Source: Thermoflexibacter ruber
GTDB lineage: Bacteria > Bacteroidota > Bacteroidia > Cytophagales > Thermoflexibacteraceae
Length of the DNA: 64,000 nucleotides
Assembly (NCBI RefSeq): GCF_900113045.1
Contig: NZ_FONY01000031.1
Span: 1 to 64,000 of the forward strand
Reading direction: 5' to 3'
Shown here: in pieces, positions 1-64,000 of the stretch
How the letters are laid out: each line of letters opens with the position of its first letter
How positions within the stretch are numbered: position 1 is the first letter of the stretch
The notes under the pieces: generated by a model
The model's database searches: none
What the model was told of the DNA's origin: nothing
The model's input: only the letters and a program-made list of their open reading frames with translations
Position numbers and translations under genes: made by a program

Positions 1-1
1 C

Positions 2-340
2 TATGAGCAATTGCAAGCATGTCACCCTGACAAGGAAAAGATTTATGTGATTTGTGATAATGCACGATATTACAAAAATAAGCACTTACAAGAAAAATTG
101 GCAAGTAGCAGGATAAAACAGCTTTTCTTGCCTGCTTACTCGCCTAATCTTAATCTAATTGAAAGATTATGGAAATTTATGCGTAAAAAGGTCATTGATA
201 CTTGTTTTTATAGGAAGTTTCAAGATTTCAAGGAAAAGGTCTGTGAGTTTTTTACCCATATTGCCCAATATAAGCAGGAATTAGAAACCTTAATTTCTTG
301 GAATTTTCATATCCCTAAAACCAAAACCAATTTTTATTGA
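2..340 (+). mobile_element. IS630-type transposase, 3' part
   Basis: This is the C-terminal part of a DDE transposase; the frame is open to the window edge, so the gene starts outside. The visible piece has the second catalytic Asp in 'VICDNARYYKN' and the Glu in 'YSPNLNLIERLWKF', the usual C-terminal signature of IS630/Tc1-type enzymes that cut and paste DNA at TA targets. It ends with 'WNFHIPKTKTNFY'. No complete right-end inverted repeat could be defined because the left end is not visible. It borders a restriction-modification remnant and a palindromic repeat, which points to a rearranged locus. The TTG at position 11 is unlikely to be a true start. Confidence 0.85.
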
Positions 341-387
341 GTATAAAGCAACTGCTATTATGAAAACCTGTCAGATTTTCAAAACTT

Positions 388-420
388 AAACCTGTCAGGT
401 TTCCGAAACCTGACAGGTTT
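388..420. repeat. Palindromic repeat, 15-bp perfect arms
   Basis: Left arm AAACCTGTCAGGTTT (388-402), loop CCG, right arm AAACCTGACAGGTTT (406-420), a perfect inverted repeat. A half-copy (AAACCTGTCAGATTTT) lies just upstream at about 364-380. Related palindromes occur at 39229-39261, 53844-53868 and 53921-53947, so this is a dispersed intergenic family in this genome. Confidence 0.85.
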
Positions 421-726
421 ACTGGTTTACTGCGTAAAGATATTCCACTTAGCCCTATCCTCAAAATAGCGGGTAATAGCATTTTGATAGATGAACTTAC
501 AACTTTGGAGGGCTTGCCTGCCGAAGCCTTGGCATACAAATTGGGCAACCGCAGTGCGGTAGAGTGGGTGCTTGACCAATACAAGCCCTACAAATCTGCC
601 GATAAAACTATTCAAGAACGCTTTAACAATTACGATTTTGCACAGTACAAGGAGCAGGTGATAGACCTTGTCCAAAACGTAGTCTATGTAAGTGTGGAAA
701 CCATGAAAATAGTGAAAGAGTTATAA
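421..726 (+). pseudogene. Type ISP restriction-modification enzyme, C-terminal remnant
   Basis: About 100 residues survive of a protein normally well over 1000 residues long. Type ISP enzymes are single-chain restriction-modification proteins with nuclease, translocase, methyltransferase and target-recognition domains. What remains is the very C-terminal end of the specificity domain: 'EALAYKLGNRSAVEWVLDQY', 'DKTIQERFNNYDF', 'YKEQVIDLV' and 'VSVETMKIVKEL'. The frame is open upstream only to 364, and that part is the palindromic repeat, so coding similarity begins right after the repeat. No start codon or catalytic part is present; it cannot encode an active enzyme. The family assignment rests on recognised conserved tail motifs. 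Confidence 0.7.
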
Positions 727-848
727 GAACGGATTTTTGTAATGAATAGGCATAGTGAATACTATTTTGGTAAAAAAGAAAAATAGCTTATACTGATTTA
801 TGATAATTTTCCTTAAAATTGCAGTCCGAAAAAAGAAAACAATGCGTA

Positions 849-903
849 GTTGAATAGTTACACACAGTTAAATAGCTTTCAAAAAGACTAATAACTATTC
901 AAC
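849..903. repeat. 12-bp inverted repeat in the pheT leader
   Basis: GTTGAATAGTTA (849-860) and TAACTATTCAAC (892-903) are perfect reverse complements with a 31-nt spacer, 29 nt before the pheT start. A partial direct copy (ACAACTATTCAATTA) follows at about 906-920. It may form a leader hairpin or bind a protein. I see no T-box specifier arrangement. Confidence 0.45.
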
Positions 904-931
904 TAACAACTATTCAATTATACACAAAAAA

Positions 932-3364
932 ATGAACATTTCTCTCGCTTGGCTTAGACAATTTATTGATTTACAAGAATCTGCCGAAGAGGTGGGCATC
1001 ATGCTTACCAATGTTGGCTTAGAGGTAGAAAGCATTGAAAGCTACGAAACGGTCAAAGGAGGGTTAGAAGGCATGGTGATTGGAGAAGTTCTCACCTGCG
1101 AAAAGCACCCTGACGCTGACAAACTGAGCCTTACTACCGTTGATATTGGTAACGGACAAATTTCTCCTATCGTGTGCGGCGCCCCCAATGTGCGTGCAGG
1201 GCAAAAAGTAATCGTAGCAACCGTAGGGGCAACTTTGTACCCCACAGAAGGCGAGCCTTTTACTATTAAAAAAGCCAAAATCAGGGGAGCGGTTTCCGAA
1301 GGCATGATTTGCGCCGAAGACGAAATCGGCTTGGGCAAATCGCATGACGGAATCATGGTACTGAACACAGATTTGCCAAATGGTACGCCTGCTGCTAAGT
1401 ATTTTAACTTGGAAAGTGATAAAGTTTTTTCCATAGGTCTAACCCCTAATCATGCAGATGCTACTTCGCACTATGGCGTTGCCAGAGATTTGAAAGTATT
1501 GTTAGGCAGGAACTTGTGCAAGCCAGATATAAGCAATTTTAAAATAGATAATAACTATACGCCTATTGAGGTAGTCGTAGAAAACCATGAAGCCTGCCCT
1601 CGCTATGCAGGTGTAGTGATTTCTGGCTTAACCGTCAAAGAATCACCTGATTGGCTAAAAAATAGACTCAAATCTATCGGGCTTTCCCCTATCAACAATG
1701 TGGTGGACATTACCAACTACGTATTGCATGACTTAGGGCAGCCCTTACATGCTTTTGACTTGGCAAAAATTAGCAGAAATAAGGTGATTGTCAAGACTTT
1801 GCCACAAGATACGCCTTTCAAGACTTTGGACAAAGTAGAAAGAAAACTCAGTCAAAACGACTTGATGATTTGTGATGGGGACGAGAAACCTATGTGTATT
1901 GGAGGAGTTTTTGGCGGAATAGACTCAGGAATTACCGAAAATACAAGTGCTATTTTCTTGGAAAGTGCCTATTTTTCACCTACTTATATTCGCAGAAGTT
2001 CTCAATACCATTCTTTGGTAACAGATGCTTCTTTTCGCTTTGCTCGAGGCATAGACCCCAACGGCACGGTGTATGCACTGAAACGTGCCGCCTCGCTCAT
2101 CAAAGAAATCTGTGGTGGTGAGATTTCTTCGGAAGTGATTGACATTTACCCTAATCCTATCCCTAACCGAGTTTTCAATGTAAAATATAAAAATATAGAT
2201 AGACTGATAGGGAAAGTTCTTGATAGAGAGTGGATTAAAAAGACTTTGCAAGGCTTAGAAATAGAAGTTTCTGATGACAATGGTGAGGAGTTTACGGTTT
2301 CTGTTCCACCTTATCGCGTTGATGTAGAGCATAGTGCAGACATTACCGAAGAGATATTGCGTATGTATGGTTTTGACAACATCGAACTCAAAGATAGATA
2401 CAGTGCAGACTTCTTGGCAGAATTTCCAGCCCTTGACGAAGACAAAATAAAGTGGAATTTGACCCAAATGCTTGCGGCAAGCGGTCTAAACCAAATCATG
2501 ACCAATTCCTTCACCAAAGCAAGTCATTGGGAAAACATGGAATCTTTCAAAAACGAGCAGAATGTAGAAATGCTCAACCCACTGAGTTCGGACTTGGCAG
2601 TAATGCGTAGGTCTTTGGTTTTCACAGGCTTAGATACGGTGATTCACAATATCAATCGCCGTCAGAAAGATTTGAAACTTTTTGAATTTGGCAAAATTTA
2701 TAGCAAAATTACAAAGGAAGACGGCAGCAATCTCTATTTGGAAAGAGAACAACTATCTATTTTTATGACAGGAAGCAAGGTCGGCGAAACTTGGCAAGCA
2801 AAGTCAGAAAAAATTAATTTTTATGATTTAAGCGGTATTGTTTCAAAGATTTTTAGCTTTTTAAATATCAATAAGTTCTCTCAACATGAGATAGAAAGCG
2901 ATATTTTTGAGTATGGCTTGGCAATCAATTTCCAGAAAAAAGAAATTGCTCGTTTGGGCTTGTTGCGAAAAAACATCACTAAGAGTTTTGATATTAAGCA
3001 AGAGGTTTTTTATGCAGAAATAGAGTGGGAAAGACTGATGAGCCAAATCAACCTCAACCGTAATGTAAGCGAACCGCCTAAGTTCCCTGAAGTACGTAGG
3101 GATTTGTCTTTGGTCATAGATAAAAAACTTACTTTCAAAGAGATAGAGAACTTGGCAATGCAAACTGAACGCAACCTACTCCAAAGTGTCAATGTGTTTG
3201 ACGTGTACGAAGGCGAAAATATTGGCACGGATAAAAAATCTTATTCGGTGAGTTTTACGCTTTTAGACCCAAACCAAACGCTTACTGATGATGTAATAGA
3301 CAAAACCATGACTAAGCTCATGACTGCCTTTGAGCAGAAACTGGGTGCGGTGATAAGAAAATAA
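932..3364 (+). CDS. pheT: Phenylalanine--tRNA ligase beta subunit
   Basis: The beta chain of the (alpha-beta)2 enzyme that charges tRNA-Phe in the cytoplasm. At 810 residues it has the full bacterial length. In order: an OB-fold tRNA-binding EMAP-like domain at about 40-150 ('GMVIGEVLTCEKHPDADKLS'), a B3/B4 editing region at about 215-390 ('SPINNVVDITNYVLHDLGQP', 'LHAFD'), a B5 domain at about 400-485, the catalytic-like core, and a C-terminal ferredoxin-like anticodon-binding domain at about 715-810 ('PEVRRDLSLVIDK'). The ATG start matches the family N-terminus 'MNISLAWLRQFID'. pheS is not adjacent, as is common in Bacteroidota. A 12-bp inverted repeat precedes it. Confidence 0.97.
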   Translation: MNISLAWLRQFIDLQESAEEVGIMLTNVGLEVESIESYETVKGGLEGMVIGEVLTCEKHPDADKLSLTTVDIGNGQISPIVCGAPNVRAGQKVIVATVGATLYPTEGEPFTIKKAKIRGAVSEGMICAEDEIGLGKSHDGIMVLNTDLPNGTPAAKYFNLESDKVFSIGLTPNHADATSHYGVARDLKVLLGRNLCKPDISNFKIDNNYTPIEVVVENHEACPRYAGVVISGLTVKESPDWLKNRLKSIGLSPINNVVDITNYVLHDLGQPLHAFDLAKISRNKVIVKTLPQDTPFKTLDKVERKLSQNDLMICDGDEKPMCIGGVFGGIDSGITENTSAIFLESAYFSPTYIRRSSQYHSLVTDASFRFARGIDPNGTVYALKRAASLIKEICGGEISSEVIDIYPNPIPNRVFNVKYKNIDRLIGKVLDREWIKKTLQGLEIEVSDDNGEEFTVSVPPYRVDVEHSADITEEILRMYGFDNIELKDRYSADFLAEFPALDEDKIKWNLTQMLAASGLNQIMTNSFTKASHWENMESFKNEQNVEMLNPLSSDLAVMRRSLVFTGLDTVIHNINRRQKDLKLFEFGKIYSKITKEDGSNLYLEREQLSIFMTGSKVGETWQAKSEKINFYDLSGIVSKIFSFLNINKFSQHEIESDIFEYGLAINFQKKEIARLGLLRKNITKSFDIKQEVFYAEIEWERLMSQINLNRNVSEPPKFPEVRRDLSLVIDKKLTFKEIENLAMQTERNLLQSVNVFDVYEGENIGTDKKSYSVSFTLLDPNQTLTDDVIDKTMTKLMTAFEQKLGAVIRK

Positions 3365-3387
3365 GGCAATCAATTATTGGTAGATAA

Positions 3388-3432
3388 GCCTTTGGTAAGG
3401 GTTGAGTATTGGGCAAAACTTTTACCAAAGGC
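3388..3432. terminator. Hairpin between convergent pheT and the TPR gene
   Basis: GCCTTTGGTAA (3388-3398) pairs perfectly with TTACCAAAGGC (3422-3432). It lies between two convergent genes, so it may end transcription from both sides. No strong T-tract follows on either strand. Confidence 0.4.
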
Positions 3433-3464
3433 AATTCAAAAGGCACTTCATTTTTAAAGCTATT

Positions 3465-4685
3465 TCATTTACAAATAGAAGCGATTGCTTTTTGTGCTTC
3501 TGTCATGCCTAACTCTTGGGCTTTTTTCAAATCTTCACATGCTGCCTCCCTATTTTTCAAATAATGATGTGCTAAACCTCTGTTATAGAATACATTAGCG
3601 TTACTTTTTTCCCAAAGGAGTACGTGAGTATAATCTTGCAGGGCTTTTTCAAATTTTTTCTGTTTAAAATACACATTGCCTCTTTGGATATAAGCATTGG
3701 TGAAGTCTTGTTTTAGGTGAATGGCGGTGGTGTAGTCTTTGATGGCTCCTTGTAAGTTGCCTATTTTTTCTTTGGCGTAGCCTCTATTATAAAAAGTATT
3801 TGGGGACTCATCTCCTAATATCATTGCTGTATCATAATCAGCTATCGCTTGGCTGAATAACTTACTTTTTAAGGCTTCATTGGCTCGTTTGATATAAAAA
3901 GGAGGAAACTTATCCTCGAAGCTAATCAGTTTATTGGCATCTGACTTACCTTGAATGACTTGCAAATTGTACAAAGCCAAAGCATTCTCAGGCGAAAGTC
4001 TTAAAGCCTGTTCGTAATCTGCCATCGCACTTTCTTTTTTATCTTGGCGTACTTTTACTAAGCCCCTGTTGATGTAATAATTGGGATTATGAGGGTTTAA
4101 CATGATAGCAGAATCGATGTCTGCTAAAGCCCCTCCTAAGTCTTGCAACTTCATTCGTGCTAAACTACGATAATTATATATTTCAGCGTTGCGACTTTGC
4201 AAGGTAAAAATACCACCTATGACTTTTTCATTTCCATAGCTTACGTTCTGATAATAAACGGTTTGTGTTTCTCTACGAGGTAAGCGAAGCAGTTTGGAAA
4301 AGTCTTGTTCAGCACTTTGAAAATCTTGCATCTTGTAATGAAGCAATGCCTTGCTAAACAATGCCTCCACAAAAAGTGGGTCTAAGTGCATACATATTTG
4401 ATAATCAGTCAGTGCCGCAGATTTATCCCCTAAATCTTCCTTGCAGGAGGCACGATAAAAATAAGCCATTTTATAGTCTGGTTTTTGAGCAATGGCTTGG
4501 TCAAAATAACGAATTGCCTCTGCAAATTGGTCTTGGGCGTAGAGTTCCATAGCAAAATTGCACCACTCCTCCGCAGAGCGTTGATTAGGATTTTCTGCCA
4601 ATTTTTTAGGAAAATAAGTAGGAGGCTCTTGGGCAAACGATACAAGGTTTCCTAACAAGCAAAATAAGAAGGCTAATATTTTCAT
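3465..4685 (-). CDS. Exported tetratricopeptide-repeat protein
   Basis: A 406-residue protein that starts with a clear signal peptide (MKILAFLFCLLGNLVSFAQ) and then consists almost entirely of TPR helix-turn-helix repeats. About nine or ten can be recognised by the pattern A..YF.RA..K.. and N..A..Y (for example 'PDYKMAYFYRASCKEDLGD', 'NAYIQRGNVYFKQKKFEKAL', 'NANVFYNRGLAHHYLKN'). Such proteins act as protein-protein scaffolds in the periplasm or on the outer membrane; no catalytic domain is present. It converges with pheT and is divergent from the sigma factor gene. The partner is unknown. Confidence 0.85.
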   Translation of the reverse strand: MKILAFLFCLLGNLVSFAQEPPTYFPKKLAENPNQRSAEEWCNFAMELYAQDQFAEAIRYFDQAIAQKPDYKMAYFYRASCKEDLGDKSAALTDYQICMHLDPLFVEALFSKALLHYKMQDFQSAEQDFSKLLRLPRRETQTVYYQNVSYGNEKVIGGIFTLQSRNAEIYNYRSLARMKLQDLGGALADIDSAIMLNPHNPNYYINRGLVKVRQDKKESAMADYEQALRLSPENALALYNLQVIQGKSDANKLISFEDKFPPFYIKRANEALKSKLFSQAIADYDTAMILGDESPNTFYNRGYAKEKIGNLQGAIKDYTTAIHLKQDFTNAYIQRGNVYFKQKKFEKALQDYTHVLLWEKSNANVFYNRGLAHHYLKNREAACEDLKKAQELGMTEAQKAIASICK

Positions 4686-4859
4686 AAGAACATCAAATCT
4701 TTGTACTTAAATTTACCAATAAATTTTCTCTTTTTCATTTTTTGAAAATATGATTTTTTGTTAAAAAACCTTTTTTTTAGATTTTATTTGTTATAATGTT
4801 TTTTTTAGTGATAGGCATTCTTTTTTTTTAAGTTTGCATATTTGATACAAAGAAATAGC

Positions 4860-5429
4860 ATGAGCGAAGCAAACATAGTCAAACTGGACGAGAGTAAATT
4901 ATGGACGAACTTCAAGCAAGGAGAAGAAACTGCCTTTGCATTTATTTTTCGTACTTACTATGAATCCATGTTTAATTATGGGAAAAAGTTTCACAAGGAC
5001 AGTGAACTCATAGAAGATTGTATCCAAGAATTATTTTTAGAAATCTGGAAAAATAGAGCCAATCTGGCAGATATTGACAATATCAAGCCATACCTGCTGA
5101 CAGCCATAAGGCGTAAAATTATTAAGCAGTTGGATAAAAACTTGAAAATCAAAAAGTTATTTTCTAATAATAATGAAAAGGAATATAAGTTTGAAATTAC
5201 TTTTTCTTATGAAACTGAGTTAATCAATGCACAATCAGACCAAGAAAAAATCCAACAACTCCAAGAAAAGTTGGATAAGCTACCACCACGCCAAAAAGAG
5301 ATTTTATATTTACTGTTTTACCAAGACATGAGCTACGAGGAGGTAAGTCAAATCATGGGTATCAACTATCAATCTGCAAGAAACTTAGTACATCGGGCTA
5401 TCAAAATGCTTAGAGAAAATGAACAATAA
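4860..5429 (+). CDS. ECF-type RNA polymerase sigma factor
   Basis: A 189-residue sigma-70 family factor with only regions 2 and 4, as in the extracytoplasmic-function group. Region 2 spans about residues 20-80 ('FAFIFRTYYESMFNYGKKF', 'EDCIQELFLEIWKNR'). Region 4 spans about 130-185 ('LPPRQKEILYLLFYQDMSYE', 'IMGINYQSARNLVHRAIKML'), the -35 binding helix-turn-helix. I take the ATG at 4860 ('MSEANIVKLDESKLW') rather than the upstream TTG at 4842, because it gives the usual N-terminus. No anti-sigma gene follows; the next gene encodes a LolA-like exported protein 16 nt downstream, so both are probably cotranscribed. Confidence 0.9.
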   Translation: MSEANIVKLDESKLWTNFKQGEETAFAFIFRTYYESMFNYGKKFHKDSELIEDCIQELFLEIWKNRANLADIDNIKPYLLTAIRRKIIKQLDKNLKIKKLFSNNNEKEYKFEITFSYETELINAQSDQEKIQQLQEKLDKLPPRQKEILYLLFYQDMSYEEVSQIMGINYQSARNLVHRAIKMLRENEQ

Positions 5430-5445
5430 AGAAATAAGAACAATC

Positions 5446-6198
5446 ATGAAAAAACTATTTATTTCCCTGTATGTAATCGTTTTTGTTGCATTATCATTTC
5501 AACAAAAACCTCCCATCGATTCTACCGAAAAGCTCGTAGAAACTATGCACAAACGCTATCAAGGCAAAGCGGCAAAATCTGTAACTTTTACTCAGTACAA
5601 TACGCTTTATCAGGCAGATACTATTTCTGGGAAATCGATTTGGTACGAGGCAATAGTCTATCCTGATAAGTTTAGGATAGATTTTGGAGAGTTAAAAGAT
5701 GGCAATGCTGTTATTTTTGCGAGAGATTCCGTTTTTAACTTTAAAGAAGGAAAAAATACGCGAAAAGCACCTTTTAAAAATAACTTGATTCTCTTAGCTG
5801 GGGGAATGAATTTTATGAGCAAAGAAAAGGTTTTGGAAGAACTAAAAAATGCAGGTTATCAAATAGATAAGTTTAGAAAAGATGAGTATGAGGGTAGAAA
5901 AGTGTACGTAATAGGGGCAGAAAAGGGGGATTGGGCTACTCCACAGTTCTGGATAGACCAAAAAAATCTGTACTTAGTGAGGACTTTTGAAAAAATGCCT
6001 AATGGAGATGTGCGGGAAGCTCGTTTTTCCAAACATATTCGCTCAGGAAAAGGGTGGATAGAAACTGAGGTCTTATTTTTAGTCAATGGAAAAAAGACGC
6101 AGTTAGAAGAATATAAAAATATCAAATCTAATGTTTCTCTGGATTTGCGTATTTTTGATGCAGAGCATTTTGGGAAAGTGCATTGGTTGAGTAGATGA
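5446..6198 (+). CDS. LolA-like exported protein
   Basis: A 250-residue protein starting at the ATG that gives a signal peptide (MKKLFISLYVIVFVALSFQQ). The pattern of beta strands ('VTFTQYNTLYQADTISGKS', 'YPDKFRIDFGELKDGN', 'NLYLVRTFEK') resembles the LolA/LolB half-barrel fold that holds acyl chains of lipoproteins, found in many exported Bacteroidota proteins. The exact cargo cannot be told. It lies 16 nt behind the ECF sigma gene, so it may be part of an envelope-stress unit. An upstream ATG at 5419 would overlap the sigma gene but would put hydrophilic residues before the signal peptide. Confidence 0.65.
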   Translation: MKKLFISLYVIVFVALSFQQKPPIDSTEKLVETMHKRYQGKAAKSVTFTQYNTLYQADTISGKSIWYEAIVYPDKFRIDFGELKDGNAVIFARDSVFNFKEGKNTRKAPFKNNLILLAGGMNFMSKEKVLEELKNAGYQIDKFRKDEYEGRKVYVIGAEKGDWATPQFWIDQKNLYLVRTFEKMPNGDVREARFSKHIRSGKGWIETEVLFLVNGKKTQLEEYKNIKSNVSLDLRIFDAEHFGKVHWLSR

Positions 6199-6217
6199 TT
6201 TATTAAACTAATTTTCT

Positions 6218-6904
6218 GTGCTTTATAAAACGAGAGGCATCGTATTAGGCTTTATTCGCTATCGCGAAACTTCTATTATTGTAAGGATTTATACGGAAGC
6301 CTTTGGCTTGAAGTCTTACATAGTGAATGGGGTGCGAAGCAGCAAAAGCAAGAATAATAAAATTGCTTTGTATCAACCTTTTACCCTTTTAGACTTGCTG
6401 GTATATAACAAACCTAATACAAGCCTCAATTATATTTCTGAGGCAAAGATTTACCAGCCTTTTTATTCTATCCCTTTTGATGTGCGAAAAACGACTATCT
6501 GCCTTTTTCTCACGGAAGTTTTAACAAAAATCCTCAAAAGTGAAGAAGCGAATCAGGCATTTTTTGACTTTTTGCTACATAGTATTTTATCTTTGGAAAA
6601 CTTATCTGCTCATTTTGAGAACTTTCACTTGCAGTTTTTGATTCGGGCTTCAGGTCTGTTGGGTTTTTTCATCACTGAACCCCAAGAAATAGGTAAACAA
6701 CTCCAATATGCAGGGTACTTATTTGATTATGAGCATTATACTTTTTATCTATATCAGCTTATCGATTCGGATTACGGCACGTCTGTTCCCATGAACCACA
6801 AAGAGCGTGGGGAAATTTTAGATGCTCTTCTCAAATTTTATCAACTTCATTTTGAGGATTTTGGAGAAATAAAATCCTTGAATGTATTAAAAGAGATTTA
6901 TTAG
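6218..6904 (+). CDS. recO: DNA repair protein RecO
   Basis: RecO helps load RecA onto SSB-coated single-stranded DNA in the RecFOR recombinational repair pathway. The 228-residue protein starts with the N-terminal OB-fold ('TRGIVLGFIRYRETSIIVRI', 'YTEAFGLKSYIVNGVRSSKS') and continues with the helical C-terminal domain ('LHSILSLENL', 'HLQFLIRASGLLGFF'). Length matches the Bacteroidota form, which often lacks the four-Cys zinc site; I see no such Cys cluster. Translation most likely begins at the GTG at 6218. It lies 19 nt after the LolA-like gene. Confidence 0.92.
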   Translation: MLYKTRGIVLGFIRYRETSIIVRIYTEAFGLKSYIVNGVRSSKSKNNKIALYQPFTLLDLLVYNKPNTSLNYISEAKIYQPFYSIPFDVRKTTICLFLTEVLTKILKSEEANQAFFDFLLHSILSLENLSAHFENFHLQFLIRASGLLGFFITEPQEIGKQLQYAGYLFDYEHYTFYLYQLIDSDYGTSVPMNHKERGEILDALLKFYQLHFEDFGEIKSLNVLKEIY

Positions 6905-7007
6905 CGTGCTTTTACGAGTGGATACAGGTTTGAACTAAGATTGCTTTGTTAAAATTGCTTTATCAGTTGATTTTTTTTAAATTTGATAAAAATAAGGAAC
7001 AAGATTT

Positions 7008-7607
7008 ATGGGATACAGCAATTATAAAAGCTTACGACAAGCATTAGATAAATTGAATTTAGAAGAAATAGACCTTGATTTATTTCCAAAAGTCATGCCC
7101 ATAGAACCATCAGATTGGCTTAAAAAAAGTTTGGAAATTGCTGCACTGCTTCCTCTTACCAATGAAAAAAGTAAATCTGAAAAACTAATTTCCCCTATCC
7201 TGTCCGAAGTAGTCATCCAATACCTTGATAGTATTACTTTGTATTCAGGTGAAGAACTTTATGTAGATGAAAGTCAAGACCTTGCAGGTGCGTGTGACTT
7301 TTTTATTGCCAAACATCCTAAGAAAAAAGTAATGCAAGCACCTATCGTTACAGTTGTAGAGGCTAAAGATGAAGACTTTGACTATGGGCAAGGACAGTGC
7401 ATAGCCCAAATGTATGCTGCCCAACTTTTTAATGAGCAAAAAGGTAAACCACAGGCTTTTATCTATGGTTGCGCATCCACAGGGGGGGAGTGGCAATTCT
7501 TGAAATTGGCAGGCAAACAGGTGCTCATCGATAATAAAACGTATTATCTCCCTGATTTACCTGTCATCTTGGGCATTTTCCACCAAATTGTGAGGTCTTT
7601 TTTGTAA
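7008..7607 (+). CDS. Predicted PD-(D/E)XK nuclease-like protein
   Basis: A 199-residue cytoplasmic protein of unknown role. The core 'ELYVDESQDLAGACDFFIA', followed by 'APIVTVVEAKDEDFDYGQGQ' and 'CIAQMYAAQLF', gives an Asp, then a Glu-Ala-Lys, then a Gln-rich helix, which is the PD-(D/E)XK nuclease arrangement. An upstream Glu in 'SPILSEVVIQYL' could complete the site. Small stand-alone proteins of this kind are common in filamentous cyanobacteria and Bacteroidota and often move between genomes. It has its own intergenic gaps on both sides and no obvious partner. The fold is inferred from motifs only. Confidence 0.6.
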   Translation: MGYSNYKSLRQALDKLNLEEIDLDLFPKVMPIEPSDWLKKSLEIAALLPLTNEKSKSEKLISPILSEVVIQYLDSITLYSGEELYVDESQDLAGACDFFIAKHPKKKVMQAPIVTVVEAKDEDFDYGQGQCIAQMYAAQLFNEQKGKPQAFIYGCASTGGEWQFLKLAGKQVLIDNKTYYLPDLPVILGIFHQIVRSFL

Positions 7608-7670
7608 GGTGTTACTTTAGATACCCACTTACCTAATTTCTATATTTCTAAAAATTCTAATCCTTTATGT

Positions 7671-7739
7671 ATGAAAAAGACTGTCTGCTTGATATTATTT
7701 TGCTTTTTTACCTCGTTTGCTTTTGGGCAGGAGAGATAA
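7671..7739 (+). pseudogene. Orphan signal-peptide remnant
   Basis: A 22-codon frame encodes a textbook signal peptide (MKKTVCLILFCFFTSFAFGQ) and then stops after E-R. The following 60 nt are open in another frame and end at 7791 after 'ILVMGVRV'. This looks like the start of an exported protein gene that has lost its body. It might instead be a short leader upstream of acs, but nothing supports that. Confidence 0.4.
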
Positions 7740-7804
7740 AAGGCAAAGAAAATCAAATTGATGATATTTTGGTGATGGGAGTGAGAGTGTAAAGCTATTA
7801 CCAC

Positions 7805-7812
7805 TATCTTTG
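7805..7812 (+). promoter_or_regulatory. Putative -7 promoter box for acs
   Basis: TATCTTTG fits the Bacteroidota -7 consensus TAnnTTTG, 42 nt before the acs start. No good -33 TTG lies at the usual distance, so the call is tentative. Confidence 0.4.
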
Positions 7813-7854
7813 TATTTATTTCTTCTAATTCCAATAAATATCAAAAAGTAATAT

Positions 7855-9756
7855 ATGAAAATCAAATCTTTTGAGGAATACCTCAGTACCTACCGCAAAA
7901 GCGTAGAAGACCCAGAAGCTTTTTGGTCGGGCATTGCCCAAGAGTTTCACTGGCGAAAACTTTGGAAAAAAACACTGAGTTGGGATTTCAACGACTTAGA
8001 TGTGCAGTGGTTTATCGGGGGGAAGCTAAACATTACAGAAAACTGCTTAGACAGGCACGTACTTACTCACCCCGATAAAGTAGCTATTATTTGGGAATCC
8101 AACGAGCCTACGGATATTTTTGTAAAGATTACTTATAGAGAACTTTACGAAAAGGTCTGCCAGTTTGCCAATGTATTGAAAAACAATGGAGTGAAAAAAG
8201 GAGATAGAGTTTGTATCTATATGCCTATGGTGCCAGAGGCGGCGGTAGCTATGCTTGCTTGCGCCCGCATAGGAGCGATTCATTCCGTAGTGTTTGCGGG
8301 TTTCTCTGCCAATTCCTTAGCAGATAGAATCAACGATGCCCAATGCAATGCTATCATTACCTCTGACATTGCTTATAGAGGAAATAAAACTTTGGAAATC
8401 AAGCAAATTGTAGATGAAGCCCTACAAAAAACACCTTCTATCCAACGCTGTATCGTCTATCAAAGAGGCGAAGGCAAGGTAAACATGGTAGAGGGCAGGG
8501 ATACTTGGTGGCATGAGGAAATAAAAAAGGCAAACAAGGAGTTCGAGGCAGAAGAAATGGACTCAGAAGACCCATTGTTCATTTTATATACTTCTGGCTC
8601 TACGGGCAAGCCCAAAGGTGTAGTGCATAGCACTGGTGGCTACATGGTCTATACCAAATTTACCTTTGAAAACGTATTCCAATACGAAGAAAATGACGTG
8701 TATTGGTGTACTGCTGATGTAGGTTGGATTACAGGACACTCGTATATAGTTTACGGTCCTTTGCTGGCTGGGGCTACTGTGCTGATGTTTGAGGGAATCC
8801 CTACCTACCCTGATGCAGGTCGTTTTTGGAGGGTCATTGCCAAGCACAGGGTAAATATTTTTTATACTGCTCCTACGGCGATTCGCTCTTTGATGACCTT
8901 TGGAGAGGAGTTTATTACTCCTTACAATTTGAGTACACTCAAAGTCTTAGGCTCTGTAGGTGAACCAATTAACGAGGAGGCGTGGCAGTGGTTTTATAAA
9001 AACATAGGAAAAAGCCGTTGTCCTATTGTAGATACTTGGTGGCAAACCGAAACAGGGGGCATTATGATTTCGCCTCTGCCCAGAATTACTGTTCAGAAAC
9101 CAACCTTTGCTACCTTACCTCTCCCCGGCGTACAACCCATAGTCGTAGATAATAATGGAAAAGAAATACATGGCAACGGAGTAGAAGGCAACCTTTGCAT
9201 CAAATTCCCTTGGCCTTCCATGATTCGCACAACTTATGGCGACCATGAGCGTTGCAAGCAAAACTACTTCGCTACTTACAAAGGCTTGTACTTTACAGGG
9301 GATGGTTGTAAGCGCGATGAGGACGGTTATTACCGCATTACTGGTAGGGTGGACGATGTAATAAATGTTTCAGGGCATAGGATAGGCACAGCAGAGGTGG
9401 AAAATGCTATCAATCAGCACATTGCCGTAGTAGAGTCCGCCGTAGTTGGCTACCCTCATGACATCAAAGGACAGGGCATTTATGCTTTTGTAATTTGCGA
9501 GAGCAAGCCTGAAAATGAAGAACAGTTTAAAAAAGAAGTACTTAACGTAGTTACCAGAGAAATCGGGGCGATTGCCAAACCCGACATTATCCAAGTAGTA
9601 GAGGGTTTGCCTAAAACACGCTCAGGAAAAATCATGCGCCGTATTTTGAGGAAAATTGCAGAAGGAGATACCTCTAACTTAGGCGACATTACTACCCTGC
9701 TTGACCCTACGATAGTGGAAAGCATCAAAGAGGGGGCAGCTGCATTAAGAAAATAA
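7855..9756 (+). CDS. acs: Acetyl-CoA synthetase
   Basis: AMP-forming acetate--CoA ligase: it adenylates acetate with ATP and transfers the acetyl group to CoA in the cytoplasm. The 633 residues match the usual length. Visible motifs are the P-loop 'YTSGSTGKPKGVVHSTGG' (from about residue 244), 'WWQTETGG', the hinge region 'GDGCKRDEDGYYRITGR', 'VDDVINVSGHRIGTAEVE', and near the C-terminus 'KTRSGKIMRR', whose Lys (about K592) is the residue that is acetylated to switch off the enzyme in this family. It probably has its own promoter; a cupin gene follows 28 nt downstream. Confidence 0.97.
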   Translation: MKIKSFEEYLSTYRKSVEDPEAFWSGIAQEFHWRKLWKKTLSWDFNDLDVQWFIGGKLNITENCLDRHVLTHPDKVAIIWESNEPTDIFVKITYRELYEKVCQFANVLKNNGVKKGDRVCIYMPMVPEAAVAMLACARIGAIHSVVFAGFSANSLADRINDAQCNAIITSDIAYRGNKTLEIKQIVDEALQKTPSIQRCIVYQRGEGKVNMVEGRDTWWHEEIKKANKEFEAEEMDSEDPLFILYTSGSTGKPKGVVHSTGGYMVYTKFTFENVFQYEENDVYWCTADVGWITGHSYIVYGPLLAGATVLMFEGIPTYPDAGRFWRVIAKHRVNIFYTAPTAIRSLMTFGEEFITPYNLSTLKVLGSVGEPINEEAWQWFYKNIGKSRCPIVDTWWQTETGGIMISPLPRITVQKPTFATLPLPGVQPIVVDNNGKEIHGNGVEGNLCIKFPWPSMIRTTYGDHERCKQNYFATYKGLYFTGDGCKRDEDGYYRITGRVDDVINVSGHRIGTAEVENAINQHIAVVESAVVGYPHDIKGQGIYAFVICESKPENEEQFKKEVLNVVTREIGAIAKPDIIQVVEGLPKTRSGKIMRRILRKIAEGDTSNLGDITTLLDPTIVESIKEGAAALRK

Positions 9757-9784
9757 GTAATCACCAATTTTTAACTCAAGCAAA

Positions 9785-10300
9785 ATGAACATCAATTTAA
9801 GCGCAAACGTAGAGAAAAGTCATATTTTTTCACAGATAGCAGAAGAACTTAAAAAACTAAATTTTAACATTGCCAAGCAAGACCAAACGCGTCCTTGGGG
9901 TGGTTTTTTTGTGATAGAAGAAGCGCAAGCGGAACTTTTTGTCCAAACTTTTTTCCCTTATATACCCTTGACTGACTTGCAAATTACCCAAAAATTAAGT
10001 CCTAAGATTTTGGTAGTCGCACCAGAAAAAAGACTTTCTTGGCAATACCACTTCCGCCGAGCAGAAATTTGGAAAGTAATCGCTGGCACTGTAGGCGTAG
10101 TTACCAGCGATACCGACCAAGAAGGCGAACTACAAACACACTCGCTCCACTCCCTTATCAAACTTCGTCAAGGGGAAAGACATCGCTTAGTAGGGCTAAA
10201 AGAATGGGGTGTATTGGCAGAAATTTGGCAACATACCGACCCTAATCACCCCTCTGATGAGGACGACATCGTGAGGCTACAAGACGATTTTGGTAGGTAA
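9785..10300 (+). CDS. Cupin protein, mannose-6-phosphate isomerase type II-like
   Basis: A 171-residue single-domain cupin. The stretch 'TRPWGGFFVIEEA', 'KILVVAPEKRLSWQYHFRR', 'AEIWKVIAGTVGVV', 'IKLRQGERHRLVGLKEWG' and the ending 'DEDDIVRLQDDFGR' parallels the isomerase domain of bifunctional mannose-1-phosphate guanylyltransferase/isomerases. The metal ligands in the first motif (H-x-R-R-A-E) and the His in 'GERHRL' are mostly retained. The protein could isomerise a sugar phosphate or act as a related cupin; no sugar nucleotide genes are adjacent. It probably shares a transcript with acs. Confidence 0.7.
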   Translation: MNINLSANVEKSHIFSQIAEELKKLNFNIAKQDQTRPWGGFFVIEEAQAELFVQTFFPYIPLTDLQITQKLSPKILVVAPEKRLSWQYHFRRAEIWKVIAGTVGVVTSDTDQEGELQTHSLHSLIKLRQGERHRLVGLKEWGVLAEIWQHTDPNHPSDEDDIVRLQDDFGR

Positions 10301-10416
10301 GGATAAGGCTTGGGAAGTAACAAATTATTTTTTTCTATGGCAAAAAAGCAAGAATTGGGCAAGGAGTTCAATAGCCTCAAAAGCTATTGGATTTGATGAT
10401 TTTGTTATCACCTTGC

Positions 10417-11553
10417 CTAAATTTTTTCTAAGAAATCCTCAAAACTATCAACTTCTGCAAAATCAATATAATATTCATTATCTGTAACTTTACTTACTTT
10501 CATACTATCAACGCCTAAGAAGGATAATCTTTCGTATGTTAATAGTTCACCCTCGCTTAATTTTAAAATTTTTCGCAAAATCCATTCTGCTAAAGCATTA
10601 TTGGGATTGGTCATCAATGCCTTGCTATTTTCTTGGCATAATTTTGCTGTTAATATTTCACCTGAGGGAATCTTTAATAAGAAAGTTTTATCTCTGGGAG
10701 GGAAAAAACTGGGGCATACTTGGTGAATGATTTGAGGTATGGGAATATATACCTCTCCTAAATCACGCTTTCTGCCCCCTGCATTCCATTGATTAAGACC
10801 ACTTTTTTCAGCTACTTTTTTATTGTTTGACTTACTTTCCCGCAAAGAATACAAAGGTAAAATTACGTAGTCTATTCCTGCTCTTTGAATTTTTGGCTGT
10901 AAGTTTAGCGTTTCATACAACTGTAGCAAGATTTCAAAAGGTTCTTTGGCTATCTCTACAGGAACATCTATATACTCTAAAGGTTGGTGGAATTTACGGA
11001 AAAGAGTACTTTTGGAAAATAAGAAAGAGTATTCACTTTTACCATCATGAAAAGAAATACTTTTATCCGTTATTTTTAAGCCAGATAGCTTTTCAATATC
11101 TATAATGTCGTAATCAACCTCAAAAATCCTAAATAAGTTTTCTTTTCTGCTAACGCAATGATATATAGCACTATGAATATTGTAATTATTGTTAGCAAAC
11201 TCTATTCTTTGATTTCTTAATTCTGATAATCTCAATAAAAGAGCCTCTCCTTTTAACTCTCTTAAATAGGCAGACAATCTGTTAAACTCTGCTATTTTTT
11301 CTAATTTAGTATTGCTCTCGAAAGTAAATGTTTTTATCCCTATACCTAAAGAACCTTTTTTAGCGTCATAAGCAGAATCTTCACGAGCTAAATTCTCGGC
11401 ATTAAAAACTTTACAAAAAATATTTTCAACTACTCTATAATGAATCAGTGGTATGGGTGAGTCGCTAAACAATTTTGATAAAGTTCCAACTGACTTTAAA
11501 TAGTTTTTATACAGGTCTATAACTTCAACAGGCTGTTGATTCAAAAAAATCAT
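10417..11553 (-). CDS. Predicted type II restriction endonuclease
   Basis: A 378-residue protein directly behind a DNA methyltransferase gene (15-nt gap, same strand), the typical layout of a restriction-modification operon. The C-terminal part (about residues 230-345) contains 'GLNQWNAGGRKRDLGEVYIP', 'FFPPRDKTFLLKIPSGEIL' and 'CQENSKALMTNPNNALAEWI', a pattern I associate with B3-like DNA-recognition domains of the BfiI/NgoFVII endonuclease group. I see no phospholipase-D HxK motif; instead the N-terminal half has 'REDSAYDAKKGSLGIGIKTF' (residues 57-76), which may be a PD-(D/E)XK-like active site. The recognition sequence cannot be read from the protein. Function rests on context plus the C-terminal motifs. 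Confidence 0.7.
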   Translation of the reverse strand: MIFLNQQPVEVIDLYKNYLKSVGTLSKLFSDSPIPLIHYRVVENIFCKVFNAENLAREDSAYDAKKGSLGIGIKTFTFESNTKLEKIAEFNRLSAYLRELKGEALLLRLSELRNQRIEFANNNYNIHSAIYHCVSRKENLFRIFEVDYDIIDIEKLSGLKITDKSISFHDGKSEYSFLFSKSTLFRKFHQPLEYIDVPVEIAKEPFEILLQLYETLNLQPKIQRAGIDYVILPLYSLRESKSNNKKVAEKSGLNQWNAGGRKRDLGEVYIPIPQIIHQVCPSFFPPRDKTFLLKIPSGEILTAKLCQENSKALMTNPNNALAEWILRKILKLSEGELLTYERLSFLGVDSMKVSKVTDNEYYIDFAEVDSFEDFLEKI

Positions 11554-11568
11554 GCAAAAAATATCTGA

Positions 11569-12507
11569 TTATAAATGATTATCATAAGTTATTGGGTTCT
11601 CCTCAAATATAAATAAAACTGGCTGCTCAATTTTATTTGATATAGGATTATTGGTTAAGCTTATCTGTTTAGAAGGATTATTACTTTTTTCAAGGCTAAT
11701 TTTCTCCAATCTATCAATAGCACTCCTACAATAGTCTTCATTTATTTCAAATCCTATATAATTGCGTTTATTCTTTAGAGCGACAGATGCAGTAGTACCG
11801 CTTCCTGAAAAAGGGTCTAAAACAATATCATTTTCATTTGAAGTAGATAATATTAAAGGCTCTATAAGTTTCTCAGGAAAAGTCGCTTGATGATTTCCAA
11901 ACGGTTCTATCCCACATCTAATGACATCTCTATGATGGTTATATTGTTTAGCTATATCAAGATTAAAGAAATACCTTCTTGATTTTACAAAATGAAAAAT
12001 ATGCTCATATACAGGATAGCGTCTATCAGGAGAATAAGAAGGTACTGGATTTGGTTTTTCCCATATAATTTTATTCCTTAAAATCCACCCCTGTTCTTGC
12101 ATACCTATCGCTACTCTTTCAGGAAGCATAAGCAGTTGTTTATACTGTAAGTAAACCCCATTAGGTTTAGTAATTTTATGTTCCTTATAGTGTCTATCTG
12201 TCTTTCTTGCAAACCGCCCCTTATTTCTTATAAAGCCTTTTGTTCCAAAATATACATCACCTATATTCAAGTAAAAGGAGCCTTGTTTACTTAATATTCT
12301 CTTTATTTCATTTGTATATTCCAATAAGTTCTTTACATAATCGAGGGGGTCTTGCTCTCTACCTATAGTTTCGTTTCCATAGCTTCTACAGTTAAAGTAG
12401 GGGGGACTGGTTACTACCAAATTTACTGAGTTATCAGGTAATTTTTTCATTAAATCCAAAGAATCACCACAAATTATTTGATTTAAAAACTCATCTATTA
12501 CGTTCAT
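11569..12507 (-). CDS. Type II DNA methyltransferase, beta class (N4-cytosine or N6-adenine)
   Basis: A 312-residue amino-methyltransferase that would protect host sites from the adjacent endonuclease. The catalytic motif IV 'TSPPY' is at residues 33-37 and the AdoMet-binding motif I 'DPFSGSGTT' lies near the C-terminus, the order that defines the beta class. S-P-P-Y favours N4-cytosine modification but does not exclude N6-adenine. I chose the ATG at 12507 ('MNVIDEFLNQIICGDSLDLM') because the longer frame from 12594 adds a hydrophobic, family-untypical extension. A -7-like box on the same strand lies upstream. No controller gene is adjacent. Confidence 0.88.
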   Translation of the reverse strand: MNVIDEFLNQIICGDSLDLMKKLPDNSVNLVVTSPPYFNCRSYGNETIGREQDPLDYVKNLLEYTNEIKRILSKQGSFYLNIGDVYFGTKGFIRNKGRFARKTDRHYKEHKITKPNGVYLQYKQLLMLPERVAIGMQEQGWILRNKIIWEKPNPVPSYSPDRRYPVYEHIFHFVKSRRYFFNLDIAKQYNHHRDVIRCGIEPFGNHQATFPEKLIEPLILSTSNENDIVLDPFSGSGTTASVALKNKRNYIGFEINEDYCRSAIDRLEKISLEKSNNPSKQISLTNNPISNKIEQPVLFIFEENPITYDNHL

Positions 12508-12634
12508 AATTTTGAAAACAGAGTTGTAATGAAAAAAAATTATCAAAATAACACATTTATTAAAATAAACCGTAATGCCTTGTATTCTTATCATGAATAC
12601 GGATTTTAGTGTCCATTCTTAGTTTATTTTTAGA

Positions 12635-12642
12635 CAAAAGTA
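12635..12642 (-). promoter_or_regulatory. Putative -7 promoter box for the restriction-modification operon
   Basis: Read on the minus strand this is TACTTTTG, fitting TAnnTTTG, about 130 nt before the chosen methyltransferase start. The -33 element is weak, so this is tentative. Confidence 0.3.
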
Positions 12643-12688
12643 CTTATTTTAAACATAAAAAAAAATTTAAAGTTCAAAACCTTAATAA

Positions 12689-12962
12689 AAGTTTGCCTTA
12701 GCAGAGAATTGCTGCGTAGTTACTAAGTTTGAGGCAGACAACCCCGTGAGCAGTGCGCCAGAGGTTTTTAGCCTATTTCAAATATTTTGATTATCAGGAT
12801 TTTGTAACGCCTTATTCGGGCTTGATTCAGTTAAAAAAATATGCAGAGGTGAACGGTGCAAGTGATTTACAGCCCTATTTTGAAAAAATTAGCGCACTCA
12901 CCAAGCAAGTCAGGGAGGAGATTTATTTTCTGCTAACAGAAGTCTTTGGGTATTTTAGGTAA
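12689..12962 (+). pseudogene. Frameshifted remnant of an unknown protein
   Basis: Two overlapping frames read as one protein when joined. The first encodes 'KFALAENCCVVTKFEADNPV' and then 'SSAPEVFSLFQIF' before a stop. The second takes over at about 12775 with 'YFDYQDFVTPYSGLIQLKKY', 'ASDLQPYFEKISALTKQV' and 'REEIYFLLTEVFGYFR'. The parts join around a phenylalanine-rich stretch, which suggests a single frameshift; the 5' end is missing too (a stop precedes 12689). I do not recognise the family. The second half alone could be read from a GTG at 12753, but it would start in the wrong frame of the upstream half. Confidence 0.4.
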
Positions 12963-13147
12963 GTCTTTGCTTATAGATTTGGTGCTTCCGTGCCTGAACG
13001 AAGTTTTGTCCTAAAATTACTGATGAATCAAAAATTTAAAGCATATTTTTTGCAAGTTTTTTAGATAGCTACTAAATTCGCTTTTTCATTAGTGTAAATA
13101 AATCATTAATTTTATAACCTTATATTTTAATAATTTATTAATTGACT

Positions 13148-13270
13148 ATGGGAAAAGGAGATGTAAAAAGCCGCAGAGGTAAAATTTGGAGAGGCTCTTA
13201 TGGCAATAAGCGCAAGAGAAAAGCCAACAAATCTACTAATACTCCTCAAAAACCTACTGAAAAAAAATAA
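13148..13270 (+). CDS. 30S ribosomal protein bTHX
   Basis: A 40-residue, very basic protein: MGKGDVKSRRGKIWRGSYGN followed by a K/R-rich tail (RKRKANKSTNTPQKP). This matches the THX/PSRP-4-like ribosomal protein of Thermus and Bacteroidota ('MGKGDxKxRRGKIxRGxYG'), which binds in the head of the 30S subunit. It is short enough to be missed by default gene-length cutoffs. A strong intrinsic terminator follows 26 nt after the stop, showing that it is a single-gene transcript. Confidence 0.93.
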   Translation: MGKGDVKSRRGKIWRGSYGNKRKRKANKSTNTPQKPTEKK

Positions 13271-13296
13271 TCAAAAAAGGTAATGCGATTTTTACC

Positions 13297-13329
13297 GTTG
13301 TTGGTGAAAGCACCAACAACTTTTTTTTT
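13297..13329 (+). terminator. Intrinsic terminator of the bTHX gene
   Basis: Perfect 10-bp stem GTTGTTGGTG/CACCAACAAC with an AAAG loop, followed by nine T. It lies inside the longest open frame of the downstream esterase and so argues against that upstream start. Confidence 0.88.
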
Positions 13330-13369
13330 ACTAAAAATTTGGCTATTAGCTATTTACCATATTAAAATC

Positions 13370-14173
13370 ATGTCAGCAAATAAGTACGAAGATGCTACTC
13401 ACGAGGTTAATTCTCGTTTTCTGAAAATGAGAAAACGAATAGATATTTTTCTGCCTCCTACCTATCACCAGCAACCCTCTCATTACTTTCGTTTGGTCAT
13501 TATGAACGATGGGCAAGATGCAAAAGTTTTGAAAATTAGAGAAAATTTGGATAGGCTACATCTGAATCAGGAAATCCACCCTACTATTTTGGTAGCTGTT
13601 CATGCTACGCAAAGAATCCAAGAATACGGCACAGCAGGTCATCCTGACTATGCCAATCGCGGAAATAAAGCTCGTACCTACACCAACTTTGTGGTGCATG
13701 AGTTGATTCCTTTTCTGACCCATCACTACAGACTGATTAAGACTCCTGATACTACGGCGATATTGGGTTTTTCGCTTGGTGGGCTTTCTGCCTTTGATAT
13801 AGCATGGAGCAATCCTCATATTTTTGGTAGGGTAGGGGTTTGCTCTGGTTCTTTTTGGTGGCGTAGGCACTCGGCAAATGATGATTTGGCACAAATAGAC
13901 CGCATCATGCACGACATAGTACGAAACGGTTATAAAAAAGAAGGATTAAAGTTTTGGTTTGAAGCAGGCACCAATGACGAAACTTCTGACCGCAATCACA
14001 ACGGCATCATAGATGCCATAGAGGACACGCTTGACCTTATTGCGGAGTTAATCCTCAAAGGTTATGACAATCAAAAAGACATCAAATACGTAGAAGTACA
14101 AGGCGGCGAACACAACCAACGCACTTGGGCTTTGGTGATTCCTGATTTTTTAAAGTGGGCTTTTGGTAGGTAA
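13370..14173 (+). CDS. Putative alpha/beta-hydrolase esterase
   Basis: A 267-residue esterase of the enterochelin-esterase-like group (esterase D fold). Key features: an oxyanion region 'LVIMNDGQDAKVL', the nucleophile elbow 'GFSLGGLSAFD' with Ser, a possible acid in 'NDETSDRNHNGIIDAIEDTL', and the His in 'GGEHNQRTW'. The substrate is not known. I use the ATG at 13370 ('MSANKYEDATHEVNSRF'); an earlier ATG at 13283 would lie inside the bTHX terminator. No signal peptide is seen from this start, so it is probably cytoplasmic. It converges with the OmpA-family gene. Confidence 0.75.
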   Translation: MSANKYEDATHEVNSRFLKMRKRIDIFLPPTYHQQPSHYFRLVIMNDGQDAKVLKIRENLDRLHLNQEIHPTILVAVHATQRIQEYGTAGHPDYANRGNKARTYTNFVVHELIPFLTHHYRLIKTPDTTAILGFSLGGLSAFDIAWSNPHIFGRVGVCSGSFWWRRHSANDDLAQIDRIMHDIVRNGYKKEGLKFWFEAGTNDETSDRNHNGIIDAIEDTLDLIAELILKGYDNQKDIKYVEVQGGEHNQRTWALVIPDFLKWAFGR

Positions 14174-14188
14174 ACCTAAGTCCCTTTT

Positions 14189-15763
14189 TTACTTACTCAA
14201 TACTTTAAATTCTACTCGCCTATTTAGTTTGCGAGTTTCTTCTTTCTCATTGCTTGCGATGGGGCGTGAACCTCCATAACCAACGGTTTTGATGCGTTCT
14301 GCGGTGATGCCTTTTTTTACCAAATAGTCCTTTACAGCATTGGCTCTTTGCACAGAAAGCATCTGATTTTTTTGTTTATTGCCTACTCCGTCGGTATGCC
14401 CTGCAATTTCTATCTGCATAGTAGGATATTTTTGTAAAATATCAAATAGTTGCTCGAGTTCATCTTCGGAGGAGGGGAGCAGAGTAGGCTGGCTCTGCAT
14501 AAAGTATAAGTGGCTTAGCTCAATGGCTACGCCTGTTTCTATGGGAACCAAATAGATATTTCGCTCTATTTCTGTATAAGTTTTTAATCCTGTTAGGTCT
14601 ATATTTTCTTTGATGGCAAAAAAGCCGTCTTTCTCGGCAAAAAAGCTATATGCCTTGTCTTTGGGTAGATAAATTTTATAAGTACCGTCCTTAGGATTAG
14701 AGCTGGCAAGTCCAGCGTTTTGGTGTGTTTTGATATTAGTATAGCTAATTTTAGTGGCAATCGGTTCGTTAGTGTTTTTGTTTAGCACTTTCCCATAAAT
14801 CATAGCTACGGGTTCTGGGCGAGCAACTTCTTTGATTTTCACTTGATAAACGTCAGCATTTTCTCCGTAGTTTTGCCCACCAGAAGTAAAATAAGCCACA
14901 TCTCCTTTGGCGGTCATGCTAAACTCACAGTCCCAAAAAGGCGTATTGACCTTTGCGCCTAAGTTGAGAGGTTCGCTCCATTTTTGCCAAGTATCATCTA
15001 AGCGTTTGGTTACAAAAACATCTAAGTTGCCATAGCCAGCCCTTCCGTCAGTAGAAAAATACAGAGTAACATTATCCGCCGCCAAAAAAGGTGAGGCTTC
15101 TATGCCTGCGGTGTTGATGTCTTTGCCTAAGTTCAAGGGTTCGCTGAAGGTGCCGTCAGCTTCCAAGAAAGAAACGTAGAGGTCTTGCTTGCCAAAAGTT
15201 ACTCGATTGTTCGCATAAGAGATAAGCAAGATGCGCTTGTCCACTGACATATTCATATAAGCGGGTTCGCTTACCCACCTAAACCCCTTGATTTTAATAC
15301 TTTGAGGTTTACCCCATCCGTCTGTAGTACGCTCAGAAACAGCAATATTGGTAACAGCATAATCTGCACTGAGGTTGTATTGGTCATATAAGAAAAGTGT
15401 ATTGCCATCACCAGAAATACCCAATACAGCATTATTTGTAGCTGTATTGAGGGGGGCACCTACGTTTCTCATGGTACTAAAAGAGCCGTCAGCCATGCGT
15501 TCTCCTACCCAAATGTCTTCATCTTTTTTATAGGTTTTGTAGCCTACGTTATCGGGGTGTCCTACCCGATAAACAAATAGAAATTTACCGTCTGCGGAAA
15601 CTACAGGCTGTCCCTCGTAATATGGAGAATTGACCTGCTCACCTAATTTGGTTTTTTCATATACCAAGTCTGCATTAGGAACAGTTTTAACACTGCTTGT
15701 TTGCGCGAAAGATTGAAAACAAAGCAAGTACAAAGAGAGGAAAAAAAATATGCATTTGTTCAT
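14189..15763 (-). CDS. OmpA-family outer-membrane protein with beta-propeller repeats
   Basis: A 524-residue envelope protein. Signal peptide MNKCIFFFLSLYLLCFQSFAQ, then PD40/WD40-like propeller repeats over about 30-310 ('EGQPVVSADGKFLFVYRVG', 'EASPFLAADNVTLYFSTDGR'), a carboxypeptidase-regulatory-like beta-sandwich at about 320-400 ('YGKVLNKNTNEPIATKISY'), and an OmpA C-terminal peptidoglycan-binding domain at about 415-524 ('IEIAGHTDGVGNKQKNQMLS', 'LNRRVEFKVLSK'). Proteins with this layout link the outer membrane to the cell wall in Bacteroidota; some related ones belong to the gliding/T9SS machinery, but this one cannot be placed there from sequence alone. A -7 box lies just upstream. Confidence 0.88.
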   Translation of the reverse strand: MNKCIFFFLSLYLLCFQSFAQTSSVKTVPNADLVYEKTKLGEQVNSPYYEGQPVVSADGKFLFVYRVGHPDNVGYKTYKKDEDIWVGERMADGSFSTMRNVGAPLNTATNNAVLGISGDGNTLFLYDQYNLSADYAVTNIAVSERTTDGWGKPQSIKIKGFRWVSEPAYMNMSVDKRILLISYANNRVTFGKQDLYVSFLEADGTFSEPLNLGKDINTAGIEASPFLAADNVTLYFSTDGRAGYGNLDVFVTKRLDDTWQKWSEPLNLGAKVNTPFWDCEFSMTAKGDVAYFTSGGQNYGENADVYQVKIKEVARPEPVAMIYGKVLNKNTNEPIATKISYTNIKTHQNAGLASSNPKDGTYKIYLPKDKAYSFFAEKDGFFAIKENIDLTGLKTYTEIERNIYLVPIETGVAIELSHLYFMQSQPTLLPSSEDELEQLFDILQKYPTMQIEIAGHTDGVGNKQKNQMLSVQRANAVKDYLVKKGITAERIKTVGYGGSRPIASNEKEETRKLNRRVEFKVLSK

Positions 15764-15793
15764 GGCACATTAGGATTGGGGTTGATTAATCGA

Positions 15794-15801
15794 CGAAGAT
15801 A
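15794..15801 (-). promoter_or_regulatory. Putative -7 promoter box for the OmpA-family gene
   Basis: Minus-strand TATCTTCG resembles the Bacteroidota TAnnTTTG box. A TTG lies about 21 nt further upstream on the same strand. The box is 30 nt before the start codon. Confidence 0.4.
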
Positions 15802-15828
15802 GCAAAAATTAATCAAATTATCCAATCA

Positions 15829-17406
15829 TTATTTCTTTATCCATCTCAAATCGTACAAATCTGTTCTTCTATCCTTCAAGTTGCGTACACTTCCTTTGAC
15901 ATTCAATTCCTTCAACAGGCTCAAATCTACGTCAGCAATAATCGCTACCTCGGTATTGGGCGTTGCTTCAGCAATCACTGCATTGTTAGGGAAAGAGAAA
16001 TCAGAAGGAGAATACACCGCAGACTGGGCATATTGGAGGTCTATGTTGGTAACTCTTGGAAGATTCCCTACGCTTCCTGCAATAGCTACATAGCACTCAT
16101 TTTCTATGGCTCTTGCTTTGGCGCAGTGATGTACTCTGTGAAAGCCGTTTTGCGTATCAGTCATAAAAGGGACAAACAAAATTTTGATTTCTTTGTCGGC
16201 TAACAAGCGAGCCAGCTCAGGAAACTCTACATCGTAGCAAATCAAAATCCCAACTTTGCCTACATCGGTGTCAAAAACTTTCAGTTTATTGCCTCCTGTT
16301 ACTCCCCAATAGTTTTTCTCATCGGGGGTAATATGTAGCTTGTATTGCGTGTCCCAAGTACCGTCCCTGCGGCAAAGGAAGGAAACATTATACAAATTGT
16401 CATCTCTGTAAAGAGGCATACTGCCAGCAATGATATTGATGTTGTACGAAATAGCATAGTCTATGAATCTTTGACGCAACTCATCTGTATATCCTGCTAA
16501 TTTTCGCATTGCCATTGCTGCATTCTCCTCATTGAACTGTCCTATCAAAGGTGCATTAAACAATTCAGGGAAAAGGATAAAATCTGCTTTGTAATCGCTA
16601 ACTGCATCTATAAAAAACTCAACATTGTTGAGCCATGCTTCCATACTCGGAACATTGCGTAGCTGAAGTTGGACTACTCCTAAGCGTACTACACTTTTTT
16701 CGCCTCCTATCAGTTTTTCTTTTTCTTGATAATAGATGTTGTTCCATTCCAAGAGCGTAGCATAAGCCATAGATTCGCTATCTGAGGGCAGATAATTGGT
16801 CAGCACTTTCTTTACGTGAAAGTCATTGCTCAATTGGAAAGATAGTATAGGGTCGTAGATGTCCTTTTTTTTCACTAAATCTATGTAGGCGCGCGGTGAA
16901 ATTTTATCTGCATACTTGGCGTATCCCGGAATACGCCCCCCCGCTACAATGCTCTTTAAGTTTAAGTTTTCACACATTTCTTTTCGTGCATCGTATAGCC
17001 TTCTACCCAATCTCATTCCTTGGTAGGCAGGGTGGACAAATAAATCTATGCCGTACAGTACATCACCATTGGGGTCGTGGGTAGTAAATTTATAATTCCC
17101 TGTAATTTGTTGGTAGGTGTGATTGTCGCCATATTTTTTGTAATCTACTATCAAACACAAGGCACAGGCTGCTACTTTGCCTTTGTCCTCTATACAAATC
17201 TGCCCCTCTGGAAATATCCTTAACAAATTGATGATATCTTCGTAAGACCATACAGACTCCCCAATATTGGAGTAAACCTGTTTCATAATCTCTATCATAT
17301 CAGGATAGTCCTCTATTCTAATATTGCGTAAAAGCAATCTATGCTCTGATGCCTCATCGTCTGGCATTCCAAAAGATTGCGCAATAGGTCTTTCTTTGAT
17401 TATCAT
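15829..17406 (-). CDS. GNAT acetyltransferase / nitrilase-superfamily amidohydrolase fusion
   Basis: A 525-residue two-domain protein. Residues about 25-200 form a GNAT fold ('LLLRNIRIEDYPDMIEIMKQ', 'VHPAYQGMRLGRRLYDARKE' with the acetyl-CoA loop). Residues about 240-525 form a carbon-nitrogen hydrolase with the triad Glu ('ILFPELFNAP'), Lys ('YKLHITPDEKNYWG') and Cys ('VGILICYDVEFPELARLL'). This fusion is a known architecture in Bacteroidota; acetyl transfer and amide hydrolysis are presumably steps of one reaction, but the substrate is unknown. Separate transcription is likely, as gaps lie on both sides. Confidence 0.9.
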   Translation of the reverse strand: MIIKERPIAQSFGMPDDEASEHRLLLRNIRIEDYPDMIEIMKQVYSNIGESVWSYEDIINLLRIFPEGQICIEDKGKVAACALCLIVDYKKYGDNHTYQQITGNYKFTTHDPNGDVLYGIDLFVHPAYQGMRLGRRLYDARKEMCENLNLKSIVAGGRIPGYAKYADKISPRAYIDLVKKKDIYDPILSFQLSNDFHVKKVLTNYLPSDSESMAYATLLEWNNIYYQEKEKLIGGEKSVVRLGVVQLQLRNVPSMEAWLNNVEFFIDAVSDYKADFILFPELFNAPLIGQFNEENAAMAMRKLAGYTDELRQRFIDYAISYNINIIAGSMPLYRDDNLYNVSFLCRRDGTWDTQYKLHITPDEKNYWGVTGGNKLKVFDTDVGKVGILICYDVEFPELARLLADKEIKILFVPFMTDTQNGFHRVHHCAKARAIENECYVAIAGSVGNLPRVTNIDLQYAQSAVYSPSDFSFPNNAVIAEATPNTEVAIIADVDLSLLKELNVKGSVRNLKDRRTDLYDLRWIKK

Positions 17407-17538
17407 ACTGAATTTTGATTTTTATTTTTAAATATATGTAGGAATCTATGAGATTGATAATACTGGCATATCAAATCTCTTAGACTCCTATCGGATTAAA
17501 ATAATTAGGTCTAACACCGCAAGTCAGAGCTATTTTAT

Positions 17539-18189
17539 TTACAGCTTTTTAGCATCAGCTAAGAACTTCTCCAAACCCACATCTGTCAAAGGATGCTTGA
17601 GCAAACCTGTAATAACATTGAGCGGACAAGTAACTACATCTGCTCCTATTTCTGCACATTGGATTAGGTGAGGCACGTGGCGAATAGAGGCTGCCAGTAT
17701 CTCTGTTTCAAAGCCGTAGTTATTGTAAATCACCACTAATTGCTCAATCAAATCTAAACCATCTCCGCCTACATCATCTATCCTTCCAAGAAATGGAGAT
17801 ACGTAAGTCGCTCCTGCTTTGGCAGCAAGAATGGCTTGACCTGCAGAAAATACCAGCGTACAGTTGGTTTTAATGCCTTTATCTGTAAAATATTTGATTG
17901 CCTTTACACCGTCCTTTATCATAGGGACTTTGACCACTATCTTAGGGTCTATCTCTACCAATTCCTCTCCTTCCCTTACAATTCCATGGAAATCAGTAGA
18001 AATTACTTCTGCACTCACATCTCCATCTACTATATCGCAAATAGCTTTGTAGTGTGCAAAAATATTATCTTTGCCTTTGATGCCTTCCTTAGCCATGAGC
18101 GAAGGATTAGTCGTTACACCGTCCAATACCCCTAAGTCTTGTGCTTCCCTAATCTCATTAAGGTTTGCAGTATCTATAAAGAATTTCAT
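17539..18189 (-). CDS. fsa: Transaldolase-like fructose-6-phosphate aldolase
   Basis: A 216-residue small-type transaldolase (TalC/FSA family), a class I aldolase acting in the pentose-phosphate/sugar-phosphate pool. Motifs: '[20 protein letters not shown]', '[14 protein letters not shown]', the Schiff-base Lys in '[14 protein letters not shown]', '[20 protein letters not shown]' and 'SPFLGRIDD'. The short length (about 215) separates it from full transaldolases of more than 300 residues. Whether it acts as transaldolase or as fructose-6-phosphate aldolase cannot be settled from sequence alone. Confidence 0.9.
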
Positions 18190-18289
18190 GTTTTTAAAGA
18201 GTTTTGTTTGTCAGATTTTTTTATCGTGCAATATTACGACAAATATTGGGTATTCACAAAAGAAGCAGTAAGTTTATGCTTTGCAAAAT

Positions 18290-19762
18290 TTAATCTCCCC
18301 ATTTCCAATCTCCTGCGATTTTCAGAGGTGTTTTTAATCCATTATCTATCAGAAACTGCTTGGTTGTTTCTGAATCCATGCGCTTGACGGGCAAGGTTTC
18401 TGCATTTGCCAAGTCGTATAATATCATAGACACAAAACGCACCGAATTGCGTATGTGCTTTTCATTAATCAAGTTAAAAGCATCACAATCAGCATGATAG
18501 CATCTGAACACTACAGGGTCTAACCTTCCCGACGGGCTAAGCACAGGCACGCCTTCTATCATGAAGGGTTGGTGGTCGCTGTGCAAACCTGCTCTACTGC
18601 TGAAGGTATTGGTGTAGGTACTGTCTATTGCCTTGATTTTTTCTCCAATTTTCTTGAAAAAAGCCTCTGCTTGTGGTGCACCTGCGGAGTTTACCCCAGA
18701 GGGATTGCCTGTGGCATCTAAATTGACCATGTATTTGACTTGCTCTATGGTATTGTTTTTTATATAGTCTTCTACCAATGCACGTGAGCCTAACAAGCCC
18801 TGCTCCTCACCCATAAACATTACAAATTCTATGGTACGCTTAGTTTTTAGTTTTAAAGCCTTAAAAGTACGTGCAATATCCAATACTGCAAAAGAACCAA
18901 TCCCGTTGTCAATAGCTCCTGTGGACAAATCCCAAGAATCTAAGTGTCCGCCGATAATAATTTTTTCATTAGGTAAGTCTGTTCCTTTGAGTGTAGCAAT
19001 GACATTGCGGGCTTTGATGACTTCGCTCTTGTTGGTCATTTTGATTATTGCTTTGACCTTCTCAGTTTTTAAGCGTTCTATGAGTGCCAAACCGTCCTCT
19101 TTGGTGATAGAAACGGCAGGGATTGGGTTTAGTTTACCTGTAACTGAGGCAGTTCCAGTGAGGAGGATTCTCCCAGCAGGTTGGTTGATAGCAATTACTC
19201 CTACTGCCCCATGCTGAATAGCCAAAGCTGTTTTTTCTGAACGATGCAAGTTGTATTTAGCACCGCTCTCTTCCCAAATACCTATGTAAAACAAGGCAAT
19301 TTTGCCTTTGACCTCTGCACTTTTTGCTTCAAAATCTTCTGCTAATCCGTTGCCTACATTAATGATTTCTGCGGTAACTTCTGATTTGACGGGGGAGTGT
19401 GCCAAAGTTGCGGTAGGAAGAGAAACAAACTCATTTTTGTCCAGAGAAGATATTTGCAGAGAAACTGTATTTCTTGCCCAGGCCTCTACTTCAAACTCGT
19501 GAAAACGCACATCAAAGCCGTAGCTTTTTAGCAAGTCATAAGCATATTGCTCAGCTTTTTTACCGTTTTCGCTTCCTGTCAGTCTATGCCCAATAGTTTT
19601 GCTTGCTTCTCCTAAGGTGCTGTATGCCTTAGAGTTAGCTAAGACCTCTGTATTGATTTTTTGAAAAACATCTTCCTCTTTGTTGGTAATAGGCTTAGTA
19701 GTTTGGCAAGCAAAAGGGAAAAGCAGGAGTATAGTAAAGATAAATGTGTATTTTTTCTTCAT
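18290..19762 (-). CDS. M28-family zinc aminopeptidase, lipoprotein
   Basis: A 490-residue exported metallopeptidase similar to carboxypeptidase Q. The N-terminus 'MKKKYTFIFTILLLFPFACQ' carries a lipobox-like F-A-C, so it is probably an outer-membrane or periplasmic lipoprotein. A PA domain inserts at about 130-240 ('GKIALFYIGIWEESGAKYN'). The M28 catalytic domain holds the two-zinc site: His/Asp in 'IIGGHLDSWDLSTGAIDNG', Glu-Glu in 'MGEEQGLLGS', Asp in 'NLDATGNPSG', and His in 'LHSDHQPF'. All ligands look intact. The likely role is release of amino acids from peptides outside the cytoplasm. Confidence 0.9.
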   Translation of the reverse strand: MKKKYTFIFTILLLFPFACQTTKPITNKEEDVFQKINTEVLANSKAYSTLGEASKTIGHRLTGSENGKKAEQYAYDLLKSYGFDVRFHEFEVEAWARNTVSLQISSLDKNEFVSLPTATLAHSPVKSEVTAEIINVGNGLAEDFEAKSAEVKGKIALFYIGIWEESGAKYNLHRSEKTALAIQHGAVGVIAINQPAGRILLTGTASVTGKLNPIPAVSITKEDGLALIERLKTEKVKAIIKMTNKSEVIKARNVIATLKGTDLPNEKIIIGGHLDSWDLSTGAIDNGIGSFAVLDIARTFKALKLKTKRTIEFVMFMGEEQGLLGSRALVEDYIKNNTIEQVKYMVNLDATGNPSGVNSAGAPQAEAFFKKIGEKIKAIDSTYTNTFSSRAGLHSDHQPFMIEGVPVLSPSGRLDPVVFRCYHADCDAFNLINEKHIRNSVRFVSMILYDLANAETLPVKRMDSETTKQFLIDNGLKTPLKIAGDWKWGD

Positions 19763-19898
19763 ATTAAGATTTTTTTAAAAATAAGTTAATGAATGCCAAG
19801 TTATATTACAAAATTAGCTAATAAACTTTTACTTTGCGCCACAGGTTAAAGGAAAATAAAATTTCATCTCTCTAAAACTACCCACAGTAATAAAACTT

Positions 19899-21212
19899 AT
19901 GCAAATGAATCACGTCCCGCAAGACGGTTTGAGCGGTTTAAAAGAAAATTGGCGACAAGACCTGAATGCTGGTGTATTGGTCTCGTTTTTAGCTTTGCCC
20001 TTGTGCTTAGGGATTGCTTCTGCAAGTCAGTTTCCCCCTATTACAGGTATTTTTACAGCCATCATTGGTGGTATAGTCGTTAGTTTCTTTGCTGGTAGTC
20101 CTTTGACTATCAAAGGACCAGCCGCAGGTTTGATAGCCATTGCTTTAGCTTCAATAGAGTCGATAGGTTATGAAAGGACTTTGGCAGTCATTTTTGTAGC
20201 AAGCCTTCTTCAGATAATTTTCGGGGTCATAAAAGCAGGAAAATACGGAAATCTTTTTCCAGTTGCCGTAGTGCATGGCATATTAGTAGCTATTGGCATT
20301 ATTATTTTTTCTAAGCAAATTCATCTACTTTTAGGCGTAAGTCCTAAGGGGAATAAACCTTTTGAACTTTTGGCAGAAATTCCTCATAGCCTTGCTCATG
20401 CTCGCTGGGAGGTGGCTTTTATAGGCATCATGGGACTCTTTGTTATTTTCTATTTCCCACGCGTCAGCAATCGATTCATCAAAAAAATTCCTGCCCCGAT
20501 GTGGGTGTTGCTTATTGCTGTACCGCTAAGTTCGATGCTGGGTTTGAGGGAGATTGTTCATGATGGAAAGCCTATATATTTAGTTCATATTCCTTCTTCT
20601 ATCTTAGAAGGCATTTTAGACTTAGATAAAACCAAAATAGGCATTACTTTCCCTGATTTCTCTGCCCTTGTTAGCTGGGAAAGTGGGAAGTATGTACTTA
20701 TGTTTTCTCTCATAGGGAGTATAGAGTCCTTGCTAATAGTCAAAGCTATGGACAACTTAGACCCTTTTCACAGGAAATCAGATATGAACAAGGATTTGAT
20801 TGCTATTGGGATGGGTAATGCTATAGCAAGTTTGGTAGGGGCGCTCCCCATGATTGCAGAAATAGTACGTAGCACAGCTAATATCACTAACGGGGCTAAA
20901 ACTCGATGGGCTAATTTTTTTCACGGGGTAGCTTTGCTCGTTTTTATCTTGGGTTTAGCAAAGATTATCATGCTGATTCCTATGACGGCATTAGCGGCAA
21001 TGCTTATTGCGATTGCTTATAGCTTAGCATCTCCAAAGGAATTTATTTACATATTTCGTATGGGTAAGAAAAAATCACTTGTCTTTTTATCTACTTTGCT
21101 CATTACCTTAGCTACTGACTTGCTTGTGGGCATAATTATAGGCATCTTAACACACATTGTGCTACAATTTTTACATTATGTCGTCAGGAAGTATGCCTCA
21201 TCGCAGAGATAG
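19899..21212 (+). CDS. SulP-family anion transporter without STAS domain
   Basis: A 437-residue inner-membrane transporter of the SLC26/SulP family. The signature N-terminal part is clear ('DLNAGVLVSFLALPLCLGIA', 'SPLTIKGPAAGLIAIAL') and about 11-12 hydrophobic segments follow. It ends soon after the last membrane segment ('HIVLQFLHYVVRKYASSQR'), so the usual cytoplasmic STAS domain of about 100 residues is missing. Such short forms often carry bicarbonate or other small anions; a carbonic anhydrase gene is not adjacent. It converges with the TPR-CHAT gene 20 nt away. Confidence 0.88.
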   Translation: MQMNHVPQDGLSGLKENWRQDLNAGVLVSFLALPLCLGIASASQFPPITGIFTAIIGGIVVSFFAGSPLTIKGPAAGLIAIALASIESIGYERTLAVIFVASLLQIIFGVIKAGKYGNLFPVAVVHGILVAIGIIIFSKQIHLLLGVSPKGNKPFELLAEIPHSLAHARWEVAFIGIMGLFVIFYFPRVSNRFIKKIPAPMWVLLIAVPLSSMLGLREIVHDGKPIYLVHIPSSILEGILDLDKTKIGITFPDFSALVSWESGKYVLMFSLIGSIESLLIVKAMDNLDPFHRKSDMNKDLIAIGMGNAIASLVGALPMIAEIVRSTANITNGAKTRWANFFHGVALLVFILGLAKIIMLIPMTALAAMLIAIAYSLASPKEFIYIFRMGKKKSLVFLSTLLITLATDLLVGIIIGILTHIVLQFLHYVVRKYASSQR

Positions 21213-21232
21213 CAGAAATATTTTTTTACTAT

Positions 21233-24200
21233 TTACTCCCCAATCATCACAAAAGCCCCCCAAAAATAAGCGTCGGAGTATTGCTCTCGGAGTTTTAACT
21301 GAGCAGAAACAAAGGCTTGCCGTTTATTTCTTGTTTTGCAAAGTTCATCATAGAGGTTAATCATCAGTTGCTTGGTCGCCTCATCGCTTACTTTCCACAA
21401 ACTCATCACGATAGTTTTTGCTCCTGCGGTTTGGAATGCCCTTTGCAAGCCATACACCCCTTCCCCATTTCTGACTTCTCCTAAACCTGTTTCGCAGGCA
21501 GAAAGTACTACCAACTCGGTTTCCCTCAAATCCAAGTTCATAGCCTCATAAGCCGTAAGCATTCCGTCCTCGTAAGTAGTTCCACTTCGCAAAGCATTGA
21601 TTTCTGCTAAGATAGTTTCGTCGGTATAGGCATTTGCCGCCCCCACTAAGAGCAAACCTGAGTTCATCAGAGGCATATCGCGCTCCCTGATAAATAAAGA
21701 GGAGTCAGATTTTTCTTTGCCTGCATTGCTCATATCTGCATTAAAGAATCCATGTGTAGCAATATGCAGATAAAGAGGCTGTTGCGTATTTTTCAGTATA
21801 TTTTCAGAAGCACTGTCCTCCAATTCTACCTCATTTTTAATTTGGTATTGATTAAAAATTTTTTGAATAGCCAATACTTCCTCTTTGGTTCCGGGGAGTT
21901 CTTCTATTCTACCTCCTCTTAACTGAGCAATGCCATCTCTGGTCTGAAGACCTCTGGTCAGTGAAGAGTTAGCATTACTCTCGCTAATTTTATAAGCGGA
22001 GTTTGACTTGCCTTGTTTTAATTGATAGTTTGGATAGCCAAGCAAAACCGCTTTACCTTCTCTATTTATGCTACTTGTTAATGATTTCTTTTTCAACTCT
22101 ATCAAGTCCCTTGTATTGGTTAAAATATGTACCTCTACTTTGTCCAAAACAAATTTTTGATTCCCTTCATCAAAAAGTGTATTGATATTCAGCTGATTAT
22201 ACACGCCATCAGGAGAAAAATAAATCTTCTTGATGCCTGCTAAGACTTGAGCGGTATCTATAGCTTGCCAAAAGTTTTTGTAGGATTGGGTATCTTTTAT
22301 TCTAAATTTAATAGAATTTCGGTAAAACCTAATTTGGCGAGTTTCCATTTCCTTACCATTTTCTAACAAAATGAGCGTGGGATTTTTGGTGGTCTGTGGG
22401 GTAATTACCAATGCGGCATAATATACCTTATCGGTAAAATACCCTCCTGAGTCAGGTTTAAACTCTTGAAAGCGTAGCATTTCTATAGCAGCTTCATCAG
22501 GTTTAAGATTGCGCTGAATGGCTTTCCAACTGATATTTTCCTGTGCTCTACCCTCTTTGGTATTGCCAATAGCAATTCGCAAAGACAAGTCTTTTTCTAT
22601 AAAATTGGCTACCTCTTCCAATGAATCTAAGGGAATGCCTTGAGCAGCAATCTCCTCGTAGTTTAGCTTATATACTTTGGCGAGTTGCTCTTTTAGCTGC
22701 ACCCAAGATTTGTACTTATTCAATAGGTTTTCATCTTTACTTGCAAAAACTTGATTCCTAATTTTTTGATTAGTATAAAAAAGTAAACCTTTGTTAGACA
22801 AGTGGTTGTCATACATTTGCCCTAAAATAGCAGGTTTTTGCTTGCTACGTTCTAAAGCAAAATTATTAAACTTTTCAAAGAAATTGCGGATACGACTGTA
22901 ATAAAATTCTTTTTCTATTTCGCTCAAAAAAGAAAAGTAACGACTGAATTGCTTAGCGTAGTTTTCAATGCTTTGTTGGAAAAATTTTTCTGCTTTAGGG
23001 ATTTTTTTATCTGCCCAATAAAGCAAACTCACATCGTTGATAGACTCTATTAAATCGGGGTGCGACTCGTCCAAGAGTTCGTAGCGAGTTTCTAAGCAGG
23101 CTTCGTGCATCTCCTCCGCCTGAGCATATTTTCCTGTTTGATAATACAAATTAGCCAACTTAGCTTCTATGCTCGCTGATTCTATGTTACGCTCTCCAAT
23201 ATATTGGTTAAAACTATCGATAGCTGATAGAAAAAGAGATTCTGCTTTATCAAATTGCTTAGCTATTTTATGGCACTCTGCCAGTTGGCTCATAGCCAGA
23301 AAGTAATCTATTTGCTTGTACAGACCACTTTTTTGATAAATGTTTATGGCTTTGCTCAGATGGATTTCTGCTTGTTGGGTATCTTTTACCTTCAAGTAAA
23401 TGCTTCCTAAAACCAATAAGTCTTTCGCATAAGTAGGGTGCTGAGGGCTAAATACCTGAAGATGTATTTGCATAGCTTGTTCTATGAGCCTGTACGCATC
23501 GCTAAGATTGTTGAGACGGAGGTAGATTTGGCTAAATCTGTTAAGTAAATCTGCGTATTCTGCTTGCTTTAGGTAGTCATTTTTTTCGTAGATGTATTGG
23601 GCTTGTCGGTAAAGAGCCTCCGCTGCCGTGTAAAAGCCCATGCGGTAATAGAGTTCGCCTTGACTGACTAAGTTATGAGCATAACTTGTTGATTGCAAGC
23701 CGTTTTCTGTACTTTCATAAATTTCTTTTGCTTGCTTATAAAAATAAATTGCCGTAGAGGTATCGCTTTTGGCGGAGAAAATATCGCCTACTTGGTTTAA
23801 AGCTTCGGCGTGTTGTATGTGATTTTTTCCATAAATATCCTCAGCGAGGCTGGCATTGTTCATCAACATTCGTTCTGCTGCTTCATAGTCCCCCAACTCT
23901 TGCATTATCCTGCCTAATTTTTGTAAACATTCCTCATACTCAGGGGTTTCTTCTCCGAACTGTTTGCCATAAACTGCTAAGGCTTTTTCATAATGTACTT
24001 GGGCAAGCGAATATTTGCCTATTTTATAGTAAAGTTCGCCTAAATAAAAAGATAAATTTCCCAAAAGTAGGGACTTGTTATAAGCAAAACCATTTTGGTA
24101 GGTGGCGGGAATAGCATCTATTTTTTTGTACCAATTAGCAAAATGTTCTATACCATTATCTTTTTGATTGAGTGCTACATAGGACTGATAAGTGTACTGA

Positions 24201-24415
24201 AGTGCCTGATGGTAATTAGGTAAAGTAGATTTGTCTGTAACAAAAAGATTGGTAAAAATCATGAATTTCTCAGCCCAAGAGATAACAGCAGGATAGTTCT
24301 TTTTCTGAAAATAATAGTCGGTACTATCATAACATTCTTGCCAAGTCTGCGCAAAGCTAACCTGAGAAAGTACAATTAAAAAAGTGATAAAACCGATGAG
24401 TTTCTTGGGATTCAT
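21233..24415 (-). CDS. Exported TPR-CHAT caspase-like protease
   Basis: About 1060 residues. The start 'MNPKKLIGFITFLIVLSQVS' gives a good signal peptide; an ATG 12 nt upstream is possible. Residues about 30-500 are TPR repeats (for example 'LAQVHYEKALAVYGKQFGEE'). The C-terminal third is a CHAT domain, a caspase-like cysteine protease fold, with the catalytic His in 'LHIATHGFFNAD' (about residue 885) and Cys in 'VVLSACETGLGE' (about 970), both intact, plus the typical 'GLQRAFQTAGAKTIVMSLWK'. In other bacteria, TPR-CHAT proteases act in cell-death or defence pathways or in signalling; in Bacteroidota many are exported and uncharacterised. No gasdermin-like or type III-E Cas gene is nearby. 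Confidence 0.9.
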   Translation of the reverse strand: MNPKKLIGFITFLIVLSQVSFAQTWQECYDSTDYYFQKKNYPAVISWAEKFMIFTNLFVTDKSTLPNYHQALQYTYQSYVALNQKDNGIEHFANWYKKIDAIPATYQNGFAYNKSLLLGNLSFYLGELYYKIGKYSLAQVHYEKALAVYGKQFGEETPEYEECLQKLGRIMQELGDYEAAERMLMNNASLAEDIYGKNHIQHAEALNQVGDIFSAKSDTSTAIYFYKQAKEIYESTENGLQSTSYAHNLVSQGELYYRMGFYTAAEALYRQAQYIYEKNDYLKQAEYADLLNRFSQIYLRLNNLSDAYRLIEQAMQIHLQVFSPQHPTYAKDLLVLGSIYLKVKDTQQAEIHLSKAINIYQKSGLYKQIDYFLAMSQLAECHKIAKQFDKAESLFLSAIDSFNQYIGERNIESASIEAKLANLYYQTGKYAQAEEMHEACLETRYELLDESHPDLIESINDVSLLYWADKKIPKAEKFFQQSIENYAKQFSRYFSFLSEIEKEFYYSRIRNFFEKFNNFALERSKQKPAILGQMYDNHLSNKGLLFYTNQKIRNQVFASKDENLLNKYKSWVQLKEQLAKVYKLNYEEIAAQGIPLDSLEEVANFIEKDLSLRIAIGNTKEGRAQENISWKAIQRNLKPDEAAIEMLRFQEFKPDSGGYFTDKVYYAALVITPQTTKNPTLILLENGKEMETRQIRFYRNSIKFRIKDTQSYKNFWQAIDTAQVLAGIKKIYFSPDGVYNQLNINTLFDEGNQKFVLDKVEVHILTNTRDLIELKKKSLTSSINREGKAVLLGYPNYQLKQGKSNSAYKISESNANSSLTRGLQTRDGIAQLRGGRIEELPGTKEEVLAIQKIFNQYQIKNEVELEDSASENILKNTQQPLYLHIATHGFFNADMSNAGKEKSDSSLFIRERDMPLMNSGLLLVGAANAYTDETILAEINALRSGTTYEDGMLTAYEAMNLDLRETELVVLSACETGLGEVRNGEGVYGLQRAFQTAGAKTIVMSLWKVSDEATKQLMINLYDELCKTRNKRQAFVSAQLKLREQYSDAYFWGAFVMIGE

Positions 24416-24580
24416 AAGGCAAAGCATTTTTAGACTACTAAGGTACGGATTTTCGCTTATTTAATTACGCTAATTATGCTAAAATGTTGCCTGTGGTTTG
24501 GGAAACTCCCATCAGAAGAATAGAATAAGGAGAGAAAAATCAGCTTGGAATACTTAAACATCTCTTTATTAGCACTGATG

Positions 24581-24616
24581 AAAGCTATTTGATGACCTGA
24601 GGCATCAAATAGCTTT
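24581..24616. terminator. Stem-loop downstream of the 97-residue protein gene
   Basis: AAAGCTATTTGATG (24581-24594) pairs perfectly with CATCAAATAGCTTT (24603-24616) around an 8-nt loop, 10 nt after the stop of the leftward gene. The U-tract is short (part of the stem), so termination is probable but not certain. Confidence 0.5.
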
Positions 24617-24625
24617 TGAGATGTT

Positions 24626-24919
24626 TTAAGCATTTTTTTCCTCTTGTGGAGGTTCAGCTTTCTTGTCATCATCTTTATCAAACATATCTTTTATTTTTCC
24701 AAAAAGTTGGCTTGCTCCTTCCTTGATTTCTTTCAACTTTTCAGTAGCTTCCTCTTTGAATTCGGAAAGTGTTTCATTTGCCTCTTCGCGCCACTCTTCA
24801 AAAGTTTCTTTTAAGGCATCTCCACTTTTCAAATATTTCATTGTATGATTGACCGCTTGTTTTGCTTGCTCTTCTGTGATACCGACTTGTTGTGCTATTT
24901 TTTTGATAAGTTCTTCCAT
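24626..24919 (-). CDS. Small helical, highly charged protein
   Basis: A 97-residue cytoplasmic protein without a signal peptide. The N-terminal third ('MEELIKKIAQQVGITEEQAK', 'QAVNHTMKYLKSG') resembles short helical domains seen in DUF2267/DUF2780-type stress proteins. The rest is an alternating Glu/Lys amphipathic helix ('EATEKLKEIKEGASQLFGKI') with a disordered acidic-basic tail. This composition is reminiscent of LEA or apolipoprotein-like helices. Function is unknown. It is divergent from the MerR/B12 regulator across a 200-bp intergenic region and has a stem-loop after its stop. Confidence 0.6.
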   Translation of the reverse strand: MEELIKKIAQQVGITEEQAKQAVNHTMKYLKSGDALKETFEEWREEANETLSEFKEEATEKLKEIKEGASQLFGKIKDMFDKDDDKKAEPPQEEKNA

Positions 24920-25119
24920 AATTTTGAGAGTTTGGTAAAATTTTGAGTTATAATTTTGATAATGAATAAAATGTATGATTCAGATAGGTGAATGGTTTAT
25001 GATTGCAACAATATCCGATTTTATTTTCAAAAAACAAGATTTTATTAAAACATTTTTTAAACAATCTGCTTACCACTTCCGTTTTATATTTAAAATAAGT
25101 TAAAGGACTTGTTATTTAT

Positions 25120-26052
25120 TTGATTAAATCTAAAACTTTTACAAAGGTGGGCTACTATTCTATCAAAGATTTGGAGAACTTGACGGGTATAAAGGCACAT
25201 ACGATTAGAATGTGGGAGCAGCGTTATGACATAATCAAACCTTCACGTACTGATACCAATATTCGCTTGTATGAGGCAGACCAGTTGAAGTTGATGCTGA
25301 ATATTGCTTTGCTTAACAATCATGGTTTCAAGATTTCTAAAATCGCTAATATGTCGCGAGATGAAGTGTATGAAAAAGTGAGAGAAACTATTAGCAAAGC
25401 AACGAATTACGAAGACCAAATTAACGCTCTTACAGTAGCGATGATTGATTTGGACGAGGATAGCTTTGAAAAAATCATTGCTACAAATATCTTGCAATAC
25501 GGCTTTGAGAAAGTGATGATTCATATTATTTACCCTTTTCTTATAAGGATTGGGGCATTGTGGACTACTGACGCTATCAACCCTGCGCAGGAGCATTTTA
25601 TCACTAACTTGATTAGACAAAAGTTGATAGTGGCAATTGATGGGCAGTTCGAACCTAACCGTACAAATCCCAAGAAGTTTATCTTGTACCTTCCTGAGGG
25701 AGAACTACATGAAATCAGTTTGTTGTTTAATTATTATCTTATCAAATCTCGTGGCAATAAGGTTATCTATTTAGGTCAGAGTTTGCCTTTGCGTGATTTG
25801 TACGAAGTCAATCAGGTACACAAGGCTGATTTTATTATGTCTATCATTACCTCTACGCCGGGAGCTGAAGACATACAGACTTACGTAGATTTACTGGGGC
25901 AGAAGTTTCCTCATACTACTATATTATTGAGTGGTTATCAAGTAGTAGGGCAAGACCTAAAAGTTGCTAAAAACGTACACATTATCAATCAGATACAAGA
26001 TATGATAGCCATCTTAGATGATTTGAAAGCAGGAGTAAATCCATTTGAATAA
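25120..26052 (+). CDS. MerR-family regulator with B12-binding, CarH-like domain
   Basis: About 310 residues. Residues 10-80 are a MerR winged helix ('YYSIKDLENLTGIKAHTIRM', 'WEQRYDIIKPSRTDTNIRLY'). A helical bundle follows at about 90-175 and contains W-x9-E-H ('WTTDAINPAQEH'), the motif that shields the upper adenosyl ligand in CarH photoreceptors. A Rossmann-like cobalamin-binding domain at about 180-300 has 'LYLPEGELHEISLLF', whose His (E-x-H) is in the place of the lower cobalt ligand, and 'NKVIYLGQSLPLRDL'. In that family, dark tetramers repress DNA and light breaks them up. The start is TTG 25120, with AAAGGA 11 nt upstream, or GTG 25147. No carotenoid genes are adjacent. Confidence 0.85.
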   Translation: MIKSKTFTKVGYYSIKDLENLTGIKAHTIRMWEQRYDIIKPSRTDTNIRLYEADQLKLMLNIALLNNHGFKISKIANMSRDEVYEKVRETISKATNYEDQINALTVAMIDLDEDSFEKIIATNILQYGFEKVMIHIIYPFLIRIGALWTTDAINPAQEHFITNLIRQKLIVAIDGQFEPNRTNPKKFILYLPEGELHEISLLFNYYLIKSRGNKVIYLGQSLPLRDLYEVNQVHKADFIMSIITSTPGAEDIQTYVDLLGQKFPHTTILLSGYQVVGQDLKVAKNVHIINQIQDMIAILDDLKAGVNPFE

Positions 26053-26080
26053 GTAAAGTAAGTTTTACCTATTCAAATGG
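26041..26080. terminator. Hairpin shared by convergent genes
   Basis: CCATTTGAATAAGTAAA and the complement of TTTTACCTATTCAAATGG pair with one or two mismatches. The hairpin begins inside the last codons of the MerR/B12 gene and ends before the convergent SpoIIE gene, so it may terminate both. Confidence 0.5.
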
Positions 26081-26084
26081 ATAT

Positions 26085-29000
26085 TTATATTTTTACCCCT
26101 ACAAATAAAATGTCATCTCTTTGCTCTGCATTGGTGCTATAATCTTCTAAATCTTTTAAAAGTACTTCTTTTTGGGCTTGTAGTGGTAAGTAAGCTACTT
26201 GCTTGAGTAGCTCTACTAAGCGGTTGCTCCCATAGCGTATGCGCTCTGCATTGATGCTATCTGCCCAACCGTCTGTAGTCAGATAAAGGGCTGACTGATT
26301 TTCATGTAAAGTAAACTCGTGCTGTTTGTAGATAAATTCCTGTTCGTGCTTTTTGCCGATAGAGTGTTTGTCTGCGGAAACCTTTTGCAATTGACCATCG
26401 AAATAATAGAGAGGTCTTTTTGCACCACTGTATTTGACCAATACCTGTTCGTTTCCAATATTTTCTATACAACAAAGTCCTATGTCCATGCCGTCCTCAA
26501 AACCCTGACTTCGCTTTGTAAAGGCATCTAAGATTCTTTTATTGAGTTCTGTAAGGATAGTGGCAGGCTCGTAAATATGCTTAGTTTCTATGATTTCTTT
26601 TAAGATACTATTGCCCATCATGCTCATCATCGCACCCGGTACTCCATGCCCCGTACAATCTACTACGGCTAAGAATTTTTTACTCTTCAGTATAGTTGAG
26701 TTGTTAGATAGCTGAATAGTTGCTGATGCGTGATTTTGGTTTATTAATTCTTCTTTAATGCCAGATTCCAGATTTTTAGATTCCTCATATTGTACTTCAA
26801 AGTACCAGTAGAAATCACCGCTTACTACGTCCTTAGGCTTATAAATCACAAAATGGTCTGAAAAAGCATTTTGTAGGGCATCTTCGTGAGGAAGAATAGC
26901 TTGTTGGATTCTTTGAGCATAGCGAATGCTATCGCTTACTTTGGTATTCTGTTGCTGTAACAGTTTAAAAGCATGCTCTATGGTTTGTTTTTGCTCTTTG
27001 AGTAGTTCTTGGCTTGCTTCTAATTCTTCCATGTTTTGGCGGAGTTCTTCTGCACTTGTGGCAAGTTCTTCATTTTTTGTTTGGATTTGCACATTGGCAA
27101 TTTCCAACTCCTTATTTTTCTTCTCTATTTCATAAGTGCGTTCTATGACCTGCCTTTCTAATTTGAGGTTTTGATTTTTTAAAAAGTTAGTCCTCGTCTT
27201 ATAAAGAGAATAGGCAGTAAGCAGGATTGTAGAAATAGCCAAAGTCCTAAACCACCATGTAGCCCACCAAGGTGGTAAAATTTTGATTTTTAAACTTATT
27301 CCTTCTTCATTCCAAAGCCCATCATTATTACTTGCTTTGACTTTGAAAGTATAAGTTCCAGCATCTAAGTTGGTATAAGTAGCACTTCGCTGACTGCCTA
27401 CATAGTTCCAATCACGGTCAAAACCTTCCAATTTATAGGCATACTGATTTTTCTCACTTTGAGTAAAATTCAAAGCAACAAAGTCAATGGAAAATACAGA
27501 ATGTTGGTGGGTAAGGACAATTTCTTTGGTCTGTGAAATATGTTGTTTAAGCAAAGAATCGTAATCTCCTATTTTGACTGATTGATTAAAAATTTTGAAA
27601 TCAGTGAGCAAAACAGGAGGGAGGTAAGGATTATCTCTTACGCTGTCAGGGTGAAAAATATTTAGCCCATTGATAGTTCCTAAGAAAATTTCTCCTTTTT
27701 TATTCTTAAAAATAGCATTGATTCTCAGTTGTTTGCTAAGTAAGCCGTCGCTTTCAAAATAATTTCTGAAAACTTGTTTTTCAGGGTTAAAAACTGATAA
27801 ACCTTGATTAGTAGTAATCCACAAATTGCCTTTGCTGTCTTCCATAATGCCATTGACTTCATTATTCGGAAGTCCATGTTCAGTGGTATATCTTTTGAAC
27901 TTGCCTTGTGAAACTACCAAATGCAAACCTTCCCTTGCACCCACCCAAATTCTATTTTTGGAATCTTCATATACCGTATAGGTAGCATGAGAAGCCAGAC
28001 TTGTAGAATCATTGGGAATATTTCTATAAAGGGTCAATTTTTTTTGTAGGGCATCAAAAAAGAAGAGTCCATTCAAAGAAGCTATCCAAATATTTCCTTT
28101 GCTGTCTGATTTAATATCATGGACATAGTCCATATTGATTTCTTGTTTGATGTATTGGGTAAAGTTTTCAAGTTTATCTGTTTCTTTGTTCAGAATATTA
28201 ATTCCCCCATAGTTGCCAAACAAGACCTGCTCATTATCTATGTAGTTCCCAAAAGCAAATACACAGTTTTTATTGACAATACCACTTATCTCGGCTTCTT
28301 TATCCATATATCTTTTAAAAGTACCTTTCTCCTCTTCGTACAAATTAGCCCCTTTCTGCCAAGTTCCCGCCCAAATTCTTTTCTGTGCGTCTTCGAATAC
28401 TCGCATGACAGGATTGGCACTTATGCTTTTCTCATTTTTCTCATCATGCTTATAAAAAATGGATTTACCACTTTCATGAAGGGTAACACCTTCTTCGGTG
28501 CCTACCCAAATCCTTCCTTGACTATCCTCAATCACGGAATTGATAATCTGATTGGGTAAATCAATAGCAGCTTGGTCAAACTTATCTTTGTATTTATCGA
28601 TGATGCTAATGCCTTTGGAATACATCCCTACCCATATTCGTTCTTGTCTATCTTTATAAATAGCCCAAACAGAGTTTCCAGCTATACTTCTTGGATTTTT
28701 GTCTTCATGTAGATAATGTGTAAATGTTTCATTACTTGGATTATATCGACTCATGCCTCCATTTTCTACTGCAAACAATATGTCTTTCCCATCTTGGCAA
28801 ATAGCTCTTACTGTATTAGAACGAATAGCTTGTGGGTCATCAGCATTAGATTTAAAGTTAGTAAATTGCTTATTTTGAATCTGATACCTGCTGATGCCCC
28901 CATAAGCAGTACTAATCCACAAGTTTCCTTTTTGGTCATAGAATAGTCTATTGACATTATTATCTGTCAAGCTATTTAAGTTTTTAGGGTCGTGAAGAAA

Positions 29001-29606
29001 TTGGGTGATTTTTTTAGTGGGTAAGTGAAAATGAAATAAACCCTGCCGACTTACCCCAATCCAAAAATCATTAGGAGAACTTTGCTGGAGCGCTGTGATG
29101 GATTTATTTTCAAATTCCTTAATAGTGTGCCACTGTTGAGAATTGGCATCAAGCATTTTCAATCCACCCCATCCTCCTGCCCATAGGTTGCCTTTATCGT
29201 CCAAATGTAATGCTGCCACTCCTCCCGTCCCCAACGCCACTACTCTTTCAAACTTATCAAACAACTTATTATATTTGGCTAAACCTCCGTTAGTCCCTAC
29301 CCACACATTTCTATTTTTATCCTCTAATAAAATGTTAATGTAATTGGACATTAATCCTAAGGTGTCTTTCACATTTTTACGATAGACTTTCATTTCGTAG
29401 CCGTTATACTTATTTAAGCCATCGGCAGTACCAAACCACATGAAGCCATCGCTATCTTGCAAAATAGCCGTTACATTAGAATTGGAAAGCCCCTGCTCTA
29501 CGGACAAGTGCCAAAATCTTTCATTTTGGGCATAAGCAGCAACAATGGTGAGCAGGCATAATATAAAAGATGGTAAAAACCGTCTTCCGATGTAAAATAA
29601 TTTCAT
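26085..29606 (-). CDS. Two-component-regulator propeller sensor with SpoIIE/PP2C phosphatase
   Basis: A 1173-residue signalling protein. It begins with a signal peptide (ends 'LCLLTIVAAYAQ'), then some 14 propeller repeats in the periplasm over about 30-690 (pattern 'D..G.IW.GT..GL', e.g. 'DSDGFMWFGTADGLNKYNG'), a Y_Y_Y Ig-like domain at about 705-775 ('YAYKLEGFDRDWNYVGSQR'), one membrane helix at about 780-803, a long coiled coil to about 900, and a SpoIIE-type serine phosphatase at about 905-1173 with metal-binding Asp residues in 'YKPKDVVSGDFYWY', 'AVVDCTGHGVPGAMMSMMG', 'LYLTTDGWADS'. It would turn an outside signal, often glycan-related, into dephosphorylation of an anti-sigma antagonist-type target; no such target gene is nearby. 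Confidence 0.9.
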   Translation of the reverse strand: MKLFYIGRRFLPSFILCLLTIVAAYAQNERFWHLSVEQGLSNSNVTAILQDSDGFMWFGTADGLNKYNGYEMKVYRKNVKDTLGLMSNYINILLEDKNRNVWVGTNGGLAKYNKLFDKFERVVALGTGGVAALHLDDKGNLWAGGWGGLKMLDANSQQWHTIKEFENKSITALQQSSPNDFWIGVSRQGLFHFHLPTKKITQFLHDPKNLNSLTDNNVNRLFYDQKGNLWISTAYGGISRYQIQNKQFTNFKSNADDPQAIRSNTVRAICQDGKDILFAVENGGMSRYNPSNETFTHYLHEDKNPRSIAGNSVWAIYKDRQERIWVGMYSKGISIIDKYKDKFDQAAIDLPNQIINSVIEDSQGRIWVGTEEGVTLHESGKSIFYKHDEKNEKSISANPVMRVFEDAQKRIWAGTWQKGANLYEEEKGTFKRYMDKEAEISGIVNKNCVFAFGNYIDNEQVLFGNYGGINILNKETDKLENFTQYIKQEINMDYVHDIKSDSKGNIWIASLNGLFFFDALQKKLTLYRNIPNDSTSLASHATYTVYEDSKNRIWVGAREGLHLVVSQGKFKRYTTEHGLPNNEVNGIMEDSKGNLWITTNQGLSVFNPEKQVFRNYFESDGLLSKQLRINAIFKNKKGEIFLGTINGLNIFHPDSVRDNPYLPPVLLTDFKIFNQSVKIGDYDSLLKQHISQTKEIVLTHQHSVFSIDFVALNFTQSEKNQYAYKLEGFDRDWNYVGSQRSATYTNLDAGTYTFKVKASNNDGLWNEEGISLKIKILPPWWATWWFRTLAISTILLTAYSLYKTRTNFLKNQNLKLERQVIERTYEIEKKNKELEIANVQIQTKNEELATSAEELRQNMEELEASQELLKEQKQTIEHAFKLLQQQNTKVSDSIRYAQRIQQAILPHEDALQNAFSDHFVIYKPKDVVSGDFYWYFEVQYEESKNLESGIKEELINQNHASATIQLSNNSTILKSKKFLAVVDCTGHGVPGAMMSMMGNSILKEIIETKHIYEPATILTELNKRILDAFTKRSQGFEDGMDIGLCCIENIGNEQVLVKYSGAKRPLYYFDGQLQKVSADKHSIGKKHEQEFIYKQHEFTLHENQSALYLTTDGWADSINAERIRYGSNRLVELLKQVAYLPLQAQKEVLLKDLEDYSTNAEQRDDILFVGVKI

Positions 29607-29765
29607 GTGCGTTGTTGATTAAGTCCTCAGATAACACTAAAACAGTACAATCAATCTAAGTATTGATTTATTTACAATTATTTAAAGAAAAATTAATACC
29701 AAGAATTAAATTTGGGGTAAATTTATTGGGGATATTGTATTTTATCTTCCTTAAGTCCAATTCTT

Positions 29766-31907
29766 TTACCTCATTTGATAAATCAGTACCAATTTCTTTA
29801 ATTCTTCTAAGGTCGTTTTAGGTTTTTCCAGAGGCTCAGGAATGGGCTTTTTAGAAAAAGTTTGGAAGTAAAGTACGCAGGCATCTCTCCACCAAACTGC
29901 CTCTCTGTGTTGTATTTGTAAGCGACCTAAAACGTCTGTGAATATCTCCTTGTCAATAAATGGCTTAATAGGAATCCACTGCTCTTGCATCTTTTTTACT
30001 TCTTCTGCCCCTCCGTAATAGCGGAAGCAAAGTTCGTCCCAAAGACTTTTTCCTGTGGGCAGTTTTTTATCCCAACGTACGTGGTGAAACCAAAGCAAAA
30101 ACTCCAGAGGGCAGTTTTCTTCACTCCCCCAAACCGCTTGTATTTCAGGGGCATACAAACCTACTGCATTGCTTCCTGTGGCTGAGCGATTGAAGCCTAA
30201 ACCTATGGTGTCGGCTCGGTGGTAATAGGTAGATGTCCAATCGGGGCGTCCACTCTTATCTAACCAAGGCTGGGGACCATAGTGGATTCCCTCACCCATG
30301 AGGTGGTGCAAACCCAAAGGAGTCATGTAGTTTACCATGACTTCCCTCGATTTGAGCATCATGTCTTTGATAGTGGCTACCGCTTTGGGTTGCGTTGTCA
30401 AAGTCATTTTTATCCATTCCTCTGCAATCTGCTCGGAAGAAAGAGAGTAATCCCACGCCAAGCGTCCCAAAGTGTACCAATTTACCTGTCCAATAGGGTG
30501 TCCCGTCCAATTCCTGTCCGAGCCTGTATTGGCAACCCCACAAATAGCCGAGAAGCGATAGTTGTGCAGAGAACCGTCTATCACCTTTGCCACCGTTGAG
30601 CCTTTGCCTTTGGCATAAGTATCTGCATCTAAGACCTCTTTGAACATGGGGGCTTCGTAAACCAAATGGGTCGCAAAGCCCAAATACTCTTGTGTCAGTT
30701 GAAATTCCATCATCAAAGGTGTTTGCGGCATAGCACCAAAAAGCGGGTGGAAAGGCTCTCTGGGCTGAAAATCCAAGGGACCATTTTTTACTTGAACAAT
30801 TACGTTTTTGTGGAACTGCCCATCAAAAGGCTTAAACTCGTAATAAGCCTCTTTGGTGCGGTCGCCATTCGGGTCAGCCTTATACACAAAAGCCCTCCAC
30901 ATCACTATCCCATTGAAAGGTTCGAGGGCTTCAGCAAGCATATTTGCCCCATCGACATGGGTGCGGTTGTAGTCTTGAGGACCAGGTTCTCCTTCCGAAT
31001 TTGCCTTGACTACAAAACCTCCAAAATCAGGAATGATGCTGTAAATTTCCTTTGCCTTGTCCTTCCACCATTGGCGTACTTGCGGGTCAAGTGGGTCAGC
31101 AGTGGGCAAGCCTCCCACATTACGAGGGGCAGAAAAACGCACAGAAAGAAAGACTTTGATTTGATAGGGACGAAAAACTTTGGCAAGTGCCTCCACTTTT
31201 TCCAAGTATTCCGCAGTCATAAATCTGGCACTTGCGTTCACATTGTTTAGCACTGTTCCATTGATGCCAATAGAGGCATTGGCTCGTGCATAATCCTTGT
31301 AGCGTGGGTCAATCACGTAAGGCAACTCATGCCACTTCCAAAGCGAAGCACCCGCATAGCCTCTTTCAATCGTCCCGTTTGGGTTGTCCCAATGGTTGAG
31401 TAAACGCAACTTAATTTTTGGATTGCTCTCGATATTAATTTTGCTAAGGTCTTGCAAGGTTTGCACCTGCCTTAAAAACTCGTAACTTCCATACAATAAG
31501 CCTTTTTCGCTTTTCGAAGAAATATAAAAATTGCCATTTTGGGAAAAAATGCGATAACCCTCTTCGCTTAATTTTTCATTGTTTTCTATTTTTAATACAA
31601 TGTTTCCTCTCTTGCTGTCCATGCTTTTTACAAGCGTAATGTTTTTCCCAAGCAAGCCTTTAAGCCCCATTTGCAACTCCTCTACTGCCGCCGAAATCGT
31701 AGAGCTTTCTTGAGAAGCATAAACACTGTTGATTGATTTTGAATAACTTGCTCTTTTGCTGGCATCTTGAAGCGGGTCATATTTGAGCCAAAGACGATAG
31801 CCATCATCAGCTTTTGCCTCAAAGCAAAGTAATGCAAAAAGTAATGCAATCGGTTGCATAAAAAGGCAATGATATTTACTAAATAGTATTTTTTGAAAGA
31901 ACATCAT
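29766..31907 (-). CDS. GH67 alpha-glucuronidase
   Basis: A 713-residue family 67 glycoside hydrolase that removes (4-O-methyl)glucuronic acid from the ends of xylo-oligosaccharides. Length is typical. Signature stretches: 'FGGFVVKANSEGEPGPQDYN' with the general-acid Glu (about residue 300), 'QVKNGPLDFQPREPFHPLFG' with the Asp, and 'PLMMEFQLTQEYLGFATHL' with the Glu that together activate water (inverting mechanism). The N-terminus has a hydrophobic segment ('LFMQPIALLFALLCFEAKA') consistent with export. No xylanase, SusC/D pair or uronate gene is adjacent, so it is an isolated hemicellulose enzyme here. Confidence 0.92.
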   Translation of the reverse strand: MMFFQKILFSKYHCLFMQPIALLFALLCFEAKADDGYRLWLKYDPLQDASKRASYSKSINSVYASQESSTISAAVEELQMGLKGLLGKNITLVKSMDSKRGNIVLKIENNEKLSEEGYRIFSQNGNFYISSKSEKGLLYGSYEFLRQVQTLQDLSKINIESNPKIKLRLLNHWDNPNGTIERGYAGASLWKWHELPYVIDPRYKDYARANASIGINGTVLNNVNASARFMTAEYLEKVEALAKVFRPYQIKVFLSVRFSAPRNVGGLPTADPLDPQVRQWWKDKAKEIYSIIPDFGGFVVKANSEGEPGPQDYNRTHVDGANMLAEALEPFNGIVMWRAFVYKADPNGDRTKEAYYEFKPFDGQFHKNVIVQVKNGPLDFQPREPFHPLFGAMPQTPLMMEFQLTQEYLGFATHLVYEAPMFKEVLDADTYAKGKGSTVAKVIDGSLHNYRFSAICGVANTGSDRNWTGHPIGQVNWYTLGRLAWDYSLSSEQIAEEWIKMTLTTQPKAVATIKDMMLKSREVMVNYMTPLGLHHLMGEGIHYGPQPWLDKSGRPDWTSTYYHRADTIGLGFNRSATGSNAVGLYAPEIQAVWGSEENCPLEFLLWFHHVRWDKKLPTGKSLWDELCFRYYGGAEEVKKMQEQWIPIKPFIDKEIFTDVLGRLQIQHREAVWWRDACVLYFQTFSKKPIPEPLEKPKTTLEELKKLVLIYQMR

Positions 31908-32042
31908 GATTTGGTTTATTAGATTAGAAATGAAACAATTACAATATTTAGCACTGTTTGTTTTTCTGAGGTAAAAGCAAAATAATTCCTAAGATAGTAA
32001 ATTTTATTTAAAAAGCAAGAGATTTTTTATTGTAAAATGAGA

Positions 32043-32074
32043 TTTGATAAACACATCGTTTTTCCTTATCTTTG
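32043..32074 (+). promoter_or_regulatory. Bacteroidota-type promoter before the Uma2 pseudogene
   Basis: TTTG (32043-32046), 20 nt spacer, TATCTTTG (32067-32074): a good match to the -33/-7 consensus, 24 nt before the ATG at 32099. Confidence 0.55.
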
Positions 32075-32098
32075 AATTGCAAATAAGCAAATAAAATT

Positions 32099-32696
32099 AT
32101 GGATTACATCAAAGATATTTCAAGACTTGACCTAAATGGAACTTATACCTATGCCGATTACTTGCGCTGGCAATTTGAGGAAAAGGTAGAACTTATCAAG
32201 GGGAAAATCTTTAAAATGTCCCCTGCCCCTAACTTGAAACACCAACGCGCTAAGTGGGCTATTTTTTAATTACTTCTCAAAACACCCTTGCAAGGCATTT
32301 TCTGCCCCATTTGATGTGCGACTCTATGACAGCAAGAAATCTCAAAAGGCAAACAAAGATATTTACACCGTAGTCCAGCCCGACCTGTGCGTGATTTGCG
32401 ATAAGTCCAAATTAGATGAGCAGGGTTGCATAGGTGCGCCTGACCTCATTGTAGAGATTTTGTCAAAAGGCAATACGACCAAAGAAATGAAAATAAAGTA
32501 CGAACTTTATGAGGAAAGTGGGGTAAAAGAATATTGGGTTATATATCCTTACGAAGAGAATCTGCTTCAGTTTGTATTAAATGATAAGCAAAAGTATGAG
32601 CTAAACAGCATCTATGTTACCAATGATGTCCTTACTTCCACGCTTTTTTCTGATTTGCGTGTAAATTTGGAAGAAATTTTCTTGGAAGAGGAGTAA
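32099..32696 (+). pseudogene. Frameshifted Uma2-family nuclease
   Basis: Uma2 (DUF820) proteins are PD-(D/E)XK nuclease-like proteins of about 190 residues, often in many copies. Here the N-terminal 56 codons ('YTYADYLRWQFEEKVELIKG', 'KIFKMSPAPNLKHQRAKW') end at a TAA at 32267, while the rest continues in another frame from about 32262 ('NYFSKHPCKAFSAPFDVRLY', 'VVQPDLCVICDKSKLDEQGC', 'APDLIVEILSKGNTTKEMK', 'YELYEESGVKEYWVIYP'). The gap between the two parts is shorter than in intact relatives, so a small deletion with a frameshift is likely. The promoter and catalytic Asp/Glu residues are still present, so the decay looks recent. Confidence 0.8.
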
Positions 32697-32714
32697 ATGA
32701 TAAAACCTATAATT

Positions 32715-35288
32715 TTAGACCTCATTCCTTAACACTTCTAAGGGTGGATTGTTTACTACACTTCGCACATTGAGCAAACCTATAAGAATAGTCAGCGAAG
32801 TAATCAGCATGAAAACTATCACCGCAGGCATCACATCAAAAGAAAAAGCTACTTCAAAAGCAAAATAAGACAATGCCCAACTTGCCGCTAATGCCAAAAT
32901 AAGTCCCGATAGCGAAGCCAAACTTCCTAAAAAGAAGTATTCTAAAAGATTTATCAAAAATACTTGTTTCCTACTCGCTCCCAAAGTTCGCAGTAAGACA
33001 CTTTCCTGCATACGTTGGTAGCGACTGATAATCACCGAGCCAACTAAGACTAACAAGCCTGTGAGAATACTGAAAAATGCCATGAATTGGATAGCAAAAG
33101 ACACCTTGTCCAAAACCTCATCTACGGTTTTTAGGATTAGGTCTAAATCTACTACGGAAACATTGGGAAATTGCTGAACTAAAGTCTGCTGAAATCGGGC
33201 AGACTGCTCGCTTGACTTGACTTTTGTAACTAAAATATGAAACTGAGGCGCATTTTCTAAGACTCCTGAAGGAAAAAGTACTAAAAAATTGGTTTGAATC
33301 CTATTGAAATCTACTTTTCGCAAATGCCCTACTACCACAGGCATTTTTACTCCCTGCACATCAAAAACCAATTTATCTCCTATTTTTACTCTCATGTCTT
33401 TGGCAAAACCGTCAGCAAAAGAAACAAAAATGGTATCCGAGGGCGATTTTACAGGACGGTTCCACTTACCTGCTATGGCTGTTTCTGAGTCTGTCAATGT
33501 GTCCCGATAAGTTACGCGATACTCTCTATCTGTTGCCCATCTCGGAATCCGTTTTTCTTTGGGCGTAAGTGTGTCATTTTTAATCTGATAAGCAGTTTTA
33601 CCATTCACCTCTACCAAACGCATCGTTACCAAAGGTACATCTTGGATAACAGGCATATCAAAAGAAGCTACCATTTTTTTCAAAGCCTCTTTTTGTGCCG
33701 TTTGAATATCAAAAAGCACCATATTGGGTTGGTTGGCTCTGGCAGAAAAAGATACTTGGCTTAGTAGCAAACTTTGGATAAAATATAAGGTAGAAATCAA
33801 GGCAGTCCCTAAACCGATAGACAAAACTAAAATAAGCGTTTGATTATTAGGTCGGTACAAGTTTGCTAAACTTTGTCGCCAAAGATAACTCCAAGAGGTA
33901 GGGAAAAACTTTCTCACGCTCCAAATAATCAGCTGGGCAAAAGCTGTTAGTAGTAAAAATGCTCCACCTAAACCCAGCGTAAAATAAAACGACTGCAACC
34001 ACCCGTTGATTTGCAAGCGAGCAAAGCCATAAATAAAAAAGGTAATCAACAAATATGTAACCCAACGCCAAATGTCCCTGTTTATAGGAACTTCCTCATA
34101 AGAAGAACGCAAAGTTCGCAAAGGAGAAACATTGCGGATAGAAAGCAAAGGTACAAGGGCAAACAAAATTGCAACCAAAAGCCCTATCAAAATACCTTGA
34201 AAAATAGAAAACCAAGAAAGAGAGTAATTGACCTGCACAGGTAGAAAGTCATTGAAAACCAGAGGCATAACTACCTGAATTAGACTACCTAATACGGCAC
34301 CTATCACCGAACCTATAAAGCCCATTGCCGCTATTTGCAAGAGATAAATTAAAAATGCCTCTCTGCCTTTTACCCCTAAACAACGCAAAATCGCCACAAT
34401 CGCAATTTTTTCTTTGATATATACATGAACCGCACTTGCTACCCCTACGCACCCCAACAACAAAGCAACAAAACTCACCAAGTTCAAAAAGTCATTCAAA
34501 TTTTCAAAAGCCCGCCCTGTACTTTGTTTGCGACTTTCTACTGTATCATAGTTGAGTTTGGCATCTTCTAATTGCTTTTTATATTTTTCTATCAAAGCCT
34601 TTACGTCAGTACCATTTTGAAAAGCAAAGTAAAAAACATAGTTGATTCGACTGCCCTTTTGCACCAAGCCAGTTTGCTCTAAAAATTGGAAAGGAATATA
34701 CACAGGAGGAGCTACCGTAGCCACTATGCCCGACTGTCCTGGCACTCTTTGGAGGTCGCCTTCTATGCCAAAAGTTACCTTGCCAATCTTGACCGAGTCG
34801 CCTGTTTTGGCACTAAATTGGAGTAGTAGTGTATGGTCGACTAAGGCTTTTTGAGCATTTTTAAAGGTTCTTCCTGCTTGGCTTGGAAGCGTTACGATTT
34901 CACCGTAAAAAGGAAAATCCCCTTCCAAGGCTCTGACTTGTACGAGGCGGGTGCCGCTACTTTTTGGGAAAAAGACCATAGAAGCAAAATTACTTTCTCT
35001 GGCTTTTTGGATAGCTGTTTTGCCTATGGAGTCTATCAAAAGTTTGGCACTGTCGGAAATAGCTTGGTTACTGCGAATGACCAAATCTGCTCCTAACAGT
35101 TCTTTGGCTTGATTATCAATGTCTTTTTGGATATTTTCACTGAAAGAGTTGATAGCAACTAAGGCGGCGATGCCAAGCACAATAGAAGAAGTAAAAAGAA
35201 ACAAGCGGGAACGACTTTTGCGACTGTCGCGGAGTGCCATGCGCCAAAGCCACGACCAATTTAGCTTGCGATTAGGAACAATTTGCAC
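32715..35288 (-). CDS. Large FtsX-like ABC transporter permease (YbbP type)
   Basis: An 857-residue inner-membrane protein with two FtsX domains. One N-terminal membrane helix ('LFLFTSSIVLGIAALVAINS') is followed by a large periplasmic domain, then FtsX domain 1 at about 265-395 ('VSFVALLLGCVGVASAVHVY', 'AILRCLGVKGREAFLIYLL'), further helices, a second periplasmic domain, and FtsX domain 2 at about 735-857 ('LLRTLGASRKQVFLINLLEY'). It normally works with a LolD-like ATPase in export or envelope maintenance; no such ATPase is next to it. The start is a GTG at 35288. It is divergent from a small lipoprotein gene. Confidence 0.88.
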   Translation of the reverse strand: MQIVPNRKLNWSWLWRMALRDSRKSRSRLFLFTSSIVLGIAALVAINSFSENIQKDIDNQAKELLGADLVIRSNQAISDSAKLLIDSIGKTAIQKARESNFASMVFFPKSSGTRLVQVRALEGDFPFYGEIVTLPSQAGRTFKNAQKALVDHTLLLQFSAKTGDSVKIGKVTFGIEGDLQRVPGQSGIVATVAPPVYIPFQFLEQTGLVQKGSRINYVFYFAFQNGTDVKALIEKYKKQLEDAKLNYDTVESRKQSTGRAFENLNDFLNLVSFVALLLGCVGVASAVHVYIKEKIAIVAILRCLGVKGREAFLIYLLQIAAMGFIGSVIGAVLGSLIQVVMPLVFNDFLPVQVNYSLSWFSIFQGILIGLLVAILFALVPLLSIRNVSPLRTLRSSYEEVPINRDIWRWVTYLLITFFIYGFARLQINGWLQSFYFTLGLGGAFLLLTAFAQLIIWSVRKFFPTSWSYLWRQSLANLYRPNNQTLILVLSIGLGTALISTLYFIQSLLLSQVSFSARANQPNMVLFDIQTAQKEALKKMVASFDMPVIQDVPLVTMRLVEVNGKTAYQIKNDTLTPKEKRIPRWATDREYRVTYRDTLTDSETAIAGKWNRPVKSPSDTIFVSFADGFAKDMRVKIGDKLVFDVQGVKMPVVVGHLRKVDFNRIQTNFLVLFPSGVLENAPQFHILVTKVKSSEQSARFQQTLVQQFPNVSVVDLDLILKTVDEVLDKVSFAIQFMAFFSILTGLLVLVGSVIISRYQRMQESVLLRTLGASRKQVFLINLLEYFFLGSLASLSGLILALAASWALSYFAFEVAFSFDVMPAVIVFMLITSLTILIGLLNVRSVVNNPPLEVLRNEV

Positions 35289-35371
35289 GATTTTTTCGTA
35301 AGTATTTTTTGAAAAATTTTTATCTTTATCAGACTTTCAAATGTAGTGAAAAAAATAAAATTGATAAAATT

Positions 35372-35767
35372 ATGCTTAAAAACGAATGGCTTTTATTATT
35401 TGCTTTGCTATTGCTGGCTGGTTGTGAACACGCACCTCTGAATGGAAGATACTATACTCAGAACAATATGCTTGAGGTAGCACCACTGAGCCATGAGCGA
35501 TTTGCTTTCCAAATCATTGCTACTGCCTCCCGACAGACAAAGTACATTAGTGGAAAGGCTATCCATGTAAGCAGTAGCCAATATTTTTACGAAGGAGAAA
35601 AGCAAAATTTACTTTTTGAGTTTGAGGATAACTACGTGAGAGTTACACAGATAGACAATGACAAGTCTTCCTCTTATAAGCACTTTGAAGGAACTTATTT
35701 GTTTATTAATCCTGCAAAGTTACACGAACCCACAGAGAATATCATGCGAGTAAGTCATCACCAATAA
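35372..35767 (+). CDS. Small lipoprotein of unknown function
   Basis: A 131-residue protein starting at the ATG that gives a lipoprotein signal: MLKNEWLLLFALLLLAGC, with lipobox L-A-G-C. The mature part is short and mostly beta ('GRYYTQNNMLEVAPLSHERF', 'FEGTYLFINPAKL'). I do not recognise the family. An upstream frame extension to 35309 would bury the signal peptide behind 21 hydrophilic residues and is rejected. It is divergent from the FtsX-like permease, so the two may share a control region. Confidence 0.7.
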   Translation: MLKNEWLLLFALLLLAGCEHAPLNGRYYTQNNMLEVAPLSHERFAFQIIATASRQTKYISGKAIHVSSSQYFYEGEKQNLLFEFEDNYVRVTQIDNDKSSSYKHFEGTYLFINPAKLHEPTENIMRVSHHQ

Positions 35768-36267
35768 GTTAAAAATAAATAAAAATAATTAAGTTTTTTT
35801 ATTTTGTTTTCACGAAAAATTTATTATTTTTGGGTATCTGAATAATTAATTTTTACGTTATTACAAACAAATATATCAGGTTTTCAAAACTTGACATGCT
35901 TAGACGTAAGATAGAAATACTATCATCAATCTTTAAACCCAAAATGAATATTGTATGAGAATATAAAAAAAAGGACTTATCATATCTCTCTGCAGGTAGA
36001 GGAGTAGCAGGGCGATATGAACTAATGGAGTACACAGCTGCATTAGCCCAAAGTAAACGCTAAGTAAAAGTTTGTCTAAGATAAGACATACCAGCCACTC
36101 AACTTTGTTTAGCGTATAAAAAGCAGAAAAACAACGGTTTTGAATCGTTTTAAGATTTTAGTAATAAATATTAAATCTTTAAAAGTTTTAAGATTCAAAT
36201 TTCTTTAAACCTCAATAGGTATTTTAAAAAGTACAAAATCTTTTTGAGAATTAAATTTGTTTGAAAA
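35768..36267. other. 500-bp AT-rich intergenic stretch with possible relict
   Basis: No complete gene is visible. From 35959 to 36063 a frame reads 'EYKKKDLSYLSAGRGVAGRY' and 'ELMEYTAALAQSKR' before a stop; its composition is protein-like, but it lacks a start and is only 34 codons, so it may be a gene fragment. A half-copy of the dispersed palindrome (ATCAGGTTTTCAAAACTTGA) is at about 35876-35895. The last 100 bp before 36268 are very AT-rich and probably hold the promoter of the 56-residue protein gene. Confidence 0.35.
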
Positions 36268-36438
36268 ATGGCACTTAAAAATTTTAAACCCAATAAATCA
36301 AAAAAGAACGGAAAGTTCAAAGGTTACGAAGAGGAAGGTTTCCCAAAAATGAAAACTCCAACCAAAGGAATCAAGGAAAAATTCAGCAAAAATAAATGGC
36401 AAGATTACTTAGTTAATAACGAAGAGGATGATGAGTAG
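36268..36438 (+). CDS. Small basic protein, 56 residues, unknown function
   Basis: A short frame that looks genuinely coding: MALKNFKPNKSKKNGKFKGY, then 'EEEGFPKMKTPTKGIKEKFS', 'KNKWQDYLVNNEEDDE'. It is Lys-rich in the first two thirds and acidic at the end, a composition seen in nucleic-acid or ribosome-associated small proteins. A clear intrinsic terminator follows 25 nt after the stop, which strongly supports a real transcript. No family is recognised. Confidence 0.65.
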   Translation: MALKNFKPNKSKKNGKFKGYEEEGFPKMKTPTKGIKEKFSKNKWQDYLVNNEEDDE

Positions 36439-36463
36439 TCTTTAAAAATCTGAAATTCAATAT

Positions 36464-36495
36464 GGTTCTACTGATAAAAAAGTAGAACCTTTTTT
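36464..36495 (+). terminator. Intrinsic terminator after the 56-residue protein gene
   Basis: GGTTCTAC (36464-36471) and GTAGAACC (36482-36489) form a perfect 8-bp stem with a 10-nt loop, followed by six T. Confidence 0.85.
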
Positions 36496-36510
36496 GTTTA
36501 GTAAAAGAAA

Positions 36511-37083
36511 ATGGACGTTCATACAAACAAAAGAAGTTCTAAAAAAATAATAGACCTGTTCAGTTCCTTGCTTTATCACTTGCCTTTTTTGTGTATAGGG
36601 CTGGGAATCAAATATTTTTACTCTGTAGCCAACAATGAGCAGCTTAATTTTATTCTTTACCCTACGCACCTGCTTGTAGAGATGTGGACAGGCAGTCAAG
36701 GGATTTTTGAGGCAGAAAAGGGCTATGTTTTTTCTCTATTAGGCATTTGCATTGATAAGTCTTGTGCAGGACTAAACTTCTGGGTCATTGCCTTTCTCTC
36801 AGGAGGTTTTGCATGGGCTATGAGGAATCCTCGCCTCAAAGGCTTGCCTTTTTATTTGCTTTTTTTGCTTTGTATCACCTTTTTAATTACTATTTTTACA
36901 AATAGCTCTCGGATTTTTATAGCTGTCATTTCCTTAAAAACTTTCCCTAATTTAGCAAGGCTCACTTGGTTCCACGAAGCACTGGGGACTTTTGTTTTTA
37001 TCAATGCCTTGCTTCTTTTTTATTTGGGTATTTCTTACTTTATAAATAAAGTACAATTTTATCGCCTTAATCTAAAATCCTAA
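36511..37083 (+). CDS. xrtK: Exosortase, class K-like
   Basis: A 190-residue integral membrane cysteine transpeptidase that would cut and transfer exported proteins carrying a C-terminal sorting signal. The exosortase/archaeosortase triad is intact: Cys in 'CIDKSCAGLNFWVIAF', Arg in 'TNSSRIFIAV' and His in 'LTWFHEALGTFVFINALLL'. Five to six hydrophobic segments surround these. The short length fits the K class better than the 250-300 residue exosortases with extra domains. No protein with a recognisable PEP-CTERM-like tail and no exopolysaccharide genes are adjacent, so its substrate is unknown. Confidence 0.8.
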   Translation: MDVHTNKRSSKKIIDLFSSLLYHLPFLCIGLGIKYFYSVANNEQLNFILYPTHLLVEMWTGSQGIFEAEKGYVFSLLGICIDKSCAGLNFWVIAFLSGGFAWAMRNPRLKGLPFYLLFLLCITFLITIFTNSSRIFIAVISLKTFPNLARLTWFHEALGTFVFINALLLFYLGISYFINKVQFYRLNLKS

Positions 37084-37150
37084 ATGCTAACTTTGGTATG
37101 TTGTTTAGGATACATACTGTAAGTAGCTTTGTTTTATTGTAATTTCATCA

Positions 37151-37377
37151 ATGAAACAAAAAGAGATTTTAATAAAATTTGGGCAACGGGTATGAGAATT
37201 AAGGAAAGAAAAAAACTTTCACAAGAAGAACTCTCATTCAAAGCTGACTTACATAGAACTTATATAGGAATGATAGAGCATGCCGAGAAAAATATAACCC
37301 TTAGTAACATTGAGAAAATTGCAAATGCCTTAGAAATAAGTATAGACAATTTACCAAAGTTTGACAATGGGAAGTAA
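37151..37377 (+). pseudogene. Frameshifted XRE controller of a lost restriction-modification system
   Basis: A helix-turn-helix protein of the restriction-controller (C-protein) type, broken by what looks like a 2-bp insertion. Frame 1 (37151-37195) reads MKQKEILIKFGQRV and then stops; the next frame continues 'RIKERKKLSQEELSFKADLH', 'RTYIGMIEHAEKNITLSNIE', 'KIANALEISIDNL'. Joined, they give the expected N-terminus F-G-x-R-(V/I)-x-x-x-R. The stop of the first frame overlaps an ATG of the second as ATGA (37192-37195), so a shorter product lacking the first helix could be made by reinitiation. The next ORF overlaps its end, as in restriction-modification operons. Confidence 0.7.
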
Positions 37378-37474
37378 CGCAAATCGTCTTAGAAAGAAAT
37401 GGCAACTTGATAGTGGCAATCGTACAAAAAATGCAGAAAGGAATTATTTTCTTTACTTGCCAATAATACGTTGA
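37367..37474 (+). pseudogene. Truncated ORF downstream of the XRE controller
   Basis: A 35-codon frame (MGSNANRLRKKWQLDSGNRT, then KNAERNYFLYLPIIR) starts 11 nt inside the end of the XRE gene. Such overlaps are usual where a controller is followed by its endonuclease or methyltransferase gene. The body is absent: upp begins to read from the other side 13 nt later. It is probably the 5' stub of a lost restriction gene; the identity is inferred from position only. Confidence 0.45.
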
Positions 37475-37486
37475 GCATCAAAAAAT

Positions 37487-38131
37487 TCACAGCTTCTCCC
37501 CAAATGCCAAATCTCCCGCATCACCCAATCCCGGAACGATGTAGAACTTCTTATTTAACTCCGCATCTATCTCGCCTACCCAAATTTTGGCATGGGGAAT
37601 CTGGGAACTAAGGTGATGAATGCCCTCACGACTTGCTATGACAGAAGCGATATGGACTGACAAAGGGGCACCATAGCTGAGAAGTTGCTTATAGGCTAAA
37701 ACGATGGACTTCCCCGTAGCGAGCATAGGGTCTATGATAATCAAAGATTTTTCATGGAGATTGGGAACGGCAGAATAGTGCAGTTCTATATCAAACTGCT
37801 CATCTTCTTTGGTTTTTCCTCTGAAAGCACCTATAAATGCGCTTTCGGAAGAGTCAAAAAATCGCAAAAAGCCTTGATAAAAAGGAAAACCTGCTCGCAT
37901 AATACAAGCCAAAATAGGGTAGGACTTAGGTAAATGCGTATGGGCTACTCCTAAGGGAGTTGTAATTTTTTCTACTTGATAGTCAAGTGTTTTAGAAATC
38001 TCATAGGCTAAAACTTCTCCCACTCGCTCCAAGTTATGCCGAAATCTTGCTTTGTCTTTTTGTATTTCTTGGTGACGCAACTCTGCCAAGAATTGGTTGG
38101 CTATGCTATTCTGCTCGACAAGTACAAACAT
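37487..38131 (-). CDS. upp: Uracil phosphoribosyltransferase
   Basis: Salvage enzyme that makes UMP from uracil and PRPP in the cytoplasm. The 214 residues match the family. Diagnostic motifs are the PRPP loop 'IIDPMLATGKSIVLAYKQL', the uracil-binding C-terminal 'YIVPGLGDAGDLAFGEKL', and 'ACIMRAGFPFYQGFL'. No pyrimidine transporter gene is adjacent. An exported NTF2-like protein gene lies just upstream on the same strand (17-nt gap), so they may share a transcript. Confidence 0.95.
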   Translation of the reverse strand: MFVLVEQNSIANQFLAELRHQEIQKDKARFRHNLERVGEVLAYEISKTLDYQVEKITTPLGVAHTHLPKSYPILACIMRAGFPFYQGFLRFFDSSESAFIGAFRGKTKEDEQFDIELHYSAVPNLHEKSLIIIDPMLATGKSIVLAYKQLLSYGAPLSVHIASVIASREGIHHLSSQIPHAKIWVGEIDAELNKKFYIVPGLGDAGDLAFGEKL

Positions 38132-38148
38132 AAATCGTATAGAAGTGC

Positions 38149-39042
38149 TTACTTTTTTGCTAATTTTTTAGATTTTATTTCTTGGCAGTTTTCTTGGAAG
38201 TAGTGTAGAATGACCTTTTCAAGTACCTCTTGCTTGGTTCTGCTCTTGCCTAAACTTTGAATAGACAGTCCGCTCGTTCCTGAGCTAACCGTTGTTGCTG
38301 TTTGCGGAGCTACGTCAGTAAATAACTCTGAGGAAAGTTCCCAACGATATACTTTGTCATCTACTCTTACTTTGCGTATGCGTACATCTCCTTCGTTTAC
38401 CTCCTCGAAAGATACCTTGCTTTTTTTCTCCTCATAGCCTTTGCCCGCAGGAATCATAGTATTGGTTTCAAAGGAGTTATTAGGTAGCTCTGCATATTCG
38501 CAGTAACACTCACCCACAAACTTATGGTCTTCTATGGTGGCAGTGGTATAGTGTATAATTTTCCATTCCTCTTTTTGCCTTTTGAATGCCAGCGTTACTG
38601 TTTCTGTACCTTTTGCCCACATCTTTTTTTGTCTATGAATATCATAGTCAGCTGTATAAGTTACTACACCCATATCTCCGTTTACATACGTTCTAATAAT
38701 ACCTGTAAGCCTATATCCTAAAATAATACCTCTTTGTGTTGCCTCTTTGAGTTTGTCTAAGTAATCCTCAAAACCCTTATAGTCGCTTTTAAATTTAAGT
38801 ACATTTTTACTGATATTAGTATTGGTAAGCAAAGCTGAAACACTTTTATCCATGTACTTCAGCACGCTTTCTTTGTCTAAGGTTTTGGAAAAATTGTTAT
38901 AGGTGCTAATAAATTCCTTCGTCAAATTATTCAAGGTATCTGCCGTAGTAGGTATTTTTTTGACTTGTGAAAAAACATCATCAGTATAAAGAAAAACAGA
39001 TAATAAATTGATTAGCAATACTTTAAAAACAATGTTTTTCAT
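38149..39042 (-). CDS. Exported NTF2-like protein
   Basis: A 297-residue protein with an N-terminal signal segment ('MKNIVFKVLLINLLSVFLYT'). Residues about 40-175 have the cone-like NTF2/SnoaL pattern ('EFISTYNNFSKTLDKESVLK', 'MDKSVSALLTN', 'GDMGVVTYTADYDIHRQKK', 'ETVTLAFKRQKEEWKIIHYT'), typical of DUF4440-like ligand-binding domains. The C-terminal third is unlike any family I know. No catalytic residues can be assigned. It may be cotranscribed with upp, though the functional link is unclear. Confidence 0.6.
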   Translation of the reverse strand: MKNIVFKVLLINLLSVFLYTDDVFSQVKKIPTTADTLNNLTKEFISTYNNFSKTLDKESVLKYMDKSVSALLTNTNISKNVLKFKSDYKGFEDYLDKLKEATQRGIILGYRLTGIIRTYVNGDMGVVTYTADYDIHRQKKMWAKGTETVTLAFKRQKEEWKIIHYTTATIEDHKFVGECYCEYAELPNNSFETNTMIPAGKGYEEKKSKVSFEEVNEGDVRIRKVRVDDKVYRWELSSELFTDVAPQTATTVSSGTSGLSIQSLGKSRTKQEVLEKVILHYFQENCQEIKSKKLAKK

Positions 39043-39228
39043 AAAAAATGGGGTAATGATTAAAGAATATATGTTTTAATAACAACTAATGTAAAAAAAT
39101 ATTATAACTTAGGAAAATTTAATATTTCTTTTTATGTGATAAATTTCTTTTCCCTTGTAAATTTAACTATTTTCGTTTTGTTTTAATCTCAAAAATATTT
39201 GTCAAATCTTACAACTTAGGTTATACTC

Positions 39229-39261
39229 ACCCGTAACAGGTTTGCAAAACCCGTCACGGGT
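39229..39261. repeat. Palindromic repeat, related to the copy at 388
   Basis: ACCCGTAACAGGTTT (39229-39243), loop GCA, AAACCCGTCACGGGT (39247-39261): 15-bp arms with two mismatches. Same size, loop length and CAGGTTT/AAACC core as the other copies. Confidence 0.8.
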
Positions 39262-39299
39262 AAAAGATGAGGTAAGTATGTTTTATCAGATTAAAGATA

Positions 39300-39307
39300 T
39301 AAGTTTG
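39300..39307 (+). promoter_or_regulatory. Putative -7 promoter box for the PhyH cluster
   Basis: TAAGTTTG fits TAnnTTTG, 36 nt before the ATG of the PhyH gene; the -33 element is poor. Confidence 0.4.
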
Positions 39308-39343
39308 TCTTTATTGGATACATAAACCAAAAACATAGTAAAT

Positions 39344-40189
39344 ATGAAATTCAATTCTTTTACAAGTAAACATCTTCCTGATTTTGAGAAAGACGGCTAT
39401 GTCATTATCAAAAACTTTTTGAGCAAAGAGGAAGTAGATATGATGTACCAAACGGCTATTGCAGATGATTCGGTAGGGAAAAACTCTATCGATTTGAATG
39501 ATACGCAAGGTTTTAAAACTCGCCTTGCCCTCTGGTACACCCCAGGTGAAGATATTTACAGTATGTATAGCCGATGCGAGCGTGTAGTAGAGGCAGCAGA
39601 ACTCATTTTAGGAGGACAGGTGGGGCATTACCACTCCAAACTCATGCAAAAAGAACCTAAAAAAGGGGGAGCGTGGGAATGGCATCAGGACTACGGCTAC
39701 TGGTACAACAATGGATTTCTGTTCCCTCAAATGGTAAGTATTATGGTAGCACTTACAGAAGCGACCAAAGAGAATGGTTGTATGCAGGTAATCAAAGGCT
39801 CTCACAAAATGGAAAGAGTGAATCACAACATGAGCGGTGAGCAGGTAGGGGCAGATATGGAAAAAGTCAATGTTGCTTTGGAAAGAATGGAGCTTGTTTA
39901 TGTAGAATTAGAGCCGGGAGATGCCTTATTTTTCCATTGCAATCTTTTGCACCGGTCCAATGCTAACCTTAGCGAGAAGGCGAGATGGTCGCTAATCTCA
40001 GTGTATAACTTACTGACTAATGTACCTTATAAACCAGAACCTCCTTCTTGTTATACTCCTATCAAAAAAGTAGCAAATGATGCTATCTTAAAGGCTGGCG
40101 GAGTGGGTTTTGGTAAAAATACTGACTTTTTGTCAAGAGAAATAGACATGAAATTCAAAGAAGAAACAGTAGTAAAAGCCCAATATTAA
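39344..40189 (+). CDS. Phytanoyl-CoA dioxygenase family protein
   Basis: A 281-residue Fe(II)/2-oxoglutarate-dependent oxygenase of the PhyH family. The iron-binding facial triad is visible as His-x-Asp in 'WEWHQDYGYWYNNG' and a distal His in 'PGDALFFHCNLLHRSN', with the 2-oxoglutarate-binding Arg shortly after ('SEKARWSLISVYN'). The substrate is unknown; relatives hydroxylate small metabolites, and ectoine hydroxylase is one branch, but no ectoine genes are present. It leads a run of four same-strand genes with 33-88 nt gaps (gamma-glutamyltransferase, esterase, DctQ), which may be an operon. Confidence 0.85.
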   Translation: MKFNSFTSKHLPDFEKDGYVIIKNFLSKEEVDMMYQTAIADDSVGKNSIDLNDTQGFKTRLALWYTPGEDIYSMYSRCERVVEAAELILGGQVGHYHSKLMQKEPKKGGAWEWHQDYGYWYNNGFLFPQMVSIMVALTEATKENGCMQVIKGSHKMERVNHNMSGEQVGADMEKVNVALERMELVYVELEPGDALFFHCNLLHRSNANLSEKARWSLISVYNLLTNVPYKPEPPSCYTPIKKVANDAILKAGGVGFGKNTDFLSREIDMKFKEETVVKAQY

Positions 40190-40222
40190 CTTTCTTTCAT
40201 TTCCATATAAATCATTACCATT

Positions 40223-42085
40223 ATGAAGCAAAGTCTTACTTTATCATGGCTATTAGCAGTTGCTTTTTTTGCACATAGCCAATCATTTAACAATCTTCCT
40301 GTCAATACACAAAAACCTCCTTTGCATGGCAGACATTGGATGGCAATTACAGGAAAGCCCTTAGCCGCTACGGCAGGAGCGATGATTTTTACCAAAGGAG
40401 GTAATGCCGTTGATGCTTCCTGTGCGATGTTAGCCGCTACCTGTACTATGTGGGACGTGCTAAGCTGGGGAGGCGAAACGCAGGCATTGATTTACAATCC
40501 CAAAACAAAAAAAGTCATTGCTATCAATGCTTTAGGGGTTGCGCCTACGGGAGCTACTCCAGAGTTTTTCAAAGGGAAAGGCATGAAGTACCCACCAGAG
40601 TATGGTCCTTTGGCAGCAGTAACGCCCGGTACTCCCGGCGGACTCATGGTCATGTTAGCTGAGTTTGGGACGATGAGCCTCAAAGAAGTACTTGCTCCTG
40701 CCATGCAGATGGCAGAGGGCTACCCCATAGAAGCACAAACGGCAAACTCCATAGAAAGAGGAAAAGAGCAAATAAAGCAGTGGAAATATTCTACTAAGGT
40801 TTTTCTCCCTCATTTGGGCGAAAAAAGAGAAGCCCCTAATGCAGGCGAAATTTTTGTGCAAAAAGACTTATTAGAAACCTTAAAAAAGTTAGTAGAAGCA
40901 GAGCAGGAGGCTTTGAAAAAAGGGAAAAATAGAAAAGAGGCTATCTATGCTGCTTATGATAGATTTTACAAAGGAGATATTGCCAAAGAGTTTGCCAGAG
41001 GTTGCCAAGAGCAGGGAGGGTTAATTACAGAACAGGACTTAGCCAACTGGAAAGTAAAAATAGAAGAGCCTCTAATGACTACCTATAAGGGAATAGAAGT
41101 CTATAAACTCCAGCAGTGGACACAAGGTCCTGCCATGCTCCAAACCCTCAATATCTTGGAAAATTTTGACTTGAAAAGTATGGGCTACAACTCTACTCGC
41201 TATATTCATACGCTTTACCAAGCGATGAACTTAGCTTTTGCTGATAGAGATTTTTACTATGGCGACCCTGCTTTCCCACCTGATGAGCCAATAAAAGGCT
41301 TGCTTTCCAAAGAATATGCGAAAGAGAGAGCTAAACTCATCAATCCAGACAGAAATGACCCCAATGCCAAACCCGGCGACCCTTATCCTTTTGAGGGGAA
41401 AACAAATCCTTATTTGACTTTATTAGAAAAATGGGGAACTGCTCATTTGCATAAGCCTACAAGTCAAAATCCTTTAGACGAAAATTTTTTAGAGGAATTT
41501 GCGGCAGGAACTACCTCAGTAGAAGCAGCAGACAAGGAAGGCTGGGTGGTATCCATTACGCCCAGTGGTGGGTGGGTGCCAGCCTGCATCGCAGGGAATA
41601 CTGGAATAGGCATGAGCCAACGCATGCAGTCTTTTGTTTTAGATGAAAAAGAAAACCCGTTCAATGTAGTGGCACCGGGCAAGCGTCCAAGAGTAACCCT
41701 TACGCCGAGCATGGCATTGAAAGACGGAAAACCCTTCCTTTCTTTTGCCAAGCAGGCAGGAGATGAGCAAGACCAGTTGCTGATTCAGTTTTTTCTGAAC
41801 ATGGTAGAGTTTAATATGACCGTACAAGAGGCTTGCGAAGCCCCAAGTTTTAAGACCTACCAAATGTATTCCAGTTTTGGCAAGCACGAAAAAGCAGTAG
41901 GCTCACTGACGCTAAATAGTGAGATGCCTGCTTGGATAAGAAAAGAACTCTCCCGCATGGGCTATAAAATTACCTACCAAGACCGCACAAGCGGTCCCAT
42001 CAATGCGATTTATTTTGATTGGGAAAATGGAAGTTTTTGGGGAGGCTCGAGCAATCATGGAGAAGACTATGGAATAGGCTGGTAA
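40223..42085 (+). CDS. Gamma-glutamyltransferase family protein
   Basis: A 620-residue exported Ntn-hydrolase precursor. Signal peptide 'MKQSLTLSWLLAVAFFAHSQ'. The large-subunit part has 'MIFTKGGNAVDASCAMLAAT' and 'AAVTPGTPGGLMVMLAEFG'. The autocleavage site is at 'EFAAGTTSVEAADKEGW', where the second Thr would become the nucleophile of the small subunit, followed by 'NTGIGMSQRMQSF' and 'PRVTLTPSMALKDGKP' in the glycine-rich region. It may cleave gamma-glutamyl bonds of glutathione or act as a cephalosporin-acylase-like amidase. T-T-S replaces the more common T-T-H, so substrate range may differ from classical GGT. Confidence 0.85.
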   Translation: MKQSLTLSWLLAVAFFAHSQSFNNLPVNTQKPPLHGRHWMAITGKPLAATAGAMIFTKGGNAVDASCAMLAATCTMWDVLSWGGETQALIYNPKTKKVIAINALGVAPTGATPEFFKGKGMKYPPEYGPLAAVTPGTPGGLMVMLAEFGTMSLKEVLAPAMQMAEGYPIEAQTANSIERGKEQIKQWKYSTKVFLPHLGEKREAPNAGEIFVQKDLLETLKKLVEAEQEALKKGKNRKEAIYAAYDRFYKGDIAKEFARGCQEQGGLITEQDLANWKVKIEEPLMTTYKGIEVYKLQQWTQGPAMLQTLNILENFDLKSMGYNSTRYIHTLYQAMNLAFADRDFYYGDPAFPPDEPIKGLLSKEYAKERAKLINPDRNDPNAKPGDPYPFEGKTNPYLTLLEKWGTAHLHKPTSQNPLDENFLEEFAAGTTSVEAADKEGWVVSITPSGGWVPACIAGNTGIGMSQRMQSFVLDEKENPFNVVAPGKRPRVTLTPSMALKDGKPFLSFAKQAGDEQDQLLIQFFLNMVEFNMTVQEACEAPSFKTYQMYSSFGKHEKAVGSLTLNSEMPAWIRKELSRMGYKITYQDRTSGPINAIYFDWENGSFWGGSSNHGEDYGIGW

Positions 42086-42139
42086 TTAGATATTAAAAAA
42101 ATTATTTTTCTTTCTTTAACCTTTAAAAATGCTAAACTA

Positions 42140-43003
42140 ATGTCAAGGCTCATTTTATTTATCACTGCTTTTATGCTCTTGTGTGTAGCCAAAGCACAAA
42201 CAGGGAAAGTTTTTGATGACTTAGCCCTCCCAAGTAAGATTCTCAATAGTGAAAGAAAATATGCGGTCTATTTACCCCCAGACTATGAAACCTCAAACCG
42301 CAAGTACCCTGTATTGTACCTTTTGCATGGAGCAGGCGATGACCAGACGGGTTGGGTACAATTTGGTGAAGTACTCCACATCGCAGACAAAGCAATCCGC
42401 GAAGGCAAAGCAACGCCTATGGTTATCATCATGCCCGATGCAAATACAGGACAAAGAGGTTACTACAACTCTCCCGATGGAAAATGGAGATATGAAGATT
42501 TTTTCTTTGAGGAGTTGATGCCTTTTGTTGAGAAAAAATATAGAATCAAAAGTGAAAAACGCTATCGTGCTATTGCAGGACTGTCTATGGGAGGAGGAGG
42601 AACTTTTGTGTATGCCTTGCATCGCCCTGACTTGTTCTCCTCTGCCTGTCCGCTGAGTGCGTATGCAGGGCCGCTAAGTGTGGAGGATACTAAACAAATG
42701 TTTGAACGCAGGGGGGTTAAAGACTACAAAGAAAGTGATGTAGAGCCTTATTTCAAGCAATATGGCGTATTGCCTTTGATAGAAAATATCAAAGAACAAG
42801 ACAAAAAAGCAGTACGTTGGTACATAGACTGTGGAGATGACGATTTTTTGTACGAAGGCAACTCTTTGGTACATATTGCAATGAAGAAAAAAGAAATTCC
42901 ACACGAGTTCAGGATACGTAACGGTGGACATACTTGGACGTATTGGCGAGAATCGCTACCAGAAGTTTTATCTTTTATTTCTGATGCTTTTCATCAATAT
43001 TAG
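42140..43003 (+). CDS. Exported esterase, alpha/beta hydrolase
   Basis: A 287-residue protein with signal peptide MSRLILFITAFMLLCVAKAQ. It belongs to the esterase D/feruloyl-esterase-like group: 'NRKYPVLYLLHGAGDDQTGW' (oxyanion loop), nucleophile 'AIAGLSMGGGGTFVYAL', acid in 'YIDCGDDDFLYEGN' and His in 'RNGGHTWTYWRESLPEVL'. Enzymes like this often remove ester groups from plant polysaccharides or acyl groups from small molecules. It sits between gamma-glutamyltransferase and DctQ genes on the same strand. Confidence 0.85.
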   Translation: MSRLILFITAFMLLCVAKAQTGKVFDDLALPSKILNSERKYAVYLPPDYETSNRKYPVLYLLHGAGDDQTGWVQFGEVLHIADKAIREGKATPMVIIMPDANTGQRGYYNSPDGKWRYEDFFFEELMPFVEKKYRIKSEKRYRAIAGLSMGGGGTFVYALHRPDLFSSACPLSAYAGPLSVEDTKQMFERRGVKDYKESDVEPYFKQYGVLPLIENIKEQDKKAVRWYIDCGDDDFLYEGNSLVHIAMKKKEIPHEFRIRNGGHTWTYWRESLPEVLSFISDAFHQY

Positions 43004-43024
43004 ACTTCTTACTAAAGCCTCTAA

Positions 43025-43052
43025 TTTCCCCTCTCAAAAGGGGAGGGGAAAG
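43025..43052. repeat. Short C/G-rich stem-loop
   Basis: TTCCCCTCTCAAAAGGGGAG with following GGGAAAG: a small hairpin (CCCCT/AGGGG) in the gap between esterase and DctQ genes. It may attenuate transcription into DctQ or be a small dispersed repeat. Confidence 0.4.
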
Positions 43053-43091
43053 AGGCTGTAAAAATTGCTTTTGAAATAAATCTCTTAAACT

Positions 43092-43616
43092 ATGCTTAAG
43101 TTTTTATCTTACTCAGCCAAGCAGATAGACGCACTTAACGAAAGAATAGGTCGCATTACGGCTTGGTTGACTACTTTGCTGGTCTTGTTATTTTGCTATG
43201 ATGTACTGATGAGGTACGTATTTAACGCTACCAATGTAGCTATTTTTGAATTGGAGTGGCATTTGTTTGCTATCATTTTTTTAGTAGGTGCTGGCTATAC
43301 GCTCAAACATGACCGCCACGTCAGAGTAGATGTACTTTATGCCAAATTTCCACCAAAGAAAAAAGCATACATCAATTTGTTAGGTTGCTTACTATTCTTG
43401 TTACCTTTTTGTTTCATTATTTTCAAAGGAGCAATTCCCTATATCCAGCTGTCATGGCGAATAGGCGAGGGGTCTTCTGATGCGGGAGGACTACCTTATC
43501 GCTTTGTTATCAAGTCTTTCATGTTTTTAGGTTTTGCATTACTTAGTTTGCAAGCTATCTCTATGGCTTTCAAGTCCTTATTGATTATTTTTGAGGAAAA
43601 TCAAGTAGAAAAGTGA
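43092..43616 (+). CDS. TRAP transporter small permease (DctQ)
   Basis: A 174-residue membrane protein with four hydrophobic segments. Segment 1 and the conserved 'LMRYVFNATNVAIFELEWHL', then 'GAGYTLKHDRHVRVDVLYA' and the last helices 'MFLGFALLSLQAISMAFKSL' match the DctQ subunit of tripartite ATP-independent periplasmic transporters. DctQ works with the large permease DctM and a periplasmic binding protein DctP; neither is next to it here, although they normally lie in the same operon. The downstream gene is convergent, so the operon ends here. Confidence 0.85.
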   Translation: MLKFLSYSAKQIDALNERIGRITAWLTTLLVLLFCYDVLMRYVFNATNVAIFELEWHLFAIIFLVGAGYTLKHDRHVRVDVLYAKFPPKKKAYINLLGCLLFLLPFCFIIFKGAIPYIQLSWRIGEGSSDAGGLPYRFVIKSFMFLGFALLSLQAISMAFKSLLIIFEENQVEK

Positions 43617-43640
43617 GAGCAGGGATTAGACTGATTTGCT

Positions 43641-45446
43641 CTACTCTATCTCTATGCCTATCATTTTCATCAATACACTTGCATTAAAACTTTGGCAAAC
43701 GCCTTCGGAAAGTTGATAAGGAAAATGTAGTTGATTATCAATCAACTCACTATTAAAACTGTAATTGTTGATGTAGGCAGGATTTTCTTTGGCTAACTCT
43801 CCTAATGCCAAATCGTGGGTAGAAACTAAGCCCGACAGCTTGGATTTGTGCAATTGGCGTATTAGTCCTTTGGCTCCTTTATTGCGGTCTTCAGAGTTTG
43901 TCCCTTTCAGTATTTCATCTAACAAAAACAGCATAGGAGGCTCATGATTCAGCTTGTCCAATAGTAGCCTAATGCGTTTGAGTTCTGCGTAAAAAGAAGA
44001 TACACTTTCGCTGAGTGAATCATGCGTTCTCATGCTTGTAAATGTTTGTAAAACACAAATTTGCATCTCATTGGCGCAAACTGGTGCCCCTGCCAAAGCC
44101 AATACTGCATTGATGCCAACTGTTCTAAGAAAAGTACTTTTCCCTGACATATTAGAGCCAGTAATTATATGAATGGTGCCTCTATCGGCTAAGGAAAAAT
44201 CATTGCTTACTCGCTTAGAAAAATGAATGAGCGGGTGTCCTAAATTCTTTGCTTTGTACAAAAACTGTTTTTCTTCTATGCTTGGAAAAGCATAGTTGGG
44301 GTGCAAGATATGAAAGCAAGCCAAGCTATTCAATGCTTCTAATGCTGCTACGGCTTCAAACCATTGCTTGGCTTCCTTCTGATAGGCTTTTTTCCAACTT
44401 TCTAAACGAATTAAAAAATGTAAGTCCCACAGCAAAGGAATGTTGATGAAAGCAAAAAAGTAAGGATTTTGACGAAACTCTAAATTAGCTATCAGAGAAG
44501 ATAGCTTTTTTATTGCTTTGGAAACCAATATTTTGTCGTGTCTAAGACTGTTTTTTATTTGCTTATTTTTCTCGCTCTCAAATTCTTCTTGCTCTATCAA
44601 ACCTATTAGCTTGCCTACTGCCTGAACGGTGGTCAAGAGAGGAGAAACCTCTGCCAAAGTATTTTTTACCCATTCACTTACTTTTCCTAATACAAAGACG
44701 TTGAGCAAGAAAGGCAAAGCTATCCACAACAAAGGCAAGTCAAAAATAGCAATAATAAGAAGCGTACTTACAAAAAGGAAAGGCAATACTAAGCTAATAA
44801 GTTTAAAAATCTGATTATTAGTTAGTTGATTGTCTTTTACTACCCAAGCCCAAAACTTTTCTACTTCTAAGGCTTCTTGCTTAAAAGCCAAACCACTTGC
44901 CTCAAAATTTTGCAAAAAATCTATTTTCTGACCTAATTCTCTCACTGCCTCCTGTCTTGACCTAATTTCCTGAGCATCTGCACTATGGCTAAGCCAATCT
45001 GCCAATACTTGCTTGCCCAAAGGCGTTACCGTATGCGTAAGATATTGAAAAAGAGAGTTTTTTCCAAAAATATCTAAGTCTGCTGAGTAAGAATGAGTTT
45101 CGTCAAAAAACTCTGCCCCGTCATTTTCAAATTCATCAAACTTCCCTTCTAAGCGTTTGATTTCCTTTTCGTTAATGAGTTTTAAAAATTGGAAATGCTT
45201 TTTTTGAGCAATAATTTTTTGATGCGTTTTTACTAAAAAAATAAAAATAGGGAGAGCGACTAAAAAGGTAAGTGCGGTATAAATAGCGTCTCGCTCATTG
45301 GCAAACCATATTACTAAAATTAGGGCAACTACAAAAAAAACAGTACGCGCCCAAGAATAGTTATTGTCTTGTTTTTGAAATACTTGGACTTGTTGATGAA
45401 AATAATTAGCTCGTTGTTGAAAGAAATTGCTTAGGTCTGGATTCAT
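43641..45446 (-). CDS. Membrane-anchored MutS-like ATPase
   Basis: A 601-residue protein that joins a membrane part to a MutS-type ATPase. Two hydrophobic helices lie at about 30-75 ('TVFFVVALILVIWFANERDA') and two more at about 210-260. The core (about 270-590) has the lever/clamp helices and an ABC-ATPase with Walker A 'GSNMSGKSTFLRTVGINAVL', Walker B 'LFLLDEILKGTNSEDR' and the His loop 'LVSTHDLALGELA'. It lacks the mismatch-binding domain I with the F-x-E motif, so it is not the classical repair protein. The family is common in Bacteroidota, and its role is unknown. Confidence 0.85.
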   Translation of the reverse strand: MNPDLSNFFQQRANYFHQQVQVFQKQDNNYSWARTVFFVVALILVIWFANERDAIYTALTFLVALPIFIFLVKTHQKIIAQKKHFQFLKLINEKEIKRLEGKFDEFENDGAEFFDETHSYSADLDIFGKNSLFQYLTHTVTPLGKQVLADWLSHSADAQEIRSRQEAVRELGQKIDFLQNFEASGLAFKQEALEVEKFWAWVVKDNQLTNNQIFKLISLVLPFLFVSTLLIIAIFDLPLLWIALPFLLNVFVLGKVSEWVKNTLAEVSPLLTTVQAVGKLIGLIEQEEFESEKNKQIKNSLRHDKILVSKAIKKLSSLIANLEFRQNPYFFAFINIPLLWDLHFLIRLESWKKAYQKEAKQWFEAVAALEALNSLACFHILHPNYAFPSIEEKQFLYKAKNLGHPLIHFSKRVSNDFSLADRGTIHIITGSNMSGKSTFLRTVGINAVLALAGAPVCANEMQICVLQTFTSMRTHDSLSESVSSFYAELKRIRLLLDKLNHEPPMLFLLDEILKGTNSEDRNKGAKGLIRQLHKSKLSGLVSTHDLALGELAKENPAYINNYSFNSELIDNQLHFPYQLSEGVCQSFNASVLMKMIGIEIE

Positions 45447-45478
45447 ATAATTGGGTTTAGTAGTTTTAGCGGCTACTT

Positions 45479-46054
45479 TTATTTATCAAGTTTTTCTAAT
45501 TCTCTTAATACTTCTACATAATTACTTGGTTTAGGGATATTTTCCAAAATATTTCCAAATTTATCTAAAATAATATAAGTTGGGTAAATGAGTGCCAACT
45601 CGCCAGAACTTTTTAGAGGTCTTGCAAATTTTTGTTTGATGTCTGCTTTTAATTTATCGTTCATGCGTATATGATATCCACTCAACTTGTTCTTGAGTAC
45701 TATTTCTTTCCATTTAGGCTCATCTTTAGGTTTGTCGCCTGAGATGTAAAGCAATACGATATTGTTAGCTTTTGCATATTCCTGCAAAGGTTGCTTGTAT
45801 TTAAATTCTCGGCGACAGGGTGCGCACCAAGTAGCCCAAATGTCCACATAAACTACCCGCTCTCTGAACATCTGCTTGAGGCTATCAAAGCTCGAGATGT
45901 TGTCTTTGATAAACACTACTGATTCTTCAGCATCTGAGATAGTGGGTTTGTTAGCTTGGGCTGTGCAAATCTGCATCACAAAAATAAAGCTTATCAAAAA
46001 AAATGTAATTCTTTTGCTGATAAGATTGATTTTTAGAAAATTGTAGTTGTCCAT
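45479..46054 (-). CDS. TlpA-like thioredoxin-fold protein
   Basis: A 191-residue exported redox protein. The N-terminus has basic residues and a hydrophobic stretch ('RITFFLISFIFVMQICTAQ'). The thioredoxin fold follows with the active site 'DIWATWCAPCRREFKYKQPL' (C-A-P-C) and the cis-Pro region 'YPTYIILDKFGNILE'. Typical TlpA/ResA-type proteins reduce disulfides in the periplasm, for example in cytochrome maturation. Its start overlaps the end of the DUF5700 gene by 22 nt, so the two are translated from one message. Confidence 0.85.
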   Translation of the reverse strand: MDNYNFLKINLISKRITFFLISFIFVMQICTAQANKPTISDAEESVVFIKDNISSFDSLKQMFRERVVYVDIWATWCAPCRREFKYKQPLQEYAKANNIVLLYISGDKPKDEPKWKEIVLKNKLSGYHIRMNDKLKADIKQKFARPLKSSGELALIYPTYIILDKFGNILENIPKPSNYVEVLRELEKLDK

Positions 46055-47145
46055 TTGCTTAATTTTATGGTATTTTTGAGTCTTATTTTTTCAACGGAGC
46101 GATTGTAATAGGCAAGTAGGTACTTAGGATTCTCCATGACATAAAAAAGTTTTTTCTTACCGAAAGCCTGATATACTGCACCAAAAAGTTCTGCTCCTAA
46201 AAAATAGGCTCTTCCTTTGTAGCCACTTAGCCAATACTGGTGCATATAGAATTGTATGCTGTCCTTATTGTATTCGCCTGCATATATCTTTGCCAAATCT
46301 GATTCAAAGCGTTCAAATAGTTTTTTTTCTTGCAAAGTATAATCTTTCCAAATATTGGCAACTCTGGTATCCCAATTTCTTATCCTTGTTTTCCGCACTT
46401 TAGGAACAAAACCTCCTGGCATATTATCTACAAACTTGGTTGCTGTGCCTTCTGCTACAAAAGTCATCAAATAAGTATAGGCAAGAGAGTCTTTATTGCT
46501 TTTGAAAGAGATTGATTGAGGATTTAGACCAAGGTGGTGAGATTCATGAGAAATTACGTCAATGAGTTTCTGAACATCAATATTCCCTTTGTCGTCTCTG
46601 TCCAATTGGAAAAAATCGTAGCCCTGACTTCCATTAATAGCAAATGCAGGACTACCTCCATTCGGGTGAATAAAAAAGTAGAAATCGGGAATTTGCATAG
46701 AGGAAGGTAGCCATTTTTGGGCATATTTGACTCCCTTTTGTATCAAAACAGCAAGATTTGTTTTTTCTAAAAGAAGAACATCTCTATTAAACTGCTCTAT
46801 ATTTTCAAATGCTTTCTTCCAGAATACTAACATTGCGTCTGCCCTTTGATTTTCTCCTTGTGTGTACTCATTTGGATATTTTAGGGATAATATCATTCGC
46901 TTAAATGTATTTTCAGGAAGGTGATTGGGTCGCCAACTGCGATTGTAGTGTTGGAACATGGTTTGATAAGCTTTGGAAGCTAATACATTGTTGATCTGTT
47001 GCTCTATCTCTGTCTTTTCTTTGCCTGATTTCATGGCTTCCAATACTCCAAAAATTGCCTTGCAAGCAGAAATATCTGTTTCTACTTTTTGGGCATAGCC
47101 GTTTAAACCGCATATAATTATCAGTGTTAGAATGTAATACTTCAT
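46033..47145 (-). CDS. DUF5700 putative metallopeptidase-like protein
   Basis: A 370-residue exported protein with signal peptide MKYYILTLIIICGLNGYAQ. The stretch 'LIDVISHESHHLGLNPQ' places H-E-S-H-H in a helix, a zinc-peptidase-like arrangement (HExxH), and a later Glu in 'FVAEGTATKFVDNMPGGF' could be the third ligand, as in gluzincins. These features and the size match the DUF5700 group. The substrate is unknown. It forms a two-gene unit with the overlapping TlpA-like protein, which may keep it or its target reduced. Confidence 0.7.
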   Translation of the reverse strand: MKYYILTLIIICGLNGYAQKVETDISACKAIFGVLEAMKSGKEKTEIEQQINNVLASKAYQTMFQHYNRSWRPNHLPENTFKRMILSLKYPNEYTQGENQRADAMLVFWKKAFENIEQFNRDVLLLEKTNLAVLIQKGVKYAQKWLPSSMQIPDFYFFIHPNGGSPAFAINGSQGYDFFQLDRDDKGNIDVQKLIDVISHESHHLGLNPQSISFKSNKDSLAYTYLMTFVAEGTATKFVDNMPGGFVPKVRKTRIRNWDTRVANIWKDYTLQEKKLFERFESDLAKIYAGEYNKDSIQFYMHQYWLSGYKGRAYFLGAELFGAVYQAFGKKKLFYVMENPKYLLAYYNRSVEKIRLKNTIKLSKWTTTIF

Positions 47146-47294
47146 TATGATTATCTATTGAATTTATTTTATAAGCAGGTCTAACGCATTTAATTTTACC
47201 TTTATCATATCTTTACTAAAAAAATTGCATGGTATAAGATTCTATTCGTAGGTGCTAAATATTAAGTAAATAGACAAAACAAATGCAGATTTAT

Positions 47295-47340
47295 ATTTAT
47301 GCGAATCTGTTGCTCTTCAATTACTTAGAATCGCATAAAT
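47295..47340. repeat. 10-bp inverted repeat in an intergenic region
   Basis: ATTTATGCGA (47295-47304) and TCGCATAAAT (47331-47340) are perfect reverse complements, 26 nt apart, in the space upstream of the DUF5700 gene and downstream of the next. It could be an RNA hairpin or a protein site. Confidence 0.35.
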
Positions 47341-47419
47341 GCAATTTTAAAATTGTATTTGTTCTTAGTAAAGAATTGATTAAATATTTTTTTAAAATTT
47401 AGATATAACCAATTAAAAA

Positions 47420-48034
47420 CTAATCTTTAAGAATATACTCCTTCGCTTTACCATTTTTATCAAAAACTTTAAATGAAGGTACGCCCAAACTGTCAACCAT
47501 TAATATGATTTTAGGCTTACCCTCAGGGTCATTAATTGACAAAAAAGCATCCTTTTTATCAGTACTTAGGCTGATTCTTTCAGGTCCACTTGTACCAACT
47601 TTTAATATATCTGCGCCTAATGGAATACGTTCCGCTATTGAAAACCCCGCACCATAACTTTTTCCGTTTTTAGTTTCGAACATACTAAAACCCAATGCTT
47701 CTGAGTTAGAATAGTCAAATATCATTTTTGTCATATTTGCTTTGGGGATATCGAGAATGCCAATTCCACCACATTCATCACCGTTTTTCTTATAAAATAC
47801 CATTCCAGAAGGAGCAACACTCCTTTCAAATTCTTTCCCATTCAATATTGGCAAGGGAAATTTTTCTTGATTGGAAATTACAATTACATTTTTACCATTA
47901 TTATCAACAATGTTTATGCGTTTGACAGAAATTTCCTCAAAACTTTCTTTCAAATTTTTAAAAGAAAATAGCATGATTGCTATTAAAATTGATGACAGGA
48001 TAATGTAAACATTAATTACAGTTTGATTTTTCAT
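47420..48034 (-). CDS. Membrane-anchored protein of unknown function
   Basis: A 204-residue protein with one N-terminal hydrophobic segment ('INVYIILSSILIAIMLFSF') that would anchor it in the inner membrane. The rest is made of short beta repeats containing N-G-K or D-N-N-G-K turns ('VKRINIVDNNGKNVIVISN', 'ISLSTDKKDAFLSINDPEGK', 'SFKVFDKNGKAKEYILKD'), suggesting a beta-solenoid or beta-sandwich. Similar proteins occur as lone genes in Bacteroidota, without known function. No operon partner is apparent. Confidence 0.6.
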   Translation of the reverse strand: MKNQTVINVYIILSSILIAIMLFSFKNLKESFEEISVKRINIVDNNGKNVIVISNQEKFPLPILNGKEFERSVAPSGMVFYKKNGDECGGIGILDIPKANMTKMIFDYSNSEALGFSMFETKNGKSYGAGFSIAERIPLGADILKVGTSGPERISLSTDKKDAFLSINDPEGKPKIILMVDSLGVPSFKVFDKNGKAKEYILKD

Positions 48035-48055
48035 GACTTAATAATTTATTTTCGG

Positions 48056-48706
48056 TTAAAATTTATTTTGAAAAATGACTTTTTTACTTTGAATAATTAT
48101 CTCACAAATTAGCAAAGGAATAGACCAGCATACCCATGCCGCAATATTTCCACTATCTATATGGCTTACTTGCAAGACCTGTTCTAAGGTGCCAAATACC
48201 ATTCGGAAAAGGATAAAACCACAAGTTACTACATAGCTTCTGAGTACCCACTCTTTGTGTTGGCTGATTTGTTTATTGATGATAGCTACAAAAGCCATCA
48301 CGGAAGTGGAGAGCCACGCAAAAGCCAGTCCAAGCAAACCAATCCCAAACGTAATGTAGCCTCTGTCTATAATGGCATGAAAAACAGAAAGATATATACT
48401 TGCCAAAGCAGATAACAATACAGAAATGAAGTATAGCCTCCCCAAAAAGCGATGAAAATATTTGTTTCTTTTGCTTAGTGAGGTATAAAACTGCGATATA
48501 CCTGTTAATAATGCGACAATACCAAAAAGAATATGAGCCAATAATGCTCCTGTAAATGGTCTTATTTTCTCTGTGTCATAGACAGGAGAGTTTATGTCGA
48601 AATAGGGCAAGGCATTGTTGATAATGAATACAAAAGAAAACAAAACGACAAAGCCCAATAACAAGTAAAACCTTATACCTCTTTGATAATTTACTATCTC
48701 TTTCAT
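48056..48706 (-). CDS. DUF2306 family membrane protein
   Basis: A 216-residue integral membrane protein with about six hydrophobic segments. Conserved features of DUF2306: 'LLAHILFGIVALLTGISQFY' with His, 'YFHRFLGRLYFISVLLSALA' (H-R-x-x-G-R) and 'KEWVLRSYVVTCGFILFRM'. The histidines might hold haem, as in cytochrome-b561-like bundles, but this is not proven. It is the last gene but one in a leftward run behind the SRPBCC and DoxX genes. Confidence 0.75.
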   Translation of the reverse strand: MKEIVNYQRGIRFYLLLGFVVLFSFVFIINNALPYFDINSPVYDTEKIRPFTGALLAHILFGIVALLTGISQFYTSLSKRNKYFHRFLGRLYFISVLLSALASIYLSVFHAIIDRGYITFGIGLLGLAFAWLSTSVMAFVAIINKQISQHKEWVLRSYVVTCGFILFRMVFGTLEQVLQVSHIDSGNIAAWVCWSIPLLICEIIIQSKKVIFQNKF

Positions 48707-48751
48707 GGTAAATATGGAGTTTTAGTTAAGATTAAATCTATCGATATATTT

Positions 48752-49303
48752 TTATAAGATTTTATTATTCAAGATATTATGAGGGAAGGTAGGGGCTGGT
48801 GGTGGTGGAATCCTTTTCCTTTCAGCTTCCGAAGTAGCTTTTCTCCTTCTAAGTTCCAATTCCAGACTTGTCAAGCCTTTTGACATAGCCCATTCATGAT
48901 TCGCAGAGAAAATGGGCTTCATCAAAAAAGAGAGGTATTTGAGCAGGGGTTTTTCTGCCTCTATTTTCCAATCGTATATAATATTACAATACGCTCCGTC
49001 TTGCTCAAAAGTCCATACGCCACGCCCTACAAAATCTCCAAAAGCCTCCAACACAAATCCATGAGGAAAATTAGTTTCTACTACTCTGAATTTCCACCGC
49101 AAAGTATAAGGAAGAAAACCTTTGGTATAAAGTTCTACTACCTTGCCTACACCCCCTTTTTGCCCCTTGTCTATTACCTTCAAATCAAGATAAACAGAAC
49201 ACCACCAACGGGTTAGCTCTTCTACTTGCTCTAACGTATGATATACTTCTTCTTGGTTAGCGACTACGCGCCATTGAGTGATAAAATGATATGATTTAGA
49301 CAT
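48752..49303 (-). CDS. SRPBCC-fold protein
   Basis: A 183-residue protein of the START/polyketide-cyclase-like SRPBCC superfamily. The helix-grip pattern is visible: 'FITQWRVVANQEEVYHTLEQ' then 'LTRWWCSVYLDLKVIDKGQK', 'PYTLRWKFRVVETNFPHGFV' and 'GVWTFEQDGAYCNIIYDWKI', ending in a long helix ('LSFLMKPIFSANHEWAMSKG'). Such proteins bind hydrophobic ligands in a deep pocket; the ligand is unknown. It belongs to the leftward cluster behind the MarR-type regulator. Confidence 0.75.
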   Translation of the reverse strand: MSKSYHFITQWRVVANQEEVYHTLEQVEELTRWWCSVYLDLKVIDKGQKGGVGKVVELYTKGFLPYTLRWKFRVVETNFPHGFVLEAFGDFVGRGVWTFEQDGAYCNIIYDWKIEAEKPLLKYLSFLMKPIFSANHEWAMSKGLTSLELELRRRKATSEAERKRIPPPPAPTFPHNILNNKIL

Positions 49304-49399
49304 AAAAGTATGAGTTTAATAAATTTGATTTTGCAAATGTAGAGCGAAGCTATGCTCACTTCACTGCTCACTTTGTGTCTATTACCTGTTTAAAAATGA

Positions 49400-50710
49400 T
49401 TATTTGTTAAAAGGTTTTTCGCTTATCCAATGGAAGCCTCTGTTGAGGATTAAATACTTTTCCTGTTCTATGAGGTATGCCTTGATAAATACACTATCCC
49501 TGCCAACATTGCCAATGAGTTCCATCTGCCCTCCTTGACTTTTATGATAATATAGAGTACTTATATGCGTAGTATCACTTGGATTAGTTAAAAACTTGAC
49601 AGCATATTTTGCACTATCAAAATCGATAATTGGGAATCTTTGTAAGCTATCTTTCATATCTCTTACTGATAACACTTTGGGATAACTTAGCACTATCTTG
49701 TTCCAAACGCTTGTATCTCCTTTCAGCATAGGAATCGTATCATTATTTCGAATAAAAATCCCTACATCATATACTCCATACAAAGGGTGCTGACTGCGTT
49801 GTTTTACTTCATCAAAATAGAAAGAGTATGCGTCTGTCGTAAAAACAAAAAGCAGATAGGCTATGTAGCTGTATTTGAATACAATAGCCGTAATTCTTTG
49901 CTTTTTGCCCATGAATAGCTCTATACTTGTTTCTGGCTTTGTTTCCTGATGAAAAAAGAATAGATTGACTAAGCTCTTACGGGCATTCAGCAAGAGAAAG
50001 ACAGCAATAAATAGATAATTAGTAGAGTTAATTTTTACAGGAATGTCATAACAAAAATTAAATACGACGACTCCCATCAATACAATTACAGCAAGCAAAG
50101 CTCCAAGTGTTGTCGTTTTTCTGAACAAGAGCAACAAGCCACTCAGCACCTCTAAAACACCCGTAAACACCTGAAAAGCAGGAGATGACCCCATAAAAGC
50201 CCAAGCAATTCCCATTGGAGAAAAATGACCGTAGGGCTGCGTAAGTTGTATGGGCGTAAGTGGAGGCATTTGAGAAGGAAATACTTTGGCAAAACCATAA
50301 GATAATAGTATTGCACCCAAAAAATACCGTAAATATATACGCAGTATTTCGTACAGTTTATTGTGTGATGAGTATTTCTTAGCTATCAAAAACCATATCA
50401 ATGCAGATAGCAATGCCAATAGCAAAAACACTACCTGCCTGATGTAAAAGAAAACTTGGTCGCCGCTCCCACTATTATAATTGGGTTCATGGTATCCCAA
50501 CTTGAATATTGCTTCGCCAACAAAAGAAACAAAGCTATCTTGTGCAGAATAATAATGTCCCAAGATACCATCAACGAAGGGAATAATGCCATCAAATACC
50601 TGCGGGAAGGCATACAGAAAATAATAACTAAACAAAAAATAAAAGCCAAATTTTTTTATCTTAGCCCAAGCATGAGTATTCTCTACAGCTTTAAAACTAC
50701 TTGGCAACAT
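49400..50710 (-). CDS. DoxX-like membrane protein with C-terminal extension
   Basis: A 436-residue protein. The first two thirds have eight or more hydrophobic segments; 'YFLGAILLSYGFAKVFPSQM' and 'FQVFTGVLEVLSGLLLLFRK' match the DoxX/SURF4-type four-helix unit. The last 120 residues are soluble ('YDVGIFIRNNDTIPMLKGDT', 'WNKIVLSYPKVLSVRDMKDS', 'YHKSQGGQMELIGNVGRDSV'). Members of this family in Bacteroidota are mostly uncharacterised; some DoxX proteins take part in redox stress responses. It is in the leftward run from the MarR operator region, 22 nt from the NAD(P)-binding protein gene. Confidence 0.75.
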   Translation of the reverse strand: MLPSSFKAVENTHAWAKIKKFGFYFLFSYYFLYAFPQVFDGIIPFVDGILGHYYSAQDSFVSFVGEAIFKLGYHEPNYNSGSGDQVFFYIRQVVFLLLALLSALIWFLIAKKYSSHNKLYEILRIYLRYFLGAILLSYGFAKVFPSQMPPLTPIQLTQPYGHFSPMGIAWAFMGSSPAFQVFTGVLEVLSGLLLLFRKTTTLGALLAVIVLMGVVVFNFCYDIPVKINSTNYLFIAVFLLLNARKSLVNLFFFHQETKPETSIELFMGKKQRITAIVFKYSYIAYLLFVFTTDAYSFYFDEVKQRSQHPLYGVYDVGIFIRNNDTIPMLKGDTSVWNKIVLSYPKVLSVRDMKDSLQRFPIIDFDSAKYAVKFLTNPSDTTHISTLYYHKSQGGQMELIGNVGRDSVFIKAYLIEQEKYLILNRGFHWISEKPFNK

Positions 50711-50732
50711 AATTTTAATTTAAGACATAATA

Positions 50733-51347
50733 TTAATTTGAAATGCTAACCTGTGATTTAATGTATTTATTATTTTTAACCTCTTCCATGATAAAATGAA
50801 CTAAATCACCACAGTTAATCGTCCAACCCTTGGGAGCATAATTTTCATGAACAGCGTAGTTATGTGTAGCTGGATTAGGCAATATCTGAGGTGGGCAGAC
50901 CAAGGTATAGTCCATGCCACTTTTCTTTAAATGCGCCAATACGCCCAAATGACCTAAGGTAAACCTTAACAATTCAAGCGGAAAATGCTCACCCTCATAG
51001 AGTTTTTGGGTTTCGGATATTTGAAGAATGCCCGCCCCTCCAAGCACAATCAACCTACTTAGTCCTTTGTTATTCATCGCTTTAATGATGTTTTCTATAT
51101 AGGTGATTCTTTCATCAATCGTGTTTGCTGACAAGGCAGATACGACTAAGGCATCTTCCTCTAAAACACGTTCTACCTGTTCCAAAGAACTCACATCACC
51201 CAAGACGGTTTCTAACAAAGAGTGCATCATCTTCAATTTAGCAGGATTTCTAACCAATGTTTTGACATGAAACCCTCTATGAATAGCTTGTTGGAGTATT
51301 TCAGAGCCGACAAAACCTGTCGCTCCAAAAAGAATAATTTTTTTCAT
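50733..51347 (-). CDS. NAD(P)-binding protein, NmrA/SDR-like
   Basis: A 204-residue atypical short-chain dehydrogenase-like protein. The N-terminus has the dinucleotide-binding 'IILFGATGFVGSEILQQAIH' (G-A-T-G-x-x-G) and 'VKTLVRNPAKL', followed by 'VLGDVSSLEQVERVLEEDAL', the pattern of NmrA/YwnB-type proteins. There is no full Tyr-x-x-x-Lys catalytic pair, so it may be a redox sensor or epimerase-like protein. It lies between DoxX and cupin genes. Confidence 0.85.
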   Translation of the reverse strand: MKKIILFGATGFVGSEILQQAIHRGFHVKTLVRNPAKLKMMHSLLETVLGDVSSLEQVERVLEEDALVVSALSANTIDERITYIENIIKAMNNKGLSRLIVLGGAGILQISETQKLYEGEHFPLELLRFTLGHLGVLAHLKKSGMDYTLVCPPQILPNPATHNYAVHENYAPKGWTINCGDLVHFIMEEVKNNKYIKSQVSISN

Positions 51348-51368
51348 TTTTGTTTCTAAACTTTGAAT

Positions 51369-51911
51369 TTAAAATTTTACATATTTTTTAGCCAATTGTT
51401 GGTCAATCTGAAACAATCTTGCTATTAGAGCTTGAAACCTAAGCATTGGCTCAAATAGACTGCGCCAACCTCTCAGATTGCTTTCACTCAACACAAAAAG
51501 CCAACTTAAAATAAAAGGATTTTTTGGAATTCCTTTTTTTCCACATTTTCCATCTCTTGCCAACCCATAAGCGATTTGTAGTGCCTGCTCAAAACCTCTA
51601 TTGGCAGGGACAATTTCTACCATGAATTTGCAACTTTGCCCACTTCTATTTTGAAATAAATGATTCACCAGCTTATTCGCAGTAGCCGAATCACCTTCTG
51701 ACAAGGTATATAGTTGATTATTTAGCTGTACTTGTACCTTGCCCTCAAGGCAGGTAAATTTTTCGGAGTAGGTTTTATGATAGTGCAGACCTACCCCACC
51801 TCCATTAGCAAGTTCTACTTCTAATAAGGTAAACTCTCCTTTGGTTTCCTCTGAAGTTTTTAAGAAAGTTACATAGTCTTTCTGTAGAGGATTATAAATT
51901 CTTCGGTTCAT
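51369..51911 (-). CDS. Cupin-domain protein
   Basis: A 180-residue protein. Residues about 25-105 form a cupin barrel: 'VGLHYHKTYSEKFTCLEGKV' carries the H-x-H and Glu metal ligands, with 'DSATANKLVNHLFQNRSGQS' supplying the last His. The C-terminal 70 residues are helical. The substrate is unknown. It follows another cupin gene 44 nt away in the same leftward unit, divergent from the MarR gene. Confidence 0.8.
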   Translation of the reverse strand: MNRRIYNPLQKDYVTFLKTSEETKGEFTLLEVELANGGGVGLHYHKTYSEKFTCLEGKVQVQLNNQLYTLSEGDSATANKLVNHLFQNRSGQSCKFMVEIVPANRGFEQALQIAYGLARDGKCGKKGIPKNPFILSWLFVLSESNLRGWRSLFEPMLRFQALIARLFQIDQQLAKKYVKF

Positions 51912-51955
51912 AATTTCATCTTCAAATTATTAGTAAAAAAGATAAGCTGGACTTT

Positions 51956-52468
51956 TTAAATCCGAAAACCTAATACTTTCCCTAGAGTTGCCATAAAACT
52001 CATAACAAAGTCAGGAGGCTCTACACTTGATAAAGAATCTTTATATTTCCTGAATACCATAGACATATAAATTAGAGAAGAAAAGTCTTTGGTACTTTTT
52101 ATTTTTTCTTGCTTAATTATTCTTTCAAAATCATACATCATTGAAGTAAAAGTCCCTTGAGGGCTAATAAAATACTTAAAATAAGTATCTGATTCAGAAG
52201 TGTTTTTGTAAGTATGGGCTGTATTCCGTGGTATAAAAATACTTTCTCCTTTTTTAATAACTTCCCACCTATTCTCTTTATACACATCTAATTGTCCCTC
52301 AACTACTTCTAATATTTCATCTTGGAGATTATGCTTGTGTATGGGCGGTCCTGCTGTTTTAGCGCGTATTAGTACCGTTCCGTTTTCAGCGTTGGGCTGG
52401 TCATTGACAATCATGATTTGAGAATTGAAGACCTTACCGTGGTCTATATTTGCTTTAAAGTCTAACAT
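51956..52468 (-). CDS. Cupin-domain protein, first gene of MarR-divergent cluster
   Basis: A 170-residue cupin. Ligand motif 'GPPIHKHNLQDEILEVVEGQ' (H-x-H, Glu) and 'IPRNTAHTYKNTSESDTYFK' (His) form the two-motif beta barrel at about 25-110. It resembles quercetinase- or small-molecule dioxygenase-like cupins, but the substrate is unknown. Its start lies 24 nt from a 15-bp palindrome, so it is the gene most directly exposed to control by the divergent MarR-family regulator. Confidence 0.8.
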   Translation of the reverse strand: MLDFKANIDHGKVFNSQIMIVNDQPNAENGTVLIRAKTAGPPIHKHNLQDEILEVVEGQLDVYKENRWEVIKKGESIFIPRNTAHTYKNTSESDTYFKYFISPQGTFTSMMYDFERIIKQEKIKSTKDFSSLIYMSMVFRKYKDSLSSVEPPDFVMSFMATLGKVLGFRI

Positions 52469-52492
52469 AAAAGTTCAAATTTTTATACAAAA

Positions 52493-52507
52493 GTAAAATC
52501 ATTTTAC
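52493..52507. promoter_or_regulatory. Palindromic operator candidate 1 (MarR)
   Basis: GTAAAATCATTTTAC, a perfect 7-bp palindrome around a central C, in the 102-bp space between cupin and MarR genes. Its near-identical partner is 44 bp away, close to four turns of the helix. Confidence 0.75.
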
Positions 52508-52536
52508 TAAATTTGCAATAGTTATTTAGATTTTTT

Positions 52537-52551
52537 GTAAAATTATTTTAC
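52537..52551. promoter_or_regulatory. Palindromic operator candidate 2 (MarR)
   Basis: GTAAAATTATTTTAC, differing from site 1 only in the central base. It ends 19 bp before the MarR ATG, so bound repressor would block that gene (autoregulation). Confidence 0.75.
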
Positions 52552-52570
52552 TAATTATAACCTAATAAAA

Positions 52571-53017
52571 ATGAATAATGTTGATAGTGAGCATATTGGT
52601 AGGCTTGTAAGAAATATATACCATGCTGTATTGGACGAATCAGATAAACAGCTCAAAGCAAAAGGGTATCCTGAGTTGGACAGCTCCTATAGCGTAGTAT
52701 TTCAGTACATAGGAGAAGGAGCGAGAGCTACTGAGATAGCATCCAAAGGTAGAACAAGCAAGCAGAATATCAAATATCTACTCGATATGATGGAAAAAAA
52801 AGGCTATGTAAAAAGAAAACAAGATTTAACCGATGGTAGAGCATGGATTTTTGAACTTACACAACTCGGCAAGGAATACAGAAATGAAGGGCTGAAAATT
52901 ATTGCTGAGATTGAAAAACAATGGGCTAAGGCTTTAGGGAAAAATGAGTATATTCAATTAAAAAAGTATTTGACGGTACTTAATCAAATCATTGAACAAA
53001 AATCTCCTACCTATTGA
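52571..53017 (+). CDS. MarR-family transcriptional regulator
   Basis: A 148-residue winged-helix dimer. The DNA-reading part spans about residues 30-100 ('YPELDSSYSVVFQYIGEGAR', 'ATEIASKGRTSKQNIKYLLD', 'MMEKKGYVKRKQDLTDGRAW' with the wing Asp-Gly-Arg). Helices at both ends form the dimer. MarR proteins usually repress a divergent gene set and are released by a small ligand, often phenolic or oxidising. The two identical-type palindromes between it and the cupin gene are the obvious sites. An intrinsic terminator follows. Confidence 0.9.
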   Translation: MNNVDSEHIGRLVRNIYHAVLDESDKQLKAKGYPELDSSYSVVFQYIGEGARATEIASKGRTSKQNIKYLLDMMEKKGYVKRKQDLTDGRAWIFELTQLGKEYRNEGLKIIAEIEKQWAKALGKNEYIQLKKYLTVLNQIIEQKSPTY

Positions 53018-53068
53018 GTTCTTGGCATATATTATTTGTATGTAATTCCTTTGGTATAAGGTTTATTA

Positions 53069-53110
53069 AAAGCCTTGATTTTGAGTAAATCAAGGCTTTA
53101 ATTATTTTTT
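53069..53110 (+). terminator. Intrinsic terminator of the MarR gene
   Basis: AAAGCCTTGATTT (53069-53081) and AAATCAAGGCTTT (53087-53099) form a perfect 13-bp stem with a TGAGT loop, followed by the T-rich AATTATTTTTT. Confidence 0.75.
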
Positions 53111-53125
53111 ACTATTGACAAAACA

Positions 53126-53788
53126 CTACCTTTTCGGCTGAGGCACTACGCGAAGATAAGGCTTCAGTGTTTTCCAACCCTCTGGGTATTTTTCTCTGGC
53201 TTCTGCATCGGATACTGCCGTAGAAATGATGACATCTTCCCCGTCGTTCCAGTTGGCAGGGGTCGCTACTTTATGCTCGGCGGTAAGCTGCAAGGAATCC
53301 AAAGCACGCAAGATTTCGTAAAAATTGCGTCCTGTGGTCATCGGGTAGGTGATTTGCAATTTTATTTTTTTGTCAGGGCTGATAACGAACACTGAGCGAA
53401 CAGTCTGATTGCTTACTGCGGTTCTTCCTTCGGAAGTCCCTGCCTCCTCGGCGGGTAGCATATCATAGAGTTTAGCTACCTTCAAATCGGTATCCCCAAT
53501 CATTGGGTAATTGACGGCATAGCCTTGCGTTTCTTCTATGTCTTTTTCCCATCTCAAATGGCTCTCCACCGGGTCGACACTCAGTCCTATTACTTTGCAG
53601 TTGCGTTTTTCAAACTCAGGTTGTAACTTTGCCATGAAGCCCAACTCTGTAGTACAAACAGGCGTAAAGTCTTTGGGGTGAGAAAACAAAATAGCCCAGC
53701 TATCGCCAATCCATTCATGAAAATTGATAGTACCTTGCGTAGTTTCCGCAGTAAAATTGGGTGCTATGTCATTGATTCTTAGACTCAT
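53126..53788 (-). CDS. 1-Cys peroxiredoxin (Prx6-type)
   Basis: A 220-residue thiol peroxidase that reduces hydrogen peroxide and organic peroxides. The peroxidatic Cys is in 'FSHPKDFTPVCTTELGFMAK', with the conserved Pro and Thr; the resolving Cys of 2-Cys types is not evident, and the length with the extended C-terminal domain ('WNDGEDVIISTAVSDAEARE', 'YPEGWKTLKPYLRVVPQPKR') fits the Prx6 class. I start at the ATG at 53788 ('MSLRINDIAPNFTAETTQG'); the longer frame to 53935 is only translated repeat DNA. Confidence 0.93.
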   Translation of the reverse strand: MSLRINDIAPNFTAETTQGTINFHEWIGDSWAILFSHPKDFTPVCTTELGFMAKLQPEFEKRNCKVIGLSVDPVESHLRWEKDIEETQGYAVNYPMIGDTDLKVAKLYDMLPAEEAGTSEGRTAVSNQTVRSVFVISPDKKIKLQITYPMTTGRNFYEILRALDSLQLTAEHKVATPANWNDGEDVIISTAVSDAEAREKYPEGWKTLKPYLRVVPQPKR

Positions 53789-53820
53789 AGTTTTAAAATT
53801 TTGTAAAAAGTAAAATTGTT

Positions 53821-53862
53821 TGTTTCTTAAACTATACTTATAACTGACAGGTTTCACAAACC
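53821..53862. repeat. 42-bp direct repeat, copy 1, with palindrome
   Basis: Starts TGTTTCTTAAACTATACTTA and ends ACAAACC. Identical to the copy at 53899-53940 (78-bp period). Its end forms the palindrome CTGACAGGTTT/AAACCTGCCAG (53844-53868, loop CAC, one mismatch), of the same family as the copies at 388 and 39229. Confidence 0.85.
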
Positions 53863-53898
53863 TGCCAGAGGTAAAAGATTCTGTCAGTTGTCCATAGA

Positions 53899-53940
53899 TG
53901 TTTCTTAAACTATACTTATAACTGACAGGTTTCACAAACC
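53899..53940. repeat. 42-bp direct repeat, copy 2, with palindrome
   Basis: Identical to 53821-53862. Palindrome ACTGACAGGTTT/AAACCCGTCAGT at 53921-53947, loop CAC, one mismatch. The tandem copies fill most of the leader region of the peroxiredoxin gene, and the remainder up to 54177 shows no gene. Confidence 0.85.
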
Positions 53941-54177
53941 CGTCAGTTGTAAATGAAGCTCGTGTATCTTACAAATTTATCGGATTTATCTTTTTAGCCC
54001 AAATCAAACAGTAAGAAAGTATAGCTTTAAGGCAAAATTAACCTTCCATTTGCAAAATCAGAAATTTTTATCTATTTTTAAGATTCAAATAATAAGTGCT
54101 TTATGATACAATCAGAGCCAATTATTAATATTCCTAATCCTGATTAACTAACTATAAAACCTTTCAAAACCCTGATA

Positions 54178-56685
54178 ATGATGATGAAAAAATTACTACT
54201 TGCATTGGCAACTTGCTGCCTATTCTTACAAATTTATGCCCAGCCCAATAGCACTAAATCTGCCAGCCAAATCCAAATGGATTTGAAAAAGCTCACTGTC
54301 TTAGGCTCTGTGCTGTATATTGCGGCACACCCTGACGATGAGAACACACGATTGATAGCTTACATGGCAAAGCATGAGTGCTATGAAACAGCTTACTTGG
54401 CTTTGACGCGTGGTGATGGGGGACAGAATTTGATAGGGAGCGAGCAGGGTGAACTCTTAGGTTTGATTCGAACCCAAGAACTTTTAGCAGCCAGAGCATT
54501 AGACGGCGGAAGGCAGTTTTTCACCAGAGCCAATGATTTTGGTTTTTCTAAAAATCCCAACGAAACACTCAGGATTTGGGACAAGAATCAGGTAGTTGCT
54601 GACATGGTTTGGGTCATTCGCAAGTGGAAACCCGATGTGCTGATTACTCGATTCCCTACCGACGGAAGCGGGGGACATGGGCATCATACTTCTTCTGCCC
54701 TTTTAGCCGAAGAGGTTTTCAAATACGCCTCCGACCCTACTATGTTTCCTGAGCAACTCCAATACGTAACCACTTGGCAACCAAAGCGATTGTACTGGAA
54801 CAAGTGGATAAGAGATAGCAAAGAAGATTTGAGCAAGTACCTCAAAGTCGATACGGGAATTTTCAATCCTTTGCTTGGACAGTCTTATTTCGACTTGGCA
54901 ATGGAAAGTCGCACTCAGCATAAAAGTCAGGGTTTTGGCTCAGGGAAAATCAGAGGAAAGCAACCCGAATACTTGCAATACATCATGGGCGACTCGGCAA
55001 AAGAGCATATCATGGAAGGAGTAAACACGACTTGGGGTCGCATCAAAGGAGGAGAAGTCGTAGGGAATCTGCTCAACGAAGCCTACAAAAACTTCAGTCC
55101 TTTGAATCCCTCTTTGGTCTTGCCAAGATTGATTGCTGCCCGCAAAGAAATAGCCAATCTACTTGCGAAAACCAATGACCCTACAGAAATGTATTGGCTG
55201 AAAACCAAAAATGCAGAATTAGACGAAGCAATAAAAAACTGTGCAGGTATATGGTTTGAAATCACAGCCAACGACTATACGGCAAGCCCAGGAGATTCTG
55301 TCAATGCCACTTTGAGGATAATCAATCGCTCTAATGCTCACGTAAAACTCAAAAAAATAGACCTTTCTTTTGACGAAGAAAGTAACCAGCCCGAAGGAAG
55401 TGAAAGCAAAGCGGTAGATTATAATTTAGCAGAAAATACCTTGTTAGAAATCAATCGCAAAGTAGTATTGAGCAGAAAATCTGAGATTTCACAACCCTAT
55501 TGGCTCAGAAAACCTGTCATCAAAGGAATGTACCAAGTAGATGAACAAGAAATGATAGGTCTGCCAGAAAAACCCCAAGAGCAGTTTGCAAGTATAGATT
55601 TGGACATTGAGGGCGAAGTTTTTAGCTATACTACGCCTTTGATGTATAAATGGACGCACAGAGTAGATGGGGAGCTATACCGCAGTTTTGAAGTAGTCCC
55701 CGAGGTCATGGCAAATATCAAATTTCCTACCTACATTTTTACAGAAAATTTGAGCAAAGAAGTAGCTGTAACCCTCAAAGCAGGGAAAAAGAATGCAAGC
55801 GGCACTTTGAGCTTAGACTTGCCACAAGGTTGGAGAAGCGAACCGCAACAGGTGAACTTTAACTTGAGCAAGAAAGATGAAGAACTATTGGTAAGTTTTA
55901 AAGTATTCCCACCCAAAAATGCCAGCAATGCTACTGCCAAAGTAAAAATCAACGGGGCTGATGCTGTGGGCATTACACGCTTGGAGTATGACCATATTCC
56001 TTACCAAGTTATTTTTCCAAGAGCCGAATTTAAGTTGGTAAAATTAGACGTAATCAACAAGGCAAAAAATGTGGGCTTTTACGTTTCCGAAGCGGGAGAT
56101 GAAACCCCTAATGCCTTGCGTCAGTTGGGCTGTCAGGTGGTAGAAATTACTGATGACAACTTTGAAGCCTTAGATTTGAGCCAGTTTGATGCCATAGTAA
56201 CGGGGGTAAGAGCCTACAACACCCGCCAAAGACTCAAATACCACAATCCTAAAATGCTCGAATACGTAAAAAATGGAGGCGTTTTGATAGTGCAGTACAA
56301 TGTAAGTTTTGGCTTAGTAACCAATGAGATAGGTCCTTATCCTTTTAAAATTTCTCGTGATAGAGTTACTGAAGAAGATGCCCTCATTGCTTTCAACAAG
56401 GAAACCCCCTTGCTCAATTTCCCCAATAAGATTACCAAAGAAGACTTTGACGGCTGGGTGCAGGAGCGTGGCTTGTACTTTGCATCAGATTGGGATAGCA
56501 AGTACGACACCCCTTTCATTACGCAGGATACAGGCGAGCAGGCGAAAAAAGGAATCCAAATCTCAGCCCAATACGGCAAAGGAGTATTCATTTATACAGG
56601 ATTTTCTTGGTTTAGGCAGTTGCCTGCGGGCGTGTCGGGAGCATATCGCTTGTTTGCCAATATGATTTCGGCAGGAAAGAAATAA
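54178..56685 (+). CDS. Exported PIG-L deacetylase with large C-terminal region
   Basis: An 835-residue exported protein. Signal peptide 'MMMKKLLLALATCCLFLQIY' plus AQ. Residues about 45-230 are a PIG-L/LmbE zinc deacetylase: 'LYIAAHPDDENTRLIAYMAK' (A-H-P-D-D-E zinc motif), 'LALTRGDGGQNLIGSEQGEL' and 'PTDGSGGHGHHTSSALLAEE' (third ligand His). Beta-sandwich regions follow at about 355-590 ('NDYTASPGDSVNATLRIINR'), and the last 200 residues resemble a ThuA/glutamine-amidotransferase-like fold ('FYVSEAGDETPNALRQLGCQ', 'VKNGGVLIVQYNVSFG'). PIG-L enzymes remove N-acetyl groups from amino sugars; the substrate is unknown. Confidence 0.88.
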   Translation: MMMKKLLLALATCCLFLQIYAQPNSTKSASQIQMDLKKLTVLGSVLYIAAHPDDENTRLIAYMAKHECYETAYLALTRGDGGQNLIGSEQGELLGLIRTQELLAARALDGGRQFFTRANDFGFSKNPNETLRIWDKNQVVADMVWVIRKWKPDVLITRFPTDGSGGHGHHTSSALLAEEVFKYASDPTMFPEQLQYVTTWQPKRLYWNKWIRDSKEDLSKYLKVDTGIFNPLLGQSYFDLAMESRTQHKSQGFGSGKIRGKQPEYLQYIMGDSAKEHIMEGVNTTWGRIKGGEVVGNLLNEAYKNFSPLNPSLVLPRLIAARKEIANLLAKTNDPTEMYWLKTKNAELDEAIKNCAGIWFEITANDYTASPGDSVNATLRIINRSNAHVKLKKIDLSFDEESNQPEGSESKAVDYNLAENTLLEINRKVVLSRKSEISQPYWLRKPVIKGMYQVDEQEMIGLPEKPQEQFASIDLDIEGEVFSYTTPLMYKWTHRVDGELYRSFEVVPEVMANIKFPTYIFTENLSKEVAVTLKAGKKNASGTLSLDLPQGWRSEPQQVNFNLSKKDEELLVSFKVFPPKNASNATAKVKINGADAVGITRLEYDHIPYQVIFPRAEFKLVKLDVINKAKNVGFYVSEAGDETPNALRQLGCQVVEITDDNFEALDLSQFDAIVTGVRAYNTRQRLKYHNPKMLEYVKNGGVLIVQYNVSFGLVTNEIGPYPFKISRDRVTEEDALIAFNKETPLLNFPNKITKEDFDGWVQERGLYFASDWDSKYDTPFITQDTGEQAKKGIQISAQYGKGVFIYTGFSWFRQLPAGVSGAYRLFANMISAGKK

Positions 56686-56693
56686 TAACTTAC

Positions 56694-56730
56694 TTATCGT
56701 TTCAAACTTGGGGAAACTTTGAAACGATAA
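56694..56730. repeat. Stem-loop shared at the 3' end of the T9SS cargo genes
   Basis: TTATCGTTTCAAA (56694-56706) and TTTGAAACGATAA (56718-56730) with an 11-nt loop, directly after the stop of the leftward gene. Variants follow the other two T9SS genes at 58828-58850 (AGCGTTTCAAA/TTTGAAACGCT) and 62258-62286 (CGTTTCAAA/TTTGAAACG). It is copied along with the cargo 3' end and probably acts as a terminator or RNA-stabilising end. Confidence 0.65.
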
Positions 56731-56736
56731 AAAACA

Positions 56737-58011
56737 CTAATTCGTACTTGCTGATTTACTTATGATTATCTGATGTTTCTCTATTTCCTTCCCATACAAG
56801 ATGTGCAGGTAGTAAGTGCCTTCTTTCAGTCCTTTGACATCAAAAGAAATCTTCTTTTCCTTGTTTTGGTTTTTGCCCTCTCTGACTACTTTGCCGTCTT
56901 GGTCTAAGAGCTTTGCCTCAAAGTCTACCTTAGCGGCAATTGTCAAATTCTTGTTTTCTTCGGTAGGGACTGCCGTAATATCTAAAATATCGGAGGTAGG
57001 ATTGGGACTATACACAAAGCGGAAGCCTGAGTTGCTGCATACATTGACAGTAAACATTCTCCAATCGCTCCAAAGCCCACAAATATTTCTTACCCTTACC
57101 CGCATATTGGCAATGCCACCTACACAGCCATTCGAGAGATACGCAGTAGCAGTAATGCCAGACTGAGAAACATAGACGCTACTTGATAGCGATTGCCATT
57201 CTACTTGGTCTATGTTTTGAGAATTAGGAGTAGAGGAAATGAAAGAACCGTTGTAGATGACAGCAAGGTTTATCCCTGAGCCAGTAGATATATTCCACGC
57301 TTGCTCTACTTTTATATCTTCACCCACAGTGCCAGTAATTAAATTCACTACTTGTCCTGTATTTTTAACATTCCATTGCAGATTAAAATAGGGGTCTGAG
57401 GTAGCTGTTTTGATAAAAAGATGATAATTGGGGTGAGCAAATTCAAACTTACCTGTTTCTAAAAACTGATTAGATAAATCTAATGTATGTGTTGATGAGT
57501 GTTTGTTAATAGTCAGAATATATACTAAAGGGTCATACTCATACTGCACAATTTTTTCAATGTTTTTAGCCTTAGCCAATTGTTCTAAAAAAGCCAATGA
57601 AGTTGTCTTTTTCAACTTAACAATCAACTCATTGGTAAGTCCACCCAAAGACGTTCCCTCTGGACCTACTAATACAGGGCTGGCATAAAGTACACTTTCT
57701 TCCTTTAATAAATCTTTTACTAATCTTATAGCATCATCAGCTGTTTTGTCTTCTTTCAAAGATAATATTCTGGTATGAGGCATCTCATCATTGCTGGCTA
57801 AAAGTCCATTTAAAGAAATTTTAGCTAAGGTTTGTTTTTTTCTATCTTCAGTAAGATTAGGCACAAACCATACTAATACTTTTTCGGGAGAAACAGTCAG
57901 TATTGTTTTTTGTTTATTGGAAGAATAAACAGCATATTCTTGAGAATAAATACATTGGCTAAAAGAAACAAATAAGATAATGCTTGTGATTAACTTTTTC
58001 ATGGATTTCAT
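56737..58011 (-). CDS. Subtilisin-type precursor lacking its catalytic core, with T9SS sorting domain
   Basis: A 424-residue exported protein. Signal peptide near the N-terminus ('LITSIILFVSFSQCIYSQ'), then an S8 pro-region ('LAKISLNGLLASNDEMPHTR', 'GLTNELIVKLKKTTSLAFLE', 'FEFAHPNYHLFIKTATSDPY') and the usual start of a subtilisin domain ('FNLQWNVKNTGQ', 'EDIKVEQAWNISTGSGINLA'). At 'GINLAVI' the next residue should be the catalytic Asp; instead the sequence reads YNGSFISS and continues as the cargo module also found in the two neighbouring T9SS genes. His and Ser are absent too. The C-terminus is a T9SS type A sorting domain ('FVYSPNPTSDILDITAVP', 'GLKEGTYYLHILYGKEIEKH'). It follows a lipoprotein gene by 12 nt. 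Confidence 0.8.
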   Translation of the reverse strand: MKSMKKLITSIILFVSFSQCIYSQEYAVYSSNKQKTILTVSPEKVLVWFVPNLTEDRKKQTLAKISLNGLLASNDEMPHTRILSLKEDKTADDAIRLVKDLLKEESVLYASPVLVGPEGTSLGGLTNELIVKLKKTTSLAFLEQLAKAKNIEKIVQYEYDPLVYILTINKHSSTHTLDLSNQFLETGKFEFAHPNYHLFIKTATSDPYFNLQWNVKNTGQVVNLITGTVGEDIKVEQAWNISTGSGINLAVIYNGSFISSTPNSQNIDQVEWQSLSSSVYVSQSGITATAYLSNGCVGGIANMRVRVRNICGLWSDWRMFTVNVCSNSGFRFVYSPNPTSDILDITAVPTEENKNLTIAAKVDFEAKLLDQDGKVVREGKNQNKEKKISFDVKGLKEGTYYLHILYGKEIEKHQIIISKSASTN

Positions 58012-58023
58012 AAATGACGTTTT

Positions 58024-58605
58024 TTAAAAGAATTTTTGATAAATTTTGTATTTGATTTTTGAATGAGAAGGTATTTTGGGGACAAGAGCAAAATAGTTAG
58101 CATTAGGAACTATGATAGAAGTCGCACCTAAAACAAACTCTATCGTAAAAACATAATCATCACAATACTTAATGAGTTTCATACTTTTAACGCGAGGAGG
58201 TCCCACACAAAAAACAACTCCTGTCAGCAAACTATATTTTTCAAAATCTATTTTGGGTAGAGAAACTACTTGCCCGTTGCTTAGAGTAGGACATTGATTT
58301 ACTAACTTATGATATTCTTCTTCGGTATTTATAATATAACTCTTATGCGTTCCACTATCATAAGTGCCATCTTTGACTGTGCTATCTGAGTAGCCACACT
58401 TTGGTAAGCTGTCATTTTCGTATAAAAACTTAACTACTACTTCACTGCTATCTTTGCAATTAGGATTAGGAATGATTATTTCCGCTTTTGTATCGTCTTG
58501 GGAGGAAGATTCTTTTTCTGGCACGACTTCCTGCTCTCCTTTCCCACAAGCCCATGCTGCAAACAGGGCAGTGGCAAATAAAAAATATGCGATTAATCTT
58601 TTCAT
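58024..58605 (-). CDS. Lipoprotein with PrcB-like domain
   Basis: A 193-residue lipoprotein (MKRLIAYFLFATALFAAWAC, lipobox A-W-A-C). The mature half reads 'SYIINTEEEYHKLVNQCPTL', 'LPKIDFEKYSLLTGVVFCVG', 'KLIKYCDDYVFTIEFVLGAT' and 'NANYFALVPKIPSHSKIKYK', a beta pattern like the PrcB domain of the Treponema dentilisin complex, where PrcB is a lipoprotein needed to assemble a subtilisin-type protease. The match is by eye and not certain. The next gene, 12 nt downstream, encodes a subtilisin-type precursor, which fits that role. The leader before this gene is duplicated before the other lipoprotein gene. Confidence 0.6.
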   Translation of the reverse strand: MKRLIAYFLFATALFAAWACGKGEQEVVPEKESSSQDDTKAEIIIPNPNCKDSSEVVVKFLYENDSLPKCGYSDSTVKDGTYDSGTHKSYIINTEEEYHKLVNQCPTLSNGQVVSLPKIDFEKYSLLTGVVFCVGPPRVKSMKLIKYCDDYVFTIEFVLGATSIIVPNANYFALVPKIPSHSKIKYKIYQKFF

Positions 58606-58819
58606 AAAAATTGAGGTTTAAAATTTTACTTTTGCCTACTTTCTTTCAGGCGTTTCGGCGGTAGCCTTGGGTGGCTACAATAATATAGCATTTTTTCCGA
58701 GATTCCCACCACTTTGGCGGAGATTTTTTCCTTGAGAGTGCAAGCCACTCATAGCCAAAAAGTTGCAAAGAGGTTTTTTAGCATATTTTAATAGCTTTTA
58801 AGATTAATTAACTATTTTT
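58594..58819. repeat. Duplicated 226-bp lipoprotein-gene leader, copy 1
   Basis: Matches 61595-61820 at a constant offset of 3001 bp with no gaps and about seven substitutions (near 97% identity by eye). It spans the first four codons of the lipoprotein gene and all of the upstream region, including a GTAGCC/GGCTAC hairpin around 58650-58668. Confidence 0.9.
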
Positions 58820-58858
58820 CAGAAACAAGCGTTTCAAACTTTGAAACGCTAAAAAACA

Positions 58859-59440
58859 CTAATTCGTACTTACTGATTTACTTATGATTATCTGATGCTT
58901 TTCCAGTTCCTTTCCATGCAAGATGTGCAGGTAGTAAGTCCCTTCTTTCAGTCCTTTGACATCAAAAGAAAGCTTATTTTCCTTGTTTTGGTTTTTGCCT
59001 TCTCTGACTACCTTGCCGTCTTGGTCTAAGAGCTTTGCCTCAAAGTCTATCTCAGTGGCTATTGTGAAGTCCTTATTTTCTTCGGTTGGCACTGCGGTAA
59101 TGGTCAGTACCTCAGAGGTGGGATTAGGACTGTAAATGAAGCGAAAGCCACTACATACATTCACATAGAATACATACCACTCACTCCAACCTGCACAGTT
59201 GCGTATTCTTACTCTCAACTGTGCAGGAAGCCCAGATAAACTATTTGCATAAGCGGTTGCTGTAACGCCACCATTAATTTGATTACCAACTATATATACA
59301 TTACCAGAGGTAGGTGCCCACTCTATCTGCGTGATTCCAAAAGGAAGGGGATAACTAACATTGGCACTTAAATTTACCCCATTATATATCAGCCCAAGAT
59401 TCAAACCAGCAGAACAAACGGTCATGCCTTGTCCTGAAAC
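58859..59440. repeat. Duplicated T9SS cargo 3' module, copy A
   Basis: About 580 bp coding for the last 190 residues of the protease. It is nearly identical to 62297-62880; protein identity is very high, from 'ISVSGQGMTVCSAG' to the stop. A more diverged version ends the gene at 56737. Confidence 0.85.
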
Positions 59441-60862
59441 TGAGATAAGAGAAGAAGAGGGTAGATTAGGATTAGTAGTTGATGCTGAGCCTGCCAATAT
59501 TGTATTCGTATATTGAGGGTTGATATTATCAGGGTCAAGCCAATCTTTCAAACGGGTAGAAGGAGTACCACCACCATTCCATGATTGGTCAAAACGTCCA
59601 TAAATAGAGGTACCTAAATTCTGGCAATTTGGATTAGAACTCACAGGGACTCCTGCAAGCTGTCCCACTATTCTTCTGTTCCCATCAAACAGAGCGGAGC
59701 CAGAAGAACCTGATTCTGTGAAGCCTGATGTCCAACTAATTGAAGTTGACCATGAATTTTGAGAACTGAAGTTCCCAAAGTTAATTTTCATAACATCCCC
59801 CCTTGGATGGTGAATACCCGTAAATGTTCCATTTGAGGGATTATCTCTTGTCCAACCTAAAAAATGAATCCCTCTCGCATTTAAGGACGCTATTGTAAAT
59901 CCCTGATTTGATAAGTTTAATTCTAATAATGCAAAATCTGAATCAAACCATAAAGAACGCAATGTACAGCCATTAAGTGTAAAAATATTTGACAAAGGTT
60001 CTGGCTCATTTGTGTTATTGCATTGTGTTCTTCTATAACGAAATCGGAAGACACCAAAAGACTGTAAGTTTTGTTGAATGTCAAATACAGCATGATAAGC
60101 AGTTAAGAAAAAAGGTTTCCATGTTTGACAAACATCGTTAATTAAAGCCCCTGTAAAGATTCCCCCGCCTGCTACAACCCTTGCGACAGCACTACCTTCA
60201 TTTGCCCAACTACTTTCACAAGCAATATCTCTTTGACAGGAGGCAGATGTATTGTAGTTCTCTGTTCTACCATTAGAAATACTTTGTTTAGCTTCACTTA
60301 AAGCATCTTTATAGCCATGCACTACTTTGGCAATGCTCAATTGCGTTTTACCTTTTTGAGAGGTGGGTTCAAAAAGTTCCAAAATGCTCATATCTCCACT
60401 TATTAAATCCGTGCCAAGTGTATTATTTTTATTATTTACAATAGAAGTAATAGGTCCCATGACTGTAGAGCTATCGCGATTGTAAATGAGTAAATTTGCT
60501 CCTTCTGGCAAGCGGAATTTATCAAAAGCAAGGTTGATAGACAACGCTTTTGGAGAATGAATAACCAATTTCCACACTCTGCCTTTGGGCGTATTAAACC
60601 AAGTGCCTGAATTGCCGAGATTCAAGTTTACATCTATCTCTTTCCCAAATACAAAAACACCCTTGGTTTCCCCTTTTAATGCCTTTTCTTTTTCCTCTTC
60701 AGCCAGAATTGTGGCAACATCTACTGTGGGCATAGTTTCAGTAGCAACATTGGCAAGCGTGTTTTTATGCAATTGTTTAGGTTTAAAACCTTGAATATCA
60801 ATCTGTGCTTTTGCTGAAAAAACAGCAAAAAGGAGTACCATTATCAATGAAAATAGTTTCAT
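58859..60862 (-). CDS. Lysyl-endopeptidase-like serine protease with T9SS sorting domain
   Basis: A 667-residue exported trypsin-fold protease. Signal peptide 'MKLFSLIMVLLFAVFSAKAQ', a pro-region to about 210, and a catalytic domain at about 215-460 with His in 'PFFLTAYHAVFDIQQN', Asp in 'LWFDSDFALLELNLSNQG' and Ser in 'FTESGSSGSALFDGNRRIVG', all intact, in the style of Achromobacter lysyl endopeptidases. The last 200 residues are the cargo module ('GQGMTVCSAGLNLGLIYNGV') plus T9SS type A domain ('FIYSPNPTSEVLTITAVP', 'GLKEGTYYLHILHGKELEKH'). It would be released or attached at the cell surface. It lies 42 nt behind a lipoprotein gene. Confidence 0.88.
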   Translation of the reverse strand: MKLFSLIMVLLFAVFSAKAQIDIQGFKPKQLHKNTLANVATETMPTVDVATILAEEEKEKALKGETKGVFVFGKEIDVNLNLGNSGTWFNTPKGRVWKLVIHSPKALSINLAFDKFRLPEGANLLIYNRDSSTVMGPITSIVNNKNNTLGTDLISGDMSILELFEPTSQKGKTQLSIAKVVHGYKDALSEAKQSISNGRTENYNTSASCQRDIACESSWANEGSAVARVVAGGGIFTGALINDVCQTWKPFFLTAYHAVFDIQQNLQSFGVFRFRYRRTQCNNTNEPEPLSNIFTLNGCTLRSLWFDSDFALLELNLSNQGFTIASLNARGIHFLGWTRDNPSNGTFTGIHHPRGDVMKINFGNFSSQNSWSTSISWTSGFTESGSSGSALFDGNRRIVGQLAGVPVSSNPNCQNLGTSIYGRFDQSWNGGGTPSTRLKDWLDPDNINPQYTNTILAGSASTTNPNLPSSSLISVSGQGMTVCSAGLNLGLIYNGVNLSANVSYPLPFGITQIEWAPTSGNVYIVGNQINGGVTATAYANSLSGLPAQLRVRIRNCAGWSEWYVFYVNVCSGFRFIYSPNPTSEVLTITAVPTEENKDFTIATEIDFEAKLLDQDGKVVREGKNQNKENKLSFDVKGLKEGTYYLHILHGKELEKHQIIISKSVSTN

Positions 60863-60904
60863 GATTTGTTATTTTTTTAGATTAAATAATTGATTAAAAA
60901 TTAA

Positions 60905-61606
60905 TTAATTGACTTGAAAATTGAGTGTTGCTTTAAATAATTTTATTTCTCTTGACGTTTCTTTCCAACCTACAATAACCCCCTCTTTGAAAACATTTTC
61001 ACCCTTGATTAGAGGAAAATTGATATAAAACTCTACTTGATAATTACCCTTTTGAATTGGTTTATCAGGGCTGCTTAGGTAAGACCAGTAGCAAGGTGAA
61101 CTTTTAATGAAAGAGCCTAACATTTGAATGTATTGCCTATCATCAAAGGAACTCTTACTCGTTCCAAGCCAACTTGTGGCTACTTTGATAGTATCTTGAG
61201 GTTTAATAGACCAATTAAATACTTGATGGCAAAATTCACCTGTTTGCTGTTTTTGCCCAACTCTTAACCTATTATTGCCATTTAATTTATAGACTTTTAA
61301 CAAATCGGAAGAATCAAAAGACTCATCTTGCCATGCCCAGTCAAGTGCATCTTTCGTATTATTAATCATAAGTAATTGAAATAGCACATCTTCTCCTTCC
61401 TTGAAACAATTGGTTACTTGCCCTTTAGAGTTCATGAGGCGAAATTCAAAGGAGATTTGCCCTTGATTCTCTTTGTAAGAGGCTTTTTCAGGACATAAAG
61501 AGGTATTTTCGGCAGGTACTATTTCTTCCTTGCTTTCTTCCCTACTGCAAGTCCATGCAGTACATACCGCAAAGACAAGCCCTAAATACACAACTAATCT
61601 TTTCAT
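60905..61606 (-). CDS. Lipoprotein with possible BsuPI-like inhibitor domain
   Basis: A 233-residue lipoprotein (MKRLVVYLGLVFAVCTAWTC, lipobox T-W-T-C; the signal peptide resembles that of the 58024 gene). The mature part is a predicted beta-sandwich: 'FEFRLMNSKGQVTNCFKEGE', 'DVLFQLLMINNTKDALDWAW', 'LLKVYKLNGNNRLRVGQKQQ', 'FNWSIKPQDTIKVATSWLGT', 'KGNYQVEFYINFPLIKGENV'. This order of strands, with an N-N-T turn and an 'IKPQD' turn, is like BsuPI-type proteinase inhibitors or Ig-like carrier domains; the match is weak. It precedes the lysyl-endopeptidase-like gene and shares its leader with the PrcB-like gene. Confidence 0.55.
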   Translation of the reverse strand: MKRLVVYLGLVFAVCTAWTCSREESKEEIVPAENTSLCPEKASYKENQGQISFEFRLMNSKGQVTNCFKEGEDVLFQLLMINNTKDALDWAWQDESFDSSDLLKVYKLNGNNRLRVGQKQQTGEFCHQVFNWSIKPQDTIKVATSWLGTSKSSFDDRQYIQMLGSFIKSSPCYWSYLSSPDKPIQKGNYQVEFYINFPLIKGENVFKEGVIVGWKETSREIKLFKATLNFQVN

Positions 61607-61820
61607 AAAAATTGAGGTTTAAAATTTTACTTTTGCCTACTTGCTTTCAGGCGTTTCGGCGGTAGCCTTGGGTGGCTACAATAATATAGCATTTTTTCCG
61701 ATATTCCCACCACTTTGGCGGAGATTTTTTCCTTGAGAGTGCAAACCACTCATAGCCAAAAAGTTACAAAGAGATTTTTTAGCGTATTTTAATAGTTTTT
61801 AAGATTAATTAACTATTTTT
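61595..61820. repeat. Duplicated 226-bp lipoprotein-gene leader, copy 2
   Basis: See copy at 58594-58819. It fills most of the 306-bp gap before the XRE gene. The conservation of non-coding DNA up to the start codon means that regulatory signals were copied too. Confidence 0.9.
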
Positions 61821-61912
61821 TTACTCATTGCAACGCTTATGCCTGTCTTTTCGTACTTGTTTTGTGAAGGATTTTATTGCTTTTTCAGTAAAAATGTTAT
61901 TTTTTTCTTGTT

Positions 61913-62239
61913 ATGGAAATGAAAAATTTAGGCGAGCGTATTCGCCACCTACGCATAGGGAAAGGCTACCCCGTAGAATATATGGCTACTAAACTAAAAA
62001 TGTCTTGCTCAGGATACTCTAAAATAGAAAGAGGGGAAAGTGAACTGACCTTAAGGCGACTAAAAGCCATTGCAGAGGTCTTAGGTTGTTGTTGTACTAT
62101 GCTTCTGGAAGAGGAACAGGCTGAACTTGATAAGATAAGTTTAGCTCACTTAGCAAGCAAGATAGACAAAATAGAAACTGCTTTGGCGATTATAGTCAAG
62201 GAAATAAATACGCTGAAGAGGCAGAGCAAACAAAACTAA
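61913..62239 (+). CDS. XRE-family regulator with C-terminal coiled coil
   Basis: A 108-residue protein. Residues about 5-65 are a lambda-repressor-like helix-turn-helix ('NLGERIRHLRIGKGYPVEYM', 'ATKLKMSCSGYSKIERGESE', 'LTLRRLKAIAEVLGCCCTML'). Residues 68-103 form a predicted coiled coil ('LASKIDKIETALAIIVKEIN'). The ATG at 61913 or 61919 is possible. It is divergent from the leader of the 60905 lipoprotein gene and convergent with the T9SS gene at 62297, so it is placed to read the leader region, but this is only positional. Confidence 0.85.
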   Translation: MEMKNLGERIRHLRIGKGYPVEYMATKLKMSCSGYSKIERGESELTLRRLKAIAEVLGCCCTMLLEEEQAELDKISLAHLASKIDKIETALAIIVKEINTLKRQSKQN

Positions 62240-62296
62240 GCAACTGCTGAAAACAAGCGTTTCAAACTTGGGGAAACTTTGAAACGATAAAAAACA

Positions 62297-62880
62297 CTAA
62301 TTCGTACTTGCTGATTTACTTATGATTATCTGATGCTTTTCCAGTTCCTTCCCATACAAGATGTGCAGGTAGTAAGTCCCTGCTTTCAGCCCTTTGACAT
62401 CAAAAGAAAGTTCCTTTTCATTGTCTTGGTTTTTGCTCTCTCTGACTACTTTGCCGTCTTGGTCTAAGAGCTTTGCCTCAAAGTCTATCTCAGTAGCTAT
62501 CGTTAAGTCCTTATTTTCTTCGGTTGGCACTGCGGTAATGGTCAGTACCTCAGAGGTAGGATTAGGGCTATAGACGAAGCGAAAGCCACTACATACATTC
62601 ACATAGAATACATACCATTCACTCCAACCTGTACAGTTGCGTATTCTTGCTCTCAACTGTGCAGGAAGACCAGATAAACTATTGGCATAAGCAGTTGCTG
62701 TAACACCACCATTAATTTGATTACCAACTACATATACATTACCTGAGGTAGGTGCCCACTCTATCTGTGTGATTCCAAAAGGAAGGGGATAACTAACATT
62801 GGTGCTTAAATTTACCCCATTATATATCAGCCCAAGATTCAAACCAGCAGAACAAACGGTCATGCCTTGTCCCGCTACGG
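62297..62880. repeat. Duplicated T9SS cargo 3' module, copy B
   Basis: Near-identical to 58859-59440; see there. Confidence 0.85.
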
Positions 62881-63838
62881 AAATTAAGGCTACACTGGGG
62901 AGTGTGCCAATAGATGATACGGGTATGCTGATGCTATTGCCATTCCCACAAGACGAAGAAACAGCAGTTACTGTAATTGTCCCACTGGCATTTGTGCCTG
63001 AGGGTGGAGCAGTAATAGTAGCTACACTGTTATTAGCTGTAGTTATGACGTTGGAAACTGTGAAGCCATTATTAGCAGACCAAATCATCGAGGTTAGGTT
63101 AGCTCCTGTTACTGTCAATTGCTTACTTTCTCCTGCACAAAAAGGTGGAGGGTATTGGCTCGATGGGACTGCATTGACTACGGGCGTAGGACGGGTAAAA
63201 TTAATACTACAAGTTGATTGTAAGCCAGCGCAATCAACCCTTGTTGCTCTAATAGACACGCTTCCAGAAGAGGGTAAATTCTGAGAGGGGATTACAGTAA
63301 TGCTTGTATTATTACTACTGCTTACAGTCCACCCACTTGGTACTATCCATTGATAATTAGTTGCATTGGCTACTGTAGATGTGGCAAATGTAATAGGTGT
63401 TGTACCACAAGGAACACTTATTGAGCTATTACAGTTGTAATTTGTTCCATTTACAGAAATTCCGCTAAACGAGCCAATTGTCTTTATGGTAACATCTAAG
63501 GTATATGTCTTTGCTATAGTAGAATTGCATCCACTTCCACTTAAGGTTGCTTCTATCTTCCCAGAAGTACTTGAAGCATTGTTATTCCAAATTACATCAA
63601 CACTTGTTCCACCATTATTAATGGTTGTTTGCCCATTTGTATTTGAAAATGTGCCACCTGTAACTGTCCAAGAAATAGTACAACCAGAAATCCCCGGTGA
63701 ATTTCCAACAGCAACTAAGCTGTAGGGAATAGAATTAGAGGCACATGGGGCAGTCTGACCTTGAATTTGGTATGTTTGTGCATAAAGCACTTTAACCGAA
63801 AAAACAATAAAATGTAAGATTAAAAGAGACTTTTTCAT
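62297..63838 (-). CDS. PKD-like repeat surface protein with T9SS sorting domain
   Basis: A 513-residue exported adhesin-like protein. Signal peptide MKKSLLILHFIVFSVKVLYA plus Q. Residues about 25-310 are three Ig/PKD-like repeats of the Bacteroidota type ('CTISWTVTGGTFSNTNGQTT', 'NATNYQWIVPSGWTVSSSNN', 'NLTSMIWSANNGFTVSNVIT'). Residues about 316-513 repeat the module shared with the 58859 protease, ending with the T9SS type A domain ('FVYSPNPTSEVLTITAVP', 'GLKAGTYYLHILYGKELEKH'). No enzyme domain is present. It is probably a cell-surface structural or binding protein. Confidence 0.85.
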   Translation of the reverse strand: MKKSLLILHFIVFSVKVLYAQTYQIQGQTAPCASNSIPYSLVAVGNSPGISGCTISWTVTGGTFSNTNGQTTINNGGTSVDVIWNNNASSTSGKIEATLSGSGCNSTIAKTYTLDVTIKTIGSFSGISVNGTNYNCNSSISVPCGTTPITFATSTVANATNYQWIVPSGWTVSSSNNTSITVIPSQNLPSSGSVSIRATRVDCAGLQSTCSINFTRPTPVVNAVPSSQYPPPFCAGESKQLTVTGANLTSMIWSANNGFTVSNVITTANNSVATITAPPSGTNASGTITVTAVSSSCGNGNSISIPVSSIGTLPSVALISVAGQGMTVCSAGLNLGLIYNGVNLSTNVSYPLPFGITQIEWAPTSGNVYVVGNQINGGVTATAYANSLSGLPAQLRARIRNCTGWSEWYVFYVNVCSGFRFVYSPNPTSEVLTITAVPTEENKDLTIATEIDFEAKLLDQDGKVVRESKNQDNEKELSFDVKGLKAGTYYLHILYGKELEKHQIIISKSASTN

Positions 63839-64000
63839 AAGATATGTAATTAAGTTATTAAAATTTTAAAATAAAACACTCAAATTAATATTCATTAAAG
63901 GGCTGTATCGCATAATATTCATACTTCCCTGATAAGAATACTCAGATAGTATATCAGGCATTTCTCGCCTTTTATAATTTATGTTTTCTTTGAAATGCTC

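Follow-up and report, generated by a model that had tools for sequence, protein, structure and literature searches.

Why does a gene that starts as an S8 protease break off at the point where its catalytic core should begin, and why does it sit directly behind the gene of a small lipoprotein? The question is raised by two minus-strand genes near the end of a 64,000-nt stretch of contig, which was analysed as a whole and is referred to here as the window. The first encodes a 193-aa lipoprotein and the second, 12 nt further on, is a 424-aa ORF; the coordinates, lengths and gap given for the two genes in an initial annotation of the window agree with its ORF list (Table 1). The locus is probably a lipoprotein and S8 protease pair of the KLIKK/potempin type, in which the protease core was lost in frame by recombination with the tail of a sister gene, and what remains of the protease gene would then be a likely recent casualty.

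Table 1. Features of the lipoprotein-protease array in the window.
Feature	Position	Strand	Evidence or remark
Small lipoprotein, 193 aa	58024..58605	-	ORF; signal peptide, lipobox Cys20, C-terminal domain with IDF motif
Core-less S8 protease gene, 424 aa	56737..58011	-	Signal peptide, S8 pro-region, mature S8 start, Ig-like module, T9SS tail
S8-derived part, codons 1-251 (signal peptide, pro-region, first mature strand)	57259..58011	-	33% identity to C30 S8
Join zone, 24 nt, reads SGINLAVI	57256..57279	-	20/24 match to start of C30 tail
Expected catalytic-Asp codon, TAC (Tyr)	57253-57255	-	Just past join zone
Conversion tract covering Ig-like module, 209 nt	57050..57258	-	Identical to C30 tail; C101 differs at two bases
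T9SS type A sorting domain (Por_Secre_tail)	56764..57006	-	PF18962 E 1.3e-9; TIGR04183 E 2.3e-6
Trypsin-like (S1) T9SS protease, 667 aa, same kind of tail	58859..60862	-	PF13365 E 1.1e-6; PF18962 E 9e-11
Small lipoprotein directly upstream of trypsin-like gene, second pair of array	60905..61606	-	ORF
Third protein with same tail; PKD-like domains	62297..63838	-	PF19408 E 5e-7; PF18962 E 1.7e-10

The mature S8 start of the 424-aa ORF extends over about 48 residues (SDPYFNLQW...AWNISTGSGINLAVI) and then gives way to YNGSF... where the catalytic Asp is due. Residues 202-255 resemble, weakly, the mature N-termini of Deseasin MCP-01 (3vv3, E 0.011) and mirolase (8ehe, E 0.13), and the alignments stop at the Asp-containing VIDTG/VIDDG of these enzymes, where the 424-aa protein has VIYNG. 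An S8 pro-region profile covers the protein over the full profile length (positions 1-248), a match that is partly circular because the window sequence is one of the eight rows of the profile. Independent support for the pro-region comes from a 33% match to an intact gene on contig C30 of the same genome (E 6e-31). The S8-like start claimed in the initial annotation is borne out by these comparisons, and the switch from GINLAVI to YNG at the catalytic Asp, where the neighbouring genes read GLNLGLIYNG, is as it was described there. Within the Asp-His-Ser triad of an S8 subtilase, the Asp position is occupied by Tyr and the His and Ser regions are missing from the 424-aa protein. No S8 domain was found in it by Pfam, in which only the T9SS tail exceeds the cut-off (PF18962, 38.7 bits, cut-off 27); with a sorting domain above the curated cut-off, the protein counts as T9SS cargo. 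Its Ig-like module was called by eye and has no Pfam match.

Separate searches of the genome to which the window belongs (5.5 Mb in 123 contigs), one for the N-terminal part of the protein and one for its tail, found one other protein that has both, a 732-aa S8 protease whose core is intact, whose first 568 residues resemble mirolase (E 1e-38) and whose gene is preceded, after 33 nt, by the gene of a 195-aa lipoprotein. This sister gene lies on two unplaced 3133-bp contigs, C30 and C101, which are two bases apart in sequence and whose ends resemble contigs C58, C66 and C91 in part only. Its tail starts ...SLISVSGQGMTVTQSGLNLAVIYNGSF..., and the window ORF is S8 sequence through SGINLAVI and C30 tail from YNG onward. 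At the place of the join the C30/C101 gene reads SGLNLAVIYNG, a closer parallel than the sequence of the window neighbours.

At the level of single bases, the pattern at the join is a mosaic recombination scar. The window and the C30 tail agree at 19 of 54 nt to the left of the join and at 20 of 24 nt in the join zone (57279-57256), and they are identical over the 209 nt from 57258 to 57050, a tract that overlaps the last 3 nt of the join zone and in which the other two window tails match at only 20-31 of 51-60 positions per block. Past the tract, identity to C30 is 51/60 and 47/60 and then recovers unevenly (54/60, 59/60, 52/60), while the last 33 nt of the ORF match the window paralogues and not C30. 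The simplest account is that ectopic recombination or conversion, entering at the short stretch of similarity, took out the core. The same pattern would result if the shared tract were older and an internal deletion had come after it. Loss of the S8 core by recombination at a short similar stretch, as the initial annotation had proposed, is thus well supported by the 20/24-nt zone and the identical nucleotides that follow it.

The N-terminal part of the window gene does not descend from the C30 gene, with which it shares only 33% identity there. The initial annotation had proposed an intact S8 allele in related genomes as a check; no intact allele of the 424-aa gene was found in its own genome or in two congeners, one of which is only 62% complete, and for this reason the ancestor is inferred. 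The sole close copy of the window gene is on contig C57, which carries a second copy of the pair as a pseudogene, consisting of the later part of the lipoprotein gene and the first 46 protease codons, with 28 differences in 564 nt and a stop at lipoprotein codon 112. This pseudogene indicates that lipoprotein-protease pairs decay in this genome. The remnant (L031, 5249-5860) sits between two ordinary genes.

We propose that an S8 gene was joined at SGINLAVI, just before its catalytic Asp, to SGLNLAVIYNG at the head of a sister tail. Such a recombination would have deleted the catalytic core in frame and imported the identical Ig-like module, events to which the sequence mosaic points. As the layout suggests, the lipoprotein would be lipidated and kept on the cell, where it would restrain the protease or shield against it, and the protease partner would be exported by the T9SS. 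The product of the present gene, if there is one, would be a surface protein that bears an S8 pro-region but has no catalytic activity.

The broken gene is part of a larger array. One kind of tail is common to all three window cargo proteins; Pfam found no protease domain in the third of these proteins (62297..63838). The two lipoprotein genes of the window share an upstream stretch together with the first ~22 nt of the 60905-61606 gene (95% over 237 nt), and for the lipoprotein encoded at 60905-61606 no Pfam family exceeds its cut-off. Several lipoprotein genes are preceded by a stretch that is 79-97% conserved between loci and may be a common promoter or leader; it is found, in window numbering, at 58526-58673, 61506-61674 and 64580-64653 of the window contig, at 2215-2280 of C78, and on C30 and C101, with the first 67-74 nt only at 64580 and on C78. 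Rfam has no match in positions 54000-64000 of the window.

Pairs of this kind have been described in Tannerella forsythia, where all six KLIKK proteases are reported to be preceded by small lipoprotein ORFs that are mutually dissimilar, and where the proteases are outlined as a signal peptide, a pro-fragment, a core, a conserved 30-residue stretch, a variable module and a conserved CTD (PMC4404884). These lipoproteins are the potempins, described as inhibitors of the adjacent downstream protease (PMC7296668). The window shares several properties with this system. S8-like (mirolase) and S1D (miropsins) proteases occur there in one organism, and the window likewise holds S8- and S1-type genes; a small lipoprotein gene lies directly upstream of a secreted protease, at 12 nt in the window and 33 nt on C30; and the order of pro-fragment, stretch A, variable region and CTD recurs in layout, not in sequence, in the 58859, 62297 and C30 tails. 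Potempins include up-and-down barrels that inhibit S8 proteases. The window differs from the KLIKK loci in that stretch A of the 424-aa ORF is reduced to its last part, the S8 core is missing from the downstream gene and intact only in the C30/C101 sister, and the proteins end in KSASTN, KSVSTN or VLVGK and not in Lys-Leu-Ile-Lys-Lys. PDB searches gave no match that ties the window lipoprotein to a potempin. In our analysis the window layout appears to fit KLIKK/potempin pairs better than the Treponema prcB-prcA-prtP operon, because the pair has no third gene and its cargo has a T9SS tail, and we ascribe a putative inhibitor role to the lipoprotein.

The distribution of the pair was followed in relatives. 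The window pro-region was matched in 11 of 59 near relatives, the own genome counted, and in neither of two congeners; the near-relative matches that were examined are the N-termini of long S8 genes, except for one stand-alone lipoprotein (G015). Across the same order, the S8 pro-region profile matches 100 of 390 genomes, a figure that includes many genomes matching the mature-S8 end of the profile only. Searching named genomes gave 55 loci, comprising 41 that were assessed, 3 near a contig end (L167, L170, L179), 4 that were unrecognised automatically (L176, L181, L182, L186) and 7 with a pro-region only (L199-L205). A lipoprotein-like ORF stands directly upstream of 14 of the 41 S8 genes and of 1 of 59 control genes, the latter being other long ORFs of the same loci (Fisher p 8.5e-6). 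The lipoprotein test is a crude pattern: it gave a doubtful positive among the 14 (L180), and by it 27 of the 41 S8 genes have no upstream lipoprotein, including four that have one by eye (L160, L163, L196, L197).

What fills the position upstream of the S8 gene varies. Window-like lipoproteins (P-x-IDF or near) precede S8 genes in Algoriphagus, a Cyclobacteriaceae MAG, Alistipes, a Tannerellaceae MAG and others, at 13-28% identity, and at other loci the position is occupied by a protein that is lipocalin-like by eye or by a stand-alone S8 pro-region; our labels PRC and LIPOCALIN are partly circular, because some of the proteins so labelled also went into the profiles. Members of the lipoprotein family also occur away from S8 genes, at 19 of 22 loci in a count made by eye, the automatic S8 flag having missed three loci with a known S8 gene.

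The initial annotation had called the window lipoprotein PrcB-like and the locus a PrcB-protease pair. A PrcB-like pattern is visible, but PF14343 (PrcB_C) does not match the 193-aa lipoprotein, for which Pfam gives 0 families at E<=1, and it is absent from the families matched by 17 members of the lipoprotein family. NCBIfam likewise gave no PrcB match for the lipoprotein, and a PrcB_C search of the own genome found nothing. Profile comparison by hhalign was more favourable. An alignment of the family (A3; window, C30 and 15 of 22 family loci) scored 95.1% over 33 columns against an alignment of PrcB_C proteins (A4; 7 of the 11 PrcB_C loci of the same order), and a second alignment (A7), which includes the protein of L158, PrcB-like by eye and without a Pfam match, scored 95.9% over 91 columns against A4. 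Two controls scored 6.7% and 15.0% over 8-9 columns at the signal peptide or lipobox, and the hhalign E-values in this analysis apply to a single comparison only. We read the relation between the window lipoprotein and PrcB_C as distant homology and not as membership. Prediction from a single sequence gave a poor structure (mean pLDDT 46); the AF2 model from 11 sequences has a mean pLDDT of 70, is confident only in approximately residues 86-193, and had no match to PDB folds at E<=0.001 (best Z 3.5). PDB sequence searches with the lipoprotein families found nothing. As to the pair, a lipoprotein and a protease do recur together, and the KLIKK/potempin layout suits them better than that of PrcB.

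Pro-regions that lack a protease core are found in other Bacteroidota as well. The protein of L200, one of the seven pro-region-only loci, joins a pro-region to a T9SS tail above the Pfam cut-off, and those of L202 to L204 close with a comparable tail-like part, which in L202 was checked in Pfam and is unmatched; at L185 (25.8 bits) and L154 (23.2 bits) the T9SS-tail match of the core-less pro-region protein stays under the cut-off of 27. In four loci a core-less pro-region lies immediately before an S8 gene, as a lipoprotein in L190 and L198 and as a tailed protein in L185 and L154. The one in L154 (2091-3608, in a Dysgonamonadaceae MAG) has 505 aa, contains two successive S8 pro-regions and ends 29 nt upstream of the S8 gene. 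Short core-less frames ending at profile position 189-217 were found at at least 27 places in at least 25 of the 390 genomes; five of these 27 places have in-frame stops, and of the 11 that were examined one (G256, L088) looks like a broken protease. A lipobox was seen by eye in 8 of 9 short core-less ORFs examined.

Of 20 core-less proteins that were compared, 19 end at profile position 185-201, which is the pro/mature boundary, and one (L185) ends at 223. The window protein reaches 248, and its break is therefore not at the usual domain boundary. Core-less pro-regions are thus a genuine class, but none of the others bears a scar like that of the window protein. A further candidate, that the domain order of the 424-aa protein is that of a stable core-less family, a possibility named in the initial annotation, was rejected: no other frame runs to position 248 without an S8 core among the relatives examined. 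A scan of the genome contigs with the whole 424-aa protein found no relative.

Against this background the alternatives to a broken KLIKK/potempin-type pair can be weighed. It is rather unlikely that the lipoprotein is a true PrcB homologue which, as in dentilisin, anchors and stabilises the protease and does not inhibit it. The high hhalign scores, well above those of the controls, speak for such a role, as does the dentilisin operon of Treponema denticola, in which prcB is reported as the first gene of prcB-prcA-prtP and PrtP as undetected in the absence of PrcB (PMC8167434). In both cases a lipoprotein comes first in an operon with an S8 protease, and there is a remote similarity of profiles. 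The window, however, has only two genes and no Pfam match to PF14343, in the lipoprotein or in its family; its type of protease is T9SS cargo, whereas that of dentilisin is a lipoprotein; and PrcB is described in the dentilisin report as having no homologues outside oral Treponema (PMC8167434). All 11 PrcB_C loci of the same order, moreover, are without an S8 motif ORF within about 1.5 kb. Lipoproteins that are by eye unrelated, lipocalin-like or pro-region-like, fill the same position in relatives, and with several kinds of lipoprotein in one slot, interchangeable inhibitors fit better than one conserved subunit.

For the 424-aa gene itself, the most likely reading is that it was broken recently, in a protease array that recombines, and that the lipoprotein is still paired with it. 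Use of its product already as a pro-domain inhibitor or chaperone for the sister protease is less likely, and we regard it as unlikely that a surface-displayed S8 pro-region here inhibits a sister S8 protease in trans or helps it fold, even though core-less pro-regions recur in Bacteroidota in lipidated form or with a T9SS-type tail, four of them directly upstream of an S8 gene, and a stand-alone propeptide protein (SUB1-ProM) is described as inhibiting SUB1 in Plasmodium (PMC6993865). The window protein shares with SUB1-ProM an S8 pro-region without a protease core, but it retains about 48 mature residues, an Ig-like module and a T9SS tail; it ends inside the first S8 strand, further on than the 20 others, and between its pro-region and the one in the intact sister protease identity is only 33%. 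The join is also recent, as the 209 identical nucleotides indicate, and the open frame of the gene is therefore no sign of selection. Our main reservation concerns the assembly, because the identical tract begins exactly at the join. The true chromosome might hold an intact S8 gene at this place that the assembler skipped by way of the repeated tail; C30 and C101 are nearly identical, have no place in the genome and resemble other contigs at their ends, short contigs may be absent from the assembly, and similar loci misled a Tannerella assembly, the KLIKK loci in the database genome being reported to have held wrong and non-existent ORFs (PMC4404884). We nevertheless consider an artefact very unlikely. 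The sequence immediately left of the join is unique, so the reads should have held the joint of pro-region and tail, unless chimeric reads or gap filling intervened, and the ten S8 matches in the genome (C30 and C101 counted as two) all have an N-terminal sequence of their own, which leaves no orphan core.

A recent loss of the core in frame thus remains our preferred reading, and it adds other Bacteroidota, such as Algoriphagus and Alistipes, to the one oral pathogen in which a layout of protease plus lipoprotein was known, with a lipoprotein slot that is filled by several kinds of protein, core-less protease pro-regions included. The locus offers a snapshot of how a protease can become a potential pro-domain carrier when sister genes with a common tail recombine. 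The initial annotation had suggested a decoy or a pro-domain carrier; a pro-domain role in trans is a possible candidate function of the 424-aa protein, and since core-less pro-regions are recurrent, a function of this product is worth testing. The data also suggest that PrcB-like lipoproteins deserve testing as protease inhibitors. More tentatively, Bacteroidota may use surface-tethered free S8 pro-regions as trans inhibitors or folding helpers that share the operon slot of PrcB-like and lipocalin-like proteins, the window gene being such a carrier born by recombination; we put this forward as a conjecture somewhat short of an even chance. No report of stand-alone propeptides or lipoprotein inhibitors of T9SS subtilisins in Bacteroidota was found in the portion of the open literature consulted.

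Several loci met in the searches may be recorded here. Free-standing S8 pro-regions of 188-246 aa were seen in Bacteroidota at L140-L147, L190 and L198, with a lipobox by eye in all but L143, and L142 has two of them in tandem. The contig of L185 is binned as Treponema, yet its core-less pro-region and S8 gene are of the Bacteroidota kind, perhaps through wrong binning or transfer. In G008, which belongs to the same family as the window genome, an S8 gene starting at position 1501 of L074 has Gly at the catalytic Asp position (AVVGNG) and is paired with a lipoprotein of the same family as that of the window, which makes it another case of lost catalysis next to a lipoprotein of this kind.
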